Source: Aurantiacibacter sp. D1-12 (lineage in GTDB: Bacteria; Pseudomonadota; Alphaproteobacteria; Sphingomonadales; Sphingomonadaceae). From it: a DNA stretch of 64,000 bases. Below, piece by piece: positions 1 through 64,000 of this stretch. The position numbers and the translations under genes are program-made. The DNA is taken from assembly GCF_028858515.1 (NCBI RefSeq), contig NZ_JAPJZJ010000005.1, positions 1 to 64,000 on the forward strand, written 5' to 3'. The notes under the pieces were generated by a model. That model saw only the letters and a program-made list of their open reading frames with translations, did no database searches and had not been told where the DNA came from. The stretch's first letter is position 1. Each line of letters opens with the position of its first letter.

Positions 1-91
1 AACCCTTCTCCAGCAACAAATGCGAAAGATAGGCTCCATCCTGTCCCGTCACTCCCGTTATAAGTGCTGTTTTTGCTTTGGCTTCAGACAC
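1..91 (-). CDS. gmd: GDP-mannose 4,6-dehydratase, N-terminal fragment
   Basis: Only the first 30 codons lie in the window; the gene continues past the left edge. The leftward reading begins with GTG ([13 protein letters not shown]) and runs into [19 protein letters not shown], the N-terminal NAD(P)-binding signature of GDP-mannose 4,6-dehydratases (GDP-mannose to GDP-4-keto-6-deoxymannose, for fucose, rhamnose or perosamine type sugars). A CAGGA sequence about seven bases upstream supports the GTG start. It lies downstream of, and on the same strand as, a glycosyltransferase and an epimerase, which fits a surface polysaccharide locus. The family call is firm; nothing can be said of the rest of the protein. 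Confidence 0.8.
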
Positions 92-182
92 GCTATGATC
101 CTGTTTTCTGATCGAGAATATCGTGCGCCTGTAGCCCGTACCAGCCACGGATCAACCCCCGCAGTCCGGCAGTTTGACCGAA

Positions 183-1394
183 CTAATCCAGCAAATGGCG
201 GAAATCGGCAAGAATTGCCGGTAGCGAATAGCTCCTGATGACAGCTTTCCTTCCGCGTAAACCGCGTTGCGCAGCCTCTGCGCGCCCCTCCGCGCTGACG
301 ATATGTTCCATTATCCGTGCCAGTCCATCCGCGTCTCCGGGAGGCAGCACCCACCCGCACTCTTCTTCTTTGACAACCAGTGCCAATTCGGATTCCGGAT
401 GGGCCATAGCGATGATCGGCGTGCCTGCAGCCATGACATTATACATCCGGCTGGGCACGGAAACGCCAAGCATGTTGTCGACAAAGGCAATGACGACCGC
501 GTCGGCACCGCTCAGCATTCCGGGAAGCATGTCACGCGGCTGACGGGGTAGCTGAAGCAGCGGTATTCCCGGTTTTTCTGCGGCTGAAACCAGCGATGCC
601 TTGCCACCGAAGCCAACGAACTGGACGGCGATGTCATCGCGGTCACCCAGGCTGCGAGCCGCCTCAAGGATCGCCTCGACATCGTGTGTCCGCCCGATAT
701 TACCGGAAAACTGGATGATCGCACGCTGTTCAGGGTTGTGCTTGGCGGAAAACGGGTTCTGGTCTGCCTCAATTGGGCGGATCTCATCAACATCTCCCCA
801 ATTGGGGATGACCATTACGCGATCATGCTCATTACCAACCCGGCGTTCGGCTACCTTCGCCATATCGCGTCCTAGCACGACGATCTTTTCATAGAGGCGA
901 TAGGTCGACCCGATAAATGTACCAAGCAGGCGATCAACCACACCGCCGCTCTTGATGAAGCCAGTAGCTACCAACACTTCTGGATAGACATCGTGGACGA
1001 GCAAGAACGGCCTTGCCCCCTTCAAGCGGGCGATGAAACCGACAATTGGCGGCAAGGTCGGTGGGTTGGTGAGCACAAGAACCCGGTCACCTTTGCCAAA
1101 GCTGAAAAGCGCGCGAATTGAAATGCTGAAAGTCAGGGTCAGCAGATTCAAAAGTCTGCCAACCAACCCATCCTTGTCGAACCTGGTCGACCACGCCCGC
1201 CTGATCTCAACACCGGCATGCGTCTCGCGCGCGGGGACGTTCATATCTCGCTCGCTGTAAGTTGGGCGACTGCAAAGCGCCTTCACCTCGAACCGGTCCG
1301 CAAGGCCCTGGGCAATATGCGTGACGAAGTACCCGGTTGATGTTTCCTCGGGATAATAGAGTTCTGAAACGACCCAGAGACGCGGCTTGTTCAT
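183..1394 (-). CDS. Glycosyltransferase family 4, WcaI-like
   Basis: 403 aa. The product starts MNKPRLWVVSELYYPEE and carries the GT-B N-terminal pattern of colanic-acid WcaI-type enzymes (YPEETSTGYFVTHIA, then LVHDVYPEVLVATG near residue 150) and a C-terminal donor-sugar site (SVPSRMYNVMAAGTPIIA, ESELALVV). It probably transfers a nucleotide-activated sugar to a lipid-linked glycan at the inner membrane. The ATG at 1394 is chosen because it overlaps the stop of the upstream epimerase by 4 bp (ATGA), which implies coupled translation; a longer in-frame extension to 1547 lies wholly inside that gene and looks non-coding. The sugar specificity cannot be read from sequence. Confidence 0.88.
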   Translation of the reverse strand: MNKPRLWVVSELYYPEETSTGYFVTHIAQGLADRFEVKALCSRPTYSERDMNVPARETHAGVEIRRAWSTRFDKDGLVGRLLNLLTLTFSISIRALFSFGKGDRVLVLTNPPTLPPIVGFIARLKGARPFLLVHDVYPEVLVATGFIKSGGVVDRLLGTFIGSTYRLYEKIVVLGRDMAKVAERRVGNEHDRVMVIPNWGDVDEIRPIEADQNPFSAKHNPEQRAIIQFSGNIGRTHDVEAILEAARSLGDRDDIAVQFVGFGGKASLVSAAEKPGIPLLQLPRQPRDMLPGMLSGADAVVIAFVDNMLGVSVPSRMYNVMAAGTPIIAMAHPESELALVVKEEECGWVLPPGDADGLARIMEHIVSAEGRAEAAQRGLRGRKAVIRSYSLPAILADFRHLLD

Positions 1395-2269
1395 TGAGGT
1401 TTTCCCGAGCGCACGATCGCACCCAAGGTGCTGAAAAGATCGCTGTGATGCTGGCGCAGCAGATTGTCTTCCGGATCGAGCAAGCTGTCTTCGAACAGGT
1501 TGGCGTAAGCTCCCGGCGACACTTTGCCGATACATGCGGAGGCCCATTTTGGTACCGCTAGACTACGCACAGGCTTTCCGCTTCCTTCCTCTATCGCGCG
1601 CGCTGCCAACGCATAAGTGAACGGTTGCGGATCGGCAGCGAAGCGGATCCCCCCATCATCATTGGCAGCAAGCAGTGCGATAGCGTCTGCGGCAAGCTCA
1701 GTCGAAATCATGGAGCGGCTGATGTCATCCATCGGCACGGGCCACCAACCAAGGCGGCGCCACGTGTTGAGCAGTTTTTCGACCTTTCGCCCACCTTTGA
1801 GAGGATCCAGAATTGCCGGGAGCCGTAGAGACACACATTTCAAACCTCCAGCGGCGGCTTCCAGCATTGCCTCGTCGCCGCGAAGTTTGCTCAAACCATA
1901 TGCGCTGCGAGGCTGAGGCGCTGTGGCAGCTCCGATACGCTTCTGGAATCCGTAAACTGAAAAAGACGAAATGTGGACCAACCTATCTACCCCGGCCTTA
2001 CCGCAGGCCAGCGACAACCTTCGGGGCAATTCCACATTTGCATCATTAAGATCGTCCTCGGGCGCATCCACGGCACCGGCGCAATTGATAACGACCGCGA
2101 ACCCTTCCAGATCCTGCGCCGATACCTGCTGATACCGGGCAACGATCCTCTCGTTGTTGCCGGATGATTTTCTGACGAACAGTGTAGCTTCGGGAAAGTG
2201 CTTCTGCACAAGCAGGCGAGCGATCGCACTGCTCCCTCCGACTATTGCAATATCGCGGCCCTTTTTCAT
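1391..2269 (-). CDS. NAD-dependent epimerase/dehydratase (extended SDR)
   Basis: 292 aa. The N-terminal Rossmann motif IAIVGGSSAIARLL, the NCAG segment near residue 70, and the active-site pattern HISSFSVYG followed by YGLSK (YxxxK) mark an extended SDR that acts on nucleotide sugars or lipid-linked sugars. It sits between a glycosyltransferase (4-bp overlap at its 3' end) and a divergently transcribed initiating sugar transferase, so a role in remodelling the first sugar or a precursor of a surface glycan is inferred. ATG 2269 is preceded by AAAGGG; a GTG six codons upstream is possible. Substrate unknown. Confidence 0.82.
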   Translation of the reverse strand: MKKGRDIAIVGGSSAIARLLVQKHFPEATLFVRKSSGNNERIVARYQQVSAQDLEGFAVVINCAGAVDAPEDDLNDANVELPRRLSLACGKAGVDRLVHISSFSVYGFQKRIGAATAPQPRSAYGLSKLRGDEAMLEAAAGGLKCVSLRLPAILDPLKGGRKVEKLLNTWRRLGWWPVPMDDISRSMISTELAADAIALLAANDDGGIRFAADPQPFTYALAARAIEEGSGKPVRSLAVPKWASACIGKVSPGAYANLFEDSLLDPEDNLLRQHHSDLFSTLGAIVRSGKPQ

Positions 2270-2309
2270 GGGAGCGCCCTTTGGCACAGGCCATTAAGCG
2301 AGGAAAGCG

Positions 2310-2951
2310 TTGACTGGCATTAGGCAAGTTCCCATTAAGCCGCGCGAACTGTTTACCGGATTGACAATGGATCGAAAAATCTACGCACTGGCGAAACGCT
2401 CGCTCGATATCCTTGTATCGTTGGCGGTCGGCATCATTGCCATCCCGGTTGTTCTGGTCATTTCTCTTGCGATCAAGGCCACATCGAAAGGCCCGGTACT
2501 GTACTGGTCCGACCGGGTGGCGGCAGGAAGCGGCACTTTCAGAATGCCCAAGTTCAGAACGATGCGCGTCGGAACCCCGGCTGTGGCCACGCACCTGCTC
2601 GATGACGCGGACAGCATGTTGACCCCAATTGGAGGTTTCCTGCGCCGTAGCAGCCTTGATGAGATTCCCCAGCTGTGGTGCATCCTGATTGGCGAGATGT
2701 CGTTGGTCGGGCCGCGACCGGCATTGTTCAACCAGGATGATTTGATGGCATTGAGGCACGAAGCCGGCGTTGCCGATCTGGTGCCGGGCTTGACCGGTTG
2801 GGCGCAGATCAACGGGCGCGACGAGTTACCGCTCCCTGTCAAGGTGAAGCTTGAGCGAGAGTACATGGAAAACCGTTCATTCTGGTTCGATGCGAAGATA
2901 ATTGCGATGACTGCCTGGAAAGTTATCTCCAGCAAGGATGTCCAGCACTAG
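2310..2951 (+). CDS. Initiating sugar transferase (undecaprenyl-phosphate phosphoglycosyltransferase)
   Basis: 213 aa, the short (PglC/WcaJ C-terminal type) form. One hydrophobic re-entrant segment near residues 28-50 is followed by KFRTMR, by DEIPQLWCILIGEMSLVGPRP (the signature of PF02397) and by PGLTGWAQINGRD. The enzyme would move a sugar-1-phosphate onto undecaprenyl phosphate at the cytoplasmic face of the inner membrane and so start repeat-unit assembly. The start is probably TTG at 2310, because GAGGAA lies at ideal distance; the in-frame ATG at 2367 has no visible ribosome site. It diverges from the epimerase at 2269 with only 40 bp between them, which must hold both promoters. Confidence 0.9.
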   Translation: MTGIRQVPIKPRELFTGLTMDRKIYALAKRSLDILVSLAVGIIAIPVVLVISLAIKATSKGPVLYWSDRVAAGSGTFRMPKFRTMRVGTPAVATHLLDDADSMLTPIGGFLRRSSLDEIPQLWCILIGEMSLVGPRPALFNQDDLMALRHEAGVADLVPGLTGWAQINGRDELPLPVKVKLEREYMENRSFWFDAKIIAMTAWKVISSKDVQH

Positions 2952-2972
2952 AGCGCTTGCTTGTGCGCCGGC

Positions 2973-4910
2973 TTATTCGGCCCTTGCCGCCTTCACATCG
3001 CGATCATGATCAAATTCCGGAACGATCTTCATCAGAGCACCAATTGCCTCATCATTGCTTGTACAACGCTCGATCGTTGTAACGAACTGATCGAGTGATG
3101 CTCGGTCAGCAAAGGCCTCCGAAGCTTTCATGATGCGCTTGTGGTCCGTCTTCTCGGGCTTGCTACCGATCAACAGTTCTTCATACAGTTTCTCGCCAGG
3201 CCGCAGACCGACTTCCGTTATCTCGATGTCTCCGTCGGGATTCTCGTGTTCGTCGTAAACGGTCAATCCGGACAACTCGATCATCGTCTGTGCAAGATCG
3301 CCAATCCGTACAGGCTTGCCCATATCGAGCACGAAGACCTCGCCTCCACGCGCCATGCCGCCTGCCTGAATAACCAGCAAGGCAGCCTCCGGAATCGTCA
3401 TGAAGTACCGATTCACGTCCTTGTGAGTAAGCGTGACCGGCCCACCGGCTTCAATCTGCTGGCGGAAGAGCGGCACAACCGAACCGCTAGATCCCAGGAC
3501 GTTTCCGAACCGGACCATGGAGTAACGTCCCTCGCGGGCTTCCGATGCCCGTGACTGCACCAACTGCTCGGCCGCGCGCTTTGATGCGCCCATGACATTG
3601 GTAGGCCGCACGGCCTTGTCCGTACTGATCAGAATAAAATCGGCCGCGCCGAATTGCTCAACGGCCGCGAGAAGGCGCGCAGTGCCCAATACATTGTTAC
3701 GGATGCCTTCAAGCGGGTTGGCTTCCACCAGTGGCACGTGTTTGTAAGCCGCTGCATGATAGACCGTTTGCGGCTGCCAGAGACGAAAAACACTGTCCAC
3801 CGTCTCACGGTCGGCAGCCGAACCCAATACCGGAACAATCTCTATTTCTCGGCCCAGCTCTGCAGCAAGCGCGGCCAGCTCCATCTCTATCGAGTATAAT
3901 GCAAACTCGGATATTTCGAGCAAAACCAGGGTTTTTGGCCCGATTTGGACGATTTGACGACAAAGTTCGCTGCCAATCGAGCCTCCCGCACCTGTCACAA
4001 GTACCGTCTTGCCCACGATGGTCTTGCCCAACAGTATCTCGTTGGGCGGCACGGTATCACGGCCAAGCAGATCCTCGATCTGGATTTCCTTGAGGTCATT
4101 TACCGAAACGGTGCCATCAACGATCTCTGACACTGCTGGCAGTGTCAGAACGCTGACCTTATACGGTCGCAGTTGCTCGATGATCTGGGCGCGCCTTTTG
4201 CGTGAAGCATTGGGAAGCGCAAGCATGACCCTGTCGACACGTCTTTTCTCGATAGCCTTGCTGAGTTCACTGCTGTGGAAGATGCGCGTTTCGTTGAGGC
4301 GCTGCCCGCGCAATCGCTTATCATCATCGATAAAGCCGACCAGCATCAGATTGGGTTCGTGGCGCATCGCAAGCGCCAGTTGTTGTCCGGCGGCCCCCGC
4401 ACCAAAGATCATCACCCGCTGAATCCCGCCCCCAAAGTGATCGGCCAAGACGACATCGGTCACAAGATAACGAATTCCGACACGTGCCGTCGCCATCAAA
4501 CAGAAGAACAGGATTGGCTGGATGACCGCAACGGTACGTGGAATGTCCGGAACTTGCCGGAAAAGAAACACGATCATCAGAGGTAGGGAATAGGCAAAAG
4601 TAGCCTTGCCCAGATTGAAGATTGTGCGCGCACCGGCAAAGCGGAAAATGGTGGAATAGACGCCGCTCAAGTAGAATATCGGAGCAAACAGCGGCACCGC
4701 GACTGCGGCGAAGAACAGTGGCTCTGAGACAGGGAAGCTCAACGCGCCAACCCTGAGCGAAAACGCCACGAAAGTAGCCAAGATACAGAGTGTTACATCG
4801 GCCGCAAAAACCATGAGGCTTTTTTGCATCCGCGGAATACGAACGAGCGAAACCGTCGCATCCTTGATGCGCTTACGCCAAGACTTCCTGGTTGCTTCGA
4901 TAAAGCTCAT
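2973..4910 (-). CDS. Polysaccharide biosynthesis protein, CapD/WbpM-like nucleotide-sugar 4,6-dehydratase
   Basis: 645 aa. The first 160 residues contain about four membrane helices. A CoA-binding-like Rossmann domain follows (FGAGAAGQQLALAMRHEP), and then the catalytic SDR domain with VTGAGGSIGSELCRQI, STDKAVRPTNVMGASKR and RYFMTIPEA. This is the architecture of membrane UDP-GlcNAc 4,6-dehydratases (WbpM, PglF, CapD), which open the route to UDP-QuiNAc, UDP-FucNAc or bacillosamine. Start ATG 4910 (MSFIEATRK) is chosen over an upstream in-frame start at 4979 because similarity begins there. It converges with the sugar transferase and probably supplies its donor sugar. Confidence 0.92.
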   Translation of the reverse strand: MSFIEATRKSWRKRIKDATVSLVRIPRMQKSLMVFAADVTLCILATFVAFSLRVGALSFPVSEPLFFAAVAVPLFAPIFYLSGVYSTIFRFAGARTIFNLGKATFAYSLPLMIVFLFRQVPDIPRTVAVIQPILFFCLMATARVGIRYLVTDVVLADHFGGGIQRVMIFGAGAAGQQLALAMRHEPNLMLVGFIDDDKRLRGQRLNETRIFHSSELSKAIEKRRVDRVMLALPNASRKRRAQIIEQLRPYKVSVLTLPAVSEIVDGTVSVNDLKEIQIEDLLGRDTVPPNEILLGKTIVGKTVLVTGAGGSIGSELCRQIVQIGPKTLVLLEISEFALYSIEMELAALAAELGREIEIVPVLGSAADRETVDSVFRLWQPQTVYHAAAYKHVPLVEANPLEGIRNNVLGTARLLAAVEQFGAADFILISTDKAVRPTNVMGASKRAAEQLVQSRASEAREGRYSMVRFGNVLGSSGSVVPLFRQQIEAGGPVTLTHKDVNRYFMTIPEAALLVIQAGGMARGGEVFVLDMGKPVRIGDLAQTMIELSGLTVYDEHENPDGDIEITEVGLRPGEKLYEELLIGSKPEKTDHKRIMKASEAFADRASLDQFVTTIERCTSNDEAIGALMKIVPEFDHDRDVKAARAE

Positions 4911-5092
4911 GGCAAGGCCACTACATTCAAAAGGCTGTATTAGGAAGCAAAGAACGTCGAGTTTTTTGCAGTGCAGCAAAAACCTTTCTCACATTTGCGG
5001 GCGACAGCTGCCTTGTGCATCTCCACCCACCCTTGTAATCGCCCTGCAACATCGTCATTAGGGCGACGCGGCAGGCCACAGACGGAAATTCG

Positions 5093-6595
5093 ATGAATTT
5101 CACCCATCCTTTTCTCGACGAAAGCGGTGACGACAAACTGCATGAAGAATGCGGTGTGTTCGGCATTATCGGCGGAGATAACAAAGCTTCGGGCGTAACG
5201 GCACTGGGGCTCCACGCCTTGCAGCACCGCGGCCAGGAAGCTGTCGGTATCACCAGTTTCAACGGCAGCGAGTTCTACACACGGCGAGCGATTGGCCATG
5301 TGGCGGAGAACTTCGGCACCGAAGAATCACTCGCTGAACTTCCGGGACACATGTCCGCCGGCCACGTCCGCTATTCCACCACTGGCGGATCGGGCCTACG
5401 CAACGTGCAGCCGCTCTATGCGGATCTGGCAAGCGGCGGTTTCGCGGTGGCGCACAACGGTAACATATCCAACGCTGCAACGCTGCGGCAGGATCTGGTC
5501 GAAAAGGGTGCGATTTTCCAGTCGACCTCTGACACCGAGGTTATCATCCATCTGGTCGCAACCAGCCGTTATCCGACCATGCTGGACAAGCTGATCGACG
5601 CACTGCGCATGGTCGAAGGCGCATATGCGCTGATCGTCATGACGCCGCGCGGAATGGCCGTGTGCCGCGATCCGATGGGTATTCGCCCGCTGGTGATGGG
5701 CAAGCTGGGCGATGCAACCGTGTTCGCCAGCGAGACAGTGGCGCTCGACGTCGTGGGTGCGACCTTCGAGCGGCAGGTTGATCCGGGCGAATTTATCGAG
5801 GTCGATTTCGACGGGACCATGCGCACACATCGCCCGTTCGGCAACGTGCCCGCCCGCCCCTGCATTTTCGAACACGTTTACTTCAGCCGGCCCGATTCGA
5901 TCTTCAACAAACGCTCCGTCTACGACAGCCGCAAGAGCATCGGGATCGAGCTCGCCAAGGAAAGCCCTTGCGAGGCGGACCTTGTCGTTCCCGTGCCAGA
6001 CAGCGGTGTTCCGGCTGCTATCGGCTACGCGCAAGAGAGCGGTATCCCGTTCGAGCTGGGCATTATCCGCTCGCACTACGTCGGGCGCACCTTCATCCAG
6101 CCAAGCGACGGCGCGCGCCACGCAGGCGTAAAGCGCAAGCACAATGCCAACCGCGCCATCGTGGAAGGCAAGCGCATCGTCCTGATCGACGATTCGATCG
6201 TGCGCGGCACGACCAGCATGAAGATCGTGCAGATCATGCGCGATGCAGGCGCCGCCGAAGTGCATTTCCGCGTCGCCAGCCCGCCAACCGGTCATGGCTG
6301 CTATTACGGAGTCGATACGCCCGAGCGTTCCAAACTGCTCGCGGGCCGGATGGATCTTCCTGCCATGCGCGAATTCATCCAGGCCGATAGCCTCGCCTTT
6401 GTTTCGATGGACGGGCTTTACCGCGCAGTGGGAATGGCCGGTCGTGACAATGCCTGCCCGCAGTATTGCGATGCCTGCTTCTCCGGCGACTACCCCACCC
6501 CGCTTACTGATCTCGCGCGCCGTGAACACGGCGAGGCGCAATTGACATTGGATGTAAGCAAGGGTGTGCAAACCCCTGAAAACGAGGACGCTTGA
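5093..6595 (+). CDS. purF: Amidophosphoribosyltransferase
   Basis: 500 aa. First committed step of purine synthesis (PRPP plus glutamine to phosphoribosylamine). After a 19-residue propeptide the mature protein would begin at Cys20 (CGVFGIIGG), the Ntn glutamine amidotransferase nucleophile. The PRPP site appears as VLIDDSIVRGTTSMKI near residue 365. The C-terminal CPQYCDACFSGDYP carries the paired cysteines of the iron-sulfur (Bacillus subtilis type) form of PurF. The stop codon shares one base with the start of the following SDR (TGATG), so the two are probably cotranscribed. Confidence 0.97.
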   Translation: MNFTHPFLDESGDDKLHEECGVFGIIGGDNKASGVTALGLHALQHRGQEAVGITSFNGSEFYTRRAIGHVAENFGTEESLAELPGHMSAGHVRYSTTGGSGLRNVQPLYADLASGGFAVAHNGNISNAATLRQDLVEKGAIFQSTSDTEVIIHLVATSRYPTMLDKLIDALRMVEGAYALIVMTPRGMAVCRDPMGIRPLVMGKLGDATVFASETVALDVVGATFERQVDPGEFIEVDFDGTMRTHRPFGNVPARPCIFEHVYFSRPDSIFNKRSVYDSRKSIGIELAKESPCEADLVVPVPDSGVPAAIGYAQESGIPFELGIIRSHYVGRTFIQPSDGARHAGVKRKHNANRAIVEGKRIVLIDDSIVRGTTSMKIVQIMRDAGAAEVHFRVASPPTGHGCYYGVDTPERSKLLAGRMDLPAMREFIQADSLAFVSMDGLYRAVGMAGRDNACPQYCDACFSGDYPTPLTDLARREHGEAQLTLDVSKGVQTPENEDA

Positions 6596-7326
6596 TGTCT
6601 GACACTTCTTCTACGGGCCCGCTTGCGGGCCAGGTCGCGCTTGTCACCGGTTCCAGCCGCGGGATCGGCGCAGCGACTGCCAAGGCTTTGGCTGCCAAAG
6701 GGGCACACGTAGTGATCACCGGCCGCCGCGTGAAAGACCTCGAAGGCGTGGAAGACGCCATCCATGAAGCAGGCGGCACAGCCACGATTGCGCCAATGGA
6801 CCTGACCGATGGCGAGAGCGTGGGCCGCCTTGCGCAGGCGATTGCGGAACGCTGGGAAAAGCTCGACCTGCTGGTGATCTGTGCAGCGCAGCTCCCTGTG
6901 CTTACGCCCGTCACGCAAATCGAGCCGAAGAGCTTCAACGAAGCCCTCACGCTCAACGTGCTCGCCACGCAGGCGCTGATTGCCGGTTTCGATCCGCTGC
7001 TGAAACGATCTGAGGCGGGCAAGATCATCGGCCTCACCAGCTCTGTCGGTGCAGAGCCGCGCCCGTTCTGGGGAGCCTATGGCGCGACCAAGGCAGCGTT
7101 CGAAAACCTGCTCCTCAGCCACGGCAAGGAAGTGGAGCGCATTTCCGAAATCCGCATCGCGATAATCGACCCGGGCGCGACTCGCACGGCCATGCGTGCC
7201 CGCGCCTATCCGGGCGAAGATCCGCAAACAGTGAAGCCGCCAGAGGCTGTTGCGGACCGTATCGCAGAACTGGCCGAAGACGGATTCGCCAACTTGCACC
7301 GCGAGCGGGTGGAAACATCCTCTTAA
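6595..7326 (+). CDS. SDR family NAD(P)-dependent oxidoreductase
   Basis: 243 aa classical short-chain dehydrogenase. The TGSSRGIGAATAKALA cofactor motif sits near residue 20, the catalytic Ser is in GLTSSVGAEPRP, and the tetrad Tyr and Lys are in AYGATKAA (YxxxK). The ATG overlaps the purF stop by one base, so the pair is coupled. This placement next to purF recurs in sphingomonads in my recollection, but the substrate is unknown and no purine role should be assumed. Confidence 0.9.
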   Translation: MSDTSSTGPLAGQVALVTGSSRGIGAATAKALAAKGAHVVITGRRVKDLEGVEDAIHEAGGTATIAPMDLTDGESVGRLAQAIAERWEKLDLLVICAAQLPVLTPVTQIEPKSFNEALTLNVLATQALIAGFDPLLKRSEAGKIIGLTSSVGAEPRPFWGAYGATKAAFENLLLSHGKEVERISEIRIAIIDPGATRTAMRARAYPGEDPQTVKPPEAVADRIAELAEDGFANLHRERVETSS

Positions 7327-7419
7327 CCTTACCTGGTAACTCCGTGGTAAGCATTTCCCGACATTCTGCGCAAAGCACACGGGTAGGGACCGTACAGCTT
7401 AGAATAGGTTTGTCTGACG

Positions 7420-7767
7420 ATGAGCATGCAGAATACAATCGGTCGATACGACATCGCCGCCCAGGAAGATCGCAGCGCCCCCCGCACGCGCATCATGATC
7501 CCGGCGCAGCTTCGTGCATCGGGCAATCGTGCCTTCCAGACGGTGGTCAACGACCTGTCGCTGAGTGGCTTTTCCGCCACCGCCCTCAATCGCATGCACG
7601 TCGGTTCGATCTGCTGGTTGACCCTGCCCGGTCTTGAAAGTCTCCAGGCAGAGGTCGTGTGGTGGGAAAACGGCACCGCCGGTTGCGCCTTCACAAACCT
7701 GCTCAGTCCGATCGTCCATGATAACATCCTCGCCCGTTACCGCGGCGACGGATCGTTCAAGGGCTGA
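7420..7767 (+). CDS. PilZ domain protein
   Basis: 115 aa, essentially one PilZ domain. The c-di-GMP-binding arginines are plausible in RSAPRTRIMIPAQLR near residues 18-32, and the second motif appears as NDLSLSGFSA (DxSxxG) near residue 47. It would act as a cytosolic c-di-GMP receptor; no output domain is attached. About 90 bp of non-coding DNA separates it from the SDR, and a strong hairpin follows, so it is probably monocistronic. It is the first of three stand-alone PilZ proteins in the window. Confidence 0.85.
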   Translation: MSMQNTIGRYDIAAQEDRSAPRTRIMIPAQLRASGNRAFQTVVNDLSLSGFSATALNRMHVGSICWLTLPGLESLQAEVVWWENGTAGCAFTNLLSPIVHDNILARYRGDGSFKG

Positions 7768-7798
7768 TTACGACCACCCGCAAAACCTGGTCAAAGTG

Positions 7799-7829
7799 AA
7801 AAGGGCTCCTTCGGGGCCCTTTTCTTTTG
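7799..7829 (+). terminator. Rho-independent terminator, likely bidirectional
   Basis: AAAAGGGC and GCCCTTTT form a perfect 8-bp stem around a TCCTTCGGG loop region, followed by CTTTTGT. It lies between the convergent PilZ gene and the tricorn-like protease gene and could end both transcripts, since the 5' arm starts with a run of A. Confidence 0.8.
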
Positions 7830-7838
7830 TGCGGTGCC

Positions 7839-10800
7839 CTAGTCCGGAAGCCTCTGCACATCCCTTCCCGGCGTGCCGAGCGGCGGAAGCGCACGAGGCC
7901 TTAGCGGCGTTACCGGCTCCTCGGTCATGCGCTGGTTCAGCAGCGATATCGCCGTGCCCAGCTGCGCATCCTGGCCGTTGAAACGGGCGTGCGGCATGTT
8001 CTCGACTTCGTAGTCGGGGCCGACACCGTATCCCTCGAGGATCCAGTTTCCGTTGATGTCGTACTGGGCATATTCGGCAACGCGTACCGCGCCGTTGTCG
8101 ACGAGGCGATTGCGATCGGACAGCCAGATGCCAGCCCCTGCCGTGCGGGTACCTACGAGCGGCGCAAGGCCGAGCGATTTCATGCCCGCCGCGAACGTCT
8201 CGCCATCCGAATAGGTCCGCTCGTCAATCAGCACGACAACATGCCCCCGATAGGCATTCTGCATATTGGTTGTGGCAACACCTTCTCCTTCGGGATCGGT
8301 CCAGAAGGCCCACGGCTGGCGAAGGAACTGGTTGATGATGATCGAATCGATATTGCCGCCGTTGTTTCCGCGCACGTCGATGATCAGGCCGGGCCGATCC
8401 ATCTGCGCAAAGTAATCGCGCGCAAAGGTCGCAATGTCACCCGAGCCCATGGATCGCAGGTGGATGTAGCCAATGCTTCCTTCTGTTGCGGCATCCACAG
8501 CGGCGCGGTTGGTTTCAACGAAGTCCCAATAGGCTGCCGTGCGCGCCCCGCCCCAGCTCATCGGCTCGACAATAGCGCTGGTCGATGCACCTGCACGGGT
8601 CAGGTCGAGCCGCACCTGCTGGCCCGACTTGGATGCCAGCGCGAGCCGCAGGTCTGCGAGCGAAGCAACCGGTCGGCCATCTACGCGGCGAATGATGTCA
8701 CCCGCGCGAACATCAACACCCGGACGACGCAAGGCCGGGCGCTGTGAAACCAGGTCTGCCTCTGCGCGATAGATGCGGTCGATCCGCAGTCCGCCCGAGA
8801 CCGGCGTATATTCCGCGCCGAGGAAAGCCATATCACTGTTCTCGCCATCTTCGGGCAGATCGCCGGAGCGGACCTGGCTGTGCAGGATGCCGAGTTGCGA
8901 GGCCATCTGGCCGAGAATCGTGTTCAGTTCCGCGCGGTGTCCGATACGCGAGAGCAGCGGCTCATGCTGCGCGCGCACCGCATTCCAGTCGACCCCGCGC
9001 AAGGCAGGATCATAGGCGAAATCGCGGTGCATCCTCCAGGCATCGACGAACATCTGCTGCCACTCGGAAACCGGATCGATGGTGACCCGCCAATCGCCGA
9101 GGCGCACGCGGTTGGGAGCCATATCATCGGGCACATCATCTGCCGCAGGGACCAATGCAAATGTCGGCTGGCCATTAGACCGGCCGATGACAAGCACCGC
9201 CTCACGATCTGCCGAAAGGCTGAGACTTTGCGCATCAGCGGCAAAGGTCTTCTCTTCGGCGTCGCGACGGTCGATCTTGATCGAAATCGCGTCGTCATCG
9301 CGGAAGGTGTAGAGGAAGTTCTCGGTCGCCAGCAGCATGCGCCCGACACCAGCGTCGGCAGGCACCTGATACAGGCGGTCTGCCAGTCCGCTCAGAACGA
9401 TATTTGCGGAGGCTTCCTCCTCCTCGCTGCTTTCGCCCTCTTCTCCCTCGGCTGAAGCCCCTTCGCTCTCTTCTTCTTCATCTGAGGAGCGGGTCAGCTC
9501 ATTCTCCTCGGTGAAGCGGAAATCGGACTCGGGATCGAGCTGGAGAGCGTAGATTCCGCCGCGATCGGGAAAACCGACGCCCATGTTGCGGTCACCCCAC
9601 GGGCTGCCGGGGGACGGGGCAAAATTGCGATCAGAGATGAAATAGAGCCACGCGCCGTCATGCGCAAAGGCAGGGGCATAGTCGTTGTACTTGCCAGAAG
9701 TGCCGCGAACGCGTGCGCCGGTGGCGACATTCTGCACATAGATGTCTGACGTGTTGCCACCGTTCTCGCGTCCACCCTCGGCATAGGCTACGTAGTCACC
9801 ATCGGGAGAGAAGCTCACGCCGGAGAAGGGATTGTCGCTGCCGCTGTCGTTCTGACGCAGCAGGGTTACGCGGCCCGTCGCCACATCAACGCGTTGCAGT
9901 CGCGCGGCCTTGTCGCGCACGATCAGGCTTTCACCATCGGGGGCGACATCGAAAGACCAGATATGCGCATCATAGCCGCGCGTGATCGCAGTGGGCTCGC
10001 CCGAACCATCGGCTGGAACGCTGTAAAGGTCGCGCGCGTCGCCGCGGTCAAGTATCAGGAACACCTGCTCCCCATCGGGGCTTTCGACAGCTTCGCGTGC
10101 ACGTGCATCCATCGGCAGCGTCAGTTCGACGCGGCGTGCCTGCCCCGGAGCGCCCAGCGCCACGCGGCCACGCGCGGTAACCGCCACCCGTTCGCCCGAA
10201 GGCGCGATGTTTGCCGCATCGGTGAGCGTAAGCGGATTGTCGATGGTGCGTGGACGGGTCTGCTCGCGGTCGGAGACGATATCGAGTGACAGGGTGCTGA
10301 GCGTGTTGGAGGCAGTGGAGAAGACGTGAAGATCGGCGCCGTTCTGCAGCACGATGTCACCGCCATCCATGCTCGCCTGAAGTACCGGGAAAGCGAATTC
10401 TTCCGAATGCTGCGTCACACCGCTACCATCCTCGGCAACCGACCACACGGCATCCGCACCGCTCCGGTCGGACACAAAGTAGATGCGGCCGCCATGCGCC
10501 ATCGGGTTGCGGATCGGAGCGCCGAAATCGGCAAGTAGCTGTGTCGCCTCGGCATTGCCGCCGGTCCAGCGCCACAGCTGCATCATGCCGCCGCCGCGAT
10601 ATTGCACCGCGTTGTCGTTCGCCCGGGTTCGCAAGCCACGGCGCGAGAAGAACAGACTGCCATCGCTGCCATAAGTCGCGTCATGCGCGCGCCAAAGCGG
10701 GATAGGCGTTGCACCGCCGCCAGCGGGATCGACGGTGTAGAGGACTTCGGCTTGCCCACCGCCCTCGGCAGAGGACGAGAACACCACCCGGCCATCGGGC

Positions 10801-11141
10801 GTCCAGCCGACGGTGCGCACTCCGCCGCCTTCAAAGGTCAACCGCCGCGGCGCTCCGCCGGCAACGGGCATGACATAGACATCGTTTGAACTGTCGTAAG
10901 CAGCGTTGAAAGCCACCCAGCGCCCGTCAGGAGAAATCGCCGGATTGGTCTCCTCCTCCTCGTGATTGGTCAGCCGGATCGCCGAACCACCATCCCGCGC
11001 CGAGCGCCACAGGTCGCCTTCGCTGGCAAACACCAGAGTATCACCGTGCGCCGCCGGATACTGGTAGAACCCCTCCTCGGCGAAAGCAGGCGAAGCCGTG
11101 GTAGCGAGCAGAGCGGCGGCGAGAGTGGCGATACGCTTCAT
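7839..11141 (-). CDS. Tricorn-like S41 protease with beta-propeller and PDZ domains, secreted
   Basis: 1100 aa. A signal peptide (MKRIATLAAALLATTASPAFA) leads into WD40/PD40-like beta-propeller repeats that fill roughly residues 30-540 (ISPDGRWVAF, WTPDGRVVFSS, FSPDGDYVAYAEGG). A very acidic Glu/Ser stretch (about 550-585), a C1-like helical domain, a PDZ domain near 830 (GDIIRRVDGRPVASL) and an S41 catalytic domain with VRGNNGGN near 925 and the nucleophile serine in RTYSDGETFA near 977 follow. This is the order of tricorn protease homologues, which trim oligopeptides. Start ATG 11141 has AGGGGGA upstream. The signal peptide points to a periplasmic enzyme. Confidence 0.92.
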   Translation of the reverse strand: MKRIATLAAALLATTASPAFAEEGFYQYPAAHGDTLVFASEGDLWRSARDGGSAIRLTNHEEEETNPAISPDGRWVAFNAAYDSSNDVYVMPVAGGAPRRLTFEGGGVRTVGWTPDGRVVFSSSAEGGGQAEVLYTVDPAGGGATPIPLWRAHDATYGSDGSLFFSRRGLRTRANDNAVQYRGGGMMQLWRWTGGNAEATQLLADFGAPIRNPMAHGGRIYFVSDRSGADAVWSVAEDGSGVTQHSEEFAFPVLQASMDGGDIVLQNGADLHVFSTASNTLSTLSLDIVSDREQTRPRTIDNPLTLTDAANIAPSGERVAVTARGRVALGAPGQARRVELTLPMDARAREAVESPDGEQVFLILDRGDARDLYSVPADGSGEPTAITRGYDAHIWSFDVAPDGESLIVRDKAARLQRVDVATGRVTLLRQNDSGSDNPFSGVSFSPDGDYVAYAEGGRENGGNTSDIYVQNVATGARVRGTSGKYNDYAPAFAHDGAWLYFISDRNFAPSPGSPWGDRNMGVGFPDRGGIYALQLDPESDFRFTEENELTRSSDEEEESEGASAEGEEGESSEEEEASANIVLSGLADRLYQVPADAGVGRMLLATENFLYTFRDDDAISIKIDRRDAEEKTFAADAQSLSLSADREAVLVIGRSNGQPTFALVPAADDVPDDMAPNRVRLGDWRVTIDPVSEWQQMFVDAWRMHRDFAYDPALRGVDWNAVRAQHEPLLSRIGHRAELNTILGQMASQLGILHSQVRSGDLPEDGENSDMAFLGAEYTPVSGGLRIDRIYRAEADLVSQRPALRRPGVDVRAGDIIRRVDGRPVASLADLRLALASKSGQQVRLDLTRAGASTSAIVEPMSWGGARTAAYWDFVETNRAAVDAATEGSIGYIHLRSMGSGDIATFARDYFAQMDRPGLIIDVRGNNGGNIDSIIINQFLRQPWAFWTDPEGEGVATTNMQNAYRGHVVVLIDERTYSDGETFAAGMKSLGLAPLVGTRTAGAGIWLSDRNRLVDNGAVRVAEYAQYDINGNWILEGYGVGPDYEVENMPHARFNGQDAQLGTAISLLNQRMTEEPVTPLRPRALPPLGTPGRDVQRLPD

Positions 11142-11270
11142 GGAAGTCCCCCTGAATTTGATCGCGGGAGAATGACCAGAAGGTGGTGTGGTGACAAGGC
11201 GCCACTTGTGCACCCCATGTCGCTTGCAGAAACGGGTCAGCTGTTGGTCGGATGATCCGCCCGAGGCGGC

Positions 11271-12539
11271 CTAATCCCGCTCCACCGCCTTCGCTTTGCG
11301 GGTCGAAAACATGCCGGTCGTATCGACCACGGCTTTCTGCAGGTAGCTGTCGCCTTCGAGCCGCTTGAACTGGCGGTGGCCGACGAGGAAGGTCACGATA
11401 TCGGCGGCTTCGCGGGCTTCGTCCGAGGTGACAAGTTTCACGTTTTCACGGTCAGCGAGTGATGCGGGCAATGCGGAAAGGTTCGGCTCCACCACCAGCA
11501 CTTTTGCGCCTTCGATCTCCGCCACCATCTCGACGATTTCGAGGGCTGGGCTCTCGCGCACGTCGTCGACGTCGGGTTTGTAGGTAATGCCGTAGCAGGC
11601 AACGGTCGGCACCTTGAACTTGTCTGCCAGTGCGCGCACTTGCGACACGACGCGGTGCGGTTTGTCGTCATTCACAACGCGCGCCATGCGAATCAGGCGA
11701 GCCTCGTCTGGCGCGCTCGACACGATGAACCACGGGTCCACCGCGATGCAGTGACCGCCCACCCCTGCCCCGGGCATAAGGATGTTCACGCGAGGGTGCT
11801 GGTTTGCCAGTTCGCGGACCTGCCAGATATCGGTGCCGAGTTTGTCACAGATGATCGAAAGCTCATTGGCGAAAGCGATATTGACGTCGCGATAGGCGTT
11901 TTCGGAGAGCTTACAGAGCTCCGCCACGCGGCTGTCGGTGATGTAGCAGGTGCCCATCACGAAGGTCTGGTAGAGCGCTGCCGCCTTGTTCGCGCAGTCC
12001 TGCGTCAGGCCGCCGATGATACGATCGTTGCTGACGAGCTCGCGCAGCATCTGCCCTGGCAGGATTCGTTCGGGGCAATGGCACAGCGCAACATCGGCCT
12101 GGCTGTCTTCATCGCGATATCGAGGGAAAGTCAGGTCGGGGCGTTCCTCTGCCAGGATCTCGCCCAGCCGCTCGGTCGAGCCGACGGGAGAGGTACTCTC
12201 GAGGATCACCACATTGCCCTTTTCGAGCACCGGCGCGATGGTGCGCGCGGCGGCCTCTACGAAGGTCATGTCCGGCCCTTCGTTCACCATCGGCGTGGGC
12301 ACGGCGATCAGGAAGAATTCGGCCGATTCTGGCGTGGTTGTCGCGCGCAGGCGCTTGGTATCGACCGCAGCCGAAAGCAGCATCTGCAAGTCCGGCTCTT
12401 GGAAATGCGCCTGGCCAGCGTTCACTGCATCGACGACGCTTTCGTTCACGTCGAGGCCGATGACCTCGTGACCACGGCTCGCCAACATGGCGGCAGTCGG
12501 CAGGCCAATATAGCCAAGACCTACGGTACAGACTTTCAT
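11271..12539 (-). CDS. wecC: UDP-N-acetyl-D-mannosamine dehydrogenase
   Basis: 422 aa. Oxidises UDP-ManNAc to UDP-ManNAcA with NAD. The N-terminal Rossmann motif is VGLGYIGLPTAAMLAS, the substrate Lys/Asn region reads KLSENAYRDVNIAFANEL, and the active-site neighbourhood is GAGVGGHCIAVDPWF, where the family cysteine is seen. The C-terminal UDP-binding domain has GITYKPDVDDVRESPAL. It overlaps wecB by 4 bp at its 5' end, so the epimerase and dehydrogenase act in sequence from one transcript. Confidence 0.95.
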   Translation of the reverse strand: MKVCTVGLGYIGLPTAAMLASRGHEVIGLDVNESVVDAVNAGQAHFQEPDLQMLLSAAVDTKRLRATTTPESAEFFLIAVPTPMVNEGPDMTFVEAAARTIAPVLEKGNVVILESTSPVGSTERLGEILAEERPDLTFPRYRDEDSQADVALCHCPERILPGQMLRELVSNDRIIGGLTQDCANKAAALYQTFVMGTCYITDSRVAELCKLSENAYRDVNIAFANELSIICDKLGTDIWQVRELANQHPRVNILMPGAGVGGHCIAVDPWFIVSSAPDEARLIRMARVVNDDKPHRVVSQVRALADKFKVPTVACYGITYKPDVDDVRESPALEIVEMVAEIEGAKVLVVEPNLSALPASLADRENVKLVTSDEAREAADIVTFLVGHRQFKRLEGDSYLQKAVVDTTGMFSTRKAKAVERD

Positions 12540-13717
12540 TGTGCTTTGGCTTTCACGAATTGGGCTACGCTGGCGGCGATCTTTTGGGCGGCGGTGCCGT
12601 CGCCATAGGGGAAGACCTTGCGCGCGCGGCGCTCGTAATGATCGGGTTCGTTGAGGAGCCGCGTGGCTGCGGCCATAATACCTTCGACAGAAGTACCGAC
12701 GATCTGCGCAACGCCCGTCGCAACCGCTTCGGGCCGCTCGGTTACTTCGCGCATGACGAGGACGGGCTTGCCCAGCGCTGGCGCTTCTTCCTGAATGCCG
12801 CCGCTATCTGTCAGAACAAAGTGTGCGGCCTGCATCAGCGCGACCATCTGAACGTAGTCGACAGGCGGGATCAGGTGGACATTGCCCGTATCGCCCAGTC
12901 GCTCTTCCACTACGCTCTTAACCTGCGGATTGAGGTGTACGGGATAGACAATCTCTGCATCGCCGCGTTCGGCCAGTGCCTTCAGCGCATCGCAAATGCG
13001 TGCAAATCCGTCGCCAAAGCTTTCACGGCGGTGGCCAGTGACGAGCACAAGTTTTTTCGCCGGGTCGAGCGAAAGCCCGAGGCCTTCCAACTCATTACCC
13101 TGCAATGTACCGGCAACGTGTAGCAGCGCATCGATCCCGGAATTGCCCGTGATTTCGATATGCCGCACGTTGCCCTGCTTCTCGGGCCGTTCTTTCTTGA
13201 GGTTCTGCGCAGCAATGCTGGTGGGGGCCCAGAGCAGCTCCGCCACGGCATCAATGGACACGCGGTTATACTCTTCAGGCCACGGGCGCTGGATATCGTG
13301 GCTGCGAAGGCCTGCTTCGACATGGCCGACAGGCACGCGGTTGTAGAAGGCGGAAAGTCCCGCTGCCATCGCGCTGGTTGTGTCGCCGTGCACCATAACC
13401 AGACCGGGCTTATGCTCGGCGATCAGCGCATCCATTTCGCGCATCACGCGGGCAGTAATGTCCGATAGCGTCTGCCCCGGTGTCATCAGGTTGAGATCGA
13501 TGTCCGGAGCCTCGTCGAACACCGCAAAAACCTGATCGAGCATCTCGCGATGCTGGCCGGTTGTCACGACTTTCAAATCGAGTTCGGGCACCTGCCGCAG
13601 TGCGCGCACCACGGGCAACATCTTGATCGCTTCCGGACGCGTGCCGAAGACGAGCAGGACAGGCGTCACCTGATGGGCGCCGGTGATAGAGTCAGGACTA
13701 AGTTCAACCACGCGCAA
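12536..13717 (-). CDS. wecB: UDP-N-acetylglucosamine 2-epimerase (non-hydrolysing)
   Basis: About 377-393 aa. Interconverts UDP-GlcNAc and UDP-ManNAc. VFGTRPEAIKMLPVVRAL near the N terminus, MVHGDTTSAMA, HVEAGLRS, LTDSGGIQEEAPALGKPVLVMRE and TERPEA are all family signatures. The start is uncertain: TTG 13717 has a weak TAAGG upstream, while GTG 13669 (VTPVLLVFGTRPE) gives the length usual for the family. It forms an operon with wecC for ManNAcA, a sugar of enterobacterial common antigen-like glycans and capsules; the other polysaccharide genes are at 1-4910 and 32810-33532. Confidence 0.94.
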   Translation of the reverse strand: MRVVELSPDSITGAHQVTPVLLVFGTRPEAIKMLPVVRALRQVPELDLKVVTTGQHREMLDQVFAVFDEAPDIDLNLMTPGQTLSDITARVMREMDALIAEHKPGLVMVHGDTTSAMAAGLSAFYNRVPVGHVEAGLRSHDIQRPWPEEYNRVSIDAVAELLWAPTSIAAQNLKKERPEKQGNVRHIEITGNSGIDALLHVAGTLQGNELEGLGLSLDPAKKLVLVTGHRRESFGDGFARICDALKALAERGDAEIVYPVHLNPQVKSVVEERLGDTGNVHLIPPVDYVQMVALMQAAHFVLTDSGGIQEEAPALGKPVLVMREVTERPEAVATGVAQIVGTSVEGIMAAATRLLNEPDHYERRARKVFPYGDGTAAQKIAASVAQFVKAKAQ

Positions 13718-13771
13718 GCCTTAGCGATTCCGCGTAAAAATATCCTTTCCGCGCCGTTCACTTTGCAAAAC

Positions 13772-15016
13772 CTAGCGCAGCATGGGTTCGGTCGGCTCTT
13801 CACCGATCACCACACCTTCTTCGCCGCGCCGAGCATCCACGGCCCTCTGCACAGCGGCATAGAAGCGATTGCGTTCGATCCCCTCGCCATTACCGCCAGT
13901 GCTGTCCGGCCAGTTGGAATTGCTCGCAATCACCAGGTTTCGCGCCGGATCGATAAAAATTCCCTGCCCGAACAGCCCGCTGGCCGCGTAGGCATTGCCC
14001 GGATAGGTCCACCACTGGTAGGCATAGCCGCGTCCAAAGCGCCCGGTTTCAAATTCCGGGGCGGTTGCTTCCGCAAACCAGCCCTCGGGCACGACGCGTT
14101 CACCGCCAGCCATGCCGCCGCCCAGGGCGAACAGACCGAAGCGCGCCATATCCCGCGTGCTCGCCTGAATGCAGCAGCCGGATATCTCGCTGTCCGTGTT
14201 GGAGAGCAGCCACGTCGCATCCTGCTCCATCCCGAACGGTGCCCAGACTTTTTCGGAAAGGTAATCGGCGAGGTTTTTGCCGGTAGCATTGCGCACCAGC
14301 ACGCCGATCATGTTGGTTTCGCCGGTATTGTACTGCCAGCGCGTACCCGGCTCGGCCTCACGCGGGAGCTGGCGCATATAGTCGACCAGCGAATCGACAC
14401 CCTCTTCACTCGACACATGTTCGTTGAAGCGGGCGATATCGCTCTCTGGGTCGTGGTAGTCCTCGTTCCAGCGGACGCCGCTCGACATGGTCAGTAGCTG
14501 GCGCACGGTCACGCCATCATAGGCAGAGCCCGCAAGGTCGGGAATATAGCGGGTCACCGGATCGTCGAGGCTGTCGATATAGCCATCGGCGATCGCAGCG
14601 CCGACGAGTGTGGAGGTGTAGCTCTTGGCGACCGAGAAACTTGTCCACTTGCCATCCGCACTGAAATCAAGGCCGTAGCGTTCCAGCACCACTTCGCCGT
14701 TGTGGACCACCACGATGGCCGCCGAGTTCTGGCTATCCATAAAGGCGTCCATATCGAAGCCATCAAGGTCCAATGGCTCGCCATCGGGCAAAGGATAGGT
14801 CGCATCCCCTGCTTCGATCACGCGTGCTTCGGCAAGCGCGGGAAACTGGTCGAGTGCGCGAAATGCGAGTTCGCGCTGTTCGACAGACCAGAACAACACG
14901 TTGCGATCAGTCGGCATGCTGGCGAGGACCGCGCGTTGTTCATCGGTGAGCGTCGCCACGAAGATGCCGCCTACTACCAGCAAGGCCAGCACCACTCCGC
15001 CGATCCACTTTATCAT
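13772..15016 (-). CDS. Serine hydrolase of the beta-lactamase/EstB family
   Basis: 414 aa. An N-terminal membrane anchor or signal segment (MIKWIGGVVLALLVVGGIFV) precedes a class C beta-lactamase fold. The SxxK nucleophile is in FSVAKSYTS near residue 130, the second motif is WQYNTGETN near 220, and GRGYAYQWWTYPG near 340 matches the GYGYQWW segment of esterase-like members. It is more likely an esterase or peptide hydrolase than a drug-resistance enzyme. ATG 15016 has GGGAGCAGG upstream and overlaps the cfa stop by 4 bp. Confidence 0.85.
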   Translation of the reverse strand: MIKWIGGVVLALLVVGGIFVATLTDEQRAVLASMPTDRNVLFWSVEQRELAFRALDQFPALAEARVIEAGDATYPLPDGEPLDLDGFDMDAFMDSQNSAAIVVVHNGEVVLERYGLDFSADGKWTSFSVAKSYTSTLVGAAIADGYIDSLDDPVTRYIPDLAGSAYDGVTVRQLLTMSSGVRWNEDYHDPESDIARFNEHVSSEEGVDSLVDYMRQLPREAEPGTRWQYNTGETNMIGVLVRNATGKNLADYLSEKVWAPFGMEQDATWLLSNTDSEISGCCIQASTRDMARFGLFALGGGMAGGERVVPEGWFAEATAPEFETGRFGRGYAYQWWTYPGNAYAASGLFGQGIFIDPARNLVIASNSNWPDSTGGNGEGIERNRFYAAVQRAVDARRGEEGVVIGEEPTEPMLR

Positions 15017-16257
15017 TCGCCTGCTCCCTTTTTCACCAATGTCACCTGGCTCACCGTGATGCCGCCACCGCGGAAACCGCCTTCGCAATACATCAGATAG
15101 AACCGCCACAAGTCACGAAACTTTGTGTCAAATCCGTCGGGAAGCATTCCGGCCTCTGCCGCTGCATCAAAGCGTGTCCGCCAGAGCTTGAGCGTTTCGG
15201 CATAGTCGATCCCGAAATCTTCCTGGTCTTGCCAGTTGAGCCCCCGCTCCTCGGCCAGTGCGCGAAATTCGCTGGTGCGGATCAGCAAACCACCGGGAAA
15301 GATGTAAGCCTGGATGAAGTCGGCGCTCTTGGCATAGGCATCGAACAGCTCGTCCCGCATGGCGATAAACTGGATCGCAGCGCGCCCGCCCGGCTTCAGG
15401 TTGCGCGCGACGCAATCCATGAAGGTCGGCCAGTATTCGCGCCCCAGCGCCTCAACCATCTCGACGCTGACGATGGCATCGAACTGGCCCGAAGTGTCGC
15501 GGTAGTCCTGCTTGAGGAACTGGACACCCGGATGGTGCTCGCGCGCCCATGCAAGCTGCTCATCCGAAAGGCTAATGGCATCGACACGCGCGCCTTTGGC
15601 GGCGAAGTGACCTGACAATGCGCCCCAGCCACACCCGATTTCCAGCACACTCTCCGGCGAGCCAACGCGCTCTGCAAGCCGTTCCCATTTGCGACGTTGC
15701 GCGGCTTCAAGTTCATTGTCCGCGAGGCGATATGCGCTGGAATAGCTCATCGTTGGGTCGAGCCAAGCAGCGTAGAAATCGTTGCCGAGGTCGTAATGCG
15801 CGTGGATGTTCTTTTCCGCCTGCGCCTTGGTGTTGCGATTAAGCGCGTGAAGGGCCTTTGCCGCCCACCGCCATGGCCCCTTGGCCCGCGCAACATCGCC
15901 CATCGCGTCAGCATTCTCGACAAACAGCGCGAAAAAGCTGACCGGGTCTTCGCAAGACCATTCACCAGCTTCCCACGCCTGATAGAGGCCGATCGAACCG
16001 CCCGTGGCGATCCGCATCAATCCACGCCAATCGTGCAGGTGCACCTCGCATTCAAACCCGGGTGCGCAGCCGCCCAGCGTCCGGCGAGACCCATCAGGAA
16101 AGACGCCGTAGAGGGTGCCCTTCTCCAATCCTGCATCAATCCGGTCGAGTATCTTGCCCGCGGCAGGCGCAAACGCACGTGCCAGCAGACCGGGTTTGCC
16201 CCCGTATCGCTGCCCGCTCTGGAGCAGCACTCCGCCTCGTTCATTCCGGCTAGCCAT
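15013..16257 (-). CDS. cfa: Cyclopropane-fatty-acyl-phospholipid synthase family methyltransferase
   Basis: 414 aa. Adds a methylene group from S-adenosylmethionine to the double bond of membrane phospholipid acyl chains. The N-terminal lipid-binding region is followed by HYDLGNDFYAAWLDPTMSYSSAY, by the SAM site VLEIGCGWGALSGHFAAKG, by IVSVEMVEALG and by FIQAYIFPGG, all typical of the Cfa family. It lies upstream of the serine hydrolase with a 4-bp overlap. A relative that modifies another lipid (for example a tuberculostearate-type enzyme) cannot be excluded. Confidence 0.92.
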   Translation of the reverse strand: MASRNERGGVLLQSGQRYGGKPGLLARAFAPAAGKILDRIDAGLEKGTLYGVFPDGSRRTLGGCAPGFECEVHLHDWRGLMRIATGGSIGLYQAWEAGEWSCEDPVSFFALFVENADAMGDVARAKGPWRWAAKALHALNRNTKAQAEKNIHAHYDLGNDFYAAWLDPTMSYSSAYRLADNELEAAQRRKWERLAERVGSPESVLEIGCGWGALSGHFAAKGARVDAISLSDEQLAWAREHHPGVQFLKQDYRDTSGQFDAIVSVEMVEALGREYWPTFMDCVARNLKPGGRAAIQFIAMRDELFDAYAKSADFIQAYIFPGGLLIRTSEFRALAEERGLNWQDQEDFGIDYAETLKLWRTRFDAAAEAGMLPDGFDTKFRDLWRFYLMYCEGGFRGGGITVSQVTLVKKGAGE

Positions 16258-16353
16258 CGCGGCGTTTTATGCCGCCCCGTAGAAGTCAGAGCAAGGAGCG
16301 AGGATTTGCTACGCAACATTCTTCTGTTAGCAATCCCGCCGGAGGGGAAGATC

Positions 16354-16764
16354 ATGGACAATCCATTGCTCAAGAACATCGTCGCCGCTGTGGTTGGCGT
16401 TATCGTGGCAGGTGTCACCGTTGGCATCGTCGAAATGGCCGGACACGCGATATTCCCGCCACCCGAAGGGCTCGATATTACCAACCCCGAAGATCAGGCT
16501 CGAATCATGCAGGAAATCCCGGCTGCTGCCAAAGTAGCGGTGATGATCGCGTGGTTCCTTGGGGCCTTTGCCGGATCATGGACAGCGCGCAAACTTGGTG
16601 CGACTAGCTGGCCATCCTGGCTCGTCATTGCCCTGATGATCGGAGCCAGCGTCTTCACTACACAGATGTTCCCGCATCCCTGGTGGATGGTGCTCGGTGC
16701 GCTGATCCTGCCGGTTATCGCCCTCATGATTTCCGGTCGGATGATACCAAGACCCAGACCCTGA
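16354..16764 (+). CDS. Small four-helix membrane protein, unknown
   Basis: 136 aa. Four hydrophobic segments are visible, near residues 8-32, 58-80, 86-106 and 110-131, with short polar links (DITNPEDQARIMQEIP after the first helix). GGAGGGGAAG lies just before ATG 16354, one of the clearest ribosome sites in the window, so the gene is probably real. It stands alone between divergent cfa and convergent phrB. No family recognised; an integral inner membrane protein is all that can be said. Confidence 0.75.
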   Translation: MDNPLLKNIVAAVVGVIVAGVTVGIVEMAGHAIFPPPEGLDITNPEDQARIMQEIPAAAKVAVMIAWFLGAFAGSWTARKLGATSWPSWLVIALMIGASVFTTQMFPHPWWMVLGALILPVIALMISGRMIPRPRP

Positions 16765-16773
16765 GAGGTTCGT

Positions 16774-18165
16774 TCAGGCTTTTGCGGCGCGATAGGAGGA
16801 AAGCGCCCGCTCGCGCGCTTCCTTGTGCCCGATGATCTTGGACGGGTAATCGGCCGGCTTACAGCCGTTCTCCTCGGGATCGTGAATGTACGGGTCATCC
16901 AGATCGGCCAGTTCGGGCACCCATTGGCGGATGTAGTCGCCCGCATCGAACTTCTCCGATTGCGAGAGCGGTGCCATGATCCGCACGAACATGTTACTGT
17001 CCACGCCGGTGCCGCTCACCCATTGCCAGTTGGTGGCGTTGGAGCCGTAGTCCGCATCGCACAGCGTGTCCCAGAACCATCGCTCGCCATGCGTCCAGTT
17101 GATCAGCAGATGCTTGATCAGGAAACTTGCGCAGATCATCCGTACGCGATTGTGCATCCAGCCCGTTGCCCAGAGCTCGCGCATGCCGGCATCGACAATG
17201 GGGTAGCCCGTCCGCCCTTGCTGCCACGCCTCCAGTTCTGACTGAATGACGTCACCGCGATTGGGATTGCGCCAGAAGCTCTCTTCGTAACCATCGCGGT
17301 ACGGCTCCACCCCGTATTTGGGGAACTGGCAGATGACATTCTGCGCATAGTCGCGCCAGACCAGTTCTTGCCGGAAAATGGTCGCGCCTTCAGAGGTGTA
17401 GCGGCTCATCGCCTCCCACAGCATGCGCGGAGATACTTCGCCGAAGTGCAGATAGGGTGACATGCGGCTGGTGCCGTGAATGCTCGGCAGGTTGCGCTTC
17501 TCATCATAGTCGGAGACCTGGTCGAGGTAGTCCTTGAACCGCTGCATCGCTGCCGCTGTACCGAAGTCCTCGCCCCAGAATTCGCGCATACCACCGGCCC
17601 AGTCTGGGGTGGTCGGAAGCAAATCGAGGTCGAAGAGGCTGTCGCTGTCCGGCCAATTATCCAGGCTGGAAAGGCTCGGTTCGGGCAGGATATCGAAGCC
17701 ATCGATCGCAGCAAACATGGCGTTCTTGAACGGGGTGTAGATCTTGTACTCCCCGCCCGATCCTGTCCGCACGGTGCCGGGCGGAAGCAGGTAGTTTCCA
17801 TCGTGCAATTCGAGTGCGACCTTTTCCTTCAATTCGCCTTGCGCCTTGCGCCACCAAGGCTCGTAATGGCGGATGGCGTGGACCGCCTCTGCGCCAGTTT
17901 CCTCGACCAATTTGGGCAGGACATCGGTTGCCTTGCCACGCCGCAGGACAAGCTTGGAATGGTGCCGCGCAAGGTCCTTTTCGAGCGCTTCCAGAGCATG
18001 ATGCAACCGCCACCGGCTCGCCCCGCCCATCTTGTGATCGCCCGGTGTCTCGTCATCAAGAATGAACACCGGAATAACCGGCCCGGCCTGCGCGGCGGCA
18101 TGGAAGGCGGCCTGGTCGCACAGGCGCAGATCACGCCGCAGCCAGACGATTTGTGGTTTGCTCAA
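16774..18165 (-). CDS. phrB: Deoxyribodipyrimidine photolyase, class I
   Basis: 463 aa. Light-driven repair of cyclobutane pyrimidine dimers. The N-terminal antenna domain begins IVWLRRDLRLCDQAAFHAA, and the C-terminal FAD domain contains ELVWRDYAQNV, GRTGYPIVDAGMRELWATG, the NWQWVSGTGVDSNMFVRI segment and a C-terminal PADYPSKIIGHKEARERAL, the classic class I ending. A light-harvesting or cryptochrome role cannot be ruled out, but length and motifs fit a true photolyase. It is followed by an inverted repeat on its 5' side. Confidence 0.95.
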   Translation of the reverse strand: MSKPQIVWLRRDLRLCDQAAFHAAAQAGPVIPVFILDDETPGDHKMGGASRWRLHHALEALEKDLARHHSKLVLRRGKATDVLPKLVEETGAEAVHAIRHYEPWWRKAQGELKEKVALELHDGNYLLPPGTVRTGSGGEYKIYTPFKNAMFAAIDGFDILPEPSLSSLDNWPDSDSLFDLDLLPTTPDWAGGMREFWGEDFGTAAAMQRFKDYLDQVSDYDEKRNLPSIHGTSRMSPYLHFGEVSPRMLWEAMSRYTSEGATIFRQELVWRDYAQNVICQFPKYGVEPYRDGYEESFWRNPNRGDVIQSELEAWQQGRTGYPIVDAGMRELWATGWMHNRVRMICASFLIKHLLINWTHGERWFWDTLCDADYGSNATNWQWVSGTGVDSNMFVRIMAPLSQSEKFDAGDYIRQWVPELADLDDPYIHDPEENGCKPADYPSKIIGHKEARERALSSYRAAKA

Positions 18166-18174
18166 AACTAGTCC

Positions 18175-18265
18175 CCGCTCACCCTGAGCCTGTCGAAGGG
18201 TCGTCGTTACTTTCCGCGCGGCGCCAGAAGAAAAAGCGGTCCTTCGACAGGCTCAGGACGAGCGG
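18175..18265. repeat. Interspersed inverted repeat, CCTGAGCCTGTCGAAGG core
   Basis: Two 29-base arms at 18175-18203 and 18237-18265 are inverted copies with four differences. Their common core is CCTGAGCCTGTCGAAGG. The arms are separated by 33 bases and would fold into a long hairpin. From general knowledge this core is a common intergenic repeat in sphingomonad genomes. It lies between phrB and the YdjM-like gene and may also act as a transcript stabiliser. Confidence 0.75.
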
Positions 18266-18277
18266 AGTTCTTTAGTG

Positions 18278-19228
18278 CTAACGCGGTATTGTCGAGAGCA
18301 GTTCCACGCATTCAAAATTGGGAAGTGCGAGCGAGAAACGGTCACGCGCTCTAGGATCGTAGAAGCGAGCGTCGCGCAGGATTATCGAGCCGTCCTCTGC
18401 GCGCTCTGCAAACGGTGTACGAGACCAGAAGAGAAACGCGTCCAGCTGAGAGTTTGTTTTCCGCGCATCGGACAGATCAGGCCAAACACAATAGGAATCT
18501 TCAGGAACGATGGAAACTTGAGGGTTGCGGACGCCTGATTTGGCATAGAACCAAGTGTGGTAGTCTCCCTCGAGAATAACCTCTCGGTCCCAAAATACTA
18601 AAGGTACAGGGCTGGCAATCGCTTCATAGTTCCAGTCCGCGTTCGTGCGTTCCTGCCACGTCGTAATCCCCGCATTCATCCCAATATAAGCCAGCGCAGC
18701 CGCCAAGACGACACGCGCAGTCTTGCGCCAGTCACCACCGCGCTTCTCCTTGCGCAGCGACCACCACAACCCAAGCCCCATCAAGCCCCACAGCCACACA
18801 TCGATAATGAACAGGGTATCGCCATAGAACCACTGGCTCGAGAACGGTTCGAGCAGGCGGATGCCGTAGACATTGAGCCAATCGAGTGCCGGGTGGGTCA
18901 AGCAGCCGAGGAAAGCCAGTCCGTAAAGCCAGCCGAAATGGACGGGCACCCTCCCCTCGGGCCGCTTCCCCCGCGAGGCTTGCAAGCGGTCCCAGCCCCA
19001 TAACAGACCCGCCAGTATCAGCGGCAATAACACCAGCGCGGGCGGTCCGTGGGTTATTCCGCGGCGGAAGCCAAGATGCTCGGTCCCTTCGAGCCAGAAG
19101 AAGCACGCCGCATCCACATCGGGCAGGTTCGCACCGATGATGAGCGCGGGCATGGCCAGCCCGGTTTTCTTCTTCAGGCCCGTCTGCCCGATCAGCGCCC
19201 CGACCAGCGAATGCGTGAGATTATCCAC
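18278..19228 (-). CDS. Membrane-bound metal-dependent hydrolase, YdjM/DUF457 type
   Basis: 316 aa. It begins MDNLTHSLVGALIGQTGLKK and continues with IIGANLPDVD and GITHGPPALVLL, the His/Asp pattern of the YdjM (PF04307) family of inner-membrane proteins with a predicted metal site. Several hydrophobic helices fill residues 60-190, with a HPALDWLNVYG motif that adds a further His and Asp. The C-terminal 120 residues look soluble (VSIVPEDSYCVWPDL). The reaction is unknown for the family. The stop of the next upstream gene region is only a few bases from korB, so cotranscription with korAB is possible. Confidence 0.82.
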   Translation of the reverse strand: MDNLTHSLVGALIGQTGLKKKTGLAMPALIIGANLPDVDAACFFWLEGTEHLGFRRGITHGPPALVLLPLILAGLLWGWDRLQASRGKRPEGRVPVHFGWLYGLAFLGCLTHPALDWLNVYGIRLLEPFSSQWFYGDTLFIIDVWLWGLMGLGLWWSLRKEKRGGDWRKTARVVLAAALAYIGMNAGITTWQERTNADWNYEAIASPVPLVFWDREVILEGDYHTWFYAKSGVRNPQVSIVPEDSYCVWPDLSDARKTNSQLDAFLFWSRTPFAERAEDGSIILRDARFYDPRARDRFSLALPNFECVELLSTIPR

Positions 19229-19234
19229 GCAGAA

Positions 19235-20251
19235 TCAGCCTTCCACCGACCAAGTCTGCCCCTTCGCCAGAAGCGCAGCCAGGTCGGGCTCCTTGCCCTC
19301 GCTCAACCTGCGGTTTTCCTCGACGACCTGTTCTTCGAAAGCCGGACGTGGATCGTCATACAAAACGCCAAGTGCCTTCGGGAATTCGCCGAACGGAAGC
19401 TCCACCAGCATGTGCGCGACTGCGCGGTTGGTGACGTCATGACGGATGACCTTGGCCGCTTCCCAATCTCCGTCGACGACATCCACGACTTCAAGCCGCA
19501 GCGTATTGTGATTTAGCGTGATGCCCTTCTCGCCCTTGGCGAAAAGCATCGGCTCTCCGTCTTCCAGCCACAACTGCTGGTCTTCCGCGCCCTTCGGGGC
19601 AGCGAATTCGTTGAACACGTCCTTGTTGTAGACGATGCAATTCTGGAAGATTTCGATAAAGGCAGCACCCTTGTGCGCGTGAGCCGCTTTCAGAACTTCA
19701 GGTAACTTTTTCGACACGTCGAAACCGCGTGCCACAAAGCGCGCGCCCGCGCCCAGCGCGAAGGCACATGGCTCAGTCGGGCGGTCAATCGATCCGGCCG
19801 GCGTTGAGGGACTTGTGGTGCCCGGCCGGCTGGTCGGTGAATACTGCCCCTTTGTCAGACCATAAATCTCGTTGTTGAACAGCATGATCTGCATGTTCAC
19901 GTTACGGCGCAGCACGTGCATCAAGTGATTGCCGCCAATGGAAAGTCCGTCGCCATCACCCGTCACCAGCCACACATCCAGATCCGGATTGGCCAGCTTG
20001 ACGCCCGTGGCCACCGCCGGTGCGCGGCCGTGGATAGTGTGGAAGCCGTAGCTCTCGATGTAATAGGGGAAGCGGCTGGAACAGCCGATACCGCTGATGA
20101 AACAGGTGTTGGACGGATCACATCCAAGCTGCGGCAGCGTGCGCTGTACCGCTTTCAGAATCGCATAGTCCCCGCAACCGGGGCACCAACGCACTTCCTG
20201 GTCGGTTTCCCAGTCCTTGAGAGTGGTTTCGATCTTTACGGGAGCGTTCAT
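19235..20251 (-). CDS. korB: 2-oxoacid:ferredoxin oxidoreductase, beta subunit
   Basis: 338 aa. Thiamine-diphosphate subunit of a 2-oxoglutarate-type ferredoxin oxidoreductase. RWCPGCGDYAIL near residue 22 gives the first iron-sulfur cysteines, and the TPP/Mg site is WLVTGDGDGLSIGGNHLMH near 95. NNEIYGLTKGQYSPTS is the conserved loop in KorB proteins. It overlaps korA by 4 bp and forms the heterodimer with it. In aerobic bacteria such enzymes supply reduced ferredoxin alongside the 2-oxoglutarate dehydrogenase step of the citric acid cycle. Confidence 0.95.
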   Translation of the reverse strand: MNAPVKIETTLKDWETDQEVRWCPGCGDYAILKAVQRTLPQLGCDPSNTCFISGIGCSSRFPYYIESYGFHTIHGRAPAVATGVKLANPDLDVWLVTGDGDGLSIGGNHLMHVLRRNVNMQIMLFNNEIYGLTKGQYSPTSRPGTTSPSTPAGSIDRPTEPCAFALGAGARFVARGFDVSKKLPEVLKAAHAHKGAAFIEIFQNCIVYNKDVFNEFAAPKGAEDQQLWLEDGEPMLFAKGEKGITLNHNTLRLEVVDVVDGDWEAAKVIRHDVTNRAVAHMLVELPFGEFPKALGVLYDDPRPAFEEQVVEENRRLSEGKEPDLAALLAKGQTWSVEG

Positions 20252-22197
20252 GCGTCGTCTCCAAGCGGGCTGGGTAGCTGGTCATCGTTAACCTCGACCT
20301 GACCGCCTTCATTGTCGGGGATGCCATCAAAATACTTGCCGATCGCCTCTTCCAGTTCGGCAATGGCGAATGGCTGGCCGCTCGTTTTGGTAAGCGGCGT
20401 GGCATCGACGAGGAACTGGTCGCGCAGCAGTGTCTTGAACTGGCCAGTGTTCATTTCGGGCACCAGCACGTGGTCATAGCTCTTGAGCAAATCACCCAGA
20501 TTGGCGGGCATCGGCCAGATATTGCGCACATGGATATGGCTGACGTCGAGGTCCTTCTTGCGCGAGCGGGTCACGGCCTGATGGACCGGACCGTAGGTCG
20601 ACCCCCAGCCGACAACGGCCAGCTTGCCGCCAGCCTCACCCACGCACACGTTCTGATCGGCCACTGCGATGTTGGCGATCTTGTTCATGCGCGCATCGGT
20701 CATCGCCTGATGGTTGTCCGGTGAGTAATCGATATGCCCGGTGTCCACCGCCTTTTCGATCCCGCCGATACGGTGCATCAGGCCCGGCGTGCCCGGCTTG
20801 ATCCACGGGCGTGCGCCCTTTGCGTTGCGCTTGTAAGGGAGGAGCTCGTCATCCCCCTCAGCATTCTTTGCGTTCTTCTCCTGCAGGAACGCGACAGGAG
20901 TGCTTTCATAACTCTCGGGATCGGGCACCAGCCACGGCTCGCTGGCATTGGCGATATAGCCGTCTGTCAACAGCATGACTGGGGTCATGTACTCCACTGC
21001 AATGCGGCAGGCCTCGATCGCGCATTCGAACGCATCCGAAGGGCTGCGAGCCGCAATGACAGGCATGGGAGCATCGCCATTGCGGCCATAGACGGCCTGG
21101 TAGAGATCGCTCTGCTCGGTCTTGGTCGGAAGGCCTGTTGAAGGACCACCGCGCTGTGAGTTGACGATCACCAGCGGTAGCTCGGTCATTATGCCGAGGC
21201 CCATCGCCTCGCCTTTCAGCGCAATGCCGGGGCCGGACGACGAGGTGACACCGAGCGAGCCCGCGTAGCTCGCCCCGATGGCGGCGCAGATTGCGGCAAT
21301 CTCGTCTTCTGCCTGGAAGGTGGTGACGTTGAATTCTTTCAGCTTGGCGAGATGGTGCAGGATCGCCGAGGCCGGCGTGATCGGATAGCCGCCGAAGAAC
21401 ATCGGCAGCTGAAGCAGCCGCGCACCCGCCACAAGGCCAAGCGACACCGCCTCCGCCCCTGTCACGGTGCGATAGAGCCCCGGCGCAGTCGGTACCGGAT
21501 CGAGATGGACCTGCCGCAGCGGCCCGGCCAGCTCTGCCGTCTCGCCATAGGCATGCCCTGCATCGAGCGCGGCGATATTGGCGTCGGCAATGTCCGGCTT
21601 GTTCTTGAACTTGGTGCGCAGCCAGTCCTGCAGCGGACCGCGCTCGCGGTCGAACATCCACAGCGCGAGGCCCAGCGTCCACATGTTCTTGCAGCGCAGC
21701 GCATCCTTGTTGCCGAGGCCGAAAGGCTTCACCGCTTCTACCGTCATAGCGCTGATATCGAGCTTCAGCACATCGAACTTGGCGAGAGTATCATCCTCCA
21801 GCGGGCTGACATCGTATTTCGCCTTGTCGAGATTACGCTTCGAGAATTCCCCGGTGTCGACAATCACCAGTCCACCGGGCTTCAGCGCTGGCAGGTTCAC
21901 TTTCAGCGCTGCAGGGTTCATCGCCACCAGCACATCGGGCGCGTCACCTGCGGTATCCACTTCACGTGCGCCGAAGTTGATCTGGAAGGCGGAAACGCCA
22001 AACAGCGTACCCTGCGGCGCGCGGATCTCGGCGGGGAAATCGGGGAAAGTCGCGAGGTCATTGCCTGCCAGCGCGGTGGAAAGCGTAAACTGACCACCCG
22101 TCAACTGCATCCCGTCGCCGCTGTCACCGGCGAAACGGACAACCACCGCATCCTGTTGTGAAAGATCCGACCGTGTTTCGGCGACTTGGCTTGCCAT
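20248..22197 (-). CDS. korA: 2-oxoacid:ferredoxin oxidoreductase, fused gamma-alpha subunit
   Basis: 649 aa, long for a KorA because the gamma domain is fused at the N terminus (VVRFAGDSGDGMQLTGGQF, roughly residues 15-200) ahead of the alpha domain (FFGGYPITPASAILHHLAKL, TSSSGPGIALKGEAMGLG, QRGGPSTGLPTKTEQSDL). The alpha domain binds the oxoacid and CoA side of the reaction. Start ATG 22197 (MASQVAETRSD) is preceded by AGGAAG; an 18-codon extension upstream is less likely. First gene of a korAB operon, divergent from rppH across a 148-bp gap that must contain both promoters. Confidence 0.95.
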   Translation of the reverse strand: MASQVAETRSDLSQQDAVVVRFAGDSGDGMQLTGGQFTLSTALAGNDLATFPDFPAEIRAPQGTLFGVSAFQINFGAREVDTAGDAPDVLVAMNPAALKVNLPALKPGGLVIVDTGEFSKRNLDKAKYDVSPLEDDTLAKFDVLKLDISAMTVEAVKPFGLGNKDALRCKNMWTLGLALWMFDRERGPLQDWLRTKFKNKPDIADANIAALDAGHAYGETAELAGPLRQVHLDPVPTAPGLYRTVTGAEAVSLGLVAGARLLQLPMFFGGYPITPASAILHHLAKLKEFNVTTFQAEDEIAAICAAIGASYAGSLGVTSSSGPGIALKGEAMGLGIMTELPLVIVNSQRGGPSTGLPTKTEQSDLYQAVYGRNGDAPMPVIAARSPSDAFECAIEACRIAVEYMTPVMLLTDGYIANASEPWLVPDPESYESTPVAFLQEKNAKNAEGDDELLPYKRNAKGARPWIKPGTPGLMHRIGGIEKAVDTGHIDYSPDNHQAMTDARMNKIANIAVADQNVCVGEAGGKLAVVGWGSTYGPVHQAVTRSRKKDLDVSHIHVRNIWPMPANLGDLLKSYDHVLVPEMNTGQFKTLLRDQFLVDATPLTKTSGQPFAIAELEEAIGKYFDGIPDNEGGQVEVNDDQLPSPLGDDA

Positions 22198-22345
22198 ACA
22201 ATTTCTTCCTGCCGCGCCGCTGCGGGCGCTCATTGCTATTCGGGCTGGCACCTAGGTTCCCAAACCTGTCGAGACAATCAAGTTTTTCTGTCCAAAGGGC
22301 AATAGGCAGCTTTTACCCGTCCCCCACCGACGCTAAAGCCGGTGA

Positions 22346-22828
22346 ATGAGCACACCAGATCGCAGCAAATACCGCCCGTGCGTTGGCACGATGATGATCA
22401 ACGCAGCGGGCGAGGCCTTCGTTGGCAAGCGCATCGACAACCGTGAAGGCGACTGGTGGCAAATGCCCCAGGGCGGCGTGGATGACGGAGAGGATCTGGT
22501 CGAAGCCATGCTGCGTGAACTGGGGGAGGAGACAGGCGTTGCGCCCGATCACCTGCAAGTCGTGCACCAAATGGAAGGCGAGCTGTTCTACGACTTGCCG
22601 CCCGAGCTACATGGCAAGCTGTGGGGTGGAAAATATGTCGGCCAGCGTCAGGCATGGTTCCTGGTGCGGTTCACCGGAGATGATTCAGACATCAATCTGG
22701 AGGCGCACAAGCACCCCGAGTTTTGCGAATGGAAGTGGGTCGAGCCTGACTTGCTACCAGAACTGATAGTGCCGTTCAAACGTGATGTTTATCAGCGAGT
22801 TGTGGATGATTTTAAATCCCGCTTGTGA
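22346..22828 (+). CDS. rppH: RNA pyrophosphohydrolase (Nudix)
   Basis: 160 aa. Removes pyrophosphate from the 5' end of primary transcripts and starts mRNA decay. It begins with YRPCVGTMMINAAGEAFVGKR and DWWQMPQGGVDDGED, then the Nudix box GGVDDGEDLVEAMLRELGEE with its REL and EE core intact (residues about 45-67). W in EWKWV near residue 133 is the family aromatic. Length matches RppH/NudH. It is the only gene on its strand between korA and the repeat at 22834. Confidence 0.95.
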   Translation: MSTPDRSKYRPCVGTMMINAAGEAFVGKRIDNREGDWWQMPQGGVDDGEDLVEAMLRELGEETGVAPDHLQVVHQMEGELFYDLPPELHGKLWGGKYVGQRQAWFLVRFTGDDSDINLEAHKHPEFCEWKWVEPDLLPELIVPFKRDVYQRVVDDFKSRL

Positions 22829-22833
22829 ACCCC

Positions 22834-22911
22834 CGTCATCCCAGCGAAAGCTGGGATCGCTGTAAGCAAAGCTCCAAAATCAACCCGATCCCAGCTTTCG
22901 CTGGGATGACG
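22834..22911. repeat. Perfect 26-bp inverted repeat pair, GTCATCCCAGC family
   Basis: The arms at 22834-22859 and 22886-22911 are exact inverted copies (26 of 26). Each arm is itself a hairpin (ATCCCAGC, GAAA, GCTGGGAT). The pair lies between the convergent rppH and TPR genes, so it could serve as a terminator or transcript stabiliser. It resembles the dispersed CGTCATCCC-type palindromes common in alphaproteobacteria; this is from general knowledge, not a search. Confidence 0.8.
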
Positions 22912-22916
22912 CTAGA

Positions 22917-23414
22917 TCAGTTCTGCGTCACATCTTCGGTCGGGTCGACCACCTCAGCAGTCATAACCGGCGGGCCGGCCTGAATTGCCGCGGCAAGCTG
23001 CTGCGTTTCTGCGCAACCGTCACCGCACAGGCTCTGCAACTCTGCCAGATTCTCGCGGGCGGCCGAAAGCGCGCCCTTCTCCACCATTGCCTCACCCTCG
23101 CCCGAAATCGCGGCGAGGTTTTCCGGATCGCGTTCCTGCGCTTCGCGGTAGTAGTGGATCGCCTTGCCCTGCAGACCTTCAGCCCGCGCAGCCTCGGCCA
23201 GCTCGATATAGACCTGCGTATATCCAGGATCGATCACCAGTGCAGCCTCGTAGGCATCAATCGCACCCTGTGCATCGCCTTCAGCCAGCAGCGCTTCACC
23301 CTCTGCGACAAGCGCTACAGCGCGCGGATCGGGATCGTATGTACTGGCGTGTCCCACACTGGCGCTAACCGCTGCGAAAAGCGAAAGGGCGGCGGCGGCG
23401 GGTGCGAAACGCAT
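22917..23414 (-). CDS. Periplasmic tetratricopeptide-repeat protein
   Basis: 165 aa. An N-terminal signal peptide (MRFAPAAAALSLFAAVSASVGHA) precedes about three TPR-like helix pairs (ALLAEGDAQGAIDAYEAALVIDP, GLQGKAIHYYREAQERDPENLA). Two cysteines in SLCGDGCAE near residue 133 could form a disulfide in the periplasm. ATG 23414 has AAGGAGACAATC directly upstream, an excellent ribosome site; in-frame codons up to 23471 overlap the rsmB-like gene and lack it. Last gene of the guaB, rsmB-like run. Partner and role unknown. Confidence 0.85.
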   Translation of the reverse strand: MRFAPAAAALSLFAAVSASVGHASTYDPDPRAVALVAEGEALLAEGDAQGAIDAYEAALVIDPGYTQVYIELAEAARAEGLQGKAIHYYREAQERDPENLAAISGEGEAMVEKGALSAARENLAELQSLCGDGCAETQQLAAAIQAGPPVMTAEVVDPTEDVTQN

Positions 23415-23467
23415 GATTGTCTCCTTGACCTTGGCGGGATATTTCTCGGTCATCGGCGGTTGAGGTA

Positions 23468-24649
23468 TCACGCTTTACCTAGACGTGCGATGAAAAATCC
23501 GTCCGTCCCGTCACGGTGCGGGCTGAGGCGGATTCCTTCGCCATGCGGCGCTCCGAGCGGTAGCTTGGGCGTGGCGGACCGCCAATCGGTGTTGTTAGCA
23601 AAAAACGCGGCGACTTGGTCCTTCCCCTCCTCGTCGAGCAGTGAGCACGTGACGTAAGTAAGGTGACCGCCGGGCTTCAGCAGTTCTGCACCAAGTTGCA
23701 GCAGCCGCGCTTGCAGGGTGGTAAGCCTCTCCAGCTCCCGCGGGGTAAGCCGCCAGCGTGCCTCCGGATTTCGCCGCCAGGTGCCCGTGCCCGAACACGG
23801 CGCATCGATCAGCACGTGGTCTGCCTTGCCCTGCCACGCTGCAAGCGCTTCGGCTTCCTGTCCCGGGTTGAGCAAAATGGTCTCGGCAATAGTCGCCCCC
23901 GCCCGTTCGGCGCGCGGGCCAAGCTGACCGAGACGACGGCGGTCGGTATCGGCGGCGATCAATGTGCCTTTGTTTTGCATTGCAGCCGCCAGAGCGAGCG
24001 TTTTACCCCCTGCTCCTGCGCAAAGATCGATTACGGTTTCGCCCGGAGCGGCAGCGACGGCCATACAAGCAGTCTGACTGCCCGCGTCCTGCACTTCGAT
24101 CAGACCATTTGCGTAGGCATCCCAGTCCTCAACGCGCGTTCCCGTGGGGAAACGCAAGGCATCAAGCCCGCCTATCGGCTCGCCCGCCTCCGGCAAAGCA
24201 CCAATTTCTCCAGTGACCTTGAGCCTGTTGATGCGCGTATCGAGCGGCGCGCGGGTGAGCAGGCTTTCTGCCTCCTCCTGCGAAACTCCCGAAGCGATCA
24301 GACGGTCTTCGAGCCATTCAGGCGCAACCCCGCCCTCGGCAACGGGCTCGCCCTCGCCGATCGGCTGCGGGCCGTAGCCTTCGCCGTCGAACAGTGTGCG
24401 TAGGTCCTCACGGTTCTCCTCGACCATCCCGAGCATCGCCGCCCGACCACTCGATGGCACCGGCCCGCAGGCACGGATAGCGTCGTAAACCAGCTCGCGA
24501 ATGGCGCGCTTGTCCTTCGATCCGGCGAAGCGGTGGTCCTTGAACCACTGCGCAATCAGCCGGTCAGCAGGCGGCCCCTGCCTACGGGCGGCGTCGATCA
24601 CGCCATCGAGCACTTCGATAGCGGCCTGAACTCTTGCGGAAGGTGTCAC
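23468..24649 (-). CDS. rsmB: 16S rRNA m5C methyltransferase, RsmB/Sun-like
   Basis: 393 aa. The N-terminal NusB-like RNA-binding domain (IDAARRQGPPADRLIAQWF, RAIRELVYDAIRACG) is followed by a SAM methyltransferase domain with VIDLCAGAGGKTLALAAAM, LIDAPCSGTGTWRRNPEARW and the catalytic YVTCSLLDEEG. Both motif IV and motif VI cysteines of RNA m5C methyltransferases are present. It probably modifies C967-type positions of 16S rRNA, though other Rsm members share the layout. Separated from guaB by 9 bp, so cotranscribed. Confidence 0.9.
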   Translation of the reverse strand: MTPSARVQAAIEVLDGVIDAARRQGPPADRLIAQWFKDHRFAGSKDKRAIRELVYDAIRACGPVPSSGRAAMLGMVEENREDLRTLFDGEGYGPQPIGEGEPVAEGGVAPEWLEDRLIASGVSQEEAESLLTRAPLDTRINRLKVTGEIGALPEAGEPIGGLDALRFPTGTRVEDWDAYANGLIEVQDAGSQTACMAVAAAPGETVIDLCAGAGGKTLALAAAMQNKGTLIAADTDRRRLGQLGPRAERAGATIAETILLNPGQEAEALAAWQGKADHVLIDAPCSGTGTWRRNPEARWRLTPRELERLTTLQARLLQLGAELLKPGGHLTYVTCSLLDEEGKDQVAAFFANNTDWRSATPKLPLGAPHGEGIRLSPHRDGTDGFFIARLGKA

Positions 24650-24658
24650 TGCCTTGCT

Positions 24659-26176
<1,518 letters not shown>

Positions 26177-26782
26177 CTACTGCTGCTCGATGCTGGCCAC
26201 TTCGCCTGCAACCTGACCCTCGCCCACATCCCAATTGAATACGCGGCCCGATTGTTTGTTTACTGCGAACCAACCCAACAGCACGCTACCGCATATTTCT
26301 TCTCTGCAGTGGGTGTTCAGGCGAACGACGAAATAGTTCGGTGCGTCTTCGTCCGAGGCATGGCCGCAACCGTTGATGATATTGCGAGTGTAACGCCCCG
26401 CTTGGACTACCGACTCGACAACCCTCTCGCAGGCGGTCCGCTCGCTCGACACCGGCATCGCGTGCCGGAAAGCGGAGCAACCCGCTGCGCCGAGCGTGGT
26501 GCGTAAACCTCGGCTGATGACCTCGACTTGGTCGCCAATCCGGCACCCCCGAAACGCGCTCCGATGTCCTGCAACTTGAAGCTCGTTGCCGTTCTCAAGC
26601 ATCACTCGTAAAATCGGTGTGTCGCCATCTCCACTAGCGACGGTGCCAATATAGACAACTTCACCGAACGCTCTCTTCGTTGGCCCAGCATTGACCAGAT
26701 AGAGCAAGCCAAAAAGCACCAATCCGATGGCCGCAAACAAAGCAAACACTCCGCAGCCAGACTCCCACAGCGGCCTAATCAC
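26177..26782 (-). CDS. Membrane-anchored protein of unknown function
   Basis: 201 aa. A single N-terminal hydrophobic helix (VFALFAAIGLVLFGLLYLV) is followed by an extracytoplasmic part with eight or so cysteines (CRIGDQVEVIS, AAGCSAFRH, RTACERVV, NGCG, NTHCREEICGS). The first half reads like a small beta-barrel (ILRVMLENGNELQV), and the second half contains ICGSVLLGWFAVNKQSGRVFNWD. The start overlaps the bdhA stop by 4 bp, which supports coding. No family recognised. It precedes guaB by 54 bp and could belong to the same transcript. Confidence 0.7.
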   Translation of the reverse strand: MIRPLWESGCGVFALFAAIGLVLFGLLYLVNAGPTKRAFGEVVYIGTVASGDGDTPILRVMLENGNELQVAGHRSAFRGCRIGDQVEVISRGLRTTLGAAGCSAFRHAMPVSSERTACERVVESVVQAGRYTRNIINGCGHASDEDAPNYFVVRLNTHCREEICGSVLLGWFAVNKQSGRVFNWDVGEGQVAGEVASIEQQ

Positions 26783-27534
26783 TCCGCAGTCCAGCCGCCG
26801 TCGATGCTGTAGTTGGCACCGGTGATATTGCCCGCTTCATCGCGGCACAGGAATACGGCTAGTGCCCCTACTTCCTCGACTTGTACAAAGCGCTTCGTCG
26901 GTTGCTTGGCGAGGAGGACGTCGTTCTTCACCTGCTCCTCTGTCATGCCTCGGGCTTTCATGGTGTCAGGGATCTGGTTTTCGACCAGCGGAGTCCAGAC
27001 GTAGCCAGGGCTGATGCAATTGGCGGTCACGCCGCTTTGTGCCAGCTCCAACGCGATTGTCTTGGTGAAACCCGCCACACCGTGCTTGCTCGCGACATAT
27101 GCGCTTTTGAACGGGCTCGCCTGCTTGGAATGCGCGCTCGCGGTGTTGATCACGCGGCCCCAGCCCTTTTCCTTCATCGCAGGCACGGCGAGGCGCGTGG
27201 TATGGAACACGGCGGAAAGGTTGAGGCCGATGATCAGCTCCCACTTGTCGAGCGGGAACTCCTCCACCGGGCTGACATGCTGCATGCCTGCGTTGTTGAC
27301 GAGAATATCGAGCGGGCCTGCTTCCGCCATCATCGCCTCGATCTCGTCAACCTTCAGCAAGTTCGCTCCCGAATGTGTCGCGCCCAGTTCCTCGCACAGC
27401 TTGGCAATCTCGGCTTCGTCTCCAAAGCCGTTGAGCACGACCTCTGCCCCTTCAGCCGCCAGCGCACGTGCAATGGCGAGGCCAATTCCAGATGTGGATC
27501 CGGTGACGAGTGCGCGCTTTCCGGCGAGGAACAT
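26779..27534 (-). CDS. bdhA: 3-hydroxybutyrate dehydrogenase (SDR)
   Basis: 251 aa. Oxidises D-3-hydroxybutyrate to acetoacetate with NAD in polyhydroxybutyrate or ketone metabolism. ALVTGSTSGIGLAIARALA is the cofactor site, ILVNNAGMQHVSPVEEFP and NTASAHSKQASPFKSAYVASKHG hold the catalytic Ser, Tyr and Lys, and the C-terminal VFLCRDEAGNITGANYSIDGGWTAE matches bacterial BdhA. ATG 27534 has GGAG six bases upstream; an ATG four codons earlier is possible, and codons further upstream are not convincing. First gene of a leftward run towards guaB. Confidence 0.9.
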   Translation of the reverse strand: MFLAGKRALVTGSTSGIGLAIARALAAEGAEVVLNGFGDEAEIAKLCEELGATHSGANLLKVDEIEAMMAEAGPLDILVNNAGMQHVSPVEEFPLDKWELIIGLNLSAVFHTTRLAVPAMKEKGWGRVINTASAHSKQASPFKSAYVASKHGVAGFTKTIALELAQSGVTANCISPGYVWTPLVENQIPDTMKARGMTEEQVKNDVLLAKQPTKRFVQVEEVGALAVFLCRDEAGNITGANYSIDGGWTAE

Positions 27535-27628
27535 TTGATTCTCCATGAATTTGAATTCATGACGGGTCCTAATAGTGTGGCATTTCGCGTCCAGTGAAAT
27601 GTGGCCACATCCGGGAAATGAGGGACCA

Positions 27629-28483
27629 ATGAGACTAAATCCATTCGATACTAACAAAATCAACGTTGGCACCACGGGCGGTCGTGGCGGCGGAATGGGC
27701 GGCAAGTCGGTCGGCTGCGGCGCCATTGTGATCGTTTTGATCGGCGCGCTCATCTTCGGCGCGGACCCGGCACAGATGATCGGTCAGCTTGAAGGCAGCG
27801 GCGGCGGGCAAGAAGTCACCGCAAGCGAGGACGAACAGGCGATCTGCTCCTCCAACCAGTATGCAAGCGAGACCTGTGCCGCCCTCACCTCGCTCAACGA
27901 GACGTGGGAAGCGCGTTTCCGTGAGGCAGGCATCGGCAGTCAGTACCGCCAGCCGCGCCTCGAATTCGCCACTGCCCGCCAATTCCGCACCGGCTGTGGT
28001 ACAGGAAATATCGGCATGGGCCCGTTCTACTGCCCGGCAGACGAGACCATGTATATCGATATTGGTTTTTACGATCAGCTCGCCCGTATGTCCGGTACGC
28101 GCGGTGACTTTGCGCGCGTCTATGTCGTGGCGCACGAGTATGCGCACCATGTGCAAACGATCACCGGACTCTCTGGCCAGATCCGCAGCGCGCAACAGCA
28201 AAATCCGCGCCGCGCCAACCAGCTGAACGTACTGATGGAGCTACACGCCGATTGCTATGCCGGCGTCTGGGCCGGTCGCAACCGCAACCTGCTCGATGCC
28301 GACGATTTCGAGGAAGGCATGCAGGCTGCAGCATCGATTGGTGACGATCGCCTGACTGGTGGTCGTATGAGCCAGGAGAGCTTCACCCACGGCACCAGTC
28401 AACAACGCATGGAAGCGCTTCGCCTTGGCATGCAAACGAGTGACGACGAAGCCTGCGATGACCGCTATTTCTCGCCCAGCTGA
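27629..28483 (+). CDS. ypfJ: Neutral zinc metallopeptidase, YpfJ family
   Basis: 284 aa. MRLNPFDTNKINVGTTGGRGGG is the conserved N terminus of PF04228 proteins, followed by a membrane helix (CGAIVIVLIGALIFG). The zinc site HEYAHHVQ (HExxH) lies near residue 174 and is followed by ELHADCYAGVWAG, which gives the third ligand. FYCPADETMYIDIGFYDQL is another family block. The substrate is unknown; the catalytic domain is probably periplasmic. Start ATG 27629 follows GAGGG. A very strong hairpin at 28502 ends the unit. Confidence 0.92.
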   Translation: MRLNPFDTNKINVGTTGGRGGGMGGKSVGCGAIVIVLIGALIFGADPAQMIGQLEGSGGGQEVTASEDEQAICSSNQYASETCAALTSLNETWEARFREAGIGSQYRQPRLEFATARQFRTGCGTGNIGMGPFYCPADETMYIDIGFYDQLARMSGTRGDFARVYVVAHEYAHHVQTITGLSGQIRSAQQQNPRRANQLNVLMELHADCYAGVWAGRNRNLLDADDFEEGMQAAASIGDDRLTGGRMSQESFTHGTSQQRMEALRLGMQTSDDEACDDRYFSPS

Positions 28484-28501
28484 CCGCTAATCGAAGACAA
28501 C

Positions 28502-28540
28502 AAAAAGGGGTGTGCGGATTAATCCGCACACCCCTTTTTT
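28502..28540. terminator. Strong bidirectional rho-independent terminator
   Basis: A perfect palindrome: AAAAAGGGGTGTGCGGATT followed directly by its exact complement, ending in a run of T. The poly-A start of the 5' arm gives a T-run on the other strand, so it can end both the YpfJ transcript and the converging BlaR1-like transcript. Confidence 0.92.
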
Positions 28541-28555
28541 GTTTGTTCGGTCAGG

Positions 28556-30376
28556 TCAGGCGCTGGTGCGCGCGACAGGAACGGTGTGCTCCTCTTCGCA
28601 ATCGGGTTCGTGGTTCGGAGCCATCGACACGCCGGTGACCGGGCTGACCATCGGAATGGCGCGCGGCGCGAGTGCAGAGGCATCGAAGCTTACCGTAGTG
28701 CGGCGAACCTCTGGTACAGCAGGTGCGCGCGGCGCCTTGGGCGTTGCACGGAAGGATACCTGACGGGCCCGCATACGCTCAATCGAGCGCTCCAGCTGAC
28801 GGATGATGCGTTCACGCATTTCTGCAGGAACATCCGGATCGTTGCGAATTTCAGAGATCGCTTCTTCAATCCCCTCGGCAGCTTCGGCGTTGATCTGCGA
28901 CTGACAGATCATCAGCGCAGTGCGACCGTCATCCAGTTCACGCTCGACAACGGTATTCTCGCCATCGCAGCGCATATTTGCAGCGCGTGCGCGCCCGTCG
29001 CCTTCACGGAAGATCATCACGCGATTGGACATCTCGCCAGCTTCTTCACTCATGCGCATGGCGAAAGCGATCTGCTCTTCGATCATTCCATCCAGATTCG
29101 CGAGTTCGATATCAAGGTCAGCCAGTTCGGCTTCGACCTCGGCCATAAGTTCGGCGACCTCTTCCTCGCTCATTTCATGTTCGTGGTCCTCACCGTTGTG
29201 ACGGATAACGCGGCGCATTACGTGGCGCTCTCCATCTTCACCGGTGACAGTCCGGATAACGATCCGACGGTTGCCGTCTTCGTCTTCCCACTCATAGTCG
29301 CCGTCCTGCCATTCGGGTGCAGCAGGGGCTGCAGGCGGCTGAGGCGCTTCAGGTGCCTCTGGCGCTTCCTGCGCAAACGGAAGTTGGGGCGCGTCCGCGG
29401 CCGCATAACTGATCGAAGCGGTTAGCGGCAGCGCAAGCGCGGTGGTGGTGATTGCAGCGATGCCGAGTTTACGGCGGCTGCTGGATACGTCATTCATGGT
29501 GAGGCTCCTCAAACGGTGAATAATGGACTTCTCGCCCAGCACCGGACAGGCCATCGGAGCAGCCAGAGCGAGGTGTTCACCAGCGGCAAAGCCCGCGATC
29601 ACTTCGGCATAGGCAGCTCTTTCCGACCGCGCACGACCGGCGACAACACGCGCATCGCACGCTGCCTCCTGATCCCTGCGCATGGCTCGCCAGCCCCACC
29701 AGGCGAGCGGATTGAACCAGTGCAAAGCCAACAGCGGCTGCGCCGCAATATTGGCGAGAAGATCATGGCCGCGATGGTGCTCCAGCTCATGGTCAATCGC
29801 CATGTCGCGAGCATTCACATCGAGCAGCGCCATAAAGTCTACCGGCAGCGCTACAACCTTGTCACGGATCCCGAACGCGACGGGCGCAGAAACGGCAGGG
29901 GTTTCGACGAGACGAATCTTGCCCGTTTCACCCACCGGGCGCGCCTCTGCCAGCAGATCACGACGCATGCGGTAATAGTCACGTATACGCCAGCCCATGA
30001 AAACAAGGGCGCCACCAAGCCACAGCGGAAGCAGCAGGCTAGTGACATCCACCGCCGCAGCCGGCGCTGCGGTTCCGGCAGAAGCAGTGGTTTCTGGCAG
30101 GATGAAGAGCAAGGCTTCGCCGGTTTCAGCAGTGCCGGCAGTGTCCGCAGCTGCCGGTACGGCCGGCTCTGGTGCAGGCGCCATCCATGCAGGCAGCACT
30201 ATCGGCGGCATAATGAAACGGAGCAGCGGCAGCGCCCACAGCGCATAGGCGATCTGCGGCCCGAAATGCTGCGTAACGGGGCGACGGACCAACAGCACGA
30301 CACCAATCAGCAAAGCGGTATAAACAAATGTGTCGATCATCCAGTCCGACATAGCGATCCCCTCCAGCCCGCTCAT
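28556..30376 (-). CDS. M56/BlaR1-like membrane metallopeptidase
   Basis: 606 aa. Residues 15-320 form the M56 part, with about four membrane helices and a zinc site IDHELEHHRGHDLLA (HExxH) near residue 200 followed by HWFNPLAWWGWRAMRRDQEAACD. The periplasmic remainder is Pro/Ala-rich, then strongly acidic and probably coiled (SEEEVAELMAEVEAELADLD), and has no penicillin-binding domain, so it is not a classical beta-lactam sensor. It follows a BlaI-type repressor with a 4-bp overlap; cleavage of that repressor upon an envelope signal is the likely role. ATG 30376 (AAGGAG upstream) and ATG 30352 (GGAGGGG upstream) both look usable. Confidence 0.88.
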   Translation of the reverse strand: MSGLEGIAMSDWMIDTFVYTALLIGVVLLVRRPVTQHFGPQIAYALWALPLLRFIMPPIVLPAWMAPAPEPAVPAAADTAGTAETGEALLFILPETTASAGTAAPAAAVDVTSLLLPLWLGGALVFMGWRIRDYYRMRRDLLAEARPVGETGKIRLVETPAVSAPVAFGIRDKVVALPVDFMALLDVNARDMAIDHELEHHRGHDLLANIAAQPLLALHWFNPLAWWGWRAMRRDQEAACDARVVAGRARSERAAYAEVIAGFAAGEHLALAAPMACPVLGEKSIIHRLRSLTMNDVSSSRRKLGIAAITTTALALPLTASISYAAADAPQLPFAQEAPEAPEAPQPPAAPAAPEWQDGDYEWEDEDGNRRIVIRTVTGEDGERHVMRRVIRHNGEDHEHEMSEEEVAELMAEVEAELADLDIELANLDGMIEEQIAFAMRMSEEAGEMSNRVMIFREGDGRARAANMRCDGENTVVERELDDGRTALMICQSQINAEAAEGIEEAISEIRNDPDVPAEMRERIIRQLERSIERMRARQVSFRATPKAPRAPAVPEVRRTTVSFDASALAPRAIPMVSPVTGVSMAPNHEPDCEEEHTVPVARTSA

Positions 30377-30765
30377 TTCTTCATCTCCTTCAGGAGACGC
30401 TCGATTTCCGCGATATCATCGGCGCTTAGAGCTTCGGTCTGCGCGAGATGCGCAAACAGAGGTGCCGCGCGCCCTCCAAAAAGGCGTTCAACCAGCCGCT
30501 TGCTTTCGGTTCCGACATAGGCGGAGCGTTCGATCAGCGGCGAATAGAGGAAGCGGCGACCATCAGGCTCTGTCGAAAGTGCGCCTTTGGAAACCAGCCG
30601 CGAAAGCAGCGTCTTGACTGTCGGGATAGACCAGCCACGTTCCTTGCACACGACATCGCATACATCGGCAGCGCTTAACGGGCTTTCGTGCCACAGCACT
30701 TCCATCACCGCGTGTTCGGCCTCACTAATGCGTTCTGCGTTTTGAGATTCGTCTTTCGAAGCCAC
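30373..30765 (-). CDS. BlaI/MecI/CopY family transcriptional repressor
   Basis: 130 aa. A winged-helix DNA-binding domain (ISEAEHAVMEVLWHESPLSAADV, WSIPTVKTLLSRLVSKGALST) precedes a short C-terminal dimerisation region (KRLVERLFGG, DIAEIERLLKEMKK). The BlaI, BlaR1 gene order is that of a repressor whose proteolysis is triggered by the membrane peptidase. Its own upstream region holds TACATCTGTA, the BlaI-type operator core, so autorepression of the pair is expected. Confidence 0.93.
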   Translation of the reverse strand: MASKDESQNAERISEAEHAVMEVLWHESPLSAADVCDVVCKERGWSIPTVKTLLSRLVSKGALSTEPDGRRFLYSPLIERSAYVGTESKRLVERLFGGRAAPLFAHLAQTEALSADDIAEIERLLKEMKK

Positions 30766-30800
30766 GGCGTCCTCCCAGACGGCTGGATTGATTTACTTTC

Positions 30801-30816
30801 GATTACATCTGTAATC
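30801..30816. promoter_or_regulatory. BlaI-type operator
   Basis: GATTACATCTGTAATC: 7-base arms GATTACA and TGTAATC are exact inverted copies around TC. The core TACATCTGTA matches the known TACAnnTGTA consensus of BlaI/MecI/CopY repressors. It lies 36 bp upstream of the start of the repressor gene at 30765 and is placed to control the repressor and BlaR1-like gene. It is also 66 bp upstream of the SigF-type promoter. Confidence 0.8.
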
Positions 30817-30881
30817 TGAATGACCAGTGAATGCAATCCGGCGAAATCGCCACAAGCTGCTCGAATTTTTCGAAATCTGGT

Positions 30882-30907
30882 GTAACCAATGCAGCCGATG
30901 GGACGAA
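30882..30907 (+). promoter_or_regulatory. SigF-type ECF promoter, GTAACC-N16-CGAA
   Basis: GTAACC at 30882-30887 is followed by exactly 16 bases and then CGAA at 30904-30907. I recall this as the published Caulobacter SigF promoter motif. Here it sits directly ahead of the sigma factor gene, which predicts positive autoregulation. A transcript from this site would start near 30914, so the coding start must be 30919 or later, and the message would be nearly leaderless. Confidence 0.75.
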
Positions 30908-30918
30908 ACGCCAGTCAG

Positions 30919-31446
30919 ATGAGCAATAATGCCGATGCGCTCGACAGCCTGATGCAGGCAGCGCGCGGGGGCGACCAGGGGGCATACCGGCAATTTCTTG
31001 CCGAGGCGACCGGTCGCGTCCGTGCTATGCTCGCGCGCAAGATCGGCAATGATAGTGAACTGGAAGACGTGTTGCAGGAATGTCTGATCGCCTTGCATGA
31101 AAAGCGCCACACGCTGGACCCTGACCGTCCGGTGGGGCCGTGGATGTATGCGATCGCCAACTACAAGCTGGTCGATCACTGGCGCAAACGCGGCCGCAGC
31201 AAAGTGGTGCTGGATGACGAGGCCGACATGGCCGTGGATGCGGACAGCTTTGCGCAGGTCGATATTGCAGCGCTGCTCAGCGAATTGCCGGAGGCGCAGG
31301 CAGAGGCAATCCGTATGACGCACATCGAAGGCATGACGAACAAGGAAGCCGCGACACGAATAGGCATCGGCACATCGGCGATGAAGCTGCGCGTGCATCG
31401 CGGCATGCTGCGCCTGAAGGAAATCGTGGAAGAACAGGACCAATGA
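30919..31446 (+). CDS. sigF: ECF sigma factor, SigF/NrsF-associated group
   Basis: 175 aa. Region 2 reads AYRQFLAEATGRVRAMLARK with DVLQECLIALHEKR, and PVGPWMYAIANYKLVDHWRK covers the -10-binding helix. Region 4 ends in LPEAQAEAIRMTHIEGMTNKEAATRIGIGTSAMKLRVHRG. The immediate downstream partner (4-bp overlap) is an NrsF-type membrane anti-sigma factor, the arrangement of Caulobacter SigF, which responds to heavy metals and oxidants. In-frame ATGs at 30889 and 30898 fall inside the promoter motif, so ATG 30919 (MSNNADALDSL) is preferred. Gene symbol given by analogy. Confidence 0.9.
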   Translation: MSNNADALDSLMQAARGGDQGAYRQFLAEATGRVRAMLARKIGNDSELEDVLQECLIALHEKRHTLDPDRPVGPWMYAIANYKLVDHWRKRGRSKVVLDDEADMAVDADSFAQVDIAALLSELPEAQAEAIRMTHIEGMTNKEAATRIGIGTSAMKLRVHRGMLRLKEIVEEQDQ

Positions 31447-32069
31447 CCGATACACAATCTCTCATTGATCAGTTGGCGCAGGAAAGCGCCCTGCCAGCAC
31501 GCAATCCGCTTTCGCTGTTTGCATTGCCGATCATCGCAGTCATCGCGCTGTGCGCTGTTGGCGTGGTACTGGCGTTCAGCGATCCTTTCCTGAGCGTTGA
31601 GCTTTATGGCTGGGGCCCAATGCTGGTGAAATGGGGCTTCTCCATGTCACTGCTGCTGCTCTGTGCGGCGGCGCTCTGGATTCTTGGCAAGCCGGGTCGA
31701 CGTTCACGCTGGGCGATGGCTGCCGTGGCTTTGCCCTTCGTGCCGGTTGCCGCCCTGCTCGCTTTCGAACTCGCCATCATCGGCCCCAATGTGGCAGGCG
31801 AAACGTGGGCGCAATGCCTCACCGCCATGGCGGTTATGAGCCCGCTTGCCTTCGGCGGAGCGGTATTCGCGATGCGCGCGCTCGCCCCGACCAATCTTAA
31901 GCGTTCCGGGGCTGTTGCCGGATTGTTCGGCGGTGCGGTGGCGATGACGGCATATGCGCCATTCTGCCCGGAAATCGGCATGGGCTATATGGTCGTATTT
32001 TACTGCTTACCAATGCTCGCCATGACGCTGATCGGCTGGCTTACCGGACCGAAGCTGCTGCGCTGGTGA
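31443..32069 (+). CDS. nrsF: NrsF-family (DUF1109) membrane anti-sigma factor
   Basis: 208 aa. A short cytosolic N terminus (MTDTQSLIDQLAQESALPARN) is followed by six hydrophobic helices, the DUF1109 layout. CPEIGMGYMVVFYCLPML near residue 178 holds the paired cysteines that in Caulobacter NrsF are needed to sense metals. It would hold the sigma factor at the inner membrane until a signal releases it. The ATGA overlap with the sigma gene shows coupled synthesis of the pair. Confidence 0.9.
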   Translation: MTDTQSLIDQLAQESALPARNPLSLFALPIIAVIALCAVGVVLAFSDPFLSVELYGWGPMLVKWGFSMSLLLLCAAALWILGKPGRRSRWAMAAVALPFVPVAALLAFELAIIGPNVAGETWAQCLTAMAVMSPLAFGGAVFAMRALAPTNLKRSGAVAGLFGGAVAMTAYAPFCPEIGMGYMVVFYCLPMLAMTLIGWLTGPKLLRW

Positions 32070-32127
32070 GCTCCGGCGCTAGCGGCAATCGATTGACCTT
32101 CGCGTGAAGTCAGGCACTATCGCGGCC

Positions 32128-32784
32128 ATGTTGAAACGATTCACACTGGCTGCGCTTTTGTTCGCACATCCCCTTGCCGCACAGGACATGGCTGCCGACG
32201 CGCCGGAAGAGGCAGCGGTCGAGGAAGCGGACTTTGAAACCACCTCCGTCGTCCTCGAAACAACGATGGGCAACATCACTATCGCGCTGGAGACCGAGCG
32301 TGCGCCGATCACCGCAGCCAATTTCCTGCGTTATGTCGATGAGGACCGGCTGGACGGCGTCGTGTTCTATCGCGCGATGAAGCTCGACTGGGGCGAACAG
32401 CCAAATGGCCTGCTGCAAGGCGGTGCGCAGTGGGATCCGGAACGGGTCTTGCCCGGGATCGAGCATGAACCGACCAATCTAACAGGCCTATCCCACACGC
32501 GGGGAGCCATCAGCATGGCAATGGGCGAACCCGGCACCGCCAATGCGGACTTCTCGATCATGCTGGGTGACCAGACCGGGCTTGATGCGGACCCCGATGC
32601 GGAGGATCCCGTGTGGAGGCATGGCTATGCTGTCTTCGGCTATGTCACCGAAGGCATGGAAGTGGTGCAGGCAATCCACGCAATGCCCGTCGACCCCGAA
32701 CTGGGTGAAGGCTGGATGCGGGGGCAAATGCTCGCCGATCCGGTTGTTATCGTCGATGTACGGCGGGCTGACGAAGCGGAATAG
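32128..32784 (+). CDS. Periplasmic cyclophilin-type peptidylprolyl isomerase
   Basis: 218 aa. A signal peptide (MLKRFTLAALLFAHPLAAQ) precedes an acidic linker and a cyclophilin domain: TTMGNITIALETERAPITAANFLRYV, DGVVFYRAM, a LSHTRGAISMAMGEPGTANADF segment and VFGYVTEGMEVVQAIHAMP. These match bacterial PpiA-like enzymes of the envelope, which speed proline isomerisation in exported proteins. ATG 32128 begins the signal sequence; the codons from 32104 are unlikely to be used. It is probably a separate unit from the sigma factor operon, with 58 bp between. Confidence 0.9.
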   Translation: MLKRFTLAALLFAHPLAAQDMAADAPEEAAVEEADFETTSVVLETTMGNITIALETERAPITAANFLRYVDEDRLDGVVFYRAMKLDWGEQPNGLLQGGAQWDPERVLPGIEHEPTNLTGLSHTRGAISMAMGEPGTANADFSIMLGDQTGLDADPDAEDPVWRHGYAVFGYVTEGMEVVQAIHAMPVDPELGEGWMRGQMLADPVVIVDVRRADEAE

Positions 32785-32809
32785 GTCCAGCCTGCATCAG
32801 CCCAAGCAG

Positions 32810-33532
32810 CTAACGCAGCGCACGCTCGATCAGGATAAGCGGTGATGTGATCGCCGAGACCACGCCCAGAACCTCTTGCAGGCGTCGGCGGCCAGGAGAA
32901 TCGCCCACCATTACGATATCGGTCGGATAGACCGTTGGGTCGGCGTAATTGCCGCGCTGAATCCCTTCAAGGTTGTATACGCCGATGTAGCGCTCATCCC
33001 CCACCGTGCGGAAGATCAGCACTTCCTGGCTGTCGGCATACTCATCCAGACCACCGCCCATGGCCACCGCTTCCATCAGCGTGATCGGGGCTGCGATGGC
33101 AAAACGGCCAGGGCGCGCGACTTCGCCAGTGATCGTCATCAGCTGGTCCGTCCGTTCGGTAATGCGGGACGTAACATCAGGATCCCGGACGTAGGCATTC
33201 CGCAGACGATCTTCGAGCACGCCAGAAAGGTCTTCAGTGGTGAGGCCAACCGCCGCCACCGAACCAACCAGAGGGAAATCGATATTGCCGTTGGCGCCTA
33301 CCTGCACTTCGCGGCTGAGGTCTGCAATGCCGAACACGTCGATCTGGATGACATCCATAGGACGGATCAATCCGGTTTCGGCAGGCACGGCCATATCGGT
33401 AAGACCCGGGATCGGGAGGAGTTCAGCCTGTGAAACCGAAACATCGGGTGCCCCACCCAGCGGTGGCTGACTGGCACAAGCAGTCAACAAGGCTGTAGCT
33501 CCAAGAACTATGAATTTGCGAAAATTGGTCAA
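32810..33532 (-). CDS. Polysaccharide export lipoprotein, Wza-like
   Basis: 240 aa. A lipoprotein signal (VLGATALLTACASQ, Cys near residue 19) precedes the polysaccharide export domain (RPMDVIQIDVFGIADLSREVQV, GNIDFPLVGSVAAVGLTTEDLSG) and a SLBB-like region (GEVARPGRFAIAAPITLMEAVAMGGGLDEYA). It would form the outer-membrane channel for an exported glycan and probably serves the genes at the left end of the window. The start is TTG at 33532, with TAGAGAG upstream; no ATG precedes the lipobox. It converges with the cyclophilin gene. Confidence 0.9.
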   Translation of the reverse strand: MTNFRKFIVLGATALLTACASQPPLGGAPDVSVSQAELLPIPGLTDMAVPAETGLIRPMDVIQIDVFGIADLSREVQVGANGNIDFPLVGSVAAVGLTTEDLSGVLEDRLRNAYVRDPDVTSRITERTDQLMTITGEVARPGRFAIAAPITLMEAVAMGGGLDEYADSQEVLIFRTVGDERYIGVYNLEGIQRGNYADPTVYPTDIVMVGDSPGRRRLQEVLGVVSAITSPLILIERALR

Positions 33533-33661
33533 TGCAACAACTCTCTAATCTCCGGCGGATCGCCGTCTTGCCCGTGGGTTATGAGTTTACCCGCCAATCC
33601 GCAACACCTTGTGCGCATGCAAAGAAGCAATTGCTGCGGAATGTGATGGGCAATCCCCATG

Positions 33662-34045
33662 CTAGTCACTTGATCCGTTTGAAACACTGCTTGCCTTCTC
33701 ATTGCGGACGCGCTTGATCAGCACACGACCGATCCACGCATAGATCACTCCAACTGTGGCAGCGATGGTGTTGAAGCGCATATCGGCCCATTCGCCGCTT
33801 CTCCCCAGGTCGGTAAATTCCTGACCCACCTCAATAGCGCCGCCAAGCGCCAACAACGCAAACCACACGAGCAGAAGGCTTAGCCGCGGAAAGGCGGCGG
33901 GGGTCAGCAGGCCGAGCACCATGAAAGCTACACCGTGATAGCCTGCACCGCCCAACCCACCCATTTGCGGTGGCACAAGCGCAAACCACAGCGTCGCGCC
34001 TACGCAGATTAACCAGATTCCACGCAAGAGTGCTTCGTTACTCAT
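33662..34045 (-). CDS. VanZ-like membrane protein
   Basis: 127 aa with four hydrophobic helices. GLGGAGYHGVAFMVLGLLTPAAFP and GGAIEVGQEFTDLGRSGEWADMRFNTIAATVGV are the VanZ-like (PF04892) signatures, with an E..Q and D..N pair in the helix-loop region. VanZ-like proteins sit in the inner membrane, often next to polysaccharide genes; function is unclear. Upstream of the Wza-like gene by 129 bp on the same strand, so a joint role in the glycan system is possible. Confidence 0.85.
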   Translation of the reverse strand: MSNEALLRGIWLICVGATLWFALVPPQMGGLGGAGYHGVAFMVLGLLTPAAFPRLSLLLVWFALLALGGAIEVGQEFTDLGRSGEWADMRFNTIAATVGVIYAWIGRVLIKRVRNEKASSVSNGSSD

Positions 34046-34115
34046 ATCCGGGCTGCCATTGCGTCCATCGACCTGAACGTGGGCTGTTGCAGAAGCAAAA
34101 TCCGGTAACCAAGCG

Positions 34116-35417
34116 CTACTCGGAAAGCCGACTCATCAAAATGGCCGCGCGCTGCGCCTGGCGGATCATGCTGTTCAGATCGACGCTTTCGCCATCGGCG
34201 TGGCTGCCTGCTCCGTTCGGCCCCATTCCGGCAAGCGCTGCATCGACCAGAGGCGCGACAAAGCTGATGTCGGCGGCACCCCGGCGCGAAGGCGGGAATT
34301 CCTCCATCGCCTCCAGCCCCATGTCGGCGTTGATAGCATTGAGCTGCGCCAGCAATTCACGGTTTGCCTCGGTGGGTGACATCGGCGGATAGCGGAACGC
34401 AAATTCGATTCTAGCATCGCTGCCGGGCAAGTGATCATCGACAATCGCCTGCATCGCGGCCGCCACACGGTCGGTCTGATCTTGCGAGATCGTGCGCAAA
34501 TCACCGCGAGCGACGGCGCTATCGGGGATGATATTGGTCTTGCCGACGGCGGAAGCCGAGAGAGCTTCCTCTCCCAGTTCAGCAGGAGTCCCGCCGGCCA
34601 TGAAACCGACGTTGTAGGTCAGGTTCTCTTCCGGCAGCTGCGAGCGGAAAGCGTCGAGAATGCGCACCATCTCGTAAATCGCGCCGTAGCCTGCGCGCTC
34701 GCTGAAAATGCCCGAGGAATGACCGCTCTGCGCGCTCGTCGTCAACGTCCAGCTGTTGGAGCTGCGCCGTGCGACTACGCCATAGTCGCGACCATCGATG
34801 ACCGAGAGCCCTTCGAAGCCGAGCGCTACATCTGCCCATTCGCCGGCGGCATAGAGGTCCGCACGCGACACATCGAGCGGATCGCCAGCATCCTCCTCAT
34901 CACCAGTCAGCGCGACGACCACATTGGCGCCTTCCAGCGTACCCGCCGCGTGCATGGCACGCAGGGCGGACAGGATCACTATGACCCCGCCCTTGTTGTC
35001 GGTAACGCCGGGACCGACTGCCGTGTCACCATCGCGGGTGAAGGTCTGGAACGGACTCTCCGGCTCGAACACCGTATCGAGATGCCCGATCATCAGGATA
35101 TTGGGCGCTTGCGGATTGCCCTCACGACGCGCGAACAGGTGCCCCGCCCGGCCCGCAGCGCTCTGGTCGATCCATTCGACATCGAACCCCAGCGCCGCAA
35201 ATTGCGGCATCAGCACTTCGGCTACTTGCAGCACGCCGGCATGGTTGTGAGTGCCGGAGTTGATGTTCGTGATCGTTTCGAGGAGCGCAATATCGCTCTC
35301 GTGATGGTTCTCCACCGTGGCGATGATGATCGACTCATCGTTGGAAAGCTGTGCCGCGGCGGGTATGGCCACGGCGAGCGAGAGGGCGGCGAGACCTGCT
35401 GAAATGGTTTTCATCAT
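34116..35417 (-). CDS. M20 family metallopeptidase, secreted
   Basis: 433 aa. A signal peptide (MMKTISAGLAALSLAVAIPAAAQ) precedes the M20 zinc domain: MIGHLDTVFEPESP (His and Asp), GPGVTDNKGGVIVILSAL (bridging Asp), GDEEDAGDPLDVS (catalytic Glu and ligand), and a dimerisation domain near residues 220-320. The layout is that of carboxypeptidase G2-like enzymes that cleave peptide or amide bonds. An export signal places it in the periplasm. Start ATG 35417; a second ATG three bases later is equivalent. Confidence 0.9.
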   Translation of the reverse strand: MMKTISAGLAALSLAVAIPAAAQLSNDESIIIATVENHHESDIALLETITNINSGTHNHAGVLQVAEVLMPQFAALGFDVEWIDQSAAGRAGHLFARREGNPQAPNILMIGHLDTVFEPESPFQTFTRDGDTAVGPGVTDNKGGVIVILSALRAMHAAGTLEGANVVVALTGDEEDAGDPLDVSRADLYAAGEWADVALGFEGLSVIDGRDYGVVARRSSNSWTLTTSAQSGHSSGIFSERAGYGAIYEMVRILDAFRSQLPEENLTYNVGFMAGGTPAELGEEALSASAVGKTNIIPDSAVARGDLRTISQDQTDRVAAAMQAIVDDHLPGSDARIEFAFRYPPMSPTEANRELLAQLNAINADMGLEAMEEFPPSRRGAADISFVAPLVDAALAGMGPNGAGSHADGESVDLNSMIRQAQRAAILMSRLSE

Positions 35418-35476
35418 AGAACGAGTGGTCCGCCGAGGCGCGGCGCAAGTCAAGAGACATAGCTGAATGATGGGTT

Positions 35477-35968
35477 TTAGCGGGTGCTCTCCCGGGCGTC
35501 CTCCACCCGATCCGCCAGCCCTATCTCAAGCAACTTTTGCGTCATCGCAACAATCGGCTCTAACACAGGGCCGACTTCCCTCTCGATCTTGCGATAGGCC
35601 GCCGCGATATCGGGCATAACACGATCCAGACGTTCCAGCTGGGCCTGCCCTTCGGGCGTAACGGTGAGAAGATAACGCCTGCGATCATCGGGGTCCTCGC
35701 TTCGTTCGATCAGTCCCAGTTGAACCAGCTTCGGCAGCTTTTGCATGATGAGCTGGTGCGAACGGCCCAGCGCATTCGCGAGATCGGAAGCGGCCGCCGG
35801 CTCACACTGCGAAAGCGCCTCGAGCAGCGAGCAGGACTTCACCGGGATGCAAATATCCGCTGCTGCAAAGAGAAGCGCAGTCTGCTCCTCGATAAGGTCA
35901 CTCAGACGTTCGCTATGCTTGCCGAGATAGCTCAGTTCGTGATCAGCCTGCGCTTCTTCATCCGTCAT
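35477..35968 (-). CDS. MarR family transcriptional regulator
   Basis: 163 aa. The winged helix-turn-helix (LLEALSQCEPAAASDLANALGRS, LPKLVQLGLIERSEDPDDRRRYLL) is the MarR fold, flanked by long dimerisation helices. The start overlaps the stop of the S41 protease gene by 4 bp, so protease and regulator share a transcript, and the palindrome at 37304 upstream of the protease is the probable operator. Cysteines in ICIPVKSCSLLE near residue 40-50 could sense oxidants, as in OhrR-type members; this is inference. Confidence 0.9.
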   Translation of the reverse strand: MTDEEAQADHELSYLGKHSERLSDLIEEQTALLFAAADICIPVKSCSLLEALSQCEPAAASDLANALGRSHQLIMQKLPKLVQLGLIERSEDPDDRRRYLLTVTPEGQAQLERLDRVMPDIAAAYRKIEREVGPVLEPIVAMTQKLLEIGLADRVEDARESTR

Positions 35969-37269
35969 TCGCGTGATCTTTCATATACCTGCCTGGTCCC
36001 GTCGGCGAAAACGCGCGCAATGCCCGTCACGCTTGTCCCCTCACCCAGCAGCTCAATACGATAACTATCTGTCCCTTCGACCAGAAACAGCCGTTCACTG
36101 AGCGGTGTAAGCCGTAGTTCGAACCTGTCTGCCCAGCGATAATTGAGGCCGGAGTCTGCAAACACAAGCTCACGGCCCGAATATTCACCGGCTGCGCTTT
36201 GCAGCCAGCTATCGGAGACATCAACTCCTTCAATCGCCGCACGCGCCTCTGCAATGGCCCAATCGCGTGGTATCGAGGGAGCGCTGTTACCTAAACCTTC
36301 GAGCATGCGGAGATGCGAAACACGCAACGCGCGATACGAAGGCACGGCAATATCAGGAGCCACACCCACCCCTTCAAACTCGCCACCGTTGGGGCCTCGA
36401 AGCTCCCCGATAGGCACCTGCACATAAAGATCATCGCACAGCGCAAAGCGTTCGACAGGGTGGCCACCCCCGGCAGTCTGCCCGCCAATGACCGTTACCC
36501 TGCCAAGCTCTTGTAGCGAATGGGTCATCCATTCTGCAGCGGAGAAGGTCACATTGCTGGTCAGGATATGCACCGGCATATCAGGATGGCGGCGACCGGG
36601 AACGGCGCTTAGAGCCCACTGCCCGCGCTCGATGCGACTGCCATTCTTGTTATAGTAGTAAGATACGAACAGATGATCCTCTTCGGTCGAGAAGAGGTGG
36701 CTGGCGATGAACTGGCCAAGCTCGTTATGGCCACCATTGTTGTAGCGCAGATCGATGATGAGACCGTCAGCATTCTCCAGCAGTTTCAGAGCAGAGGTTG
36801 CGGTCTGGTACGCAGCATCGGGCTCGCTGAAATTGTCGAAGCGGAGATAGCCGATATTGCCCGGCAGCAATTGCACCGCCTGAAAGCCGTAATTGATTGA
36901 GGGATCGTTGAGCTCGGGGACTTCGGACACATCCTCTTGCTCGGGTTGCATGATGCCGACTGCGAAATGCGGATCGCCAGTGGCTTCGACAAGATCTTCA
37001 GCCAACCGCTCGGCGAATGCTCCCTTCTCTACATTGTCATATCGACCCATGTCGGCTGCATCGCGCACGGCTGCCATCACCTGGGGCACGTTTGCCGGGA
37101 ACACGTAGTTGCGGGTGAGCGCATTCTCTAGCGCACGCAATTGAGCCTGCTGCCCGGTCCCTGCTTCACACGCTTGTTCATTCGCCGGATCATTCGCAGT
37201 TTGCGCCAACGCTGCCCCAGGCAGGCAAAGCGGAATAACAGCGGCAGAAATGACGAATCGACGAAGCAT
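35965..37269 (-). CDS. S41 family peptidase, secreted (IRBP-like)
   Basis: 434 aa. A signal peptide (MLRRFVISAAVIPLCLPGAALAQ) precedes a helical N-terminal domain (LRALENALTRNYVFPAN) and the S41 protease core. NADGLIIDLRYNNGGHNELG lies near residue 180, the nucleophile serine is in TSNVTFSAAEW near 240, and EGVGVAPDIAVP closes the core. Members of this branch lack a PDZ domain. The last 100 residues look like a small beta domain (LLVEGTDSYRIELLGEG appears as LFLVEGTDSYRIELL). ATG 37269 is preceded by GGAGACCCCCT. It is the first gene of an operon with marR. Confidence 0.9.
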   Translation of the reverse strand: MLRRFVISAAVIPLCLPGAALAQTANDPANEQACEAGTGQQAQLRALENALTRNYVFPANVPQVMAAVRDAADMGRYDNVEKGAFAERLAEDLVEATGDPHFAVGIMQPEQEDVSEVPELNDPSINYGFQAVQLLPGNIGYLRFDNFSEPDAAYQTATSALKLLENADGLIIDLRYNNGGHNELGQFIASHLFSTEEDHLFVSYYYNKNGSRIERGQWALSAVPGRRHPDMPVHILTSNVTFSAAEWMTHSLQELGRVTVIGGQTAGGGHPVERFALCDDLYVQVPIGELRGPNGGEFEGVGVAPDIAVPSYRALRVSHLRMLEGLGNSAPSIPRDWAIAEARAAIEGVDVSDSWLQSAAGEYSGRELVFADSGLNYRWADRFELRLTPLSERLFLVEGTDSYRIELLGEGTSVTGIARVFADGTRQVYERSRE

Positions 37270-37303
37270 AGGGGGTCTCCATTGGTTGTGATGGCACATT
37301 ATA

Positions 37304-37325
37304 CAACATATTGCGCAATATGTTG
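37304..37325. promoter_or_regulatory. Perfect 22-bp palindrome, probable MarR operator
   Basis: The half-site CAACATATTGC is followed directly by its exact complement. It lies 35 bp upstream of the S41 protease start, inside the promoter region of an operon that ends with a MarR regulator. The length, symmetry and TTGC-GCAA centre are usual for MarR-family operators, so autorepression of the protease and regulator is expected. Confidence 0.75.
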
Positions 37326-37453
37326 CAATAATGTTTTTGCACCGTCCTACCGATGCCCATGAAAGGCAATACGGCCTAAGGATTCGGTGTTGCCTCAGCG
37401 GGGTGTAGATAGTTGCGCAGGGCTTTTTGCCCCGAGCGATCACTTGGAAAGAT

Positions 37454-37900
37454 TCAGATGAGCCGAGCCTTCTGGTCTTCTGTGAGCAGCTCGCAGGCGA
37501 TCTCGGTCTTGCCGAACCAGCGATAGCGGTGGCGGGCGACCATGTCGTATACCCAGTCGCGTAAGGGACGCGGCACCACGCGGAAGAGCAGAAACACCTT
37601 CCACCAGCCACCAAGTTCGCGGGCGACCTCGAAATAGCCATCGCTCTTGGTGGTGAGCTTGCCGTTGCGGAGGAACAGATAGGTATCGTCCCAATCCACA
37701 GCGTAGTGGCGCGCAATCGCATCGCCCAGTTCGCCCTGCGCGCTGGTAAAGTTGATCAGGCCCTTATGGTCGTGCTTCATGATGAAGGACACGCCGCCCG
37801 AGCACAGCACGCACACGTTATCGAAGATGAAGAGCGGCTTGCTGTCGTCGAACCGCGGCACCGCAGGGTCATCACGGTAGCTGTAGGGTGCCTTGGTCAT
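37454..37900 (-). CDS. Thiol-disulfide oxidoreductase DCC family (DUF393)
   Basis: 148 aa. LFIFDNVCVLCSGGVSFIMKHD contains the DxxCxxC motif of DCC proteins (here D, then CVLC) near residues 27-35. GRWWKVFLLFRVVPRPLRDW-type sequence (seen as GGWWKVFLLFRVVPRPLRDW) and YDMVARHRYRWFGKTE are the C-terminal blocks of the family, ending in a cysteine (ACELL). Fold is thioredoxin-like by family knowledge; substrate unknown. ATG 37900 overlaps the stop of the upstream saccharopine-dehydrogenase-like gene by 4 bp. Confidence 0.88.
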   Translation of the reverse strand: MTKAPYSYRDDPAVPRFDDSKPLFIFDNVCVLCSGGVSFIMKHDHKGLINFTSAQGELGDAIARHYAVDWDDTYLFLRNGKLTTKSDGYFEVARELGGWWKVFLLFRVVPRPLRDWVYDMVARHRYRWFGKTEIACELLTEDQKARLI

Positions 37901-38994
37901 GCGTCGCTCCAGCTCACGTCGAGGTCTGCGAACTCGCCCCGATATTCGTCGAGCGTGATGAGGTCGAGGCAAGGCCGCGCGCCGGGAGCGATGTGCTCTC
38001 CCGCAGCGAACTTGCGCGCCAGCAGGATTACGGGGATGATTGGAATGATCGGCCCATGCCCCGACCGCGCAACGATGGTGTGATGCTTGGTGACGGGTTT
38101 ACCCTGCGCATCCACGCCCTTGATGTTCATGAAGAACCCGCTACGCGAGCGCCCCATCCAGTTGAACAGCTTCGATAGCGCCGAGAGCTGCGAAGCGAAC
38201 CGGTCGAGCCTTGGCAGCAGCCCCGCGCGCACCAGCAAGCTCATCGCCCAGGTCCCCCAGTGGAGCACCGCAATCTCGTGCCCCGCCCAGAAGGTGTGAT
38301 TGCGCAGGTGCGGATAGCGTTCGGGAAACAGCGCAAGGTCCGGAACATTACCTTGCCCGAACCAACGACCGCCGAGTTCTCCGATGGGGACCGAGTGAAT
38401 GTCGCTCCAGCCTATGGTTTCCTTCATCTCGCCGCTGACCAGCCGGGTGAAAGGCTTGCCAACGTAGCTCAGCACTGCAGCCACCGTCCCTGCCCCGCGA
38501 TTAGCCTGCTCGGCTCCGCTGATCCCGTACTCGACACTGTGCAATTCGGCCATCTGGGTGAGCGCGGCATCGCAGTAGGCGGCAGTCAGCGCGGGGACCG
38601 AACTTGCCCCGGCAATGACCGCGAGCCCCGCCGCCTTTGCCGCCGCGTCCAGCTCGCCAATGTTGCAGACGAACTCGCGCGCATCGGCGATATCGCAATA
38701 GTGCGCACCCGCCGCGATGGCCGCCTCGGCAGCGGCATAGCTCTGCGTGTGATACGGCCCAACCATATTGATGACGAGATCGGGCTTGTGGCGCACCAGC
38801 CCGTCACGCGGCCCGGTGAGATCGAAAGCGATCCCCTCCGCCGGATTGGCGGCATGAAGCGCCTTGGCAGCCGCTTCCGCCTTGGCCCCGTCTCGCCCCG
38901 CTAGTATCAGCTGGATGCGCGGATCGCTCGCAAGCGCCCGCGCAACATAGCCGCCGAAATTGCCGTAACCGCCGATGATGAGGGTGCGGAGCAT
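37897..38994 (-). CDS. Saccharopine dehydrogenase-like NAD(P)-binding protein
   Basis: 365 aa. Begins MLRTLIIGGYGNFGGYVARAL, a Rossmann motif, and continues with DLVINMVGPYHTQSYAAAEAA and GAHYCDIADAREFVCNIGEL, the core of saccharopine-dehydrogenase-related (trans-acting enoyl reductase type) proteins. The C-terminal half (YISGAEQAN-type, seen as YGISGAEQANRGAGTV) is less conserved. True lysine metabolism is unlikely given the context. Operon with the DUF393 gene (4-bp overlap), and 16 bp from the sdhA stop on the same strand. Confidence 0.85.
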   Translation of the reverse strand: MLRTLIIGGYGNFGGYVARALASDPRIQLILAGRDGAKAEAAAKALHAANPAEGIAFDLTGPRDGLVRHKPDLVINMVGPYHTQSYAAAEAAIAAGAHYCDIADAREFVCNIGELDAAAKAAGLAVIAGASSVPALTAAYCDAALTQMAELHSVEYGISGAEQANRGAGTVAAVLSYVGKPFTRLVSGEMKETIGWSDIHSVPIGELGGRWFGQGNVPDLALFPERYPHLRNHTFWAGHEIAVLHWGTWAMSLLVRAGLLPRLDRFASQLSALSKLFNWMGRSRSGFFMNIKGVDAQGKPVTKHHTIVARSGHGPIIPIIPVILLARKFAAGEHIAPGARPCLDLITLDEYRGEFADLDVSWSDA

Positions 38995-39010
38995 CGCGCC
39001 GCTTCCTCGA

Positions 39011-40855
39011 TCAATAAACCCGCTTCTTCGGCTCGATATACTCCGCATCGTCGGTGAGCGTGTACTCATGCACCGGACGGTAGTCGATTTTCACATCGCC
39101 GCCGTTGCCGCCCCAGCCTTCGAACCAGGCTGCGGTGTGCTTCATCCATTCGCCATCGTTGCGGTCGGGGAAGTCCTCGTGCGCGTGGGCACCGCGGCTT
39201 TCCTTGCGGTTTTCAGCAGAGGCCATGGTGACGCAGGCCTGCGCCATCAGGTTGTCCAATTCGAGCGTTTCGATGAGATCGCTGTTCCAGATCAGCGAGC
39301 GGTCGTGGACCTTCACGTCTTCCATCCGCTTGTTGGTCGCGGTTAGCTTCTTCACGCCCTCTGCCATCAGTTCGCTGTCGCGGAACACCGCGGCGTGGGC
39401 TTGCATCGTCTGCTGCATTTCCTTGCGGATTTCGGCAGTGGTCGAGCCACCATCGGCATAGCGGAAGTGATCGAGGCGACTGAGCGCCATGTCGGCGCTG
39501 TCAGTGGGAAGCTCGTCATGCGAAGCGCCTGGCTTGATCAGTTCCTTCAGACGGAAGCCCGTTGCACGGCCGAACACCACAAGGTCGATCAGCGAGTTCG
39601 AACCAAGGCGGTTCGCGCCGTGGACCGATACGCAGGCTGCTTCACCAACGGCGAACAGGCCGGGGACCACGTGATCGGGATTGCCATCCTTGCCGATCGT
39701 CACGACTTCGCCGTGATAGTTACAGGGAATGCCGCCCATATTGTAGTGCACCGTTGGCGTCACCGGCAGCGGCTGGCGGGTCAGGTCGACACCTGCAAAG
39801 ATCTTGCCGCTTTCGGTGATACCCGGCAGTCGCTCTGCCAGCACCTTCGGGTCGATATGGTCGAGGTGCAGGTGAATGTGGTCACCATTCTCGCCTACAC
39901 CGCGCCCTTCACGCATTTCCAGTGCCATCGAGCGGGAAACAACGTCGCGCGATGCGAGGTCTTTCGCGCTCGGAGCGTAGCGCTCCATAAAGCGCTCGCC
40001 TTCGGAGTTGGTGAGGTATCCGCCCTCGCCGCGCGCACCTTCGGTAATGAGTACGCCCGCGCCGTAGATACCGGTCGGGTGGAACTGCACGAATTCCATA
40101 TCCTGCAGCGGCAGGCCAGCACGCAGCACCATGCCGCCGCCGTCACCCGTACAGGTGTGCGCGGAGGTCGCGGTGAAGTAGCAGCGGCCATAACCGCCGG
40201 TGGCCAGCACCACGCCGTGCGAGCGGAAGCGGTGGATCGTGCCATCATCAAGGCACATGGCGATCACACCGACGCAGCGGCGATTGTCGCCCTCACCCGC
40301 CATGATCAGGTCGATGGCGAAGTATTCGATGTAGAAGTCAGCCGAGTACTTGAGGCTCTGCTGGTAGAGCGCGTGGAGCATCGCGTGCCCCGTGCGGTCT
40401 GCCGCGGCGCAGGTGCGCTGCACCGGAGGGCCTTCACCCATGTTCTGCATGTGGCCGCCGAAGGGGCGCTGGTAGATCGTGCCGTCTTCGTTGCGGCTGA
40501 ACGGGACACCGGCATGCTCGAGCTCGTACACGGCAGCGGGAGCCTCACGCGCGAGGTATTCGATTGCGTCCTGGTCGCCTAGCCAGTCGGCACCTTTCAC
40601 GGTGTCGTACATGTGCCACGACCAGTGATCGGGCGTGTTGTTACCCAGCGATGCGGCAATACCACCCTGCGCCGCAACGGTGTGCGAGCGCGTGGGGAAC
40701 ACCTTGGAGATGTTCGCCGTCTTCAGCCCGGCTTCTGCCGCGCCCATCGTTGCACGCAGGCCAGAGCCGCCCGCGCCCACCACGACCACATCATAGGTAT
40801 GGTCGGTAATCGGATAGCTGCGTCCGTTGATTTCGTAAGTCGAGGTGGCGGCCAT
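39011..40855 (-). CDS. sdhA: Succinate dehydrogenase flavoprotein subunit
   Basis: 614 aa. Oxidises succinate to fumarate in the citric acid cycle and respiratory complex [23 protein letters not shown] is the FAD site, [18 protein letters not shown] carries the histidine that bonds FAD covalently, and the catalytic region reads [44 protein letters not shown] is the C-terminal FAD block. The start shares one base with the sdhD stop. No sdhB follows in the window, which is unusual. Confidence 0.97.
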
Positions 40856-41244
40856 CAGGCTACTCCTGCGCCGAATGCCAGGCGCGCAATGCAGAACAGG
40901 CCAAAGCCTGCGCCTGCGAAGGTAAGAAGGTTGAGAATGACGAGAGCGCCGAACTTGCTGCCGGCCTCATGCACGTAATCCTCGATCAGCACCTGCAGGC
41001 CAAGGCGTGCGTGCCAGAACGTGGTGATGACGAGCAGCGCCATCATGAAGGCGGGGATCGGCTCGCTGATCCAGCCGCTTACCGTTGCGTAATCGAGGTT
41101 CGGTAGCATCACGAGCGAAATGCCCAGAAACAGCACGGTGACGAGATTACCGATCGCCGTGAAGCGCTGCACAAGCCAGTGATGCGGCCCTTCGTGGGCC
41201 GAGCCGAGACCGCGCACGCGGCCGATGGAAGTTCCGTTACCCAT
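40855..41244 (-). CDS. sdhD: Succinate dehydrogenase, hydrophobic membrane anchor subunit
   Basis: 129 aa with three membrane helices (residues about 29-50, 61-82, 96-120). [22 protein letters not shown] and [19 protein letters not shown] are the SdhD quinone/heme region, with the heme-ligand histidine and the Asp-Tyr pair of family members. Start ATG 41244 ([12 protein letters not shown]); codons from 41283 overlap the end of sdhC. Between sdhC and sdhA in order C, D, A. Confidence 0.93.
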
Positions 41245-41254
41245 AGCGAAGCCC

Positions 41255-41635
41255 CTAGCGCGTGAAGATGTAGCCCCAGACACCTGCGGTCAGCACGACC
41301 GGCAGCAGCATCGAGACGTAAGAAAACATGCGGTTTGCGTTCAGCTCATAACCCGCGCCGGTATCCAGCACGAAGTGGCGGATGCCTGAGCTTGCATGGT
41401 TGAAGAACGCCCAGGTGAGGCCGATCAGCACGACGTATCCGAACGGCGATCCCATCCACTCGGCAAAGGTGGCGTAATATTCCGGCCCGCTCGCCAGCGC
41501 GCCCAGCCACCACAGCAGCATGAACAGGCCGACAATGGCCATGCCATCCCCTGTGATGCGGTGGAGGATGGAAACCGTCATATGCGGCCCCCATTTCCAG
41601 ATCGAAAGATGCGGTGAAAGCGGACGGTCAGCCAT
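41255..41635 (-). CDS. sdhC: Succinate dehydrogenase, cytochrome b556 subunit
   Basis: 126 aa with three membrane helices. RPLSPHLSIWKWGPHMTVSILHRITG is the quinone-site signature (SIxHRxTG) and HASSGIRHFVLDTG holds the heme b ligand histidine. First gene of the sdhCDA operon; the promoter lies in the 131-bp gap before the divergent SDR gene. Confidence 0.95.
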   Translation of the reverse strand: MADRPLSPHLSIWKWGPHMTVSILHRITGDGMAIVGLFMLLWWLGALASGPEYYATFAEWMGSPFGYVVLIGLTWAFFNHASSGIRHFVLDTGAGYELNANRMFSYVSMLLPVVLTAGVWGYIFTR

Positions 41636-41766
41636 GTTGTGCCCCGTGGAATTGAGTCATGCGCCCCACTTAGCGGATAGAGCGCGCGAGACAAGCGCAC
41701 CTTGGGCGGTATTTGCCACTTTTCGCGGCTTTCCCCCTTGTGCCGCGCAAGCTATGGGTCTGCTTT

Positions 41767-42477
41767 ATGACCAATATCCTCGTTACAGGTACCAGCCGCG
41801 GCATCGGACAGGCCATTGCGGACAAGCTGACAGAGCGCGGCTGCAACGTCATCGGCCACGCCACCCGTGCCTTGGACGATCGCACGATTGCCGCCAATTT
41901 TGCCGATCCCCCTGCCCCGCAAATGCTGTGGCAGGAAGCGCTTGATCGCCTCGACGGACGCATTGACGTGCTCGTCAACAATGCCGGTCTGTTTGAACAG
42001 AACCCCATGCACGCGAGCGATATCGAGTGGCTCGACCGTTGGGAGGATACGCTGCGTATTAATCTCACCGCAGCCGCGCAGCTCAGCCGATTTGCCGTGC
42101 GCCACTGGCAGGAAGCGGGTCGGGATGGTCGGATCGTGCACGTTGCGAGCCGCGCCGCCTATCGTGGAGACAGCCCTGCACACTGGCATTACGCGGCGGC
42201 GAAAGGCGGAATGGTGGCGATGCACAAGACCATCGCCCGCGCCTACGCCAGCGAGAATATCCTGAGCTACTGCATCACGCCGGGCTTTACCGACACCAGC
42301 ATGGCGGGTGATTACCTTGAAAGTCGTGGAGGCGACGGGCTGTTGCGAGACATCCCGCTAGGCCGCGTGGCCGAGCCAGAGGAAATCGCCGACATCGCCG
42401 TGTTCTGCGCGATGGATGCTCCTGCCAGCATGACCGGTGCAGTGATCGACGCCAATGGAGCTAGCTATGTTCGGTAG
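41767..42477 (+). CDS. SDR family oxidoreductase
   Basis: 236 aa. NILVTGTSRGIGQAIADKL is the cofactor motif, DVLVNNAGLFEQ follows, and the catalytic Ser, Tyr and Lys appear in HVASRAAYRGD and HWHYAAAKGGMVA. The C-terminal MTGAVIDANGASYVR is the typical SDR end. Substrate unknown. Start ATG 41767 is chosen over codons from 41713, which extend into the promoter region between it and sdhC. It overlaps the following metallo-beta-lactamase gene by 11 bp. Confidence 0.9.
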   Translation: MTNILVTGTSRGIGQAIADKLTERGCNVIGHATRALDDRTIAANFADPPAPQMLWQEALDRLDGRIDVLVNNAGLFEQNPMHASDIEWLDRWEDTLRINLTAAAQLSRFAVRHWQEAGRDGRIVHVASRAAYRGDSPAHWHYAAAKGGMVAMHKTIARAYASENILSYCITPGFTDTSMAGDYLESRGGDGLLRDIPLGRVAEPEEIADIAVFCAMDAPASMTGAVIDANGASYVR

Positions 42478-43378
42478 ACTACTTCTCGCCTCAAGCCTGT
42501 TCTCGCTCTGCTCCTGCGCAGCACTGCCTGCTCCGCAATCTGTCGCACCAGTCGACCAGACAGCTTGGGCCGAGCAATGCAGCGATTGGGACGAATGGGA
42601 CAAGCCAGGGCCAGCTTTCCGCATACTTGGCAATACCTATTACGTCGGTACGTGTGGGATCGCAGCAATCTTGATCACTGGTGATGAAGGCCATGTCCTG
42701 ATCGATACCGGCACAGAAGCTGGTGCTGAGGTCGTAAGAACCAATATCGAAGCTCTTGGCTTCGAATTGCGCGACATTCGCATCATCCTTCAAAGCCACG
42801 AACATTTCGATCATGTCGGCGGAGTGGCAAAGATGCAGCGATGGACTGGCGCCAGAGTCATCGCATCGGAAGAAGCCGCGGTTGTGCTTGCCTCCGGCAC
42901 ACCATCACCAAACGACCCGCAGCACGGCATTTTGCCAGAAATGGAATCCGCCGAAGTATCCGGCACAGTGTCCAATGGCGAAATGCTGCAGCTTGGCTCA
43001 ATCCAGTTCACTGCTATTGCAACGCCCGGTCATACACCCGGTGCGCTGACATGGAGCTGGTCAAGCTGCTCGGGGACCGTAATCGGGGACGTTTGCGCAA
43101 GCATCGGCTATGCCGACAGCCTTTCTGCCATCAGTGCCGACAATTACCGCTTCTCCGACCATCCCGAATATGTGCGAGCCTATCGCGATGGTATTGCGCG
43201 GCTGGCAGAACTCGACTGCGATATCCTGATAACCCCGCATCCCTCGGCCAGCGGAATGCGCGACAAGCTGCTGGAAGGCGATCTCACTAACGGCATGGAC
43301 TGCGCCGCATACGCTGCCAACCGCCTCGCACGCCTCGAAGCGCGGCTGGCGCGCGAGACGGAAGAAGCCGCAGAATGA
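42467..43378 (+). CDS. Subclass B3-type metallo-beta-lactamase
   Basis: 303 aa. The N terminus has a lipoprotein-like signal (MFGRLLLASSLFSLCSCAALP). The zinc site follows B3 enzymes: SHEHFDHVGG (HxHxDH, near residue 110), TPGHTPGAL, and ITPHPSASG for the last histidine. NYRFSDHPEYVRAYRDGI matches the B3 loop after the second zinc site. It may hydrolyse carbapenems, but many environmental relatives are weak. ATG 42467 has GGAG six bases upstream and lies inside the end of the SDR gene; an in-frame ATG at 42455 is the alternative. Followed by prmA with a 4-bp overlap. Confidence 0.88.
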   Translation: MFGRLLLASSLFSLCSCAALPAPQSVAPVDQTAWAEQCSDWDEWDKPGPAFRILGNTYYVGTCGIAAILITGDEGHVLIDTGTEAGAEVVRTNIEALGFELRDIRIILQSHEHFDHVGGVAKMQRWTGARVIASEEAAVVLASGTPSPNDPQHGILPEMESAEVSGTVSNGEMLQLGSIQFTAIATPGHTPGALTWSWSSCSGTVIGDVCASIGYADSLSAISADNYRFSDHPEYVRAYRDGIARLAELDCDILITPHPSASGMRDKLLEGDLTNGMDCAAYAANRLARLEARLARETEEAAE

Positions 43379-44280
43379 GCTACAAACTCTCCGTCATCGC
43401 GCCAAAGGCCAAGGTCGAAGCAGCACTGGATGCACGCGATGAAGACCCCTTCTGGGACGCGAATATCGTGCTGACCGGGTTCGAAGTCGATCCCGACGAG
43501 CCGGACACCTGGCGGCTCGATGCCTATCTTGAAGACGCGCCAGGCAATGGCGAGCGGCGTGCGGTGCTCGCGCTGTTCGGCGACAATCCTCCCGAGCTGA
43601 TCGAGGAAGAGCTGCCCGAAAGCGACTGGGTGACAGAGAGCCAGCGCGGGGTCGAACCGATCCGCGCAGGTCGTTTCTACGTCCACACGCCCGATCATGC
43701 TCCCAGCGATGAAGCGGGCACGCGCAACTTCTGCATTCCCGCCGCACAGGCATTCGGCACTGGCCACCATGAAACGACCTGGGGCTGCCTCGTCATGCTC
43801 GATGCGATGGCGCAGCAGGGCCTTACGCCCGCCAAGGTAGCCGATATCGGCACCGGCACAGGGCTGCTCGCTTTCGGTGCGCTGCACCTGTGGCCACAAG
43901 CCATCGCCACCGCATCCGACATCGATCCTGTTTGCGAACCCGCCGTCATCGAAAACACGGAGCGGAACGGGATCGCGATGGGCACAGGCACGGGCGAAAT
44001 GGCGATGTTGATCGCTGACGGGATGGACGATCCGCGCTTGCAGGCCGCAGCCCCTTTCGACCTCCTGATTGCCAATATCCTTGCAGCACCCCTGATCGAG
44101 ATGGCGCCGGACTTTGCAGGAGCTGTTGTGGAAGGCGGAGACATCTTGCTGTCCGGCCTGCTCGCCACACAGGAAGACGCCGTTCGGAAAGCCTATGCAG
44201 AGGTGGGCTTCGGTCTGCATCAACGGCTCACCGCTGGAGACTGGTCGATCCTGTGGCTGAGACACGGCATCCCGGCATGA
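43375..44280 (+). CDS. prmA: Ribosomal protein L11 methyltransferase
   Basis: 301 aa. Trimethylates ribosomal protein L11 with SAM. The N-terminal substrate-recognition domain is followed by AFGTGHHETTWGCLVMLDAM, the SAM motif VADIGTGTGLLAFGALHLWP, the Asp in ATASDIDPVCEPAV, and LLIANILAAPLIEMAP (the NPI/NIL-type motif). Alphaproteobacterial PrmA length. It overlaps both the lactamase gene and the next gene by 4 bp, giving a four-gene coupled operon. Confidence 0.93.
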   Translation: MSYKLSVIAPKAKVEAALDARDEDPFWDANIVLTGFEVDPDEPDTWRLDAYLEDAPGNGERRAVLALFGDNPPELIEEELPESDWVTESQRGVEPIRAGRFYVHTPDHAPSDEAGTRNFCIPAAQAFGTGHHETTWGCLVMLDAMAQQGLTPAKVADIGTGTGLLAFGALHLWPQAIATASDIDPVCEPAVIENTERNGIAMGTGTGEMAMLIADGMDDPRLQAAAPFDLLIANILAAPLIEMAPDFAGAVVEGGDILLSGLLATQEDAVRKAYAEVGFGLHQRLTAGDWSILWLRHGIPA

Positions 44281-44972
44281 TGCGGCAAAGCCTGCGACTG
44301 GCTGCGGGCCTGCTCGCCATGCTGGGGATGGTCGTACTTGGCTATCCTGTTGCGGCATGGGTCGGCAGTTCCATCCCGCAAAACAGCGAGTGGAGCGAGC
44401 CGGAAAACGGTGTCGATATCATGGTCGAAACCAACGGTACGCACACCTCGATCATCGTGCCCGTGGTCACCGCACAGAAGGATTGGCGCGAGACTTTTCC
44501 CAGCGCATCCGCACCCACACCCCACGGACCCGCTACACATATTGCCATCGGCTATGGAGAGCGCGAGGTCTTCCTCAACGTGCCCACATGGGGTGACCTG
44601 CAGCCTGGCACCGCACTACGCATCGCCACGGTTGGCGGTGACGCGCTTGTCCGCGTGAGCCATTACGTGCGCCCTGCCCCTAGCGAAAACCACCGTCCCC
44701 TGCGCATTACGCATGATCAGTATGCGCGACTTGTCAGTGCGATAGAGGCGCATTTGCCCGAAATGCCTGTAGGCGATCGCGAGGTGCTGAAAGGCACCTA
44801 TGTCGACGATGCCTATTACGAGGCGCTGGGCGACTACACGATGGGCACAACCTGCAACAGCTGGGTAGGCGCGCGGCTGGCTGATGCAGGCATTCCGATG
44901 GGTCTGTGGACCCCGATGGCGGGCGGCGTGATGAAATGGATTCCCGATCCGGATAGCCCAGAGGCGAACTGA
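44277..44972 (+). CDS. DUF2459 (TIGR02117 family) protein
   Basis: 231 aa. An N-terminal membrane segment (LRLAAGLLAMLGMVVLGYPVAAWVG) leads to a conserved domain with ETNGTHTSIIVPVV, HIAIGYGEREVFLNVPTWGDL and TMGTTCNSWVGARLADAGIP. The paired His and the Cys in TTCNSW are the invariant residues of the family and suggest a cysteine-hydrolase-like fold; the function is not known. ATG 44277 overlaps prmA by 4 bp. Last gene of the SDR, lactamase, prmA operon. Confidence 0.85.
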   Translation: MMRQSLRLAAGLLAMLGMVVLGYPVAAWVGSSIPQNSEWSEPENGVDIMVETNGTHTSIIVPVVTAQKDWRETFPSASAPTPHGPATHIAIGYGEREVFLNVPTWGDLQPGTALRIATVGGDALVRVSHYVRPAPSENHRPLRITHDQYARLVSAIEAHLPEMPVGDREVLKGTYVDDAYYEALGDYTMGTTCNSWVGARLADAGIPMGLWTPMAGGVMKWIPDPDSPEAN

Positions 44973-45518
44973 TTACCGCCGCGCTTGCGCGTAAAGATAC
45001 AGCCCGAAAGCAATTTCGATGGCGGCCATAGCCCACATCAGCGCGGGCCCTTGCGGGACTTGCATAAACAGTGCCGTACATCCCAGTGCTGTGGTAATCG
45101 CCCCGAGAAGCCAATAGCTGCGCAGCCCGTACGCGCTCTGGAACGGGAAATAATGCGTTGCCACAGCAAGAACCGCCACCGGCATCACCGCCTCGGGAAG
45201 GACGGGGATCAGCAACCATGCAGCGCCCAGCATTGCCACCATCTGGATAGTGCACTCAGGTACGATCTTGATCAGCGGGTTGGCTTTGTCTTCGGCTGGC
45301 AGTTTCAGGATCCCTCGCGTCACAAGCAGCGTGAGCGGAAAGATCAGGAAGCCACCGAAGAACAGCGCTGCAAATCCGTTTGCAAGATCACTCCGGGCAT
45401 AGACGATGCCTGCGACTAGCCAGACCAATCCAGAGATCGCCGTTCCCGGTCCACCATTGCCGAAAGCACGGCGCTGATCAGCCTGGGCCGCTTCTACACT
45501 TATTGTCTCACTTGCCAT
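44973..45518 (-). CDS. Multi-pass membrane protein, resembles DUF7010
   Basis: 181 aa. Six hydrophobic segments (for example TAISGLVWLVAGIVYA, AALFFGGFLIFPLTLLVT, MWAMAAIEIAFGLYLYAQARR). ATHYFPFQSAYGLRSYWLLGAI near residue 120 is the most distinctive block and recalls DUF7010 proteins; I am not certain of the family. Its start is 12 bp from the ligA stop, on the same strand, so it is probably cotranscribed with ligA. Function unknown. Confidence 0.7.
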   Translation of the reverse strand: MASETISVEAAQADQRRAFGNGGPGTAISGLVWLVAGIVYARSDLANGFAALFFGGFLIFPLTLLVTRGILKLPAEDKANPLIKIVPECTIQMVAMLGAAWLLIPVLPEAVMPVAVLAVATHYFPFQSAYGLRSYWLLGAITTALGCTALFMQVPQGPALMWAMAAIEIAFGLYLYAQARR

Positions 45519-45529
45519 TTTCGACCTCC

Positions 45530-48289
<2,760 letters not shown>

Positions 48290-48297
<8 letters not shown>

Positions 48298-48667
48298 GCA
48301 GGCCGACAGGTCTTGTTTCGACACGGGTCCCGAAACCGGCAATCAAAGGTCGGCCATTGGCTATCGCATCTTGTACAGAAGGCAAAGAAAGGCTGTTTTC
48401 GTGATCTGTCTTTGTCTGCCAGACCTCGGTTATCCAGAGCGAGTCTGGATCGCTCAGGTCTTCCGCTATCAGATAGGCGATGTTGCCGGGCATGTTGCGG
48501 GTCCCCGCCAAGAGGTGCCCAATCAGCTCGGCACGCTTGCCGGGATTGGCCCGAATTTGTCCGATCAAACCGTAGGTTTCTTCCACTGATCCTTCTCCTC
48601 CAATCGAATGCGCACAACCGCCAAGCACGGTCACGATTGACAGTCCGACAAATTCGCGGCGCTCCAT
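48290..48667 (-). CDS. ABM-domain monooxygenase-like lipoprotein
   Basis: 125 aa. The N terminus MERREFVGLSIVTVLGGCAHS shows a twin-arginine-like RREF and a lipobox (VLGGC), so the protein may be folded before export and then lipidated. The mature part (YGLIGQIRANPGKRAELIGHLL, YLIAEDLSDPDSLWITEVWQTK) is an antibiotic-biosynthesis-monooxygenase (ABM, dimeric ferredoxin-like) domain of the quinol-monooxygenase type. Exported versions are uncommon. ATG 48667 shares one base with the recN stop. Confidence 0.82.
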
Positions 48668-50331
48668 CACACCCCCTCCAGCAACCGATCCGCCTGTGCC
48701 CTCGCCTCTGGCGTAACTTCCGCCCCGCTGAGCATCCGCGCAATCTCTTCCTGCCGCCCACCTTCATCCAACCGCGCAACGGACGTTTTCGTCACCGTCC
48801 CGCTGGATGATTTCGCGATCAGGTAATGCGTCGAACCGCGCGCCGCGACTTGCGGCGAATGCGTCACCGCCAACAGCTGCCCATCACTCGCCAGTCGCGC
48901 CAGCCTCTCGCCAATGGCGGAGGCGACCGCACCGCCAACGCCGCGGTCGATCTCGTCGAATATCACCGTCGCTGCACCGCCCTGTTCGGCCAGCGCGACC
49001 TTCAACGCGAGAATGAAGCGCGAGAGCTCGCCGCCCGATGCAATCTTGCCCAGCGGTGCAAAGTCCGCGCCCGGATTGGTGGCAATCAGAAATTCGACCG
49101 CGTCCATCCCGCTCGCGCCCCAGCGGTCTTCGGGCAGCTGCGCAACCGAAGTCCGGAAGCGCGCGGCATCGAGCTTGAGCGGCACCAGCTCGGCAGCGAC
49201 CGCTTTGTCCAGTTTGGCTCCTGCTTTAACACGTGCCGCATGCAAAGCTTCGGCGGCCTTGCGATAGCTTTCGCCAGCTGCTGCCTCCGCCTTCTCCAGA
49301 TCTGCCAGATCGGCATCGCCCTGCTCGATAGCGTCCAGCCTGGCGCGAAGGCTGCGCATGACTTCTGGCAGGTCATCGACCTGGCAATCGTGCTTGCGGG
49401 CGAGCGCGCGCAGTTCGAACAGTCGCGTTTCGATCCGGTCCAGCTCCAGCGGATCATGCGTAAGCGCCTGCGCGGCTACTTCCAGCTTCTCTTCCGCCTC
49501 TCCCGCTTCGATCACCGCGCGATCGAGCGCTGCAAGGGCTTCAGCCAGCAATGCGTGTTCGGGCGCGATCCGGTCCAGCTTGCGCGCGGCAGAGCGCAGC
49601 CGGGCAAGCGGTGCATCCGAACCGTCCCAAACAAGCCGCAACTCTTCCAGATCGCCCTGCAGCTTCTCGCCCTTCTGCATGTCGGAGCGCGCGCCGGCGA
49701 GGGTTGTCTCTTCGCCAACCTCCGGCTCGATATTTGTGAGTTCGGAAAGGTGTGCGAGCAACAGGTCCTGATCGGCCTTCGCCTGTTCGATGCCCGCCCT
49801 CGCCTCTGCCAGAGCATCGCGCGCATGCCGCCAAGCGTCCCACGCAGCAGATACCCGCGCGGCATCTGCATCGGCGAACCGATCGAGCAAAACACGGTGA
49901 CCGCGCGGGTTCACCAGTCCGCGATCATCGTGCTGCCCGTGCAGCTCCACCAGCGCGCCCGCCAATTGCCGTAACAGCGCAACGCCCACCGGCTGGTCAT
50001 TCACCCACGCCTTGCTTCCGCCATCGGCCTTCAGGCGACGGCGGATAATCAGCGGCTCACCCGGTTCAAGCTCTACTTCAGCTTCGTTCAGCGCCTCCGC
50101 AATCGCGGACGGCATGGCGGCAAATTCGAAGGTCGCGGTAACACTCGCCTGCTCTTCCCCGCTGCGAACCAGGGCGCTCTCCGCACGTGCGCCCAGCACC
50201 AGCCCCAGCGCATCGAGCAGGATCGATTTGCCCGCACCCGTCTCCCCCGTCAGCACGCCAAGGCCGCGCCCGAACTCCAGATCGAGCGCGTCAATCAGCA
50301 CGATGTTGCGAATGGAAAGAGTGGTCAGCAT
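48667..50331 (-). CDS. recN: DNA repair protein RecN
   Basis: 554 aa. SMC-like ATPase for double-strand break repair. Walker A GVLTGETGAGKSILLDALGLVLG lies near residue 30, coiled-coil arms fill about 150-370, and the C-terminal ATPase half has FAPLGKIASGGELSRFILALKVAL (signature) and VIFDEIDRGVGG (Walker B). ATG 50331 (MLTTLSIRNIVL) is the usual RecN start. No clear alphaproteobacterial LexA box (GTTC-N7-GTTC) was found upstream. Confidence 0.96.
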   Translation of the reverse strand: MLTTLSIRNIVLIDALDLEFGRGLGVLTGETGAGKSILLDALGLVLGARAESALVRSGEEQASVTATFEFAAMPSAIAEALNEAEVELEPGEPLIIRRRLKADGGSKAWVNDQPVGVALLRQLAGALVELHGQHDDRGLVNPRGHRVLLDRFADADAARVSAAWDAWRHARDALAEARAGIEQAKADQDLLLAHLSELTNIEPEVGEETTLAGARSDMQKGEKLQGDLEELRLVWDGSDAPLARLRSAARKLDRIAPEHALLAEALAALDRAVIEAGEAEEKLEVAAQALTHDPLELDRIETRLFELRALARKHDCQVDDLPEVMRSLRARLDAIEQGDADLADLEKAEAAAGESYRKAAEALHAARVKAGAKLDKAVAAELVPLKLDAARFRTSVAQLPEDRWGASGMDAVEFLIATNPGADFAPLGKIASGGELSRFILALKVALAEQGGAATVIFDEIDRGVGGAVASAIGERLARLASDGQLLAVTHSPQVAARGSTHYLIAKSSSGTVTKTSVARLDEGGRQEEIARMLSGAEVTPEARAQADRLLEGV

Positions 50332-50426
50332 GGCGAGTGATTCCGTCATTACGACGCAGCTTCAAGCCGCGCAACGCAGGCCGCGAACTATCACCGATTC
50401 GACTCGAATCGATTCGCACGATAACC

Positions 50427-50435
50427 TGTGGATAA
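50427..50435 (-). promoter_or_regulatory. DnaA box (TTATCCACA on the minus strand)
   Basis: TGTGGATAA on the given strand is a perfect consensus DnaA box read in reverse. It lies in the 140-bp gap between recN and a PilZ gene, 22 bp downstream of the CGAATCGATTCG palindrome at 50405-50416. A single 9-mer occurs by chance fairly often, so function is unproven. Confidence 0.4.
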
Positions 50436-50471
50436 CTATATTTCGAACGACAGATTCGGGACGGGGTCGCA

Positions 50472-50807
50472 ATGAATGCAATGATCGGACGCACGCATCG
50501 CCGATATGCTCTTCACTTGCCGGTGGAGCTTCGCAGCGAAACGGCCAGCAAGGCAAAGGGCCTGCTGATTGAAATCTCGCAGGAATGTGCGCGCATCAGC
50601 CAGCTTGAACGCGATACTTACCAGCCAGGTGATACGGTTATCGTTCGCTCTCCTTGTGGCATGAAGCGCGAAGGTCGCATCCGCTGGACCCGCGCAACCA
50701 ACGCCGGTGTTCGTTTTGCAGACCCGCTTCGCTTGCACGAGTTGTCAGACTGGCTTTCAACACGGCATGAAAATCACGCGGCGGCGGATCTGCAATACGC
50801 CAGCTGA
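50472..50807 (+). CDS. PilZ domain protein (tandem copy 1)
   Basis: 111 aa, a single PilZ domain. RTHRRYALHLPVELRSETASK holds a basic RxxxR-like start, LLIEISQECARISQ replaces the usual DxSxxG loop, and GRIRWTRATNAGVRFADPLRLHELSDWL is the C-terminal strand. The central motif is degenerate, so c-di-GMP binding is doubtful. Followed after 86 bp by a similar gene; LLIEISQ and LLIELSQ, the ARIS motif and LHELSDW versus LNELSDF show they are paralogues. Both stand between bamD and recN on the opposite strand. Confidence 0.82.
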   Translation: MNAMIGRTHRRYALHLPVELRSETASKAKGLLIEISQECARISQLERDTYQPGDTVIVRSPCGMKREGRIRWTRATNAGVRFADPLRLHELSDWLSTRHENHAAADLQYAS

Positions 50808-50893
50808 GCTGGCAGCTGGGGCATTTTACAACACTTAGCGAATCTTAACCATTCAGCGGCGATACTACCCCTGAATTGAGGGGGAGCTGCGCC

Positions 50894-51223
50894 ATGTCGG
50901 TGCTGAGAATCCGGTCTTGCCGCCGTTATGCCGTGCGAAGCGAGGCCAAGCTGAAAGCCAAAGGGCAGCGCGCCCGCAGATGCCTGCTGATCGAGTTGTC
51001 GCAAATGGGCGCGCGCATCAGCGGCCTTGGCAAGCACTCGCTATCCGAGGGCGAAGAAATCTCGCTGGAAACTGCTCACGCCCGGCCGATCAAGGCCATT
51101 GTCAGCTGGAGCGATGAAAATCGCGCGGGTCTGCGCCTTACGCAGCCGCTGCACCTCAACGAACTCTCCGATTTTGTGGCATCCGCCCGCAAGGCCATCG
51201 CGGATCAAGCGCAGGTCGCCTAA
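50894..51223 (+). CDS. PilZ domain protein (tandem copy 2)
   Basis: 109 aa. SCRRYAVRSEAKLKAKGQR, CLLIELSQMGARISGLGKH and IVSWSDENRAGLRLTQPLHLNELSDF align with the gene just upstream. The SxxGARISG segment is closer to a canonical PilZ motif than in copy 1. ATG 50894 has GAGGGGGAGC upstream; the codons from 50876 are less likely. It converges with bamD, 11 bp from its stop. Role as a c-di-GMP receptor is likely but unproven. Confidence 0.82.
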   Translation: MSVLRIRSCRRYAVRSEAKLKAKGQRARRCLLIELSQMGARISGLGKHSLSEGEEISLETAHARPIKAIVSWSDENRAGLRLTQPLHLNELSDFVASARKAIADQAQVA

Positions 51224-51234
51224 CTGCCGGATCT

Positions 51235-52041
51235 TCACCCGCCGGTGCGCACGCGATCCGGCTGGTGTTCTTCCATCAGATCGAACGCCCGTTCGTACCA
51301 TTCGTTACCCGGATAGTTGGCGCCCAGAACGGCAGCGTAGCGCTGCGCCTCTTCAGGCACACCGATGGCGAGGTTCGATTCAACCAGACGATAGAGCGCT
51401 TCGGGCGCATGACTGGTGGTCTGGTAATCCTCGATCACGTTCTGGAAGCGAAGCGTAGCCGCAAGCCACTGGCCGGTGTTCTGGTAGAAACGGCCGATTT
51501 CCATTTCCTTGCCCGCCAGGTGATCATTCACCAGGTCGATCTTCACCCGCGCATCAGCGGCGTAGGGGCTGTCCGGATACCGGCGCACAATTTCGTTCAG
51601 CGAGGCGAGAGCCTGCTGGGTGATCGCCTGGTCACGCTCCACATCGCTGATCTGCTCGTAATAGCTGAGTGCTATCAGGTAATAGGCGTAAGGCGCATCG
51701 CGGTTACCCGGGTGGATCTGCAGGAAACGCGTCGCCGAACGGATAGCCTGGTTGTACTCGCGATCGGCATAGTAACTGAAAGCGCTCATCAACTGCGCGC
51801 GGCGCGCCCACGGCGAATAGGGGTGCTGACGTTCCACTTCGTCAAACAGCGCGGCAGCAAGCTGGAGCTCACCATTGTCGAGCCGCTGCTTGGCAGCATT
51901 GTAAAGCGATTCAACATCGCGCGCGACGTAAGCGAGGTCATTGTTGTCAGAACCGCCTCCGCCAAGGCTGGCGCACCCGGTAAGAGCAAGCGAAGAGACG
52001 GCGGCTGCAAGCGCGACGCGGATCGGTTTGGAAACTGTCAT
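51235..52041 (-). CDS. bamD: Outer membrane assembly lipoprotein BamD
   Basis: 268 aa. A lipoprotein signal (VSSLALTGCASLGG, Cys near residue 23) precedes five TPR-like repeats: YNAAKQRLDNGELQLAAALF, QHPYSPWARRAQLMSAF, YNQAIRSATRFLQIHPGNRDAPYA and ESNLAIGVPEEAQRYAAVLG. This is the BamD subunit of the BAM complex that inserts outer-membrane beta-barrels. ATG 52041 is chosen; codons from 52110 lie in the leader. It normally neighbours recN and ligA in related bacteria, which supports the call. Confidence 0.93.
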   Translation of the reverse strand: MTVSKPIRVALAAAVSSLALTGCASLGGGGSDNNDLAYVARDVESLYNAAKQRLDNGELQLAAALFDEVERQHPYSPWARRAQLMSAFSYYADREYNQAIRSATRFLQIHPGNRDAPYAYYLIALSYYEQISDVERDQAITQQALASLNEIVRRYPDSPYAADARVKIDLVNDHLAGKEMEIGRFYQNTGQWLAATLRFQNVIEDYQTTSHAPEALYRLVESNLAIGVPEEAQRYAAVLGANYPGNEWYERAFDLMEEHQPDRVRTGG

Positions 52042-52300
52042 GCGCCGCCTATAGCTAGAGCCGGGCTGAACGCCAAGTGAAGGTGTGGGAGAGAAGGCGA
52101 ATTTCCCCACCCGGGGGCTCCACCTCCGATTCCATTGGTTACATGCGTAATCGTCTCGACCCTCGTCGACCGTGATCAGCGGGTAATCGTATGGCGTCGT
52201 GCTTTATCGGTGTTGCGCGAAGGCTGATCGAACTTTGCGATCATTTCACACGGCGCCTGGCTATCTCACAATGCAACATAGCTGACGGATGAAACCATCG
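52042..52300. other. Non-coding stretch upstream of bamD
   Basis: No convincing coding sequence. The left part should hold the bamD promoter (leftward). Near its right end, TTGCGA at 52235 and CTATCT at 52261 might form a weak rightward promoter for the RNA candidate that follows, but the match is not strong. Confidence 0.4.
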
Positions 52301-52435
52301 GCAAAACCCGACAGCGGTCGTCCGGAGGGTAAGACGGACACGTCCATGGCCGCAATTCCATATCCGGGTTTTGCTCTGAGGCTCTTCGTTGACCGTTCCC
52401 CCCGAACATGGTCAGCGAAGAGCCTTCATTTTTCT
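52301..52435 (+). ncRNA. Candidate structured RNA or leader with intrinsic terminator
   Basis: GCAAAACCCG at 52301-52310 pairs exactly with CGGGTTTTGC at 52365-52374. Within this stem, GCGG (52314-52317) pairs with CCGC (52350-52353) and GTCCG (52320-52324) with CGGAC (52335-52339), giving a nested rod-like fold. A strong terminator hairpin follows at once. No open reading frame of credible quality spans it. It could be a separate small RNA or an attenuating leader of the oxygenase operon that starts at 52482. I do not recognise it as a known family. Confidence 0.5.
52379..52435 (+). terminator. Rho-independent terminator upstream of the oxygenase operon
   Basis: The arms AGGCTCTTCGTTGACC (52379-52394) and GGTCAGCGAAGAGCCT (52410-52425) pair over 16 positions with one G-U wobble; GTTC and GAAC extend the stem into the loop, and TCATTTTTCT follows. 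It lies 47 bp before the start of the first oxygenase gene and on its strand. Confidence 0.85.
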
Positions 52436-52481
52436 AATCGCAGGGTGGCGCTGCCCAGCCTGCCTTTCTATAGCGCAAGGC

Positions 52482-53219
52482 ATGGCAAAGGCGCTTTTCG
52501 AGCTTAATCCCGATCTGGACCGTGCAGCTCTTGCGGAGGAGTTCGCACGCGAGCGCCGGTTGCAAGTGCCCCAAGTGCTGACCGATGAGACTGCGCGCGA
52601 ATTGCGCATGGTCATGCAGCACCACACCGAATGGGGTATCGCCCTGCAGGCAGGAGCGACGGGGGAGCCGCGCAATTTCCGTCCAGCAGAGCTCAAAGAC
52701 CCGCAGAAACAGCGGCAAGCCATGGAAATGGGGCAGCAAACCGATCAGGCGGCTGCAAGGGGTGACTATGCCTATCGCGCACTGCGATATTCGCTTGTGG
52801 AAGGGCTGCAGAGCGGCTGGGACCCGGACAGCCCCTATGCGGTGCTCCTCGAACATCTCAATGCCGAACCGTTTCTCGGCTTTATGCGCACGATCACCGG
52901 CATGCCCGATCTGGTGAAAGCGGATGCCCATGCCAGCTGCTTCGCATCGCAGCACTTCCTTGGCCGCCACAATGACAGCCACGTCGCAGAAGGCTGGCGC
53001 ATCGCCTATGTCCTCAACCTCACCATCGATAACTGGCATCCGGACTGGGGCGGTTATCTGGTTTTCTATGACGAGGACGGCAATGTGGAGACCGGCTTCA
53101 AACCCGAATTCAACACGCTCAACCTGTTCGCCGTCCCGCAGGACCACGCGGTGACCTATGTCCCGCCATTCGCACCGAAGGGACGCTACGCGATCAACGG
53201 CTGGCTGCGTGATCGATGA
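52482..53219 (+). CDS. 2OG-Fe(II) oxygenase (prolyl-hydroxylase-like)
   Basis: 245 aa. The double-stranded beta-helix is seen in SQHFLGRHNDSHVAEGWRIA (HxD iron ligands near residue 163), YVLNLTIDNWHPDWGGYLVFYD, and QDHAVTYVPPFAPKGRYAINGW, which supplies the distal His near 221 and the Arg that binds 2-oxoglutarate. It would hydroxylate a small molecule, peptide or protein. Start ATG 52482 has only CAAGG upstream. The start of the next gene overlaps its stop by 4 bp (ATGA). Confidence 0.88.
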   Translation: MAKALFELNPDLDRAALAEEFARERRLQVPQVLTDETARELRMVMQHHTEWGIALQAGATGEPRNFRPAELKDPQKQRQAMEMGQQTDQAAARGDYAYRALRYSLVEGLQSGWDPDSPYAVLLEHLNAEPFLGFMRTITGMPDLVKADAHASCFASQHFLGRHNDSHVAEGWRIAYVLNLTIDNWHPDWGGYLVFYDEDGNVETGFKPEFNTLNLFAVPQDHAVTYVPPFAPKGRYAINGWLRDR

Positions 53220-54916
53220 TCGGCATGAATGCCGAGCAGTTTCTTGCGCAGGCGATGAACCAGGCGCAAGGCGGTAACGAGGCTGCCGCCCTCGCCACCC
53301 TGACACAGGCCAAATCGGCCCATCCAGAGCATCCGCGCATCTGGCACTTTGCCGGTAACCTGCTGTTACGGGCGGGCAATGCGGCAGACGCTGCCGGACA
53401 TTTCGGCAAGGCCCATGAACTCGATCCGGGCAACTTCGATTACGCCATCGATCAGGCTATCGCTCTGACAAGACAAGATAAAAACCATGAGGCACTTGCC
53501 GTGTTAGCCACGGTAGAAAATGTTGCAAACGGCCACGCGCACTTCTGGTCAACCCGCGCCAACGCTGCACGGGGAACCGGTGATTTTTCGACGGCTGCCG
53601 AGTGGTATGACCGCGCCCTCAAGATTGAACCCTCTCGTCCCAAGGCCTTGCATGGTCGCGCTACAGTTGCGCTGGAACGCGGCGAACCGGATGCGGTCGA
53701 GCTGTTTGACAAGGCATTGCAGGCCAATCAGGCCGATCCGCAGGCCTGGCTGGGCAAGGCCCAGGCACTGGACGTCGCCGGGCGAACACAAGAAGCGATT
53801 CAGATCGCCGAAGCGCTGGTCAATCAGATTCCGCAATGGATCGATGGCATCAGACTGCTCGCGCAGCTACGCCTCGGCCAAGGCGATGGTGACTTCGCCG
53901 CACCCTATCGCGAAGCGGCAAAGCGCGTGCCGCAAGATGCCAACATCCCGGCCGAGCATTGCAGGGAACTCGCCGCGCTCGATATGGCGCAAGAAGCAGC
54001 AGACATTGCTGCCGACGCTCGCCGCAGGTTTCCTGACAACCCCCACCTTGCAATGCTGGAAGCAATGCAGGCTGGTGCCGCAGGAGATGAGGACCGGGCG
54101 GAGGAAATCTGGCTATCCCTTGAGCTCGACAGGGTGGATCGCCACGTCTTTGAAGCCCGCCACTGGGTCCGCAGAGCAGACTTTGACCGCGCGTCAGCAG
54201 TCATCGACAAAGCGCTGGCCGCCGCGCCATGGGACATCGGTGCCTGGGCCTTGCGCGACGTGATTTGGCGGCTGTCCGGAGACGACCGTCATGAGTGGCT
54301 GCACGGCCAGACAGGGCTGGTTCAACTGCTTCCCCTAGCCGATGTCGAAAGCGTTCTGCCTGCAGCAATCGCTATTCTCGATCAGTTGCACGACAACGCC
54401 CATCATCCGTTGGGGCAGTCGCTGCGTAAGGGTGGCACACAAACACAAGGTCGCCTGTTCGACAGGTACGAGCCCGAAATTCAGGCGCTGCATCTGGCGA
54501 TAGCCGAAACGGTGAAGAACTATCGCGACCAATTGCCCGCGATGGACGACAGTCACCCCCTGCTTCGCCACAGAAACAAGGACTGGCGCTTTTCGGGCAG
54601 CTGGTCGATCCGCTTTATGGGCGGGACGGGGCACCATACCGCGCACCTCCATCCCGAAGGCATCGTTTCCTCTGCCTGCTATCTTGCTTTGCCTCCGGAT
54701 CTTGGTGCGGGGGAAGGTGAAAAGGCAGGCTGGATTGAGCTTGGTCGGCCGGCGCCCGATTTGCGCCTGGACCTGCAGCCGCTGCACGAACTCAAGCCGA
54801 AGGAAGGGCATCTCGCCCTGTTCCCAAGCACGCTCTATCACGGCACAAACCACTTTAACGAAGGGCGCCGGATGACGGTTGCCTTCGATGTCATCCCCGC
54901 TACACAGCAGACATGA
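53216..54916 (+). CDS. TPR protein with C-terminal 2OG-Fe(II) oxygenase domain
   Basis: 566 aa. Residues 1-340 are TPR repeats (AALATLTQAKSAHPEHPRIWH, STAAEWYDRALKIEPSRPKAL, RTQEAIQIAEALVNQIPQW). The C-terminal 200 residues match the TIGR02466-type oxygenase: HTAHLHPEGIVSSACYLALP holds HxHP near residue 473, GHLALFPSTLYHGTNHF the distal histidine near 540, and RRMTVAFDV the co-substrate arginine. The TPR part probably recruits a peptide or protein substrate. Coupled by 4-bp overlaps to genes on both sides, so three enzymes act from one transcript. Confidence 0.9.
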   Translation: MIGMNAEQFLAQAMNQAQGGNEAAALATLTQAKSAHPEHPRIWHFAGNLLLRAGNAADAAGHFGKAHELDPGNFDYAIDQAIALTRQDKNHEALAVLATVENVANGHAHFWSTRANAARGTGDFSTAAEWYDRALKIEPSRPKALHGRATVALERGEPDAVELFDKALQANQADPQAWLGKAQALDVAGRTQEAIQIAEALVNQIPQWIDGIRLLAQLRLGQGDGDFAAPYREAAKRVPQDANIPAEHCRELAALDMAQEAADIAADARRRFPDNPHLAMLEAMQAGAAGDEDRAEEIWLSLELDRVDRHVFEARHWVRRADFDRASAVIDKALAAAPWDIGAWALRDVIWRLSGDDRHEWLHGQTGLVQLLPLADVESVLPAAIAILDQLHDNAHHPLGQSLRKGGTQTQGRLFDRYEPEIQALHLAIAETVKNYRDQLPAMDDSHPLLRHRNKDWRFSGSWSIRFMGGTGHHTAHLHPEGIVSSACYLALPPDLGAGEGEKAGWIELGRPAPDLRLDLQPLHELKPKEGHLALFPSTLYHGTNHFNEGRRMTVAFDVIPATQQT

Positions 54917-55839
54917 GCGAAGACGCGACGGACAACGCTTGGAACACCTTCTGGGATCGCGAGCGCAAAGCGGGCCGCGCAGACAATGGCGGCGGCTGCT
55001 TGCCCGCTGGCTGGCAGGGCATCGCAGACACACAAAAGCGCGTCTGGCACAGCTTTAGCCGCACCCTGCCAAAGGGCGCCAGAGTTCTCGATCTGGCCAC
55101 AGGCGATGGAATTGTTCTGAAGATGATCATGGAAAAACGCCGTGATCTCAATCTCTTCGGGGTTGACCGGGCGGAAAGCATCCCGACGCCCCCCGCTGGC
55201 ATTACGCTCCGCGGCGGGGTGAGCATGGAAGACATCCCCTACCCCGACAATCGGTTTGCCGCTGTCACCAGCCAGTTCGGTTTCGAATATGGCGACATCG
55301 AAAGGGCGGCCGCTGAAATTGCGCGCGTCATTCAACCCAGCGGAAAGCTGGGTCTGATTACCCATCGCCTGTCCGGCCCGATTGTATCGCATAACCGCAA
55401 GCGCAAGGAACAGATTGCCTGGGCGATCGAGACTGAGGGCCTGATCGACACGGCGAGAAACAGCCTTGGTTTGAGAGACGCAGGTATCGCCGCAATTCCG
55501 CAGGCGATTATCGATGCGCCCGCAAAAGGCGCCTCCACATTCGGAAATGGCTCTGCGGCATGGGAAATCGCCGAGGCTGTCCGGCAAACTTTGCACATGG
55601 GCCGCAACGATGACCCCGCACGCGTCCGCGCTATTCTGGATGATATTCAGGCGCAGGCGAGCAACGAGATGGGGCGCATCGCCTCATTGGAATCGGCAGC
55701 AGCCACGGCCAGCGATGTCGACAATGTCGTTGCCGTGCTCGAGAAGGCAGGTCTGGCATTCCGTAGCGAAGCGCTGTTGACCGATGGCGTGTCCGCCAGC
55801 CCGTTTGCGGATTTCCGCACCTACGCCCGCGTAGACTGA
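54913..55839 (+). CDS. Class I SAM-dependent methyltransferase
   Basis: 308 aa. ARVLDLATGDGIVLKMIMEK is motif I, LFGVDRAES motif II, and MEDIPYPDNRFAAVTSQFGFEY motif IV/post-motif with GKLGLITHRLS after it. The C-terminal 130 residues (NEMGRIASLESAAATASDVD) form a helical lid. No substrate class is recognisable. Its ATG overlaps the TPR oxygenase stop by 4 bp, and a terminator at 55915 closes the operon. Confidence 0.88.
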   Translation: MSEDATDNAWNTFWDRERKAGRADNGGGCLPAGWQGIADTQKRVWHSFSRTLPKGARVLDLATGDGIVLKMIMEKRRDLNLFGVDRAESIPTPPAGITLRGGVSMEDIPYPDNRFAAVTSQFGFEYGDIERAAAEIARVIQPSGKLGLITHRLSGPIVSHNRKRKEQIAWAIETEGLIDTARNSLGLRDAGIAAIPQAIIDAPAKGASTFGNGSAAWEIAEAVRQTLHMGRNDDPARVRAILDDIQAQASNEMGRIASLESAAATASDVDNVVAVLEKAGLAFRSEALLTDGVSASPFADFRTYARVD

Positions 55840-55914
55840 CGTAATCTCAAAGACTTCTGTACTCCACCCGCTCTTTCGGAGAGCGGTTCGCGCATCTGTG
55901 CCCGAGCTCGGCAT

Positions 55915-55957
55915 AGAAAAAGGGCGGGAGACCCGAAGGTCCCCCGCCCCTTTTTCT
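55915..55957. terminator. Bidirectional rho-independent terminator
   Basis: AGAAAAAGGGCGGG and CCCGCCCCTTTTTCT form a long stem with one bulge; GACC, CGAA, GGTC form the tip. It lies between the convergent methyltransferase and TonB receptor genes and can end both, having A-rich and T-rich flanks. Confidence 0.9.
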
Positions 55958-55982
55958 GTGAGCTTACGCTCGGTTGGTTCGC

Positions 55983-58880
55983 TTAGAAGCGAACGACAAC
56001 CGATGCGAAGAAGTCACGACCCAGCACGTCGTAGGTCGACGGGTAGGTGTTCATCTGCTCAGCGTTGTTGAAGTCGCCCAGCAGGAGCGAGTTCGTATTG
56101 TTGGTGACCTGACCGGCTGCGTTGAACTCAGGCGAGCTCGGCAGCGTGTCGAACAGGTTGTTGACACCGACAGTGAACGTCACCGATTCCATGAAGTCGT
56201 ACGACAGCGTCAGATCCATAAGATCATAGGCGCCGATACGCTCAACGTGGTAGGTTACGCCATCATCGTCATCATCAACGGCAGACAGGTGACGCCAGCG
56301 GGTCGAGAAGGTCAGAGGACCATCGACGTAGCTTGCGCGGGCCGTCCACTTGAACGACGGAGTCGGCTCACCACAGGTGAGACCGAATTCGCCGGCACAA
56401 GTCGTGATGTTCGTCGGATCGGTTACGTCAGGAATGGTGTCCGAAGATTCGGTCCAGGTACCCAGGAACGACAGGTTCAGGTCAGAACCGCCATTGCCCA
56501 GTACGGAGAAGCCGAGGTCGATACCGTAGTTCACCTGAAGGTCGATGCCCGAAACAGAGAACTCAGCGATGTTCGCGCCACCGAGAACCGGCGGGTTGGC
56601 ACGGCTGAAAGAACCTTGCGAGTCACGCGTACCAACGAAAGTGGCACAACGCGGATCGTTAAGGTCCTGGGCCTGATTGTAGCACAGATCCAGAGCCTGC
56701 TGCAGGCTGATCGTGGTGATGGCATCTTCAACGACGATGTCGAAGTAGTCGACCGTAACCGTCAGACCAGGGATGAACTGCGGCTGCAGAGCAACACCGA
56801 AAGTCCACGAGTCAGACGTTTCTTCCTGCAGGTTCGGGTTACCACCGAACAGTGCAGCGATCTGGCCGTCAGGCTGGATCACGGCATTGTTACCGATGTT
56901 GGCAGCCGGAACACCGTTGGCCTGGCAGAGCGCCAGCAACGCACCGGTCGGAACCGGACCGCCTCCAGCACCGTCACCGGCACACGGGTCGTTTGCACCC
57001 GGGAAGCCGATTGCGGTACCCTGGAACAGTTCACCAACGTTCGGAGCACGAACAGCGCGCTGATACTGCGCACGGAACGTGATGTCTTCAACCGGCTGGA
57101 ACTGTGCACCAAGTGCGTAGGTCCAAACACCGCCAACCAGATCAAGCGAGTAATCCGAGTAACGGGCAGCACCGTTGAGTTCGAAGCGCATGCCGCTTTC
57201 GGTCTCGAACGGAACATTGAGCTCGGCGAACACTTCGTTGACGTTGTAGCCACCCGAGGTCGGCTGACCGGCGTTGAAGCCGGCAACGTCACCCGAAGCG
57301 AGGAACTCGTCAGGGATGAAGCGCGAGTTCACTTCACGGTACTCAGCACCGATAGCGAAACCGACAGGTTCTGCCGCACCAAGTGCGAAGTCACCGAAAG
57401 TACCCGACAGTGCGGCCGAAGCGACCTGCAGGTCAGAGATATCGCCGTTCTGCGCCTGGATGCGGAACACATCAACCATGTCAGGCGTCAGAGTGCCTTC
57501 ACCGAAGATGTTGATCTGCGTGGCACCGGTACCATTGATGGCAGCGGTGAAGCGCGAAAGCGAGGCGTTACCCTGCTGGATGTTCGCATTACGCGTACGT
57601 GAGTACATGTAATAGGCATCGTAGCTCAGGAACTCGTTGATATCACCACGAGCACCGGCGAGAACACGGAACGAGTTACGCTCGTCCAGGTTACGACGGC
57701 CACCAGCTTCTTCCAGACGACGACGTACCTGCACCGGAACGAGGCCATCATTGGCATCTGTACCGGTTTCAGTGGCGTCAAGCTGTGCGAACTGGTCGAA
57801 AGTTGCCTGGTTGATGAAGCCATCAGCCAGCAGCTGGTTGTAGTCCAGCGTGGTGTTCACCAGGATCGGAGTCGGAGCAAGCTCGGAATCAACCTGATTG
57901 TTCACGTAAGCAACTTCAGCATAAAGCTCGAGAGCGTCAGCAACTTCGTAGCTACCATAACCACCAAGCATGTAACGTTCCTGCGGAAGCTGCAGGTAGT
58001 TTACAGGCGCGTAGTTATAAAGGTCGCCCGGAGTGCGATAGTCACGCAGGTCGCCAGGTGTACCGAAGATAGCGAGGTTGTTGTTCGCTTCGAAAGCCGT
58101 ACCGGTCACATCACCGTCGCCACGATAGGTCAGGCGGGTCTGCGGCGGGAGCGAGGAGCCCAGCTGCTGCAGCGGCGAACCACCAAGCGCGAAGAACGAG
58201 AAGTCACGGTCGCCCTGGAAGATTTCGTCACGGTTGTAGTATTCACCGAAGACGGTCACGTTACCGCGACCACCGGCGAAGTCAGTGCCGATTGCACCGT
58301 GGACCTGATAGCGGTCGCCATCGCCACGCTCGGTGATCGAGTACTGGCCACCGACTTCAGCGCCGTCGAGATCACGCAGGCGGAAGTTCACAACACCCGA
58401 AAGAGCGTCCGAACCGTAAACGGCCGAAGCACCACCCGTCACAACGTCAACGTTGTCCAGCAGGAACTGCGGGATAGTGTTGAGGTCGACGATCTGGTTG
58501 GTATCGTAGAACATCCAGCGGCGGCCATTGACCAGCAGCATGGTACGGGTAGCACCAAGGCCACGCAGGTTGAGCGAGGCGGTACCGTTACCCGGGTTGT
58601 TCGAGAAGGACGTGATGCCCGGAACAACCTGCGGAAGGGTGTTGACGACGTTTTCAACGTTCACGGCGCCGGCCAGCGAGAATTCTTCGCTGTCGACAAC
58701 TGCGATCGGAGCTGCGGTATCAACGTTCTGACGCTGAATGCGCGTGCCGGTGACGACGATACGCTCGTCGCTCTGGGCCTGCTCATCCGAGCCGTCCTGA
58801 GCCATCGCAGGCGTCGCGATCAGCGATCCGAAGATCACCGAGCTCGCGAGAAGCGATGCCTTGGTCTTACGATTAAACAT
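55983..58880 (-). CDS. TonB-dependent outer membrane receptor
   Basis: 965 aa. A signal peptide (MFNRKTKASLLASSVIFGSLIATPAMAQ) precedes ERIVVTGTRIQRQNVDTAAP (TonB-box-like start), the plug domain (VVNTLPQVVPG, NLRGLGATRTMLLVNGRR, DVVTGGASAVYGSDALSGVVNF) and a 22-strand barrel that ends in FASVVVRF with terminal Phe. The paired cysteines (DPCAGDGAG, LCQANG, CYNQAQ, CATFVG, TTCAGEFGLTCGEP) are in extracellular loops. Likely imports a peptide, siderophore or glycan. It converges on the oxygenase operon and may import its substrate; this is inference. The codons are uniformly chosen, as in highly expressed genes. Confidence 0.95.
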   Translation of the reverse strand: MFNRKTKASLLASSVIFGSLIATPAMAQDGSDEQAQSDERIVVTGTRIQRQNVDTAAPIAVVDSEEFSLAGAVNVENVVNTLPQVVPGITSFSNNPGNGTASLNLRGLGATRTMLLVNGRRWMFYDTNQIVDLNTIPQFLLDNVDVVTGGASAVYGSDALSGVVNFRLRDLDGAEVGGQYSITERGDGDRYQVHGAIGTDFAGGRGNVTVFGEYYNRDEIFQGDRDFSFFALGGSPLQQLGSSLPPQTRLTYRGDGDVTGTAFEANNNLAIFGTPGDLRDYRTPGDLYNYAPVNYLQLPQERYMLGGYGSYEVADALELYAEVAYVNNQVDSELAPTPILVNTTLDYNQLLADGFINQATFDQFAQLDATETGTDANDGLVPVQVRRRLEEAGGRRNLDERNSFRVLAGARGDINEFLSYDAYYMYSRTRNANIQQGNASLSRFTAAINGTGATQINIFGEGTLTPDMVDVFRIQAQNGDISDLQVASAALSGTFGDFALGAAEPVGFAIGAEYREVNSRFIPDEFLASGDVAGFNAGQPTSGGYNVNEVFAELNVPFETESGMRFELNGAARYSDYSLDLVGGVWTYALGAQFQPVEDITFRAQYQRAVRAPNVGELFQGTAIGFPGANDPCAGDGAGGGPVPTGALLALCQANGVPAANIGNNAVIQPDGQIAALFGGNPNLQEETSDSWTFGVALQPQFIPGLTVTVDYFDIVVEDAITTISLQQALDLCYNQAQDLNDPRCATFVGTRDSQGSFSRANPPVLGGANIAEFSVSGIDLQVNYGIDLGFSVLGNGGSDLNLSFLGTWTESSDTIPDVTDPTNITTCAGEFGLTCGEPTPSFKWTARASYVDGPLTFSTRWRHLSAVDDDDDGVTYHVERIGAYDLMDLTLSYDFMESVTFTVGVNNLFDTLPSSPEFNAAGQVTNNTNSLLLGDFNNAEQMNTYPSTYDVLGRDFFASVVVRF

Positions 58881-59366
58881 TCAAGTACTCCTGGTAAGTG
58901 GGAGAAACTGCAATGGAAGAAGGCACCTGACACGCGGGTATTCCCGCTCAAAGCTGTCTGGCTACCTGAGTCCTCCTTCCTGGAATGGACCCAAAGCATT
59001 TCACGTGGCTACACACAATCGCTGTGAGCGCCGGTTTCACACGGAACGAAATCGTGTGACATTTTTGAAACATTTTACAAAAGCCCCATTAAGGAACCGA
59101 AGAGCAATGCCCGGCTCGTTTGTTATTAATGCATTCCAATGACTTGGCTCCATGTCGAGAAATGTGTGCAGTAATATTATTTCAAAGCCAAGCCAATGCG
59201 ATTCCTGAATGTTACACTACCGATTGTGGTATCTTCGCACCGGAGCGCCCTCCCCCCCGGCAATCTATCAACAGTCTCAGGCGCATCATTCGGGTGCGTA
59301 AACGCGATATTTACCAAACCCCGGCATACCTCCTGCACGAAACAGGCAGTCTGGGGGACACGCCCG
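58881..59366. other. Long intergenic region, leader of the TonB receptor and pilin
   Basis: No credible gene in 486 bp. The part from about 59040 to 59240 is AT-rich (TTTTTGAAACATTTTACAAAAG) and should hold the TonB receptor promoter reading left and perhaps the pilin promoter reading right. GCGGG-TATT-CCCGC at 58936-58949 forms a small hairpin in the receptor leader. The leader of the receptor would be over 100 bases long. Confidence 0.5.
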
Positions 59367-59561
59367 ATGAAGAAGATATTTTGGAAGAAGCTCTCGCAAA
59401 ACGAGATCGGCGGCACGGCCATCGAATACGGCGTCGTCGCCATGCTGATCGGTGTCGCGCTTGCCGGCGTGATGCTTTCGCTCGGAGACGAGGTCGAGAC
59501 GCAGTACAACACCATCGAAAGCGAATACGCCGACGCCAACAAGGACGCGGGCGGCAACTAG
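59367..59561 (+). CDS. Flp family type IVb pilin (atypical)
   Basis: 64 aa. A short basic leader (MKKIFWKKLSQNEIGG) ends in Gly-Gly, followed by TAIEYGVVAMLIGVALAGV, the hydrophobic pilin stalk with the Glu-Tyr pair of Flp pilins. The leader would be cut by the TadV/CpaA peptidase after Gly. The tail is acidic (EVETQYNTIESEYADANK). No other tad or cpa genes lie in the window, so the export machinery must be elsewhere. Start ATG 59367. Confidence 0.85.
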   Translation: MKKIFWKKLSQNEIGGTAIEYGVVAMLIGVALAGVMLSLGDEVETQYNTIESEYADANKDAGGN

Positions 59562-59587
59562 ACTGCTTCCGGCAGCGCGATGTAAAC

Positions 59588-59619
59588 GGCACCCCATGGC
59601 CCCGCCATCGGGTGCCTTT
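59588..59619 (+). terminator. Weak rho-independent terminator after the first pilin
   Basis: GGCACCC and GGGTGCC form a 7-bp stem with ATGG/CCAT pairing inside the loop, followed by TTTC. The T-run is short, so read-through to the second pilin is possible. Confidence 0.55.
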
Positions 59620-59710
59620 CGCCGTGTCAAACGAAGCCTTAACCCAATGCGCCTATAACCTGCACCATCGCCCGATATCCTGTCGCGAGCGATCCGGAAT
59701 AGGGACCGAC

Positions 59711-59896
59711 ATGGCACGCACTTTCACAAGCCTTTTCAAAGATGAAACGGGCGCCACCGCGATCGAGTATGGCCTCATCGCCACGCTTGTCAGCATCGCC
59801 GCGATCACCGCCATGCAGAACCTCGGCAATGAGCTTTCCACGACCTACAACAGCGTGGAAACCAAGGTCCAGGCAGCCAACCAGCGCAACCAGTAA
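59711..59896 (+). CDS. Flp family type IVb pilin
   Basis: 61 aa. MARTFTSLFKDETGATAIEYGLIATLVSIAAITAM is a canonical Flp prepilin: short leader, ATAIEYGLIA cleavage and stalk region, and a variable tail (NLGNELSTTYNSVETK). ATG 59711 follows AATAGGGACCGAC. It is a paralogue of the gene 150 bp upstream, which has a longer basic leader. The two would be minor and major subunits of an adhesive Tad pilus encoded elsewhere. Confidence 0.92.
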   Translation: MARTFTSLFKDETGATAIEYGLIATLVSIAAITAMQNLGNELSTTYNSVETKVQAANQRNQ

Positions 59897-59911
59897 AAAT
59901 CCTTGCTTTGC

Positions 59912-60143
59912 GAACCTGCGTCCGCAGGTTCGTCCTCGCTAGACGCGCAGCAAGCTGCGCCCGCTGCGGGCGGCCGTTCGGCCTTGCCCTCGGCGAGCGC
60001 CGAGCGAGCTCCGCGACACGGTAGCTATCTGGCGCTGGAATCGGGCGCGACTAGCGCACGACAGAGCCCGAACGGGCGACCGCAGGTGCCGCGCAGCGAA
60101 GCGGAGCGAATAGCACCGAGGACGAACCCGCGGAGGCGGGTTC
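59912..60143. repeat. 232-bp element with 27-bp terminal inverted repeats
   Basis: The ends at 59912-59938 and 60117-60143 are inverted copies with three differences; each contains a hairpin (GAACCTGCG, TC, CGCAGGTTC at the left; GAACCCGC ... GCGGGTTC at the right) plus GGTTCGTCCTCG. The interior is very GC-rich with further short palindromes and has no credible ORF. It looks like a non-autonomous miniature element or a REP/BIME unit. It starts 15 bp after the pilin stop, where it may also act as a terminator. Confidence 0.65.
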
Positions 60144-60199
60144 ATGAGACAAACAATCCCCCTTTCCTACAGCCCCTCCCCCTCCGCATGCCGCAGCGC

Positions 60200-61024
60200 A
60201 TGTCCTCTCCCCACAAACCCAAGACCACCCTCCCCGCCTTTACCCCCGTCCCGCGGAAGACAGACCGTTCGAACGGCTGGAAGCCCGAAGTCCAGCTCGC
60301 CTTTATCGAGGCGCTGGCAGAGACCGGCAGCGTCACCGCCGCCGCGCGCCGCGTGAACCGCGCAGCCGTTGGCGCCTACCTCCTGCGCCGCCATCCGGAG
60401 GCCAAGAGCTTCCGCAAGGCGTGGGAGGCCGCGCTCGATATCGGCATGCAGCGGGTGGAGGATGTCGCGATGGACCGCGCGCTCAACGGCGTGGAAGTGC
60501 CCGTGTACGCCTATGGCAAGATCATCGGCACGCGCACTGTCTACAACGATCGCCTGCTCATGTTCATGCTCCGCAACCGCGCCCCCAAACGCTTTGCCGC
60601 CGATGGAGCCAAGGGCATGAACGCGCTCGACAAGCACCGCCTCGCGCAGATGAAAAAGGAATGGCGCAAGGAATGGGACCGCGAACGCCTCGCCGCGAAG
60701 AAGAAGGATAGCGGAGAAACTCTTGACCGCCTCCACGCCAAGATCGACAAAATGCGCGAGCGCCGCGACGCGCTGATGAGTCCCGAAACCCGCCGCCTGC
60801 GCGAAGCCTACGAAGCGAGCTTCGAACGCGACAAGGCCGAACCCTACGCGTGGATGGACGAGGCGGACGCGTCACCCGGCGCGGATGCGCAGGTCGACAA
60901 CGACATGGGCGTGCTCGGCCCGAGCGAGGAGATGAAAAAGCATCTGCCGGGCTGGCAGGAGGCGGAGCCGGAGGGTGAGGAGGATGGACCGAGGGTGCGG
61001 CGGGTGAAGGATGATGGTTGGTGA
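60200..61024 (+). CDS. HTH DNA-binding protein, terminase-small-subunit-like
   Basis: 274 aa. WKPEVQLAFIEALAETGSVTAAARRVNRAAVGAYLLRRHPEAKSF near residues 25-75 is a helix-turn-helix of the kind found at the start of phage terminase small subunits and in many sphingomonad-specific proteins; it is followed by LNGVEVPVYAYGKIIGTRTVYNDRLLMFMLRNRAPKRF. A charged coiled-coil tail (KEWRKEWDRERLAAKKKDSGET) ends the protein. No terminase large subunit or other phage gene is nearby, so a resident regulator is more likely. Start ATG 60200 is chosen; upstream in-frame codons fall in the repeat element. Confidence 0.75.
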   Translation: MSSPHKPKTTLPAFTPVPRKTDRSNGWKPEVQLAFIEALAETGSVTAAARRVNRAAVGAYLLRRHPEAKSFRKAWEAALDIGMQRVEDVAMDRALNGVEVPVYAYGKIIGTRTVYNDRLLMFMLRNRAPKRFAADGAKGMNALDKHRLAQMKKEWRKEWDRERLAAKKKDSGETLDRLHAKIDKMRERRDALMSPETRRLREAYEASFERDKAEPYAWMDEADASPGADAQVDNDMGVLGPSEEMKKHLPGWQEAEPEGEEDGPRVRRVKDDGW

Positions 61025-61045
61025 GCGAAGACACCCAGATCGCGT

Positions 61046-62353
61046 TCAGGCGCTTAGACCTCGTTTCAATGTCGAGGCTGCGCACTCAACTGGGCAATCT
61101 TCCCTCGGCGGAACGCCAGCGGTGTAGTCACCGGCAACTTGCAGTGGTGATAAGAAACGCTGCCTCGATTGCAGCGTGGACTCCACACCGGCTGCATCGC
61201 GCAAGAAATCAACCGCTGTCATGAGTCCAGCAAGAAACGAAACAAATGAAATAGTCGGAATTGGTCCGTCTTGTTCTTCATCGTGGGGATGCAAGCACCC
61301 TGCGCAACCTGACGTAGAAAAATGGACGGAGGACATTGCAGCGAAATGGGAGGTGGCGCCAACGCTCATCCATGAGGGCGCCGCCCGCGCGATCAACCAA
61401 CGTATCGGAATGTCATCGACGCCGACAATCACCGATTGTGCAATGTCCTCGAGGTCTTGCTCCTGAAAGTGCCGAGCAACTGGCTCAATCTTCAGCCCAT
61501 TCTCGAATGCCTTGAAGAGTTCCACCTTGGACAGGCCAAGAAAGCCGCACGTCAACAGCATGTTTCGATTTCGGTTTGTTTCGTCGGATACGTCTCGATC
61601 AAATACTCGCGCAACTCCCGAGACCTGTGGCAATCTCAAGAGCGCATACAAGGTCGCATTGGTTACAGCACCTGCGCTAATCACATCGAAGCGACCGAGT
61701 TGGCTGATCTTCGGCGTGTCCTCATGAGCGAGCCTAAGGACCGAGGACTGACTATCCTCAAAAAGTTCACGAAAATGGCCTGCATTTCTGGTTGCTAACG
61801 GAAGCATTCTGCGACCTGCGACCTTGATAGCTTCCGCGGCGACAAGCGTGGCAGCAATCATCCCACCAATAGGCCAATCAGATTTCTCCGCCTTGGCGAC
61901 ATAAGGATAGTCGCCGAGTTCCCCTGCCCAATCCGTCCATCCTACTGAAACGACTCTTTTTGCTTTTGCAAAGCGAGCCAAATCCCGACTGCCGAAGACA
62001 AAGGCAACATCCGGTTCAAACAACGGGCAACCAATCGCGATTTCGAGGCCGTCAACAATCTGCCCTCCTTCGGCTTGAAGAGCTTCGTAGAGAGTGCTTC
62101 CATTCATTGGAGGCTGGTCTCCAATCAGTGGCGCATCGGGCAGATCCAAAAAAACCCGATGACCGGATCTCGCCATCAAGAACGCTGATGTGGTAATCGC
62201 CACCTGCCCGGACAAAGTCGAAACGGTCGCCTCGTCCGCTACCAACAGAAAACTGGCGCCGGTTAAAGCACGAAGGACAGAATCCGCATCTTTGATCCCT
62301 AGATCATCTTGGAAAAGCTGAACTGTCCGAGCGAATTGTTGAGCGCTAACCAT
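61046..62353 (-). CDS. ThiF/E1-like adenylating enzyme
   Basis: 435 aa, almost twice a ThiF or MoeB. The C-terminal half is a recognisable E1 adenylation domain: VISAGAVTNATLYALLRL (residues 225-239, the glycine loop), FDRDVSDETNRNRNMLL (252-267, Asp and the two Arg/Asn positions), VGVDDIPIRWL near 313, then CAGC (350-353) and CPVEC (420-424) as a four-cysteine zinc site. The region that carries the catalytic Cys in thioester-forming E1s reads PIPTISFVSFLAG and has none. The N-terminal half (FLLVADEATVSTLSGQ, RVFLDLPDAP) looks like a degenerate Rossmann domain, so the chain may be an internal pseudo-dimer. It overlaps the JAB gene by 8 bp. Confidence 0.88.
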   Translation of the reverse strand: MVSAQQFARTVQLFQDDLGIKDADSVLRALTGASFLLVADEATVSTLSGQVAITTSAFLMARSGHRVFLDLPDAPLIGDQPPMNGSTLYEALQAEGGQIVDGLEIAIGCPLFEPDVAFVFGSRDLARFAKAKRVVSVGWTDWAGELGDYPYVAKAEKSDWPIGGMIAATLVAAEAIKVAGRRMLPLATRNAGHFRELFEDSQSSVLRLAHEDTPKISQLGRFDVISAGAVTNATLYALLRLPQVSGVARVFDRDVSDETNRNRNMLLTCGFLGLSKVELFKAFENGLKIEPVARHFQEQDLEDIAQSVIVGVDDIPIRWLIARAAPSWMSVGATSHFAAMSSVHFSTSGCAGCLHPHDEEQDGPIPTISFVSFLAGLMTAVDFLRDAAGVESTLQSRQRFLSPLQVAGDYTAGVPPREDCPVECAASTLKRGLSA

Positions 62354-62792
62354 CGATCTGTATCCTCGCCTCTATATCAACCTGTTGCCAACTGCCATCC
62401 GACTGAATCTCGGTCAGGTAAGCTCTATCAAAACCGACAGGCCCCATTGCGAAATCCGGGATAACCAAGCTCAAGAAACCGGCCTCGGGCAGCAATGGGT
62501 AGGCGTCGTCTGTAGCGGAGTGAAAAGCTTCTGATGGGTGCGTATGCACTTGTACTCGGACGCCCATTCCCCTGTCGGCTAGATCATTCCAAAATTCATT
62601 GATCCACCCACTATCGATGCTGAGCGCATACGCGGACGACAAATGGCGGGGATGCACAACTTCAAGCAATTTTAGCGGGTCATTCCAGCTGCTCACCCAG
62701 TACAATTGGCACTCGCGGCGGTTGTCGCCGCATGATCGTAGAACATGGAATGTCTCTTCGATCATGCGGCGCGGAAGCGAAAACAAAGGCAT
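62346..62792 (-). CDS. JAB/JAMM (Mov34) metalloprotease
   Basis: 148 aa, a single JAB domain. RRECQLYWVSSW supplies the Glu of the JAMM motif near residue 27, and RVQVHTHPSEAFHSATDDAYP near residue 80 gives HxH, the Ser and the Asp (spacing between the second His and the Ser is six, not the usual seven). Such proteins remove or process ubiquitin-like modifiers. It lies between the ubiquitin-like gene (1-bp gap) and the E1-like gene (8-bp overlap), so the three are made together. Confidence 0.88.
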   Translation of the reverse strand: MPLFSLPRRMIEETFHVLRSCGDNRRECQLYWVSSWNDPLKLLEVVHPRHLSSAYALSIDSGWINEFWNDLADRGMGVRVQVHTHPSEAFHSATDDAYPLLPEAGFLSLVIPDFAMGPVGFDRAYLTEIQSDGSWQQVDIEARIQIDG

Positions 62793-62793
62793 C

Positions 62794-63093
62794 TCAGCCG
62801 GCCTTCACAGCGGACGGGCGGAGGAGAAGCGTGTCTTTTTTCTTGACCTTCGATTGCTTGACGGTTTCGGCGTCTTTCAGTTCGGAGCCCTCTTCATCGA
62901 ACAGCGACAGGATGTGCTGGTTGGACGTGATGCCAAACGTACTGATCGCCTTCTGCAGCAGAGCGCTGATCAGCTCTGCATTCGACGTTTCGACCTGCTT
63001 CGTGAGGCCATTGTACTTCACACCGATTTCGAACGGCTTGTTCTGGCCGACATCGTCGGGCCGCTTGCTCGTCATTCCATTCTCGCTCGCCAT
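62794..63093 (-). CDS. Ubiquitin-like beta-grasp protein
   Basis: 99 aa. After a disordered N terminus the fold reads as ubiquitin-like: FEIGVKYNGLTKQVETS (beta hairpin), NAELISALLQKAISTFG (helix), ILSLFDEEGSELKD (strand and turn) and KVKKKDTLLLRPSAVKAG (last strand). The chain ends in Ala-Gly, not Gly-Gly, and has no extension to be trimmed. ATG 63093 has GGAG six bases upstream; the TTG at 63105 is the less likely alternative. First gene of the operon with the JAB and E1-like genes. Resemblance judged by eye; no search run. Confidence 0.8.
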   Translation of the reverse strand: MASENGMTSKRPDDVGQNKPFEIGVKYNGLTKQVETSNAELISALLQKAISTFGITSNQHILSLFDEEGSELKDAETVKQSKVKKKDTLLLRPSAVKAG

Positions 63094-63124
63094 GGTTATC
63101 TCCAAATTTGCGAATCAAACAATT

Positions 63125-63142
63125 GATTGCTAGGAAGCAATC
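63125..63142. promoter_or_regulatory. Candidate operator 1 in the divergent promoter
   Basis: GATTGCT, four bases, AGCAATC: perfect 7-base arms. In GATTGC-N6-GCAATC form it shares spacing and half-site with the second site at 63170. It lies 32 bp upstream of the ubiquitin-like gene and 78 bp upstream of the XRE regulator start, the expected place for the regulator to control both sides. Confidence 0.65.
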
Positions 63143-63167
63143 GGCAGCTTGATGAAGGAGACTCGCC

Positions 63168-63215
63168 ATGATTGCAAGATCGCAATTTATTTCATTTGTG
63201 GAATTTCGTCGGTGA
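63168..63215 (+). CDS. Possible 15-codon leader ORF
   Basis: ATG 63168 follows AGGAG at ideal distance (seven bases) and encodes MIARSQFISFVEFRR before TGA 63213-63215, five bases ahead of the XRE start at 63220. The spacing and strong ribosome site suggest that translation of this ORF could feed the regulator by coupling. It overlaps operator 2. It could also be chance: the ORF is out of frame with the regulator. Confidence 0.4.
   Translation: MIARSQFISFVEFRR
63170..63187. promoter_or_regulatory. Candidate operator 2 in the divergent promoter
   Basis: GATTGC, six bases, GCAATT: the same half-site and the same 18-bp geometry as the site at 63125, with one mismatch at the edge. The two sites are 45 bp apart, centre to centre, and both lie between the divergent operons. 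A regulator dimer bound here would block initiation of the XRE transcript. Confidence 0.55.
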
Positions 63216-63219
63216 CCGC

Positions 63220-63567
63220 ATGAGTCCCGGCTTTAACCAAGAGGCCTTTTACGCGGCACTCGATACCGAGCGCCTATCGAGACGAAAAACTTGGAAGCAG
63301 GTTGCGGAAGAAAGCACAGTCCCAGCTTCCTCGCTTTCAAGAATGAAAAAGGGAAAAAAGCCAGATGTAGACAGTCTAGCAAAATTGATCAGCTGGTCGA
63401 ATTTAAAAACAGAATATTTCATCGATCAGTCCGGAGAGGAAAATGCGTCTTCAATTGCAAGAATTACAGCTCTCTTAAGAGCCGATCCGAAATTGGATCA
63501 AACCGCCAAAGATACTTTGGAGAAGGTAATTCTTTCTACTTATAACGTTTTGCTGCCAAAGGGATAA
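63220..63567 (+). CDS. XRE-type helix-turn-helix regulator
   Basis: 115 aa. FYAALDTERLSRRKTWKQVAEESTVPASSLSRMKKGKKPDVDSLAK is a Cro/CI-type HTH (residues about 7-52), followed by LISWSNLKTEYFIDQS and a C-terminal helical tail (LLRADPKLDQTAKDTLEK). Start ATG 63220 is likely; a TTG at 63172 in the same frame lies within operator 2. Three bases separate its stop from the ImmA-like gene, the usual pairing of a repressor with a peptidase that relieves it. It probably controls the divergent ubiquitin-like operon. Confidence 0.82.
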   Translation: MSPGFNQEAFYAALDTERLSRRKTWKQVAEESTVPASSLSRMKKGKKPDVDSLAKLISWSNLKTEYFIDQSGEENASSIARITALLRADPKLDQTAKDTLEKVILSTYNVLLPKG

Positions 63568-63570
63568 GAC

Positions 63571-64000
63571 GTGAAGCACGGTTTCAAGGCTCAAGCCAAT
63601 CGAATTGCCCTTGAAATGAGAAGAGAGTTCGGGCTCGCGCCCGAGGCTCCCATGTGCCCTTTCATTCTTTGCGAACATTTTGAAATCCGAGTGCTGCCTC
63701 TGTCGCAATTCAGCGACGAGGCAGCCTATTTCCTTTCGGAAGGATCAAGCGCATTCTCGGCCGTCACCGTCCAACGCGGAATTAACCGCGCGATTGTTCA
63801 TAACGATAGTCATTCTGTAGTTCGGCAACATAGCAACCTGATGCATGAACTCGCTCATGCCTTTCTGGGGCATCCACCTTGCGAGGCTTTCGATGAGGAT
63901 GGAGAGAGGGTATATAGTTCGGACATTGAGCAAGAAGCCAACTTTCTTGCTGGGTGTCTCAAAGTCACAAACGAAGCCGCGTGGCACATTGTAAAGAATG
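63571..64000 (+). CDS. ImmA/IrrE family metallopeptidase, partial at the right edge
   Basis: The first 143 codons are present; the gene runs off the window. Starting with GTG (VKHGFKAQANRIALEMRREFG), it shows HELAHAFLGH (HExxH zinc site, near residue 92) and DIEQEANFLAGCLKV (third ligand Glu) of ImmA/IrrE proteins (PF06114). IrrE/DdrO-type enzymes cleave the cognate XRE repressor upon damage; ImmA does so for ICEBs1. That is the likely relation to the XRE gene three bases upstream. The signal is unknown. Confidence 0.85.
   Translation, partial: MKHGFKAQANRIALEMRREFGLAPEAPMCPFILCEHFEIRVLPLSQFSDEAAYFLSEGSSAFSAVTVQRGINRAIVHNDSHSVVRQHSNLMHELAHAFLGHPPCEAFDEDGERVYSSDIEQEANFLAGCLKVTNEAAWHIVKN

Follow-up and report, generated by a model that had tools for sequence, protein, structure and literature searches.

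The locus described here raises the question of how a ubiquitin-like protein (Ubl) could be attached and removed by a gene set that encodes an E1-like enzyme and a JAMM protease and has no E2. To our knowledge, Ubl conjugation outside the sulfur carriers is understood as a thioester relay from E1 to E2. The window, by which we mean the whole stretch of 64,000 nucleotides analysed (positions 1 to 64,000 of contig NZ_JAPJZJ010000005.1 of Aurantiacibacter sp. D1-12), had received an initial annotation that placed a beta-grasp protein, a JAMM protease and an E1-like protein in a row on the minus strand, coupled by a 1-bp gap and an 8-bp overlap. The three open reading frames lie where it put them, at 62794-63093, 62346-62792 and 61046-62353, with 1 bp between the Ubl and JAB (JAMM protease) genes and an overlap of 8 bp between the JAB and E1 genes. 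These three genes (Ubl, JAMM protease and E1) and those for an XRE repressor and an M78 protease make up an accessory cassette of five genes. The XRE and M78 pair is conserved in the cassette, which goes beyond the annotation's view of the two as neighbourhood. Its elements are:

62794..63093, minus strand: Ubl gene (DUF2604), 99 aa, with a predicted beta-grasp from about residue 21 and a stop after ...AVKAG (tail at about 62797-62811).
62346..62792, minus strand: JAMM protease gene (BilC-like), 148 aa, with residues E27, H83, H85, S92 and D95.
61046..62353, minus strand: E1-like gene (BilD-like), 435 aa, adenylation residues present and catalytic-cysteine stretch absent.
61253..61267, minus strand: E1 residues 363-367 (GPIPT), the site of the catalytic-Cys insertion in E1s encoded beside an E2.
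61082..61306, minus strand: E1 stretch C350-C424, with the zinc-type cysteines C350, C353, C420 and C424, a putative zinc-binding site.
63220..63567, plus strand: XRE-type repressor gene, divergent from the operon, with the ATG start chosen by us and the reading frame open from 63172.
63571..64000, continuing to contig position 64122 (3071-3622 of L006), plus strand: M78 (ImmA/IrrE-type) protease gene, with M78 above cut-off.
63126..63141, no strand assigned: operator-like dyad ATTGC-N6-GCAAT, copy 1.
63171..63186, no strand assigned: second copy of this dyad, 45 bp from the first.

The annotation had proposed a search for the same triplet among sphingomonads, and this search, extended beyond them, found the trio in further loci. 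The order Ubl-JAB-E1 is identical in all ten loci where the three genes are visible, the window included, and this recurrence argues that the arrangement is not due to chance. Over the ten loci, the gap between the Ubl and JAB genes ranges from -10 to +5 bp, with the value for L036 affected by an uncertain JAB start, and the overlap between the JAB and E1 genes is 1-8 bp.

Profile, solved-sequence and fold matches bear out the assignment of all three proteins to the ubiquitin system. The window Ubl matches DUF2604 above the Pfam cut-off (E 4e-6) and the NPL4-type Ubl just above it (2e-4), with ubiquitin under the cut-off. Its AlphaFold model (pLDDT 83, pTM 0.69) has high confidence except for the first 20 residues, and in the PDB it comes closest to ISG15 and to 8tyz_B, the Ubl chain of a bacterial E1-E2-Ubl structure. 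The annotation had named the absence of a beta-grasp as the outcome that would speak against it; model and matches give a beta-grasp, and that test is thereby passed. The PADLOC BilA model has no match to the window Ubl and a weak one to the L002 Ubl (E 4e-4). Nine of ten Ubls end in glycine (two in ...KAG, seven in ...GG), and that of L036 runs three residues past GG. We considered the glycine tail as a special mark of E2-less systems and dropped the idea because glycine is also the last residue in four of the five Ubls that were read beside an E2; the fifth ends in GA. The JAMM protease stays under the cut-off of Pfam Prok-JAB and matches PADLOC BilC at 1.5e-15 and the solved BilC (Ubl-DUB structure 8tyx) at 2e-14. 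Its JAMM residues E27, H83, H85, S92 and D95 are unchanged in 14/14 aligned proteases, and E27 is aligned with the position mutated in 8tyx (E33A, by our residue counting).

The E1 is likewise under the cut-off of Pfam ThiF and matches PADLOC BilD at 1.6e-14. Against the solved BilD (8tyz), a single sequence gives 1e-4 and a four-row profile 5e-16. The best solved match of its AlphaFold model (pLDDT 86, pTM 0.90) is 8tyz_A, which is BilD (E 5.7e-22, TM 0.77 by query length), ranking above eukaryotic E1s, ThiF and MccB. These sequence and model comparisons make the cassette proteins remote relatives of Bil, an anti-phage system.

The E1 departs from BilD at the catalytic cysteine. The profile alignment to BilD reaches residue 345 and picks up again at 437, and the skipped stretch would contain Cys417, to which BilA is transferred from its adenylate and which lies in a Cys domain some 80 residues long (PMC11354881, in part). 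Across 18 aligned E1s, the catalytic column holds Cys in 11/11 proteins from E2 loci and a gap in 7/7 from E2-less loci. The E1s of L025, L065 and L066, which lie beside an E2, have the Cys by reading, giving 14/14 among E2-linked E1s, and at the corresponding site all 11 aligned E2-less E1s have xxIPT without Cys. The insertion that carries the cysteine is about 87 residues long in the NGR234 kind and shorter among other Bil E1s. Catalytic cysteine and E2 gene are thus missing together in the E2-less clade.

Other parts of the enzyme are kept. D254, N260, R263, K276 and D313, which we take on the pattern of ThiF and MoeB to be adenylation residues, are present in all seven E2-less rows, and D252 is replaced by Glu in two. 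In the same seven, the nucleotide loop has Ser (S226) in place of its first glycine, so that even adenylation of the Ubl is not certain. C350, C353 and C424 are Cys in 11/11 E2-less E1s and C420 in ten, the exception being L036. These four form a zinc-type pattern that may bind zinc, and the two E1s of the NGR234 ('6c') kind have three of its columns as well. The idea of an E2 hidden in the N-terminal half of the E1 was rejected: no Cys column there is common to more than 3 of the 11, and the model matches the two-lobed 8tyz.

The annotation had seen no E2 in the operon, and the same holds for the whole cassette and, at the level of matches above cut-off, for the genome searched with three queries. 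BilB has no match at E<=10 in the whole window genome, a limit at which the model gives matches in 5/14 control genomes; an NGR234-type E2 profile of two rows found none in a search without positive control; and Prok-E2_B gave one match under cut-off (E 0.27). A tblastn search with BilB hit 8/8 full BilD loci from the family search; in the 13 locus files of the E2-less kind, which represent 11 distinct systems, it found nothing. Because the NGR234-type E2 escapes a BilB query, it was searched separately. That E2 sits between the Ubl and JAB genes in NGR234 and Rhizobium BT04, and both E2s show the Cys-Glu-His-His spacing given in a review of the field (PMC11354881, in part). Within the 11 E2-less loci, of which L012 and L016 lie at contig edges with the upstream side mostly unseen, the NGR234-type E2 gave one weak match (E 0.045, within the UvrD gene of L005) and the motif one stray match, on the minus strand of L011.

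When the tree is rooted on MoeB, all eleven E2-less E1s fall into a single clade (99/96), which joins the 6c E1s at 90/82, with a long root branch to MoeB of which the tree program warns. The cassette shares ancestry with Bil-type Ubl conjugation and is nearest to the NGR234 ('6c') kind. A single joint loss of E2 and the cysteine stretch is the simplest history, and both may also have been absent ancestrally. Work by Ye in 2026 is said to describe unusual intermediates in Bub pathways. It was left out of our literature search, as were Chambers 2024, Hor 2024, Gong 2025 and Lau 2022; that search found no publication on the E2-less clade, which may be described already.

E1 matches were found in 4/397 genomes of the family sample, the cassette's own genome included and one of them weak and interrupted, in 2/385 of the class sample (its own and a fragment), in 1/396 of the order sample (its own) and in 3/398 of the phylum sample, where the other two are operons with an NGR234-type E2 and the Cys. 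PADLOC BilD was matched in 11/397 genomes of the family sample, of which three are E2-less, its own included, and eight have BilB. A scan of the genome_contigs collection gave nine loci out of 57 candidates, two of them from genomes already in the family search. At least one E2-less locus, on a Rhizobium beringeri plasmid, is present among the plasmid records examined, a subset of those listed (9 and 42 records in two of the searches). The viral_contigs collection yielded one locus (L036) through the JAB profile and no relative in E1 scans, and a JAB search of the 'phages' collection found nothing. The total is ten distinct loci with all three genes. Excluded from the counts are L004 (E 2e-4, internal stop), L019 (a piece of 117 residues), L031 (a second, partial BilD match in one genome) and L017 (E1 split across frames); L016, whose contig ends 655 bases upstream with no JAB seen, is in the E1 counts only.

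These loci come in two versions. The short-Ubl version is that of the window, of the Sphingomonadales MAG L009 and of L036, a contig from the viral collection, and in 3/3 of these a divergent XRE and M78 pair adjoins the operon. The L009 contig has a DUF5906/VapE-type primase-helicase, scanned on the contig shared with L007, and an integrase-like ORF named by eye, and the L036 cassette has capsid- and head-tail-like ORFs as neighbours, judged by eye. In the other seven loci, the Ubl has about 240-280 residues, and Multi_ubiq matched twice in the one that was scanned. Upstream of the long-Ubl version lies a UvrD-PDDEXK protein with an M78 domain in 5/5 scanned (L005, L010, L013, L014 and L015), so that an M78 domain accompanies both versions.

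As a repressor and peptidase beside a putative immune operon, the pair has a gene arrangement like that of CapH+CapP, in which a repressor is cleaved by a protease activated by ssDNA; CapW or CapH+CapP is found at 219/544 Bub operons (PMC13373217, in part). The profile similarity is weak. The XRE protein matches HTH_3 under the Pfam cut-off (4.5e-4), and both proteins score better with PADLOC RmrA (2.7e-5 for XRE, 4.7e-7 for M78) than with capH (1.8e-3) and capP (1.4e-5), so that the reading as CapH/CapP comes from the gene arrangement more than from profiles. The interval of 126 bp between the XRE and Ubl genes holds the two ATTGC-N6-GCAAT dyads 45 bp apart, and the corresponding gap of L009 holds TTGC-N6-GCAA and a copy with one mismatch, 48 bp apart; the dyad is absent from L036. 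From base composition, TTGC-N6-GCAA, a motif picked after being seen, is expected 0.0016 times per 126 bp. The window has five copies against 0.83 expected, and the background is thus above the composition estimate.

The suggestion of an accessory island fits the chromosomal context. The cassette spans the interval from an ORF ending at 61024 to lepA (stop at contig 64249), and congeners have differing genes in this slot. lepA is present in 14/15 genomes of the genus, its own included, and the slot region was examined in 10 of the 13 others; both flanks are kept in seven. In six of these, slot genes match PADLOC models for recognised or candidate defence genes, a plain count over seven congeners and not an enrichment figure:

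L053: defence reverse transcriptase with nitrilase.
L057: PDC-M71A/B.
L058: type II restriction-modification pair.
L059: methylase with specificity subunit.
L060: PDC-M63A with HNH protein.
L062: SIR2-HerA.
L061 (the seventh): dGTPase matching a PADLOC defence model; may be housekeeping.

In the three congeners without the left flank, other genes adjoin lepA. One of them, L054, was scanned, and the methyltransferase beside its lepA matches PADLOC mad2 (1.5e-10), which shows that such matches are not fully specific.

Among known systems, type II CBASS (Cap2/Cap3) combines a cyclase with an E2-E1 fusion. Neither is found among the five slot genes, in agreement with the annotation, which had seen no cyclase. 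The archaeal SAMP/UbaA/JAMM1 set is of the same kind in being without E2, but its E1 keeps the catalytic Cys. Sulfur-carrier operons (thiamin, molybdopterin, Qbs, CysO-Mec) have linked metabolic genes, and none is among the five slot genes. The Bil and NGR234-type operons, the latter defined as '6c' by Iyer et al. 2006 (PMC1779556, in part), have related Ubl, JAB and E1 genes in the same order, and the NGR234 and BT04 operons likewise have a Ubl annotated as DUF2604. They differ in having an E2 between Ubl and JAB and the catalytic-Cys stretch in their E1s, and the PADLOC Bil models score weaker on the cassette than on true Bil loci. The cassette has a Ubl related in fold (8tyz_B) and a BilC-type JAMM protease, and two defining parts, the E2 (BilB) and the catalytic Cys of BilD, are absent; we therefore do not class it as Bil, although it may still work somewhat like Bil. 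The '6e' or polyubiquitin operons are similar in having no active E2, and their multi-Ubl proteins recall the long-Ubl version. In most of them JAB and E1 are fused, and many include an inactive E2-like domain, with exceptions allowed (PMC1779556, in part), whereas the cassette has a separate JAB and no E2-like gene was found in it. As in MoeB or ThiF with MoaD or ThiS and in Urm1-Uba4, the E1 would adenylate without needing a thioester, and Urm1-Uba4 also conjugates without E2, as proposed here (PMC12954526, in part); the cassette differs from these in its two-lobed BilD-like E1, its dedicated JAMM protease and the absence of a rhodanese.

From gene content and homology we infer how induction, zinc, chemistry, targets and defence might fit together. 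At rest, the XRE protein would sit on the two dyads and keep the operon low. Infection or DNA damage would activate the M78 protease, and the repressor would be cleaved on the CapH+CapP pattern. The E1 would adenylate the C-terminal glycine of the Ubl, which would require no trimming. Since adenylation residues are present and the cysteine relay is absent, the enzyme should stop at the Ubl adenylate, as MoeB and ThiF do (PMC12954526, in part), and with no cysteine acceptor in E1 or E2 the adenylate would pass to an outside nucleophile. The likeliest acceptor would be a host persulfide, giving first a thiocarboxylate and then E2-free protein tagging as with Urm1; alternatively, a protein amine could attack directly. 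The Urm1 thiocarboxylate is still made when Uba4 is unable to form its thioester, and Urm1 conjugation needs neither E2 nor E3 (PMC12954526, in part). In the E1-like MccB, the peptide adenylate can be captured by added thiols (PMC13255007, in part), and Iyer et al. 2006 proposed that an E1-like enzyme might itself transfer Ubl to lysines, with JAB to remove it (PMC1779556, in part). The sulfur step would depend on host enzymes, as the cassette encodes no rhodanese or desulfurase. The JAMM protease would strip the tag and hold the system in check.

The cassette probably serves in defence against phages or other mobile DNA, and to that extent the annotation's suggestion of a possible anti-phage role has indirect support. 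The reading as a whole, an inducible mobile cassette in which a Ubl is adenylated and attached without E1 or E2 thioesters, probably against phages, we regard as close to an even call, just on the doubtful side. Thioester-free Ubl conjugation in phage defence, with an E1 that adenylates only, direct or thiocarboxylate transfer, removal by JAMM and a repressor-protease switch, is put forward tentatively, as a possible function. The RmrA scores and the L054 match count against parts of the main reading. The absence of both cysteine modules, together with the presence of adenylation residues, glycine tail and JAMM protease, makes bacterial E2-free tagging testable, and the gene content points to a simpler route by which a Ubl tag may be attached. 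The E2-less clade would bridge sulfur carriers and ubiquitin systems; if the reading is true, the range of Ubl-based defence is wider, and a small three-protein system becomes available for biochemistry.

Thioquinolobactin-type sets are Ubl-JAB-E1 sulfur carriers, and the cassette could be one as well, in which case the Ubl thiocarboxylate would supply sulfur for a small molecule or RNA and no protein would be tagged. An E1 that only adenylates and has zinc-type cysteines, as MoeB and ThiF do (PMC12954526, in part), and the lack of an E2 would suit this, but no biosynthetic gene is found in the window or L009 cassette, E1, JAB and Ubl are closest to Bil proteins and not to MoeB or ThiF, and the regulator pair, mobile carriage and defence slot better suit conflict genes. 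The annotation had pointed to a cofactor pathway as the finding that would tell against it; none is linked to the cassette, and there is a separate moeB-like gene of the ThiF family in the genome, so that a cofactor cassette is not preferred. The sulfur-carrier reading seems unlikely to us. We give a similarly low likelihood to ordinary thioester conjugation with parts in trans, in which a cysteine of the four would accept the Ubl or the E1 would be served from elsewhere in the cell by an E2 that escaped recognition. C350, C353 and C424 are invariant, and the zinc site may be incomplete in L036, which has no C420; yet the genome gave no E2 match above cut-off with three queries, and in the 6c E1s a similar cysteine set sits apart from the catalytic Cys.

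Somewhat less likely still is a general response to DNA damage or oxidative stress in place of phage defence. CapH+CapP-type control answers DNA damage, Bub operons with such regulators are not known to protect against phages (PMC13373217, in part), and Urm1 conjugation is linked to oxidative stress (PMC12954526, in part). The occurrence of the cassette on a viral contig, on a contig with a primase and an integrase-like ORF and on a conjugative plasmid, and its place in a defence slot, argue for phage defence instead. That the cassette is a decayed, non-working Bil remnant, as the loss of two central parts might suggest, we consider very improbable, since all three reading frames are open and closely packed in ten loci and the adenylation and JAMM residues are conserved at 29-53% identity to the window proteins.

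Adjoining the cassette, at contig 64129-64171, lies a 44-base copy of the lepA 3' end (86%), and partial copies of the lepA 3' end are also present in L053 and L058. Integration into a gene's 3' end could leave copies of this sort.

In Aurantiacibacter, a variable slot adjoins lepA on its 3´ side and carries differing defence or candidate-defence genes across the genus, as seen in the lepA regions of seven congeners.

L053, L057–L062, between the HTH ORF and lepA: variable slot

The 3´ end of lepA recurs as partial copies in the window contig and in two of these regions, L053 and L058.

A preceding UvrD-helicase gene is common to the E2-less cassette in its second version and an E2-bearing Bil operon from Aminobacter. 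The E2 of the latter served for comparison by eye with two further E2-bearing Bil-type loci.

L035, 1–5871: Aminobacter E2-bearing Bil operon, with a UvrD-helicase gene ahead of it
L024 and L025, within 379–1029: BilB-like E2 gene, with VYRPWDRH at the place of LYLPCDRL in L035 (by eye)

From this comparison, Trp appears to replace the presumed catalytic Cys in the E2 of L024 and L025; the adjoining E1 keeps its Cys in both loci (by eye).

Relatives of the E1 include two of actinobacterial origin, one open at a contig edge, where no JAB was seen (L016), and one split over frames (L017). A 117-residue C-terminal E1 piece from another family of Alphaproteobacteria (L019) is perhaps a remnant. 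On a Rhizobium beringeri plasmid, the E2-less set lies a few kb from a second ubiquitin-like set.

L005, 2766–13269: second ubiquitin-like set, comprising a multiubiquitin protein, a ThiF protein and a DUF6527 protein
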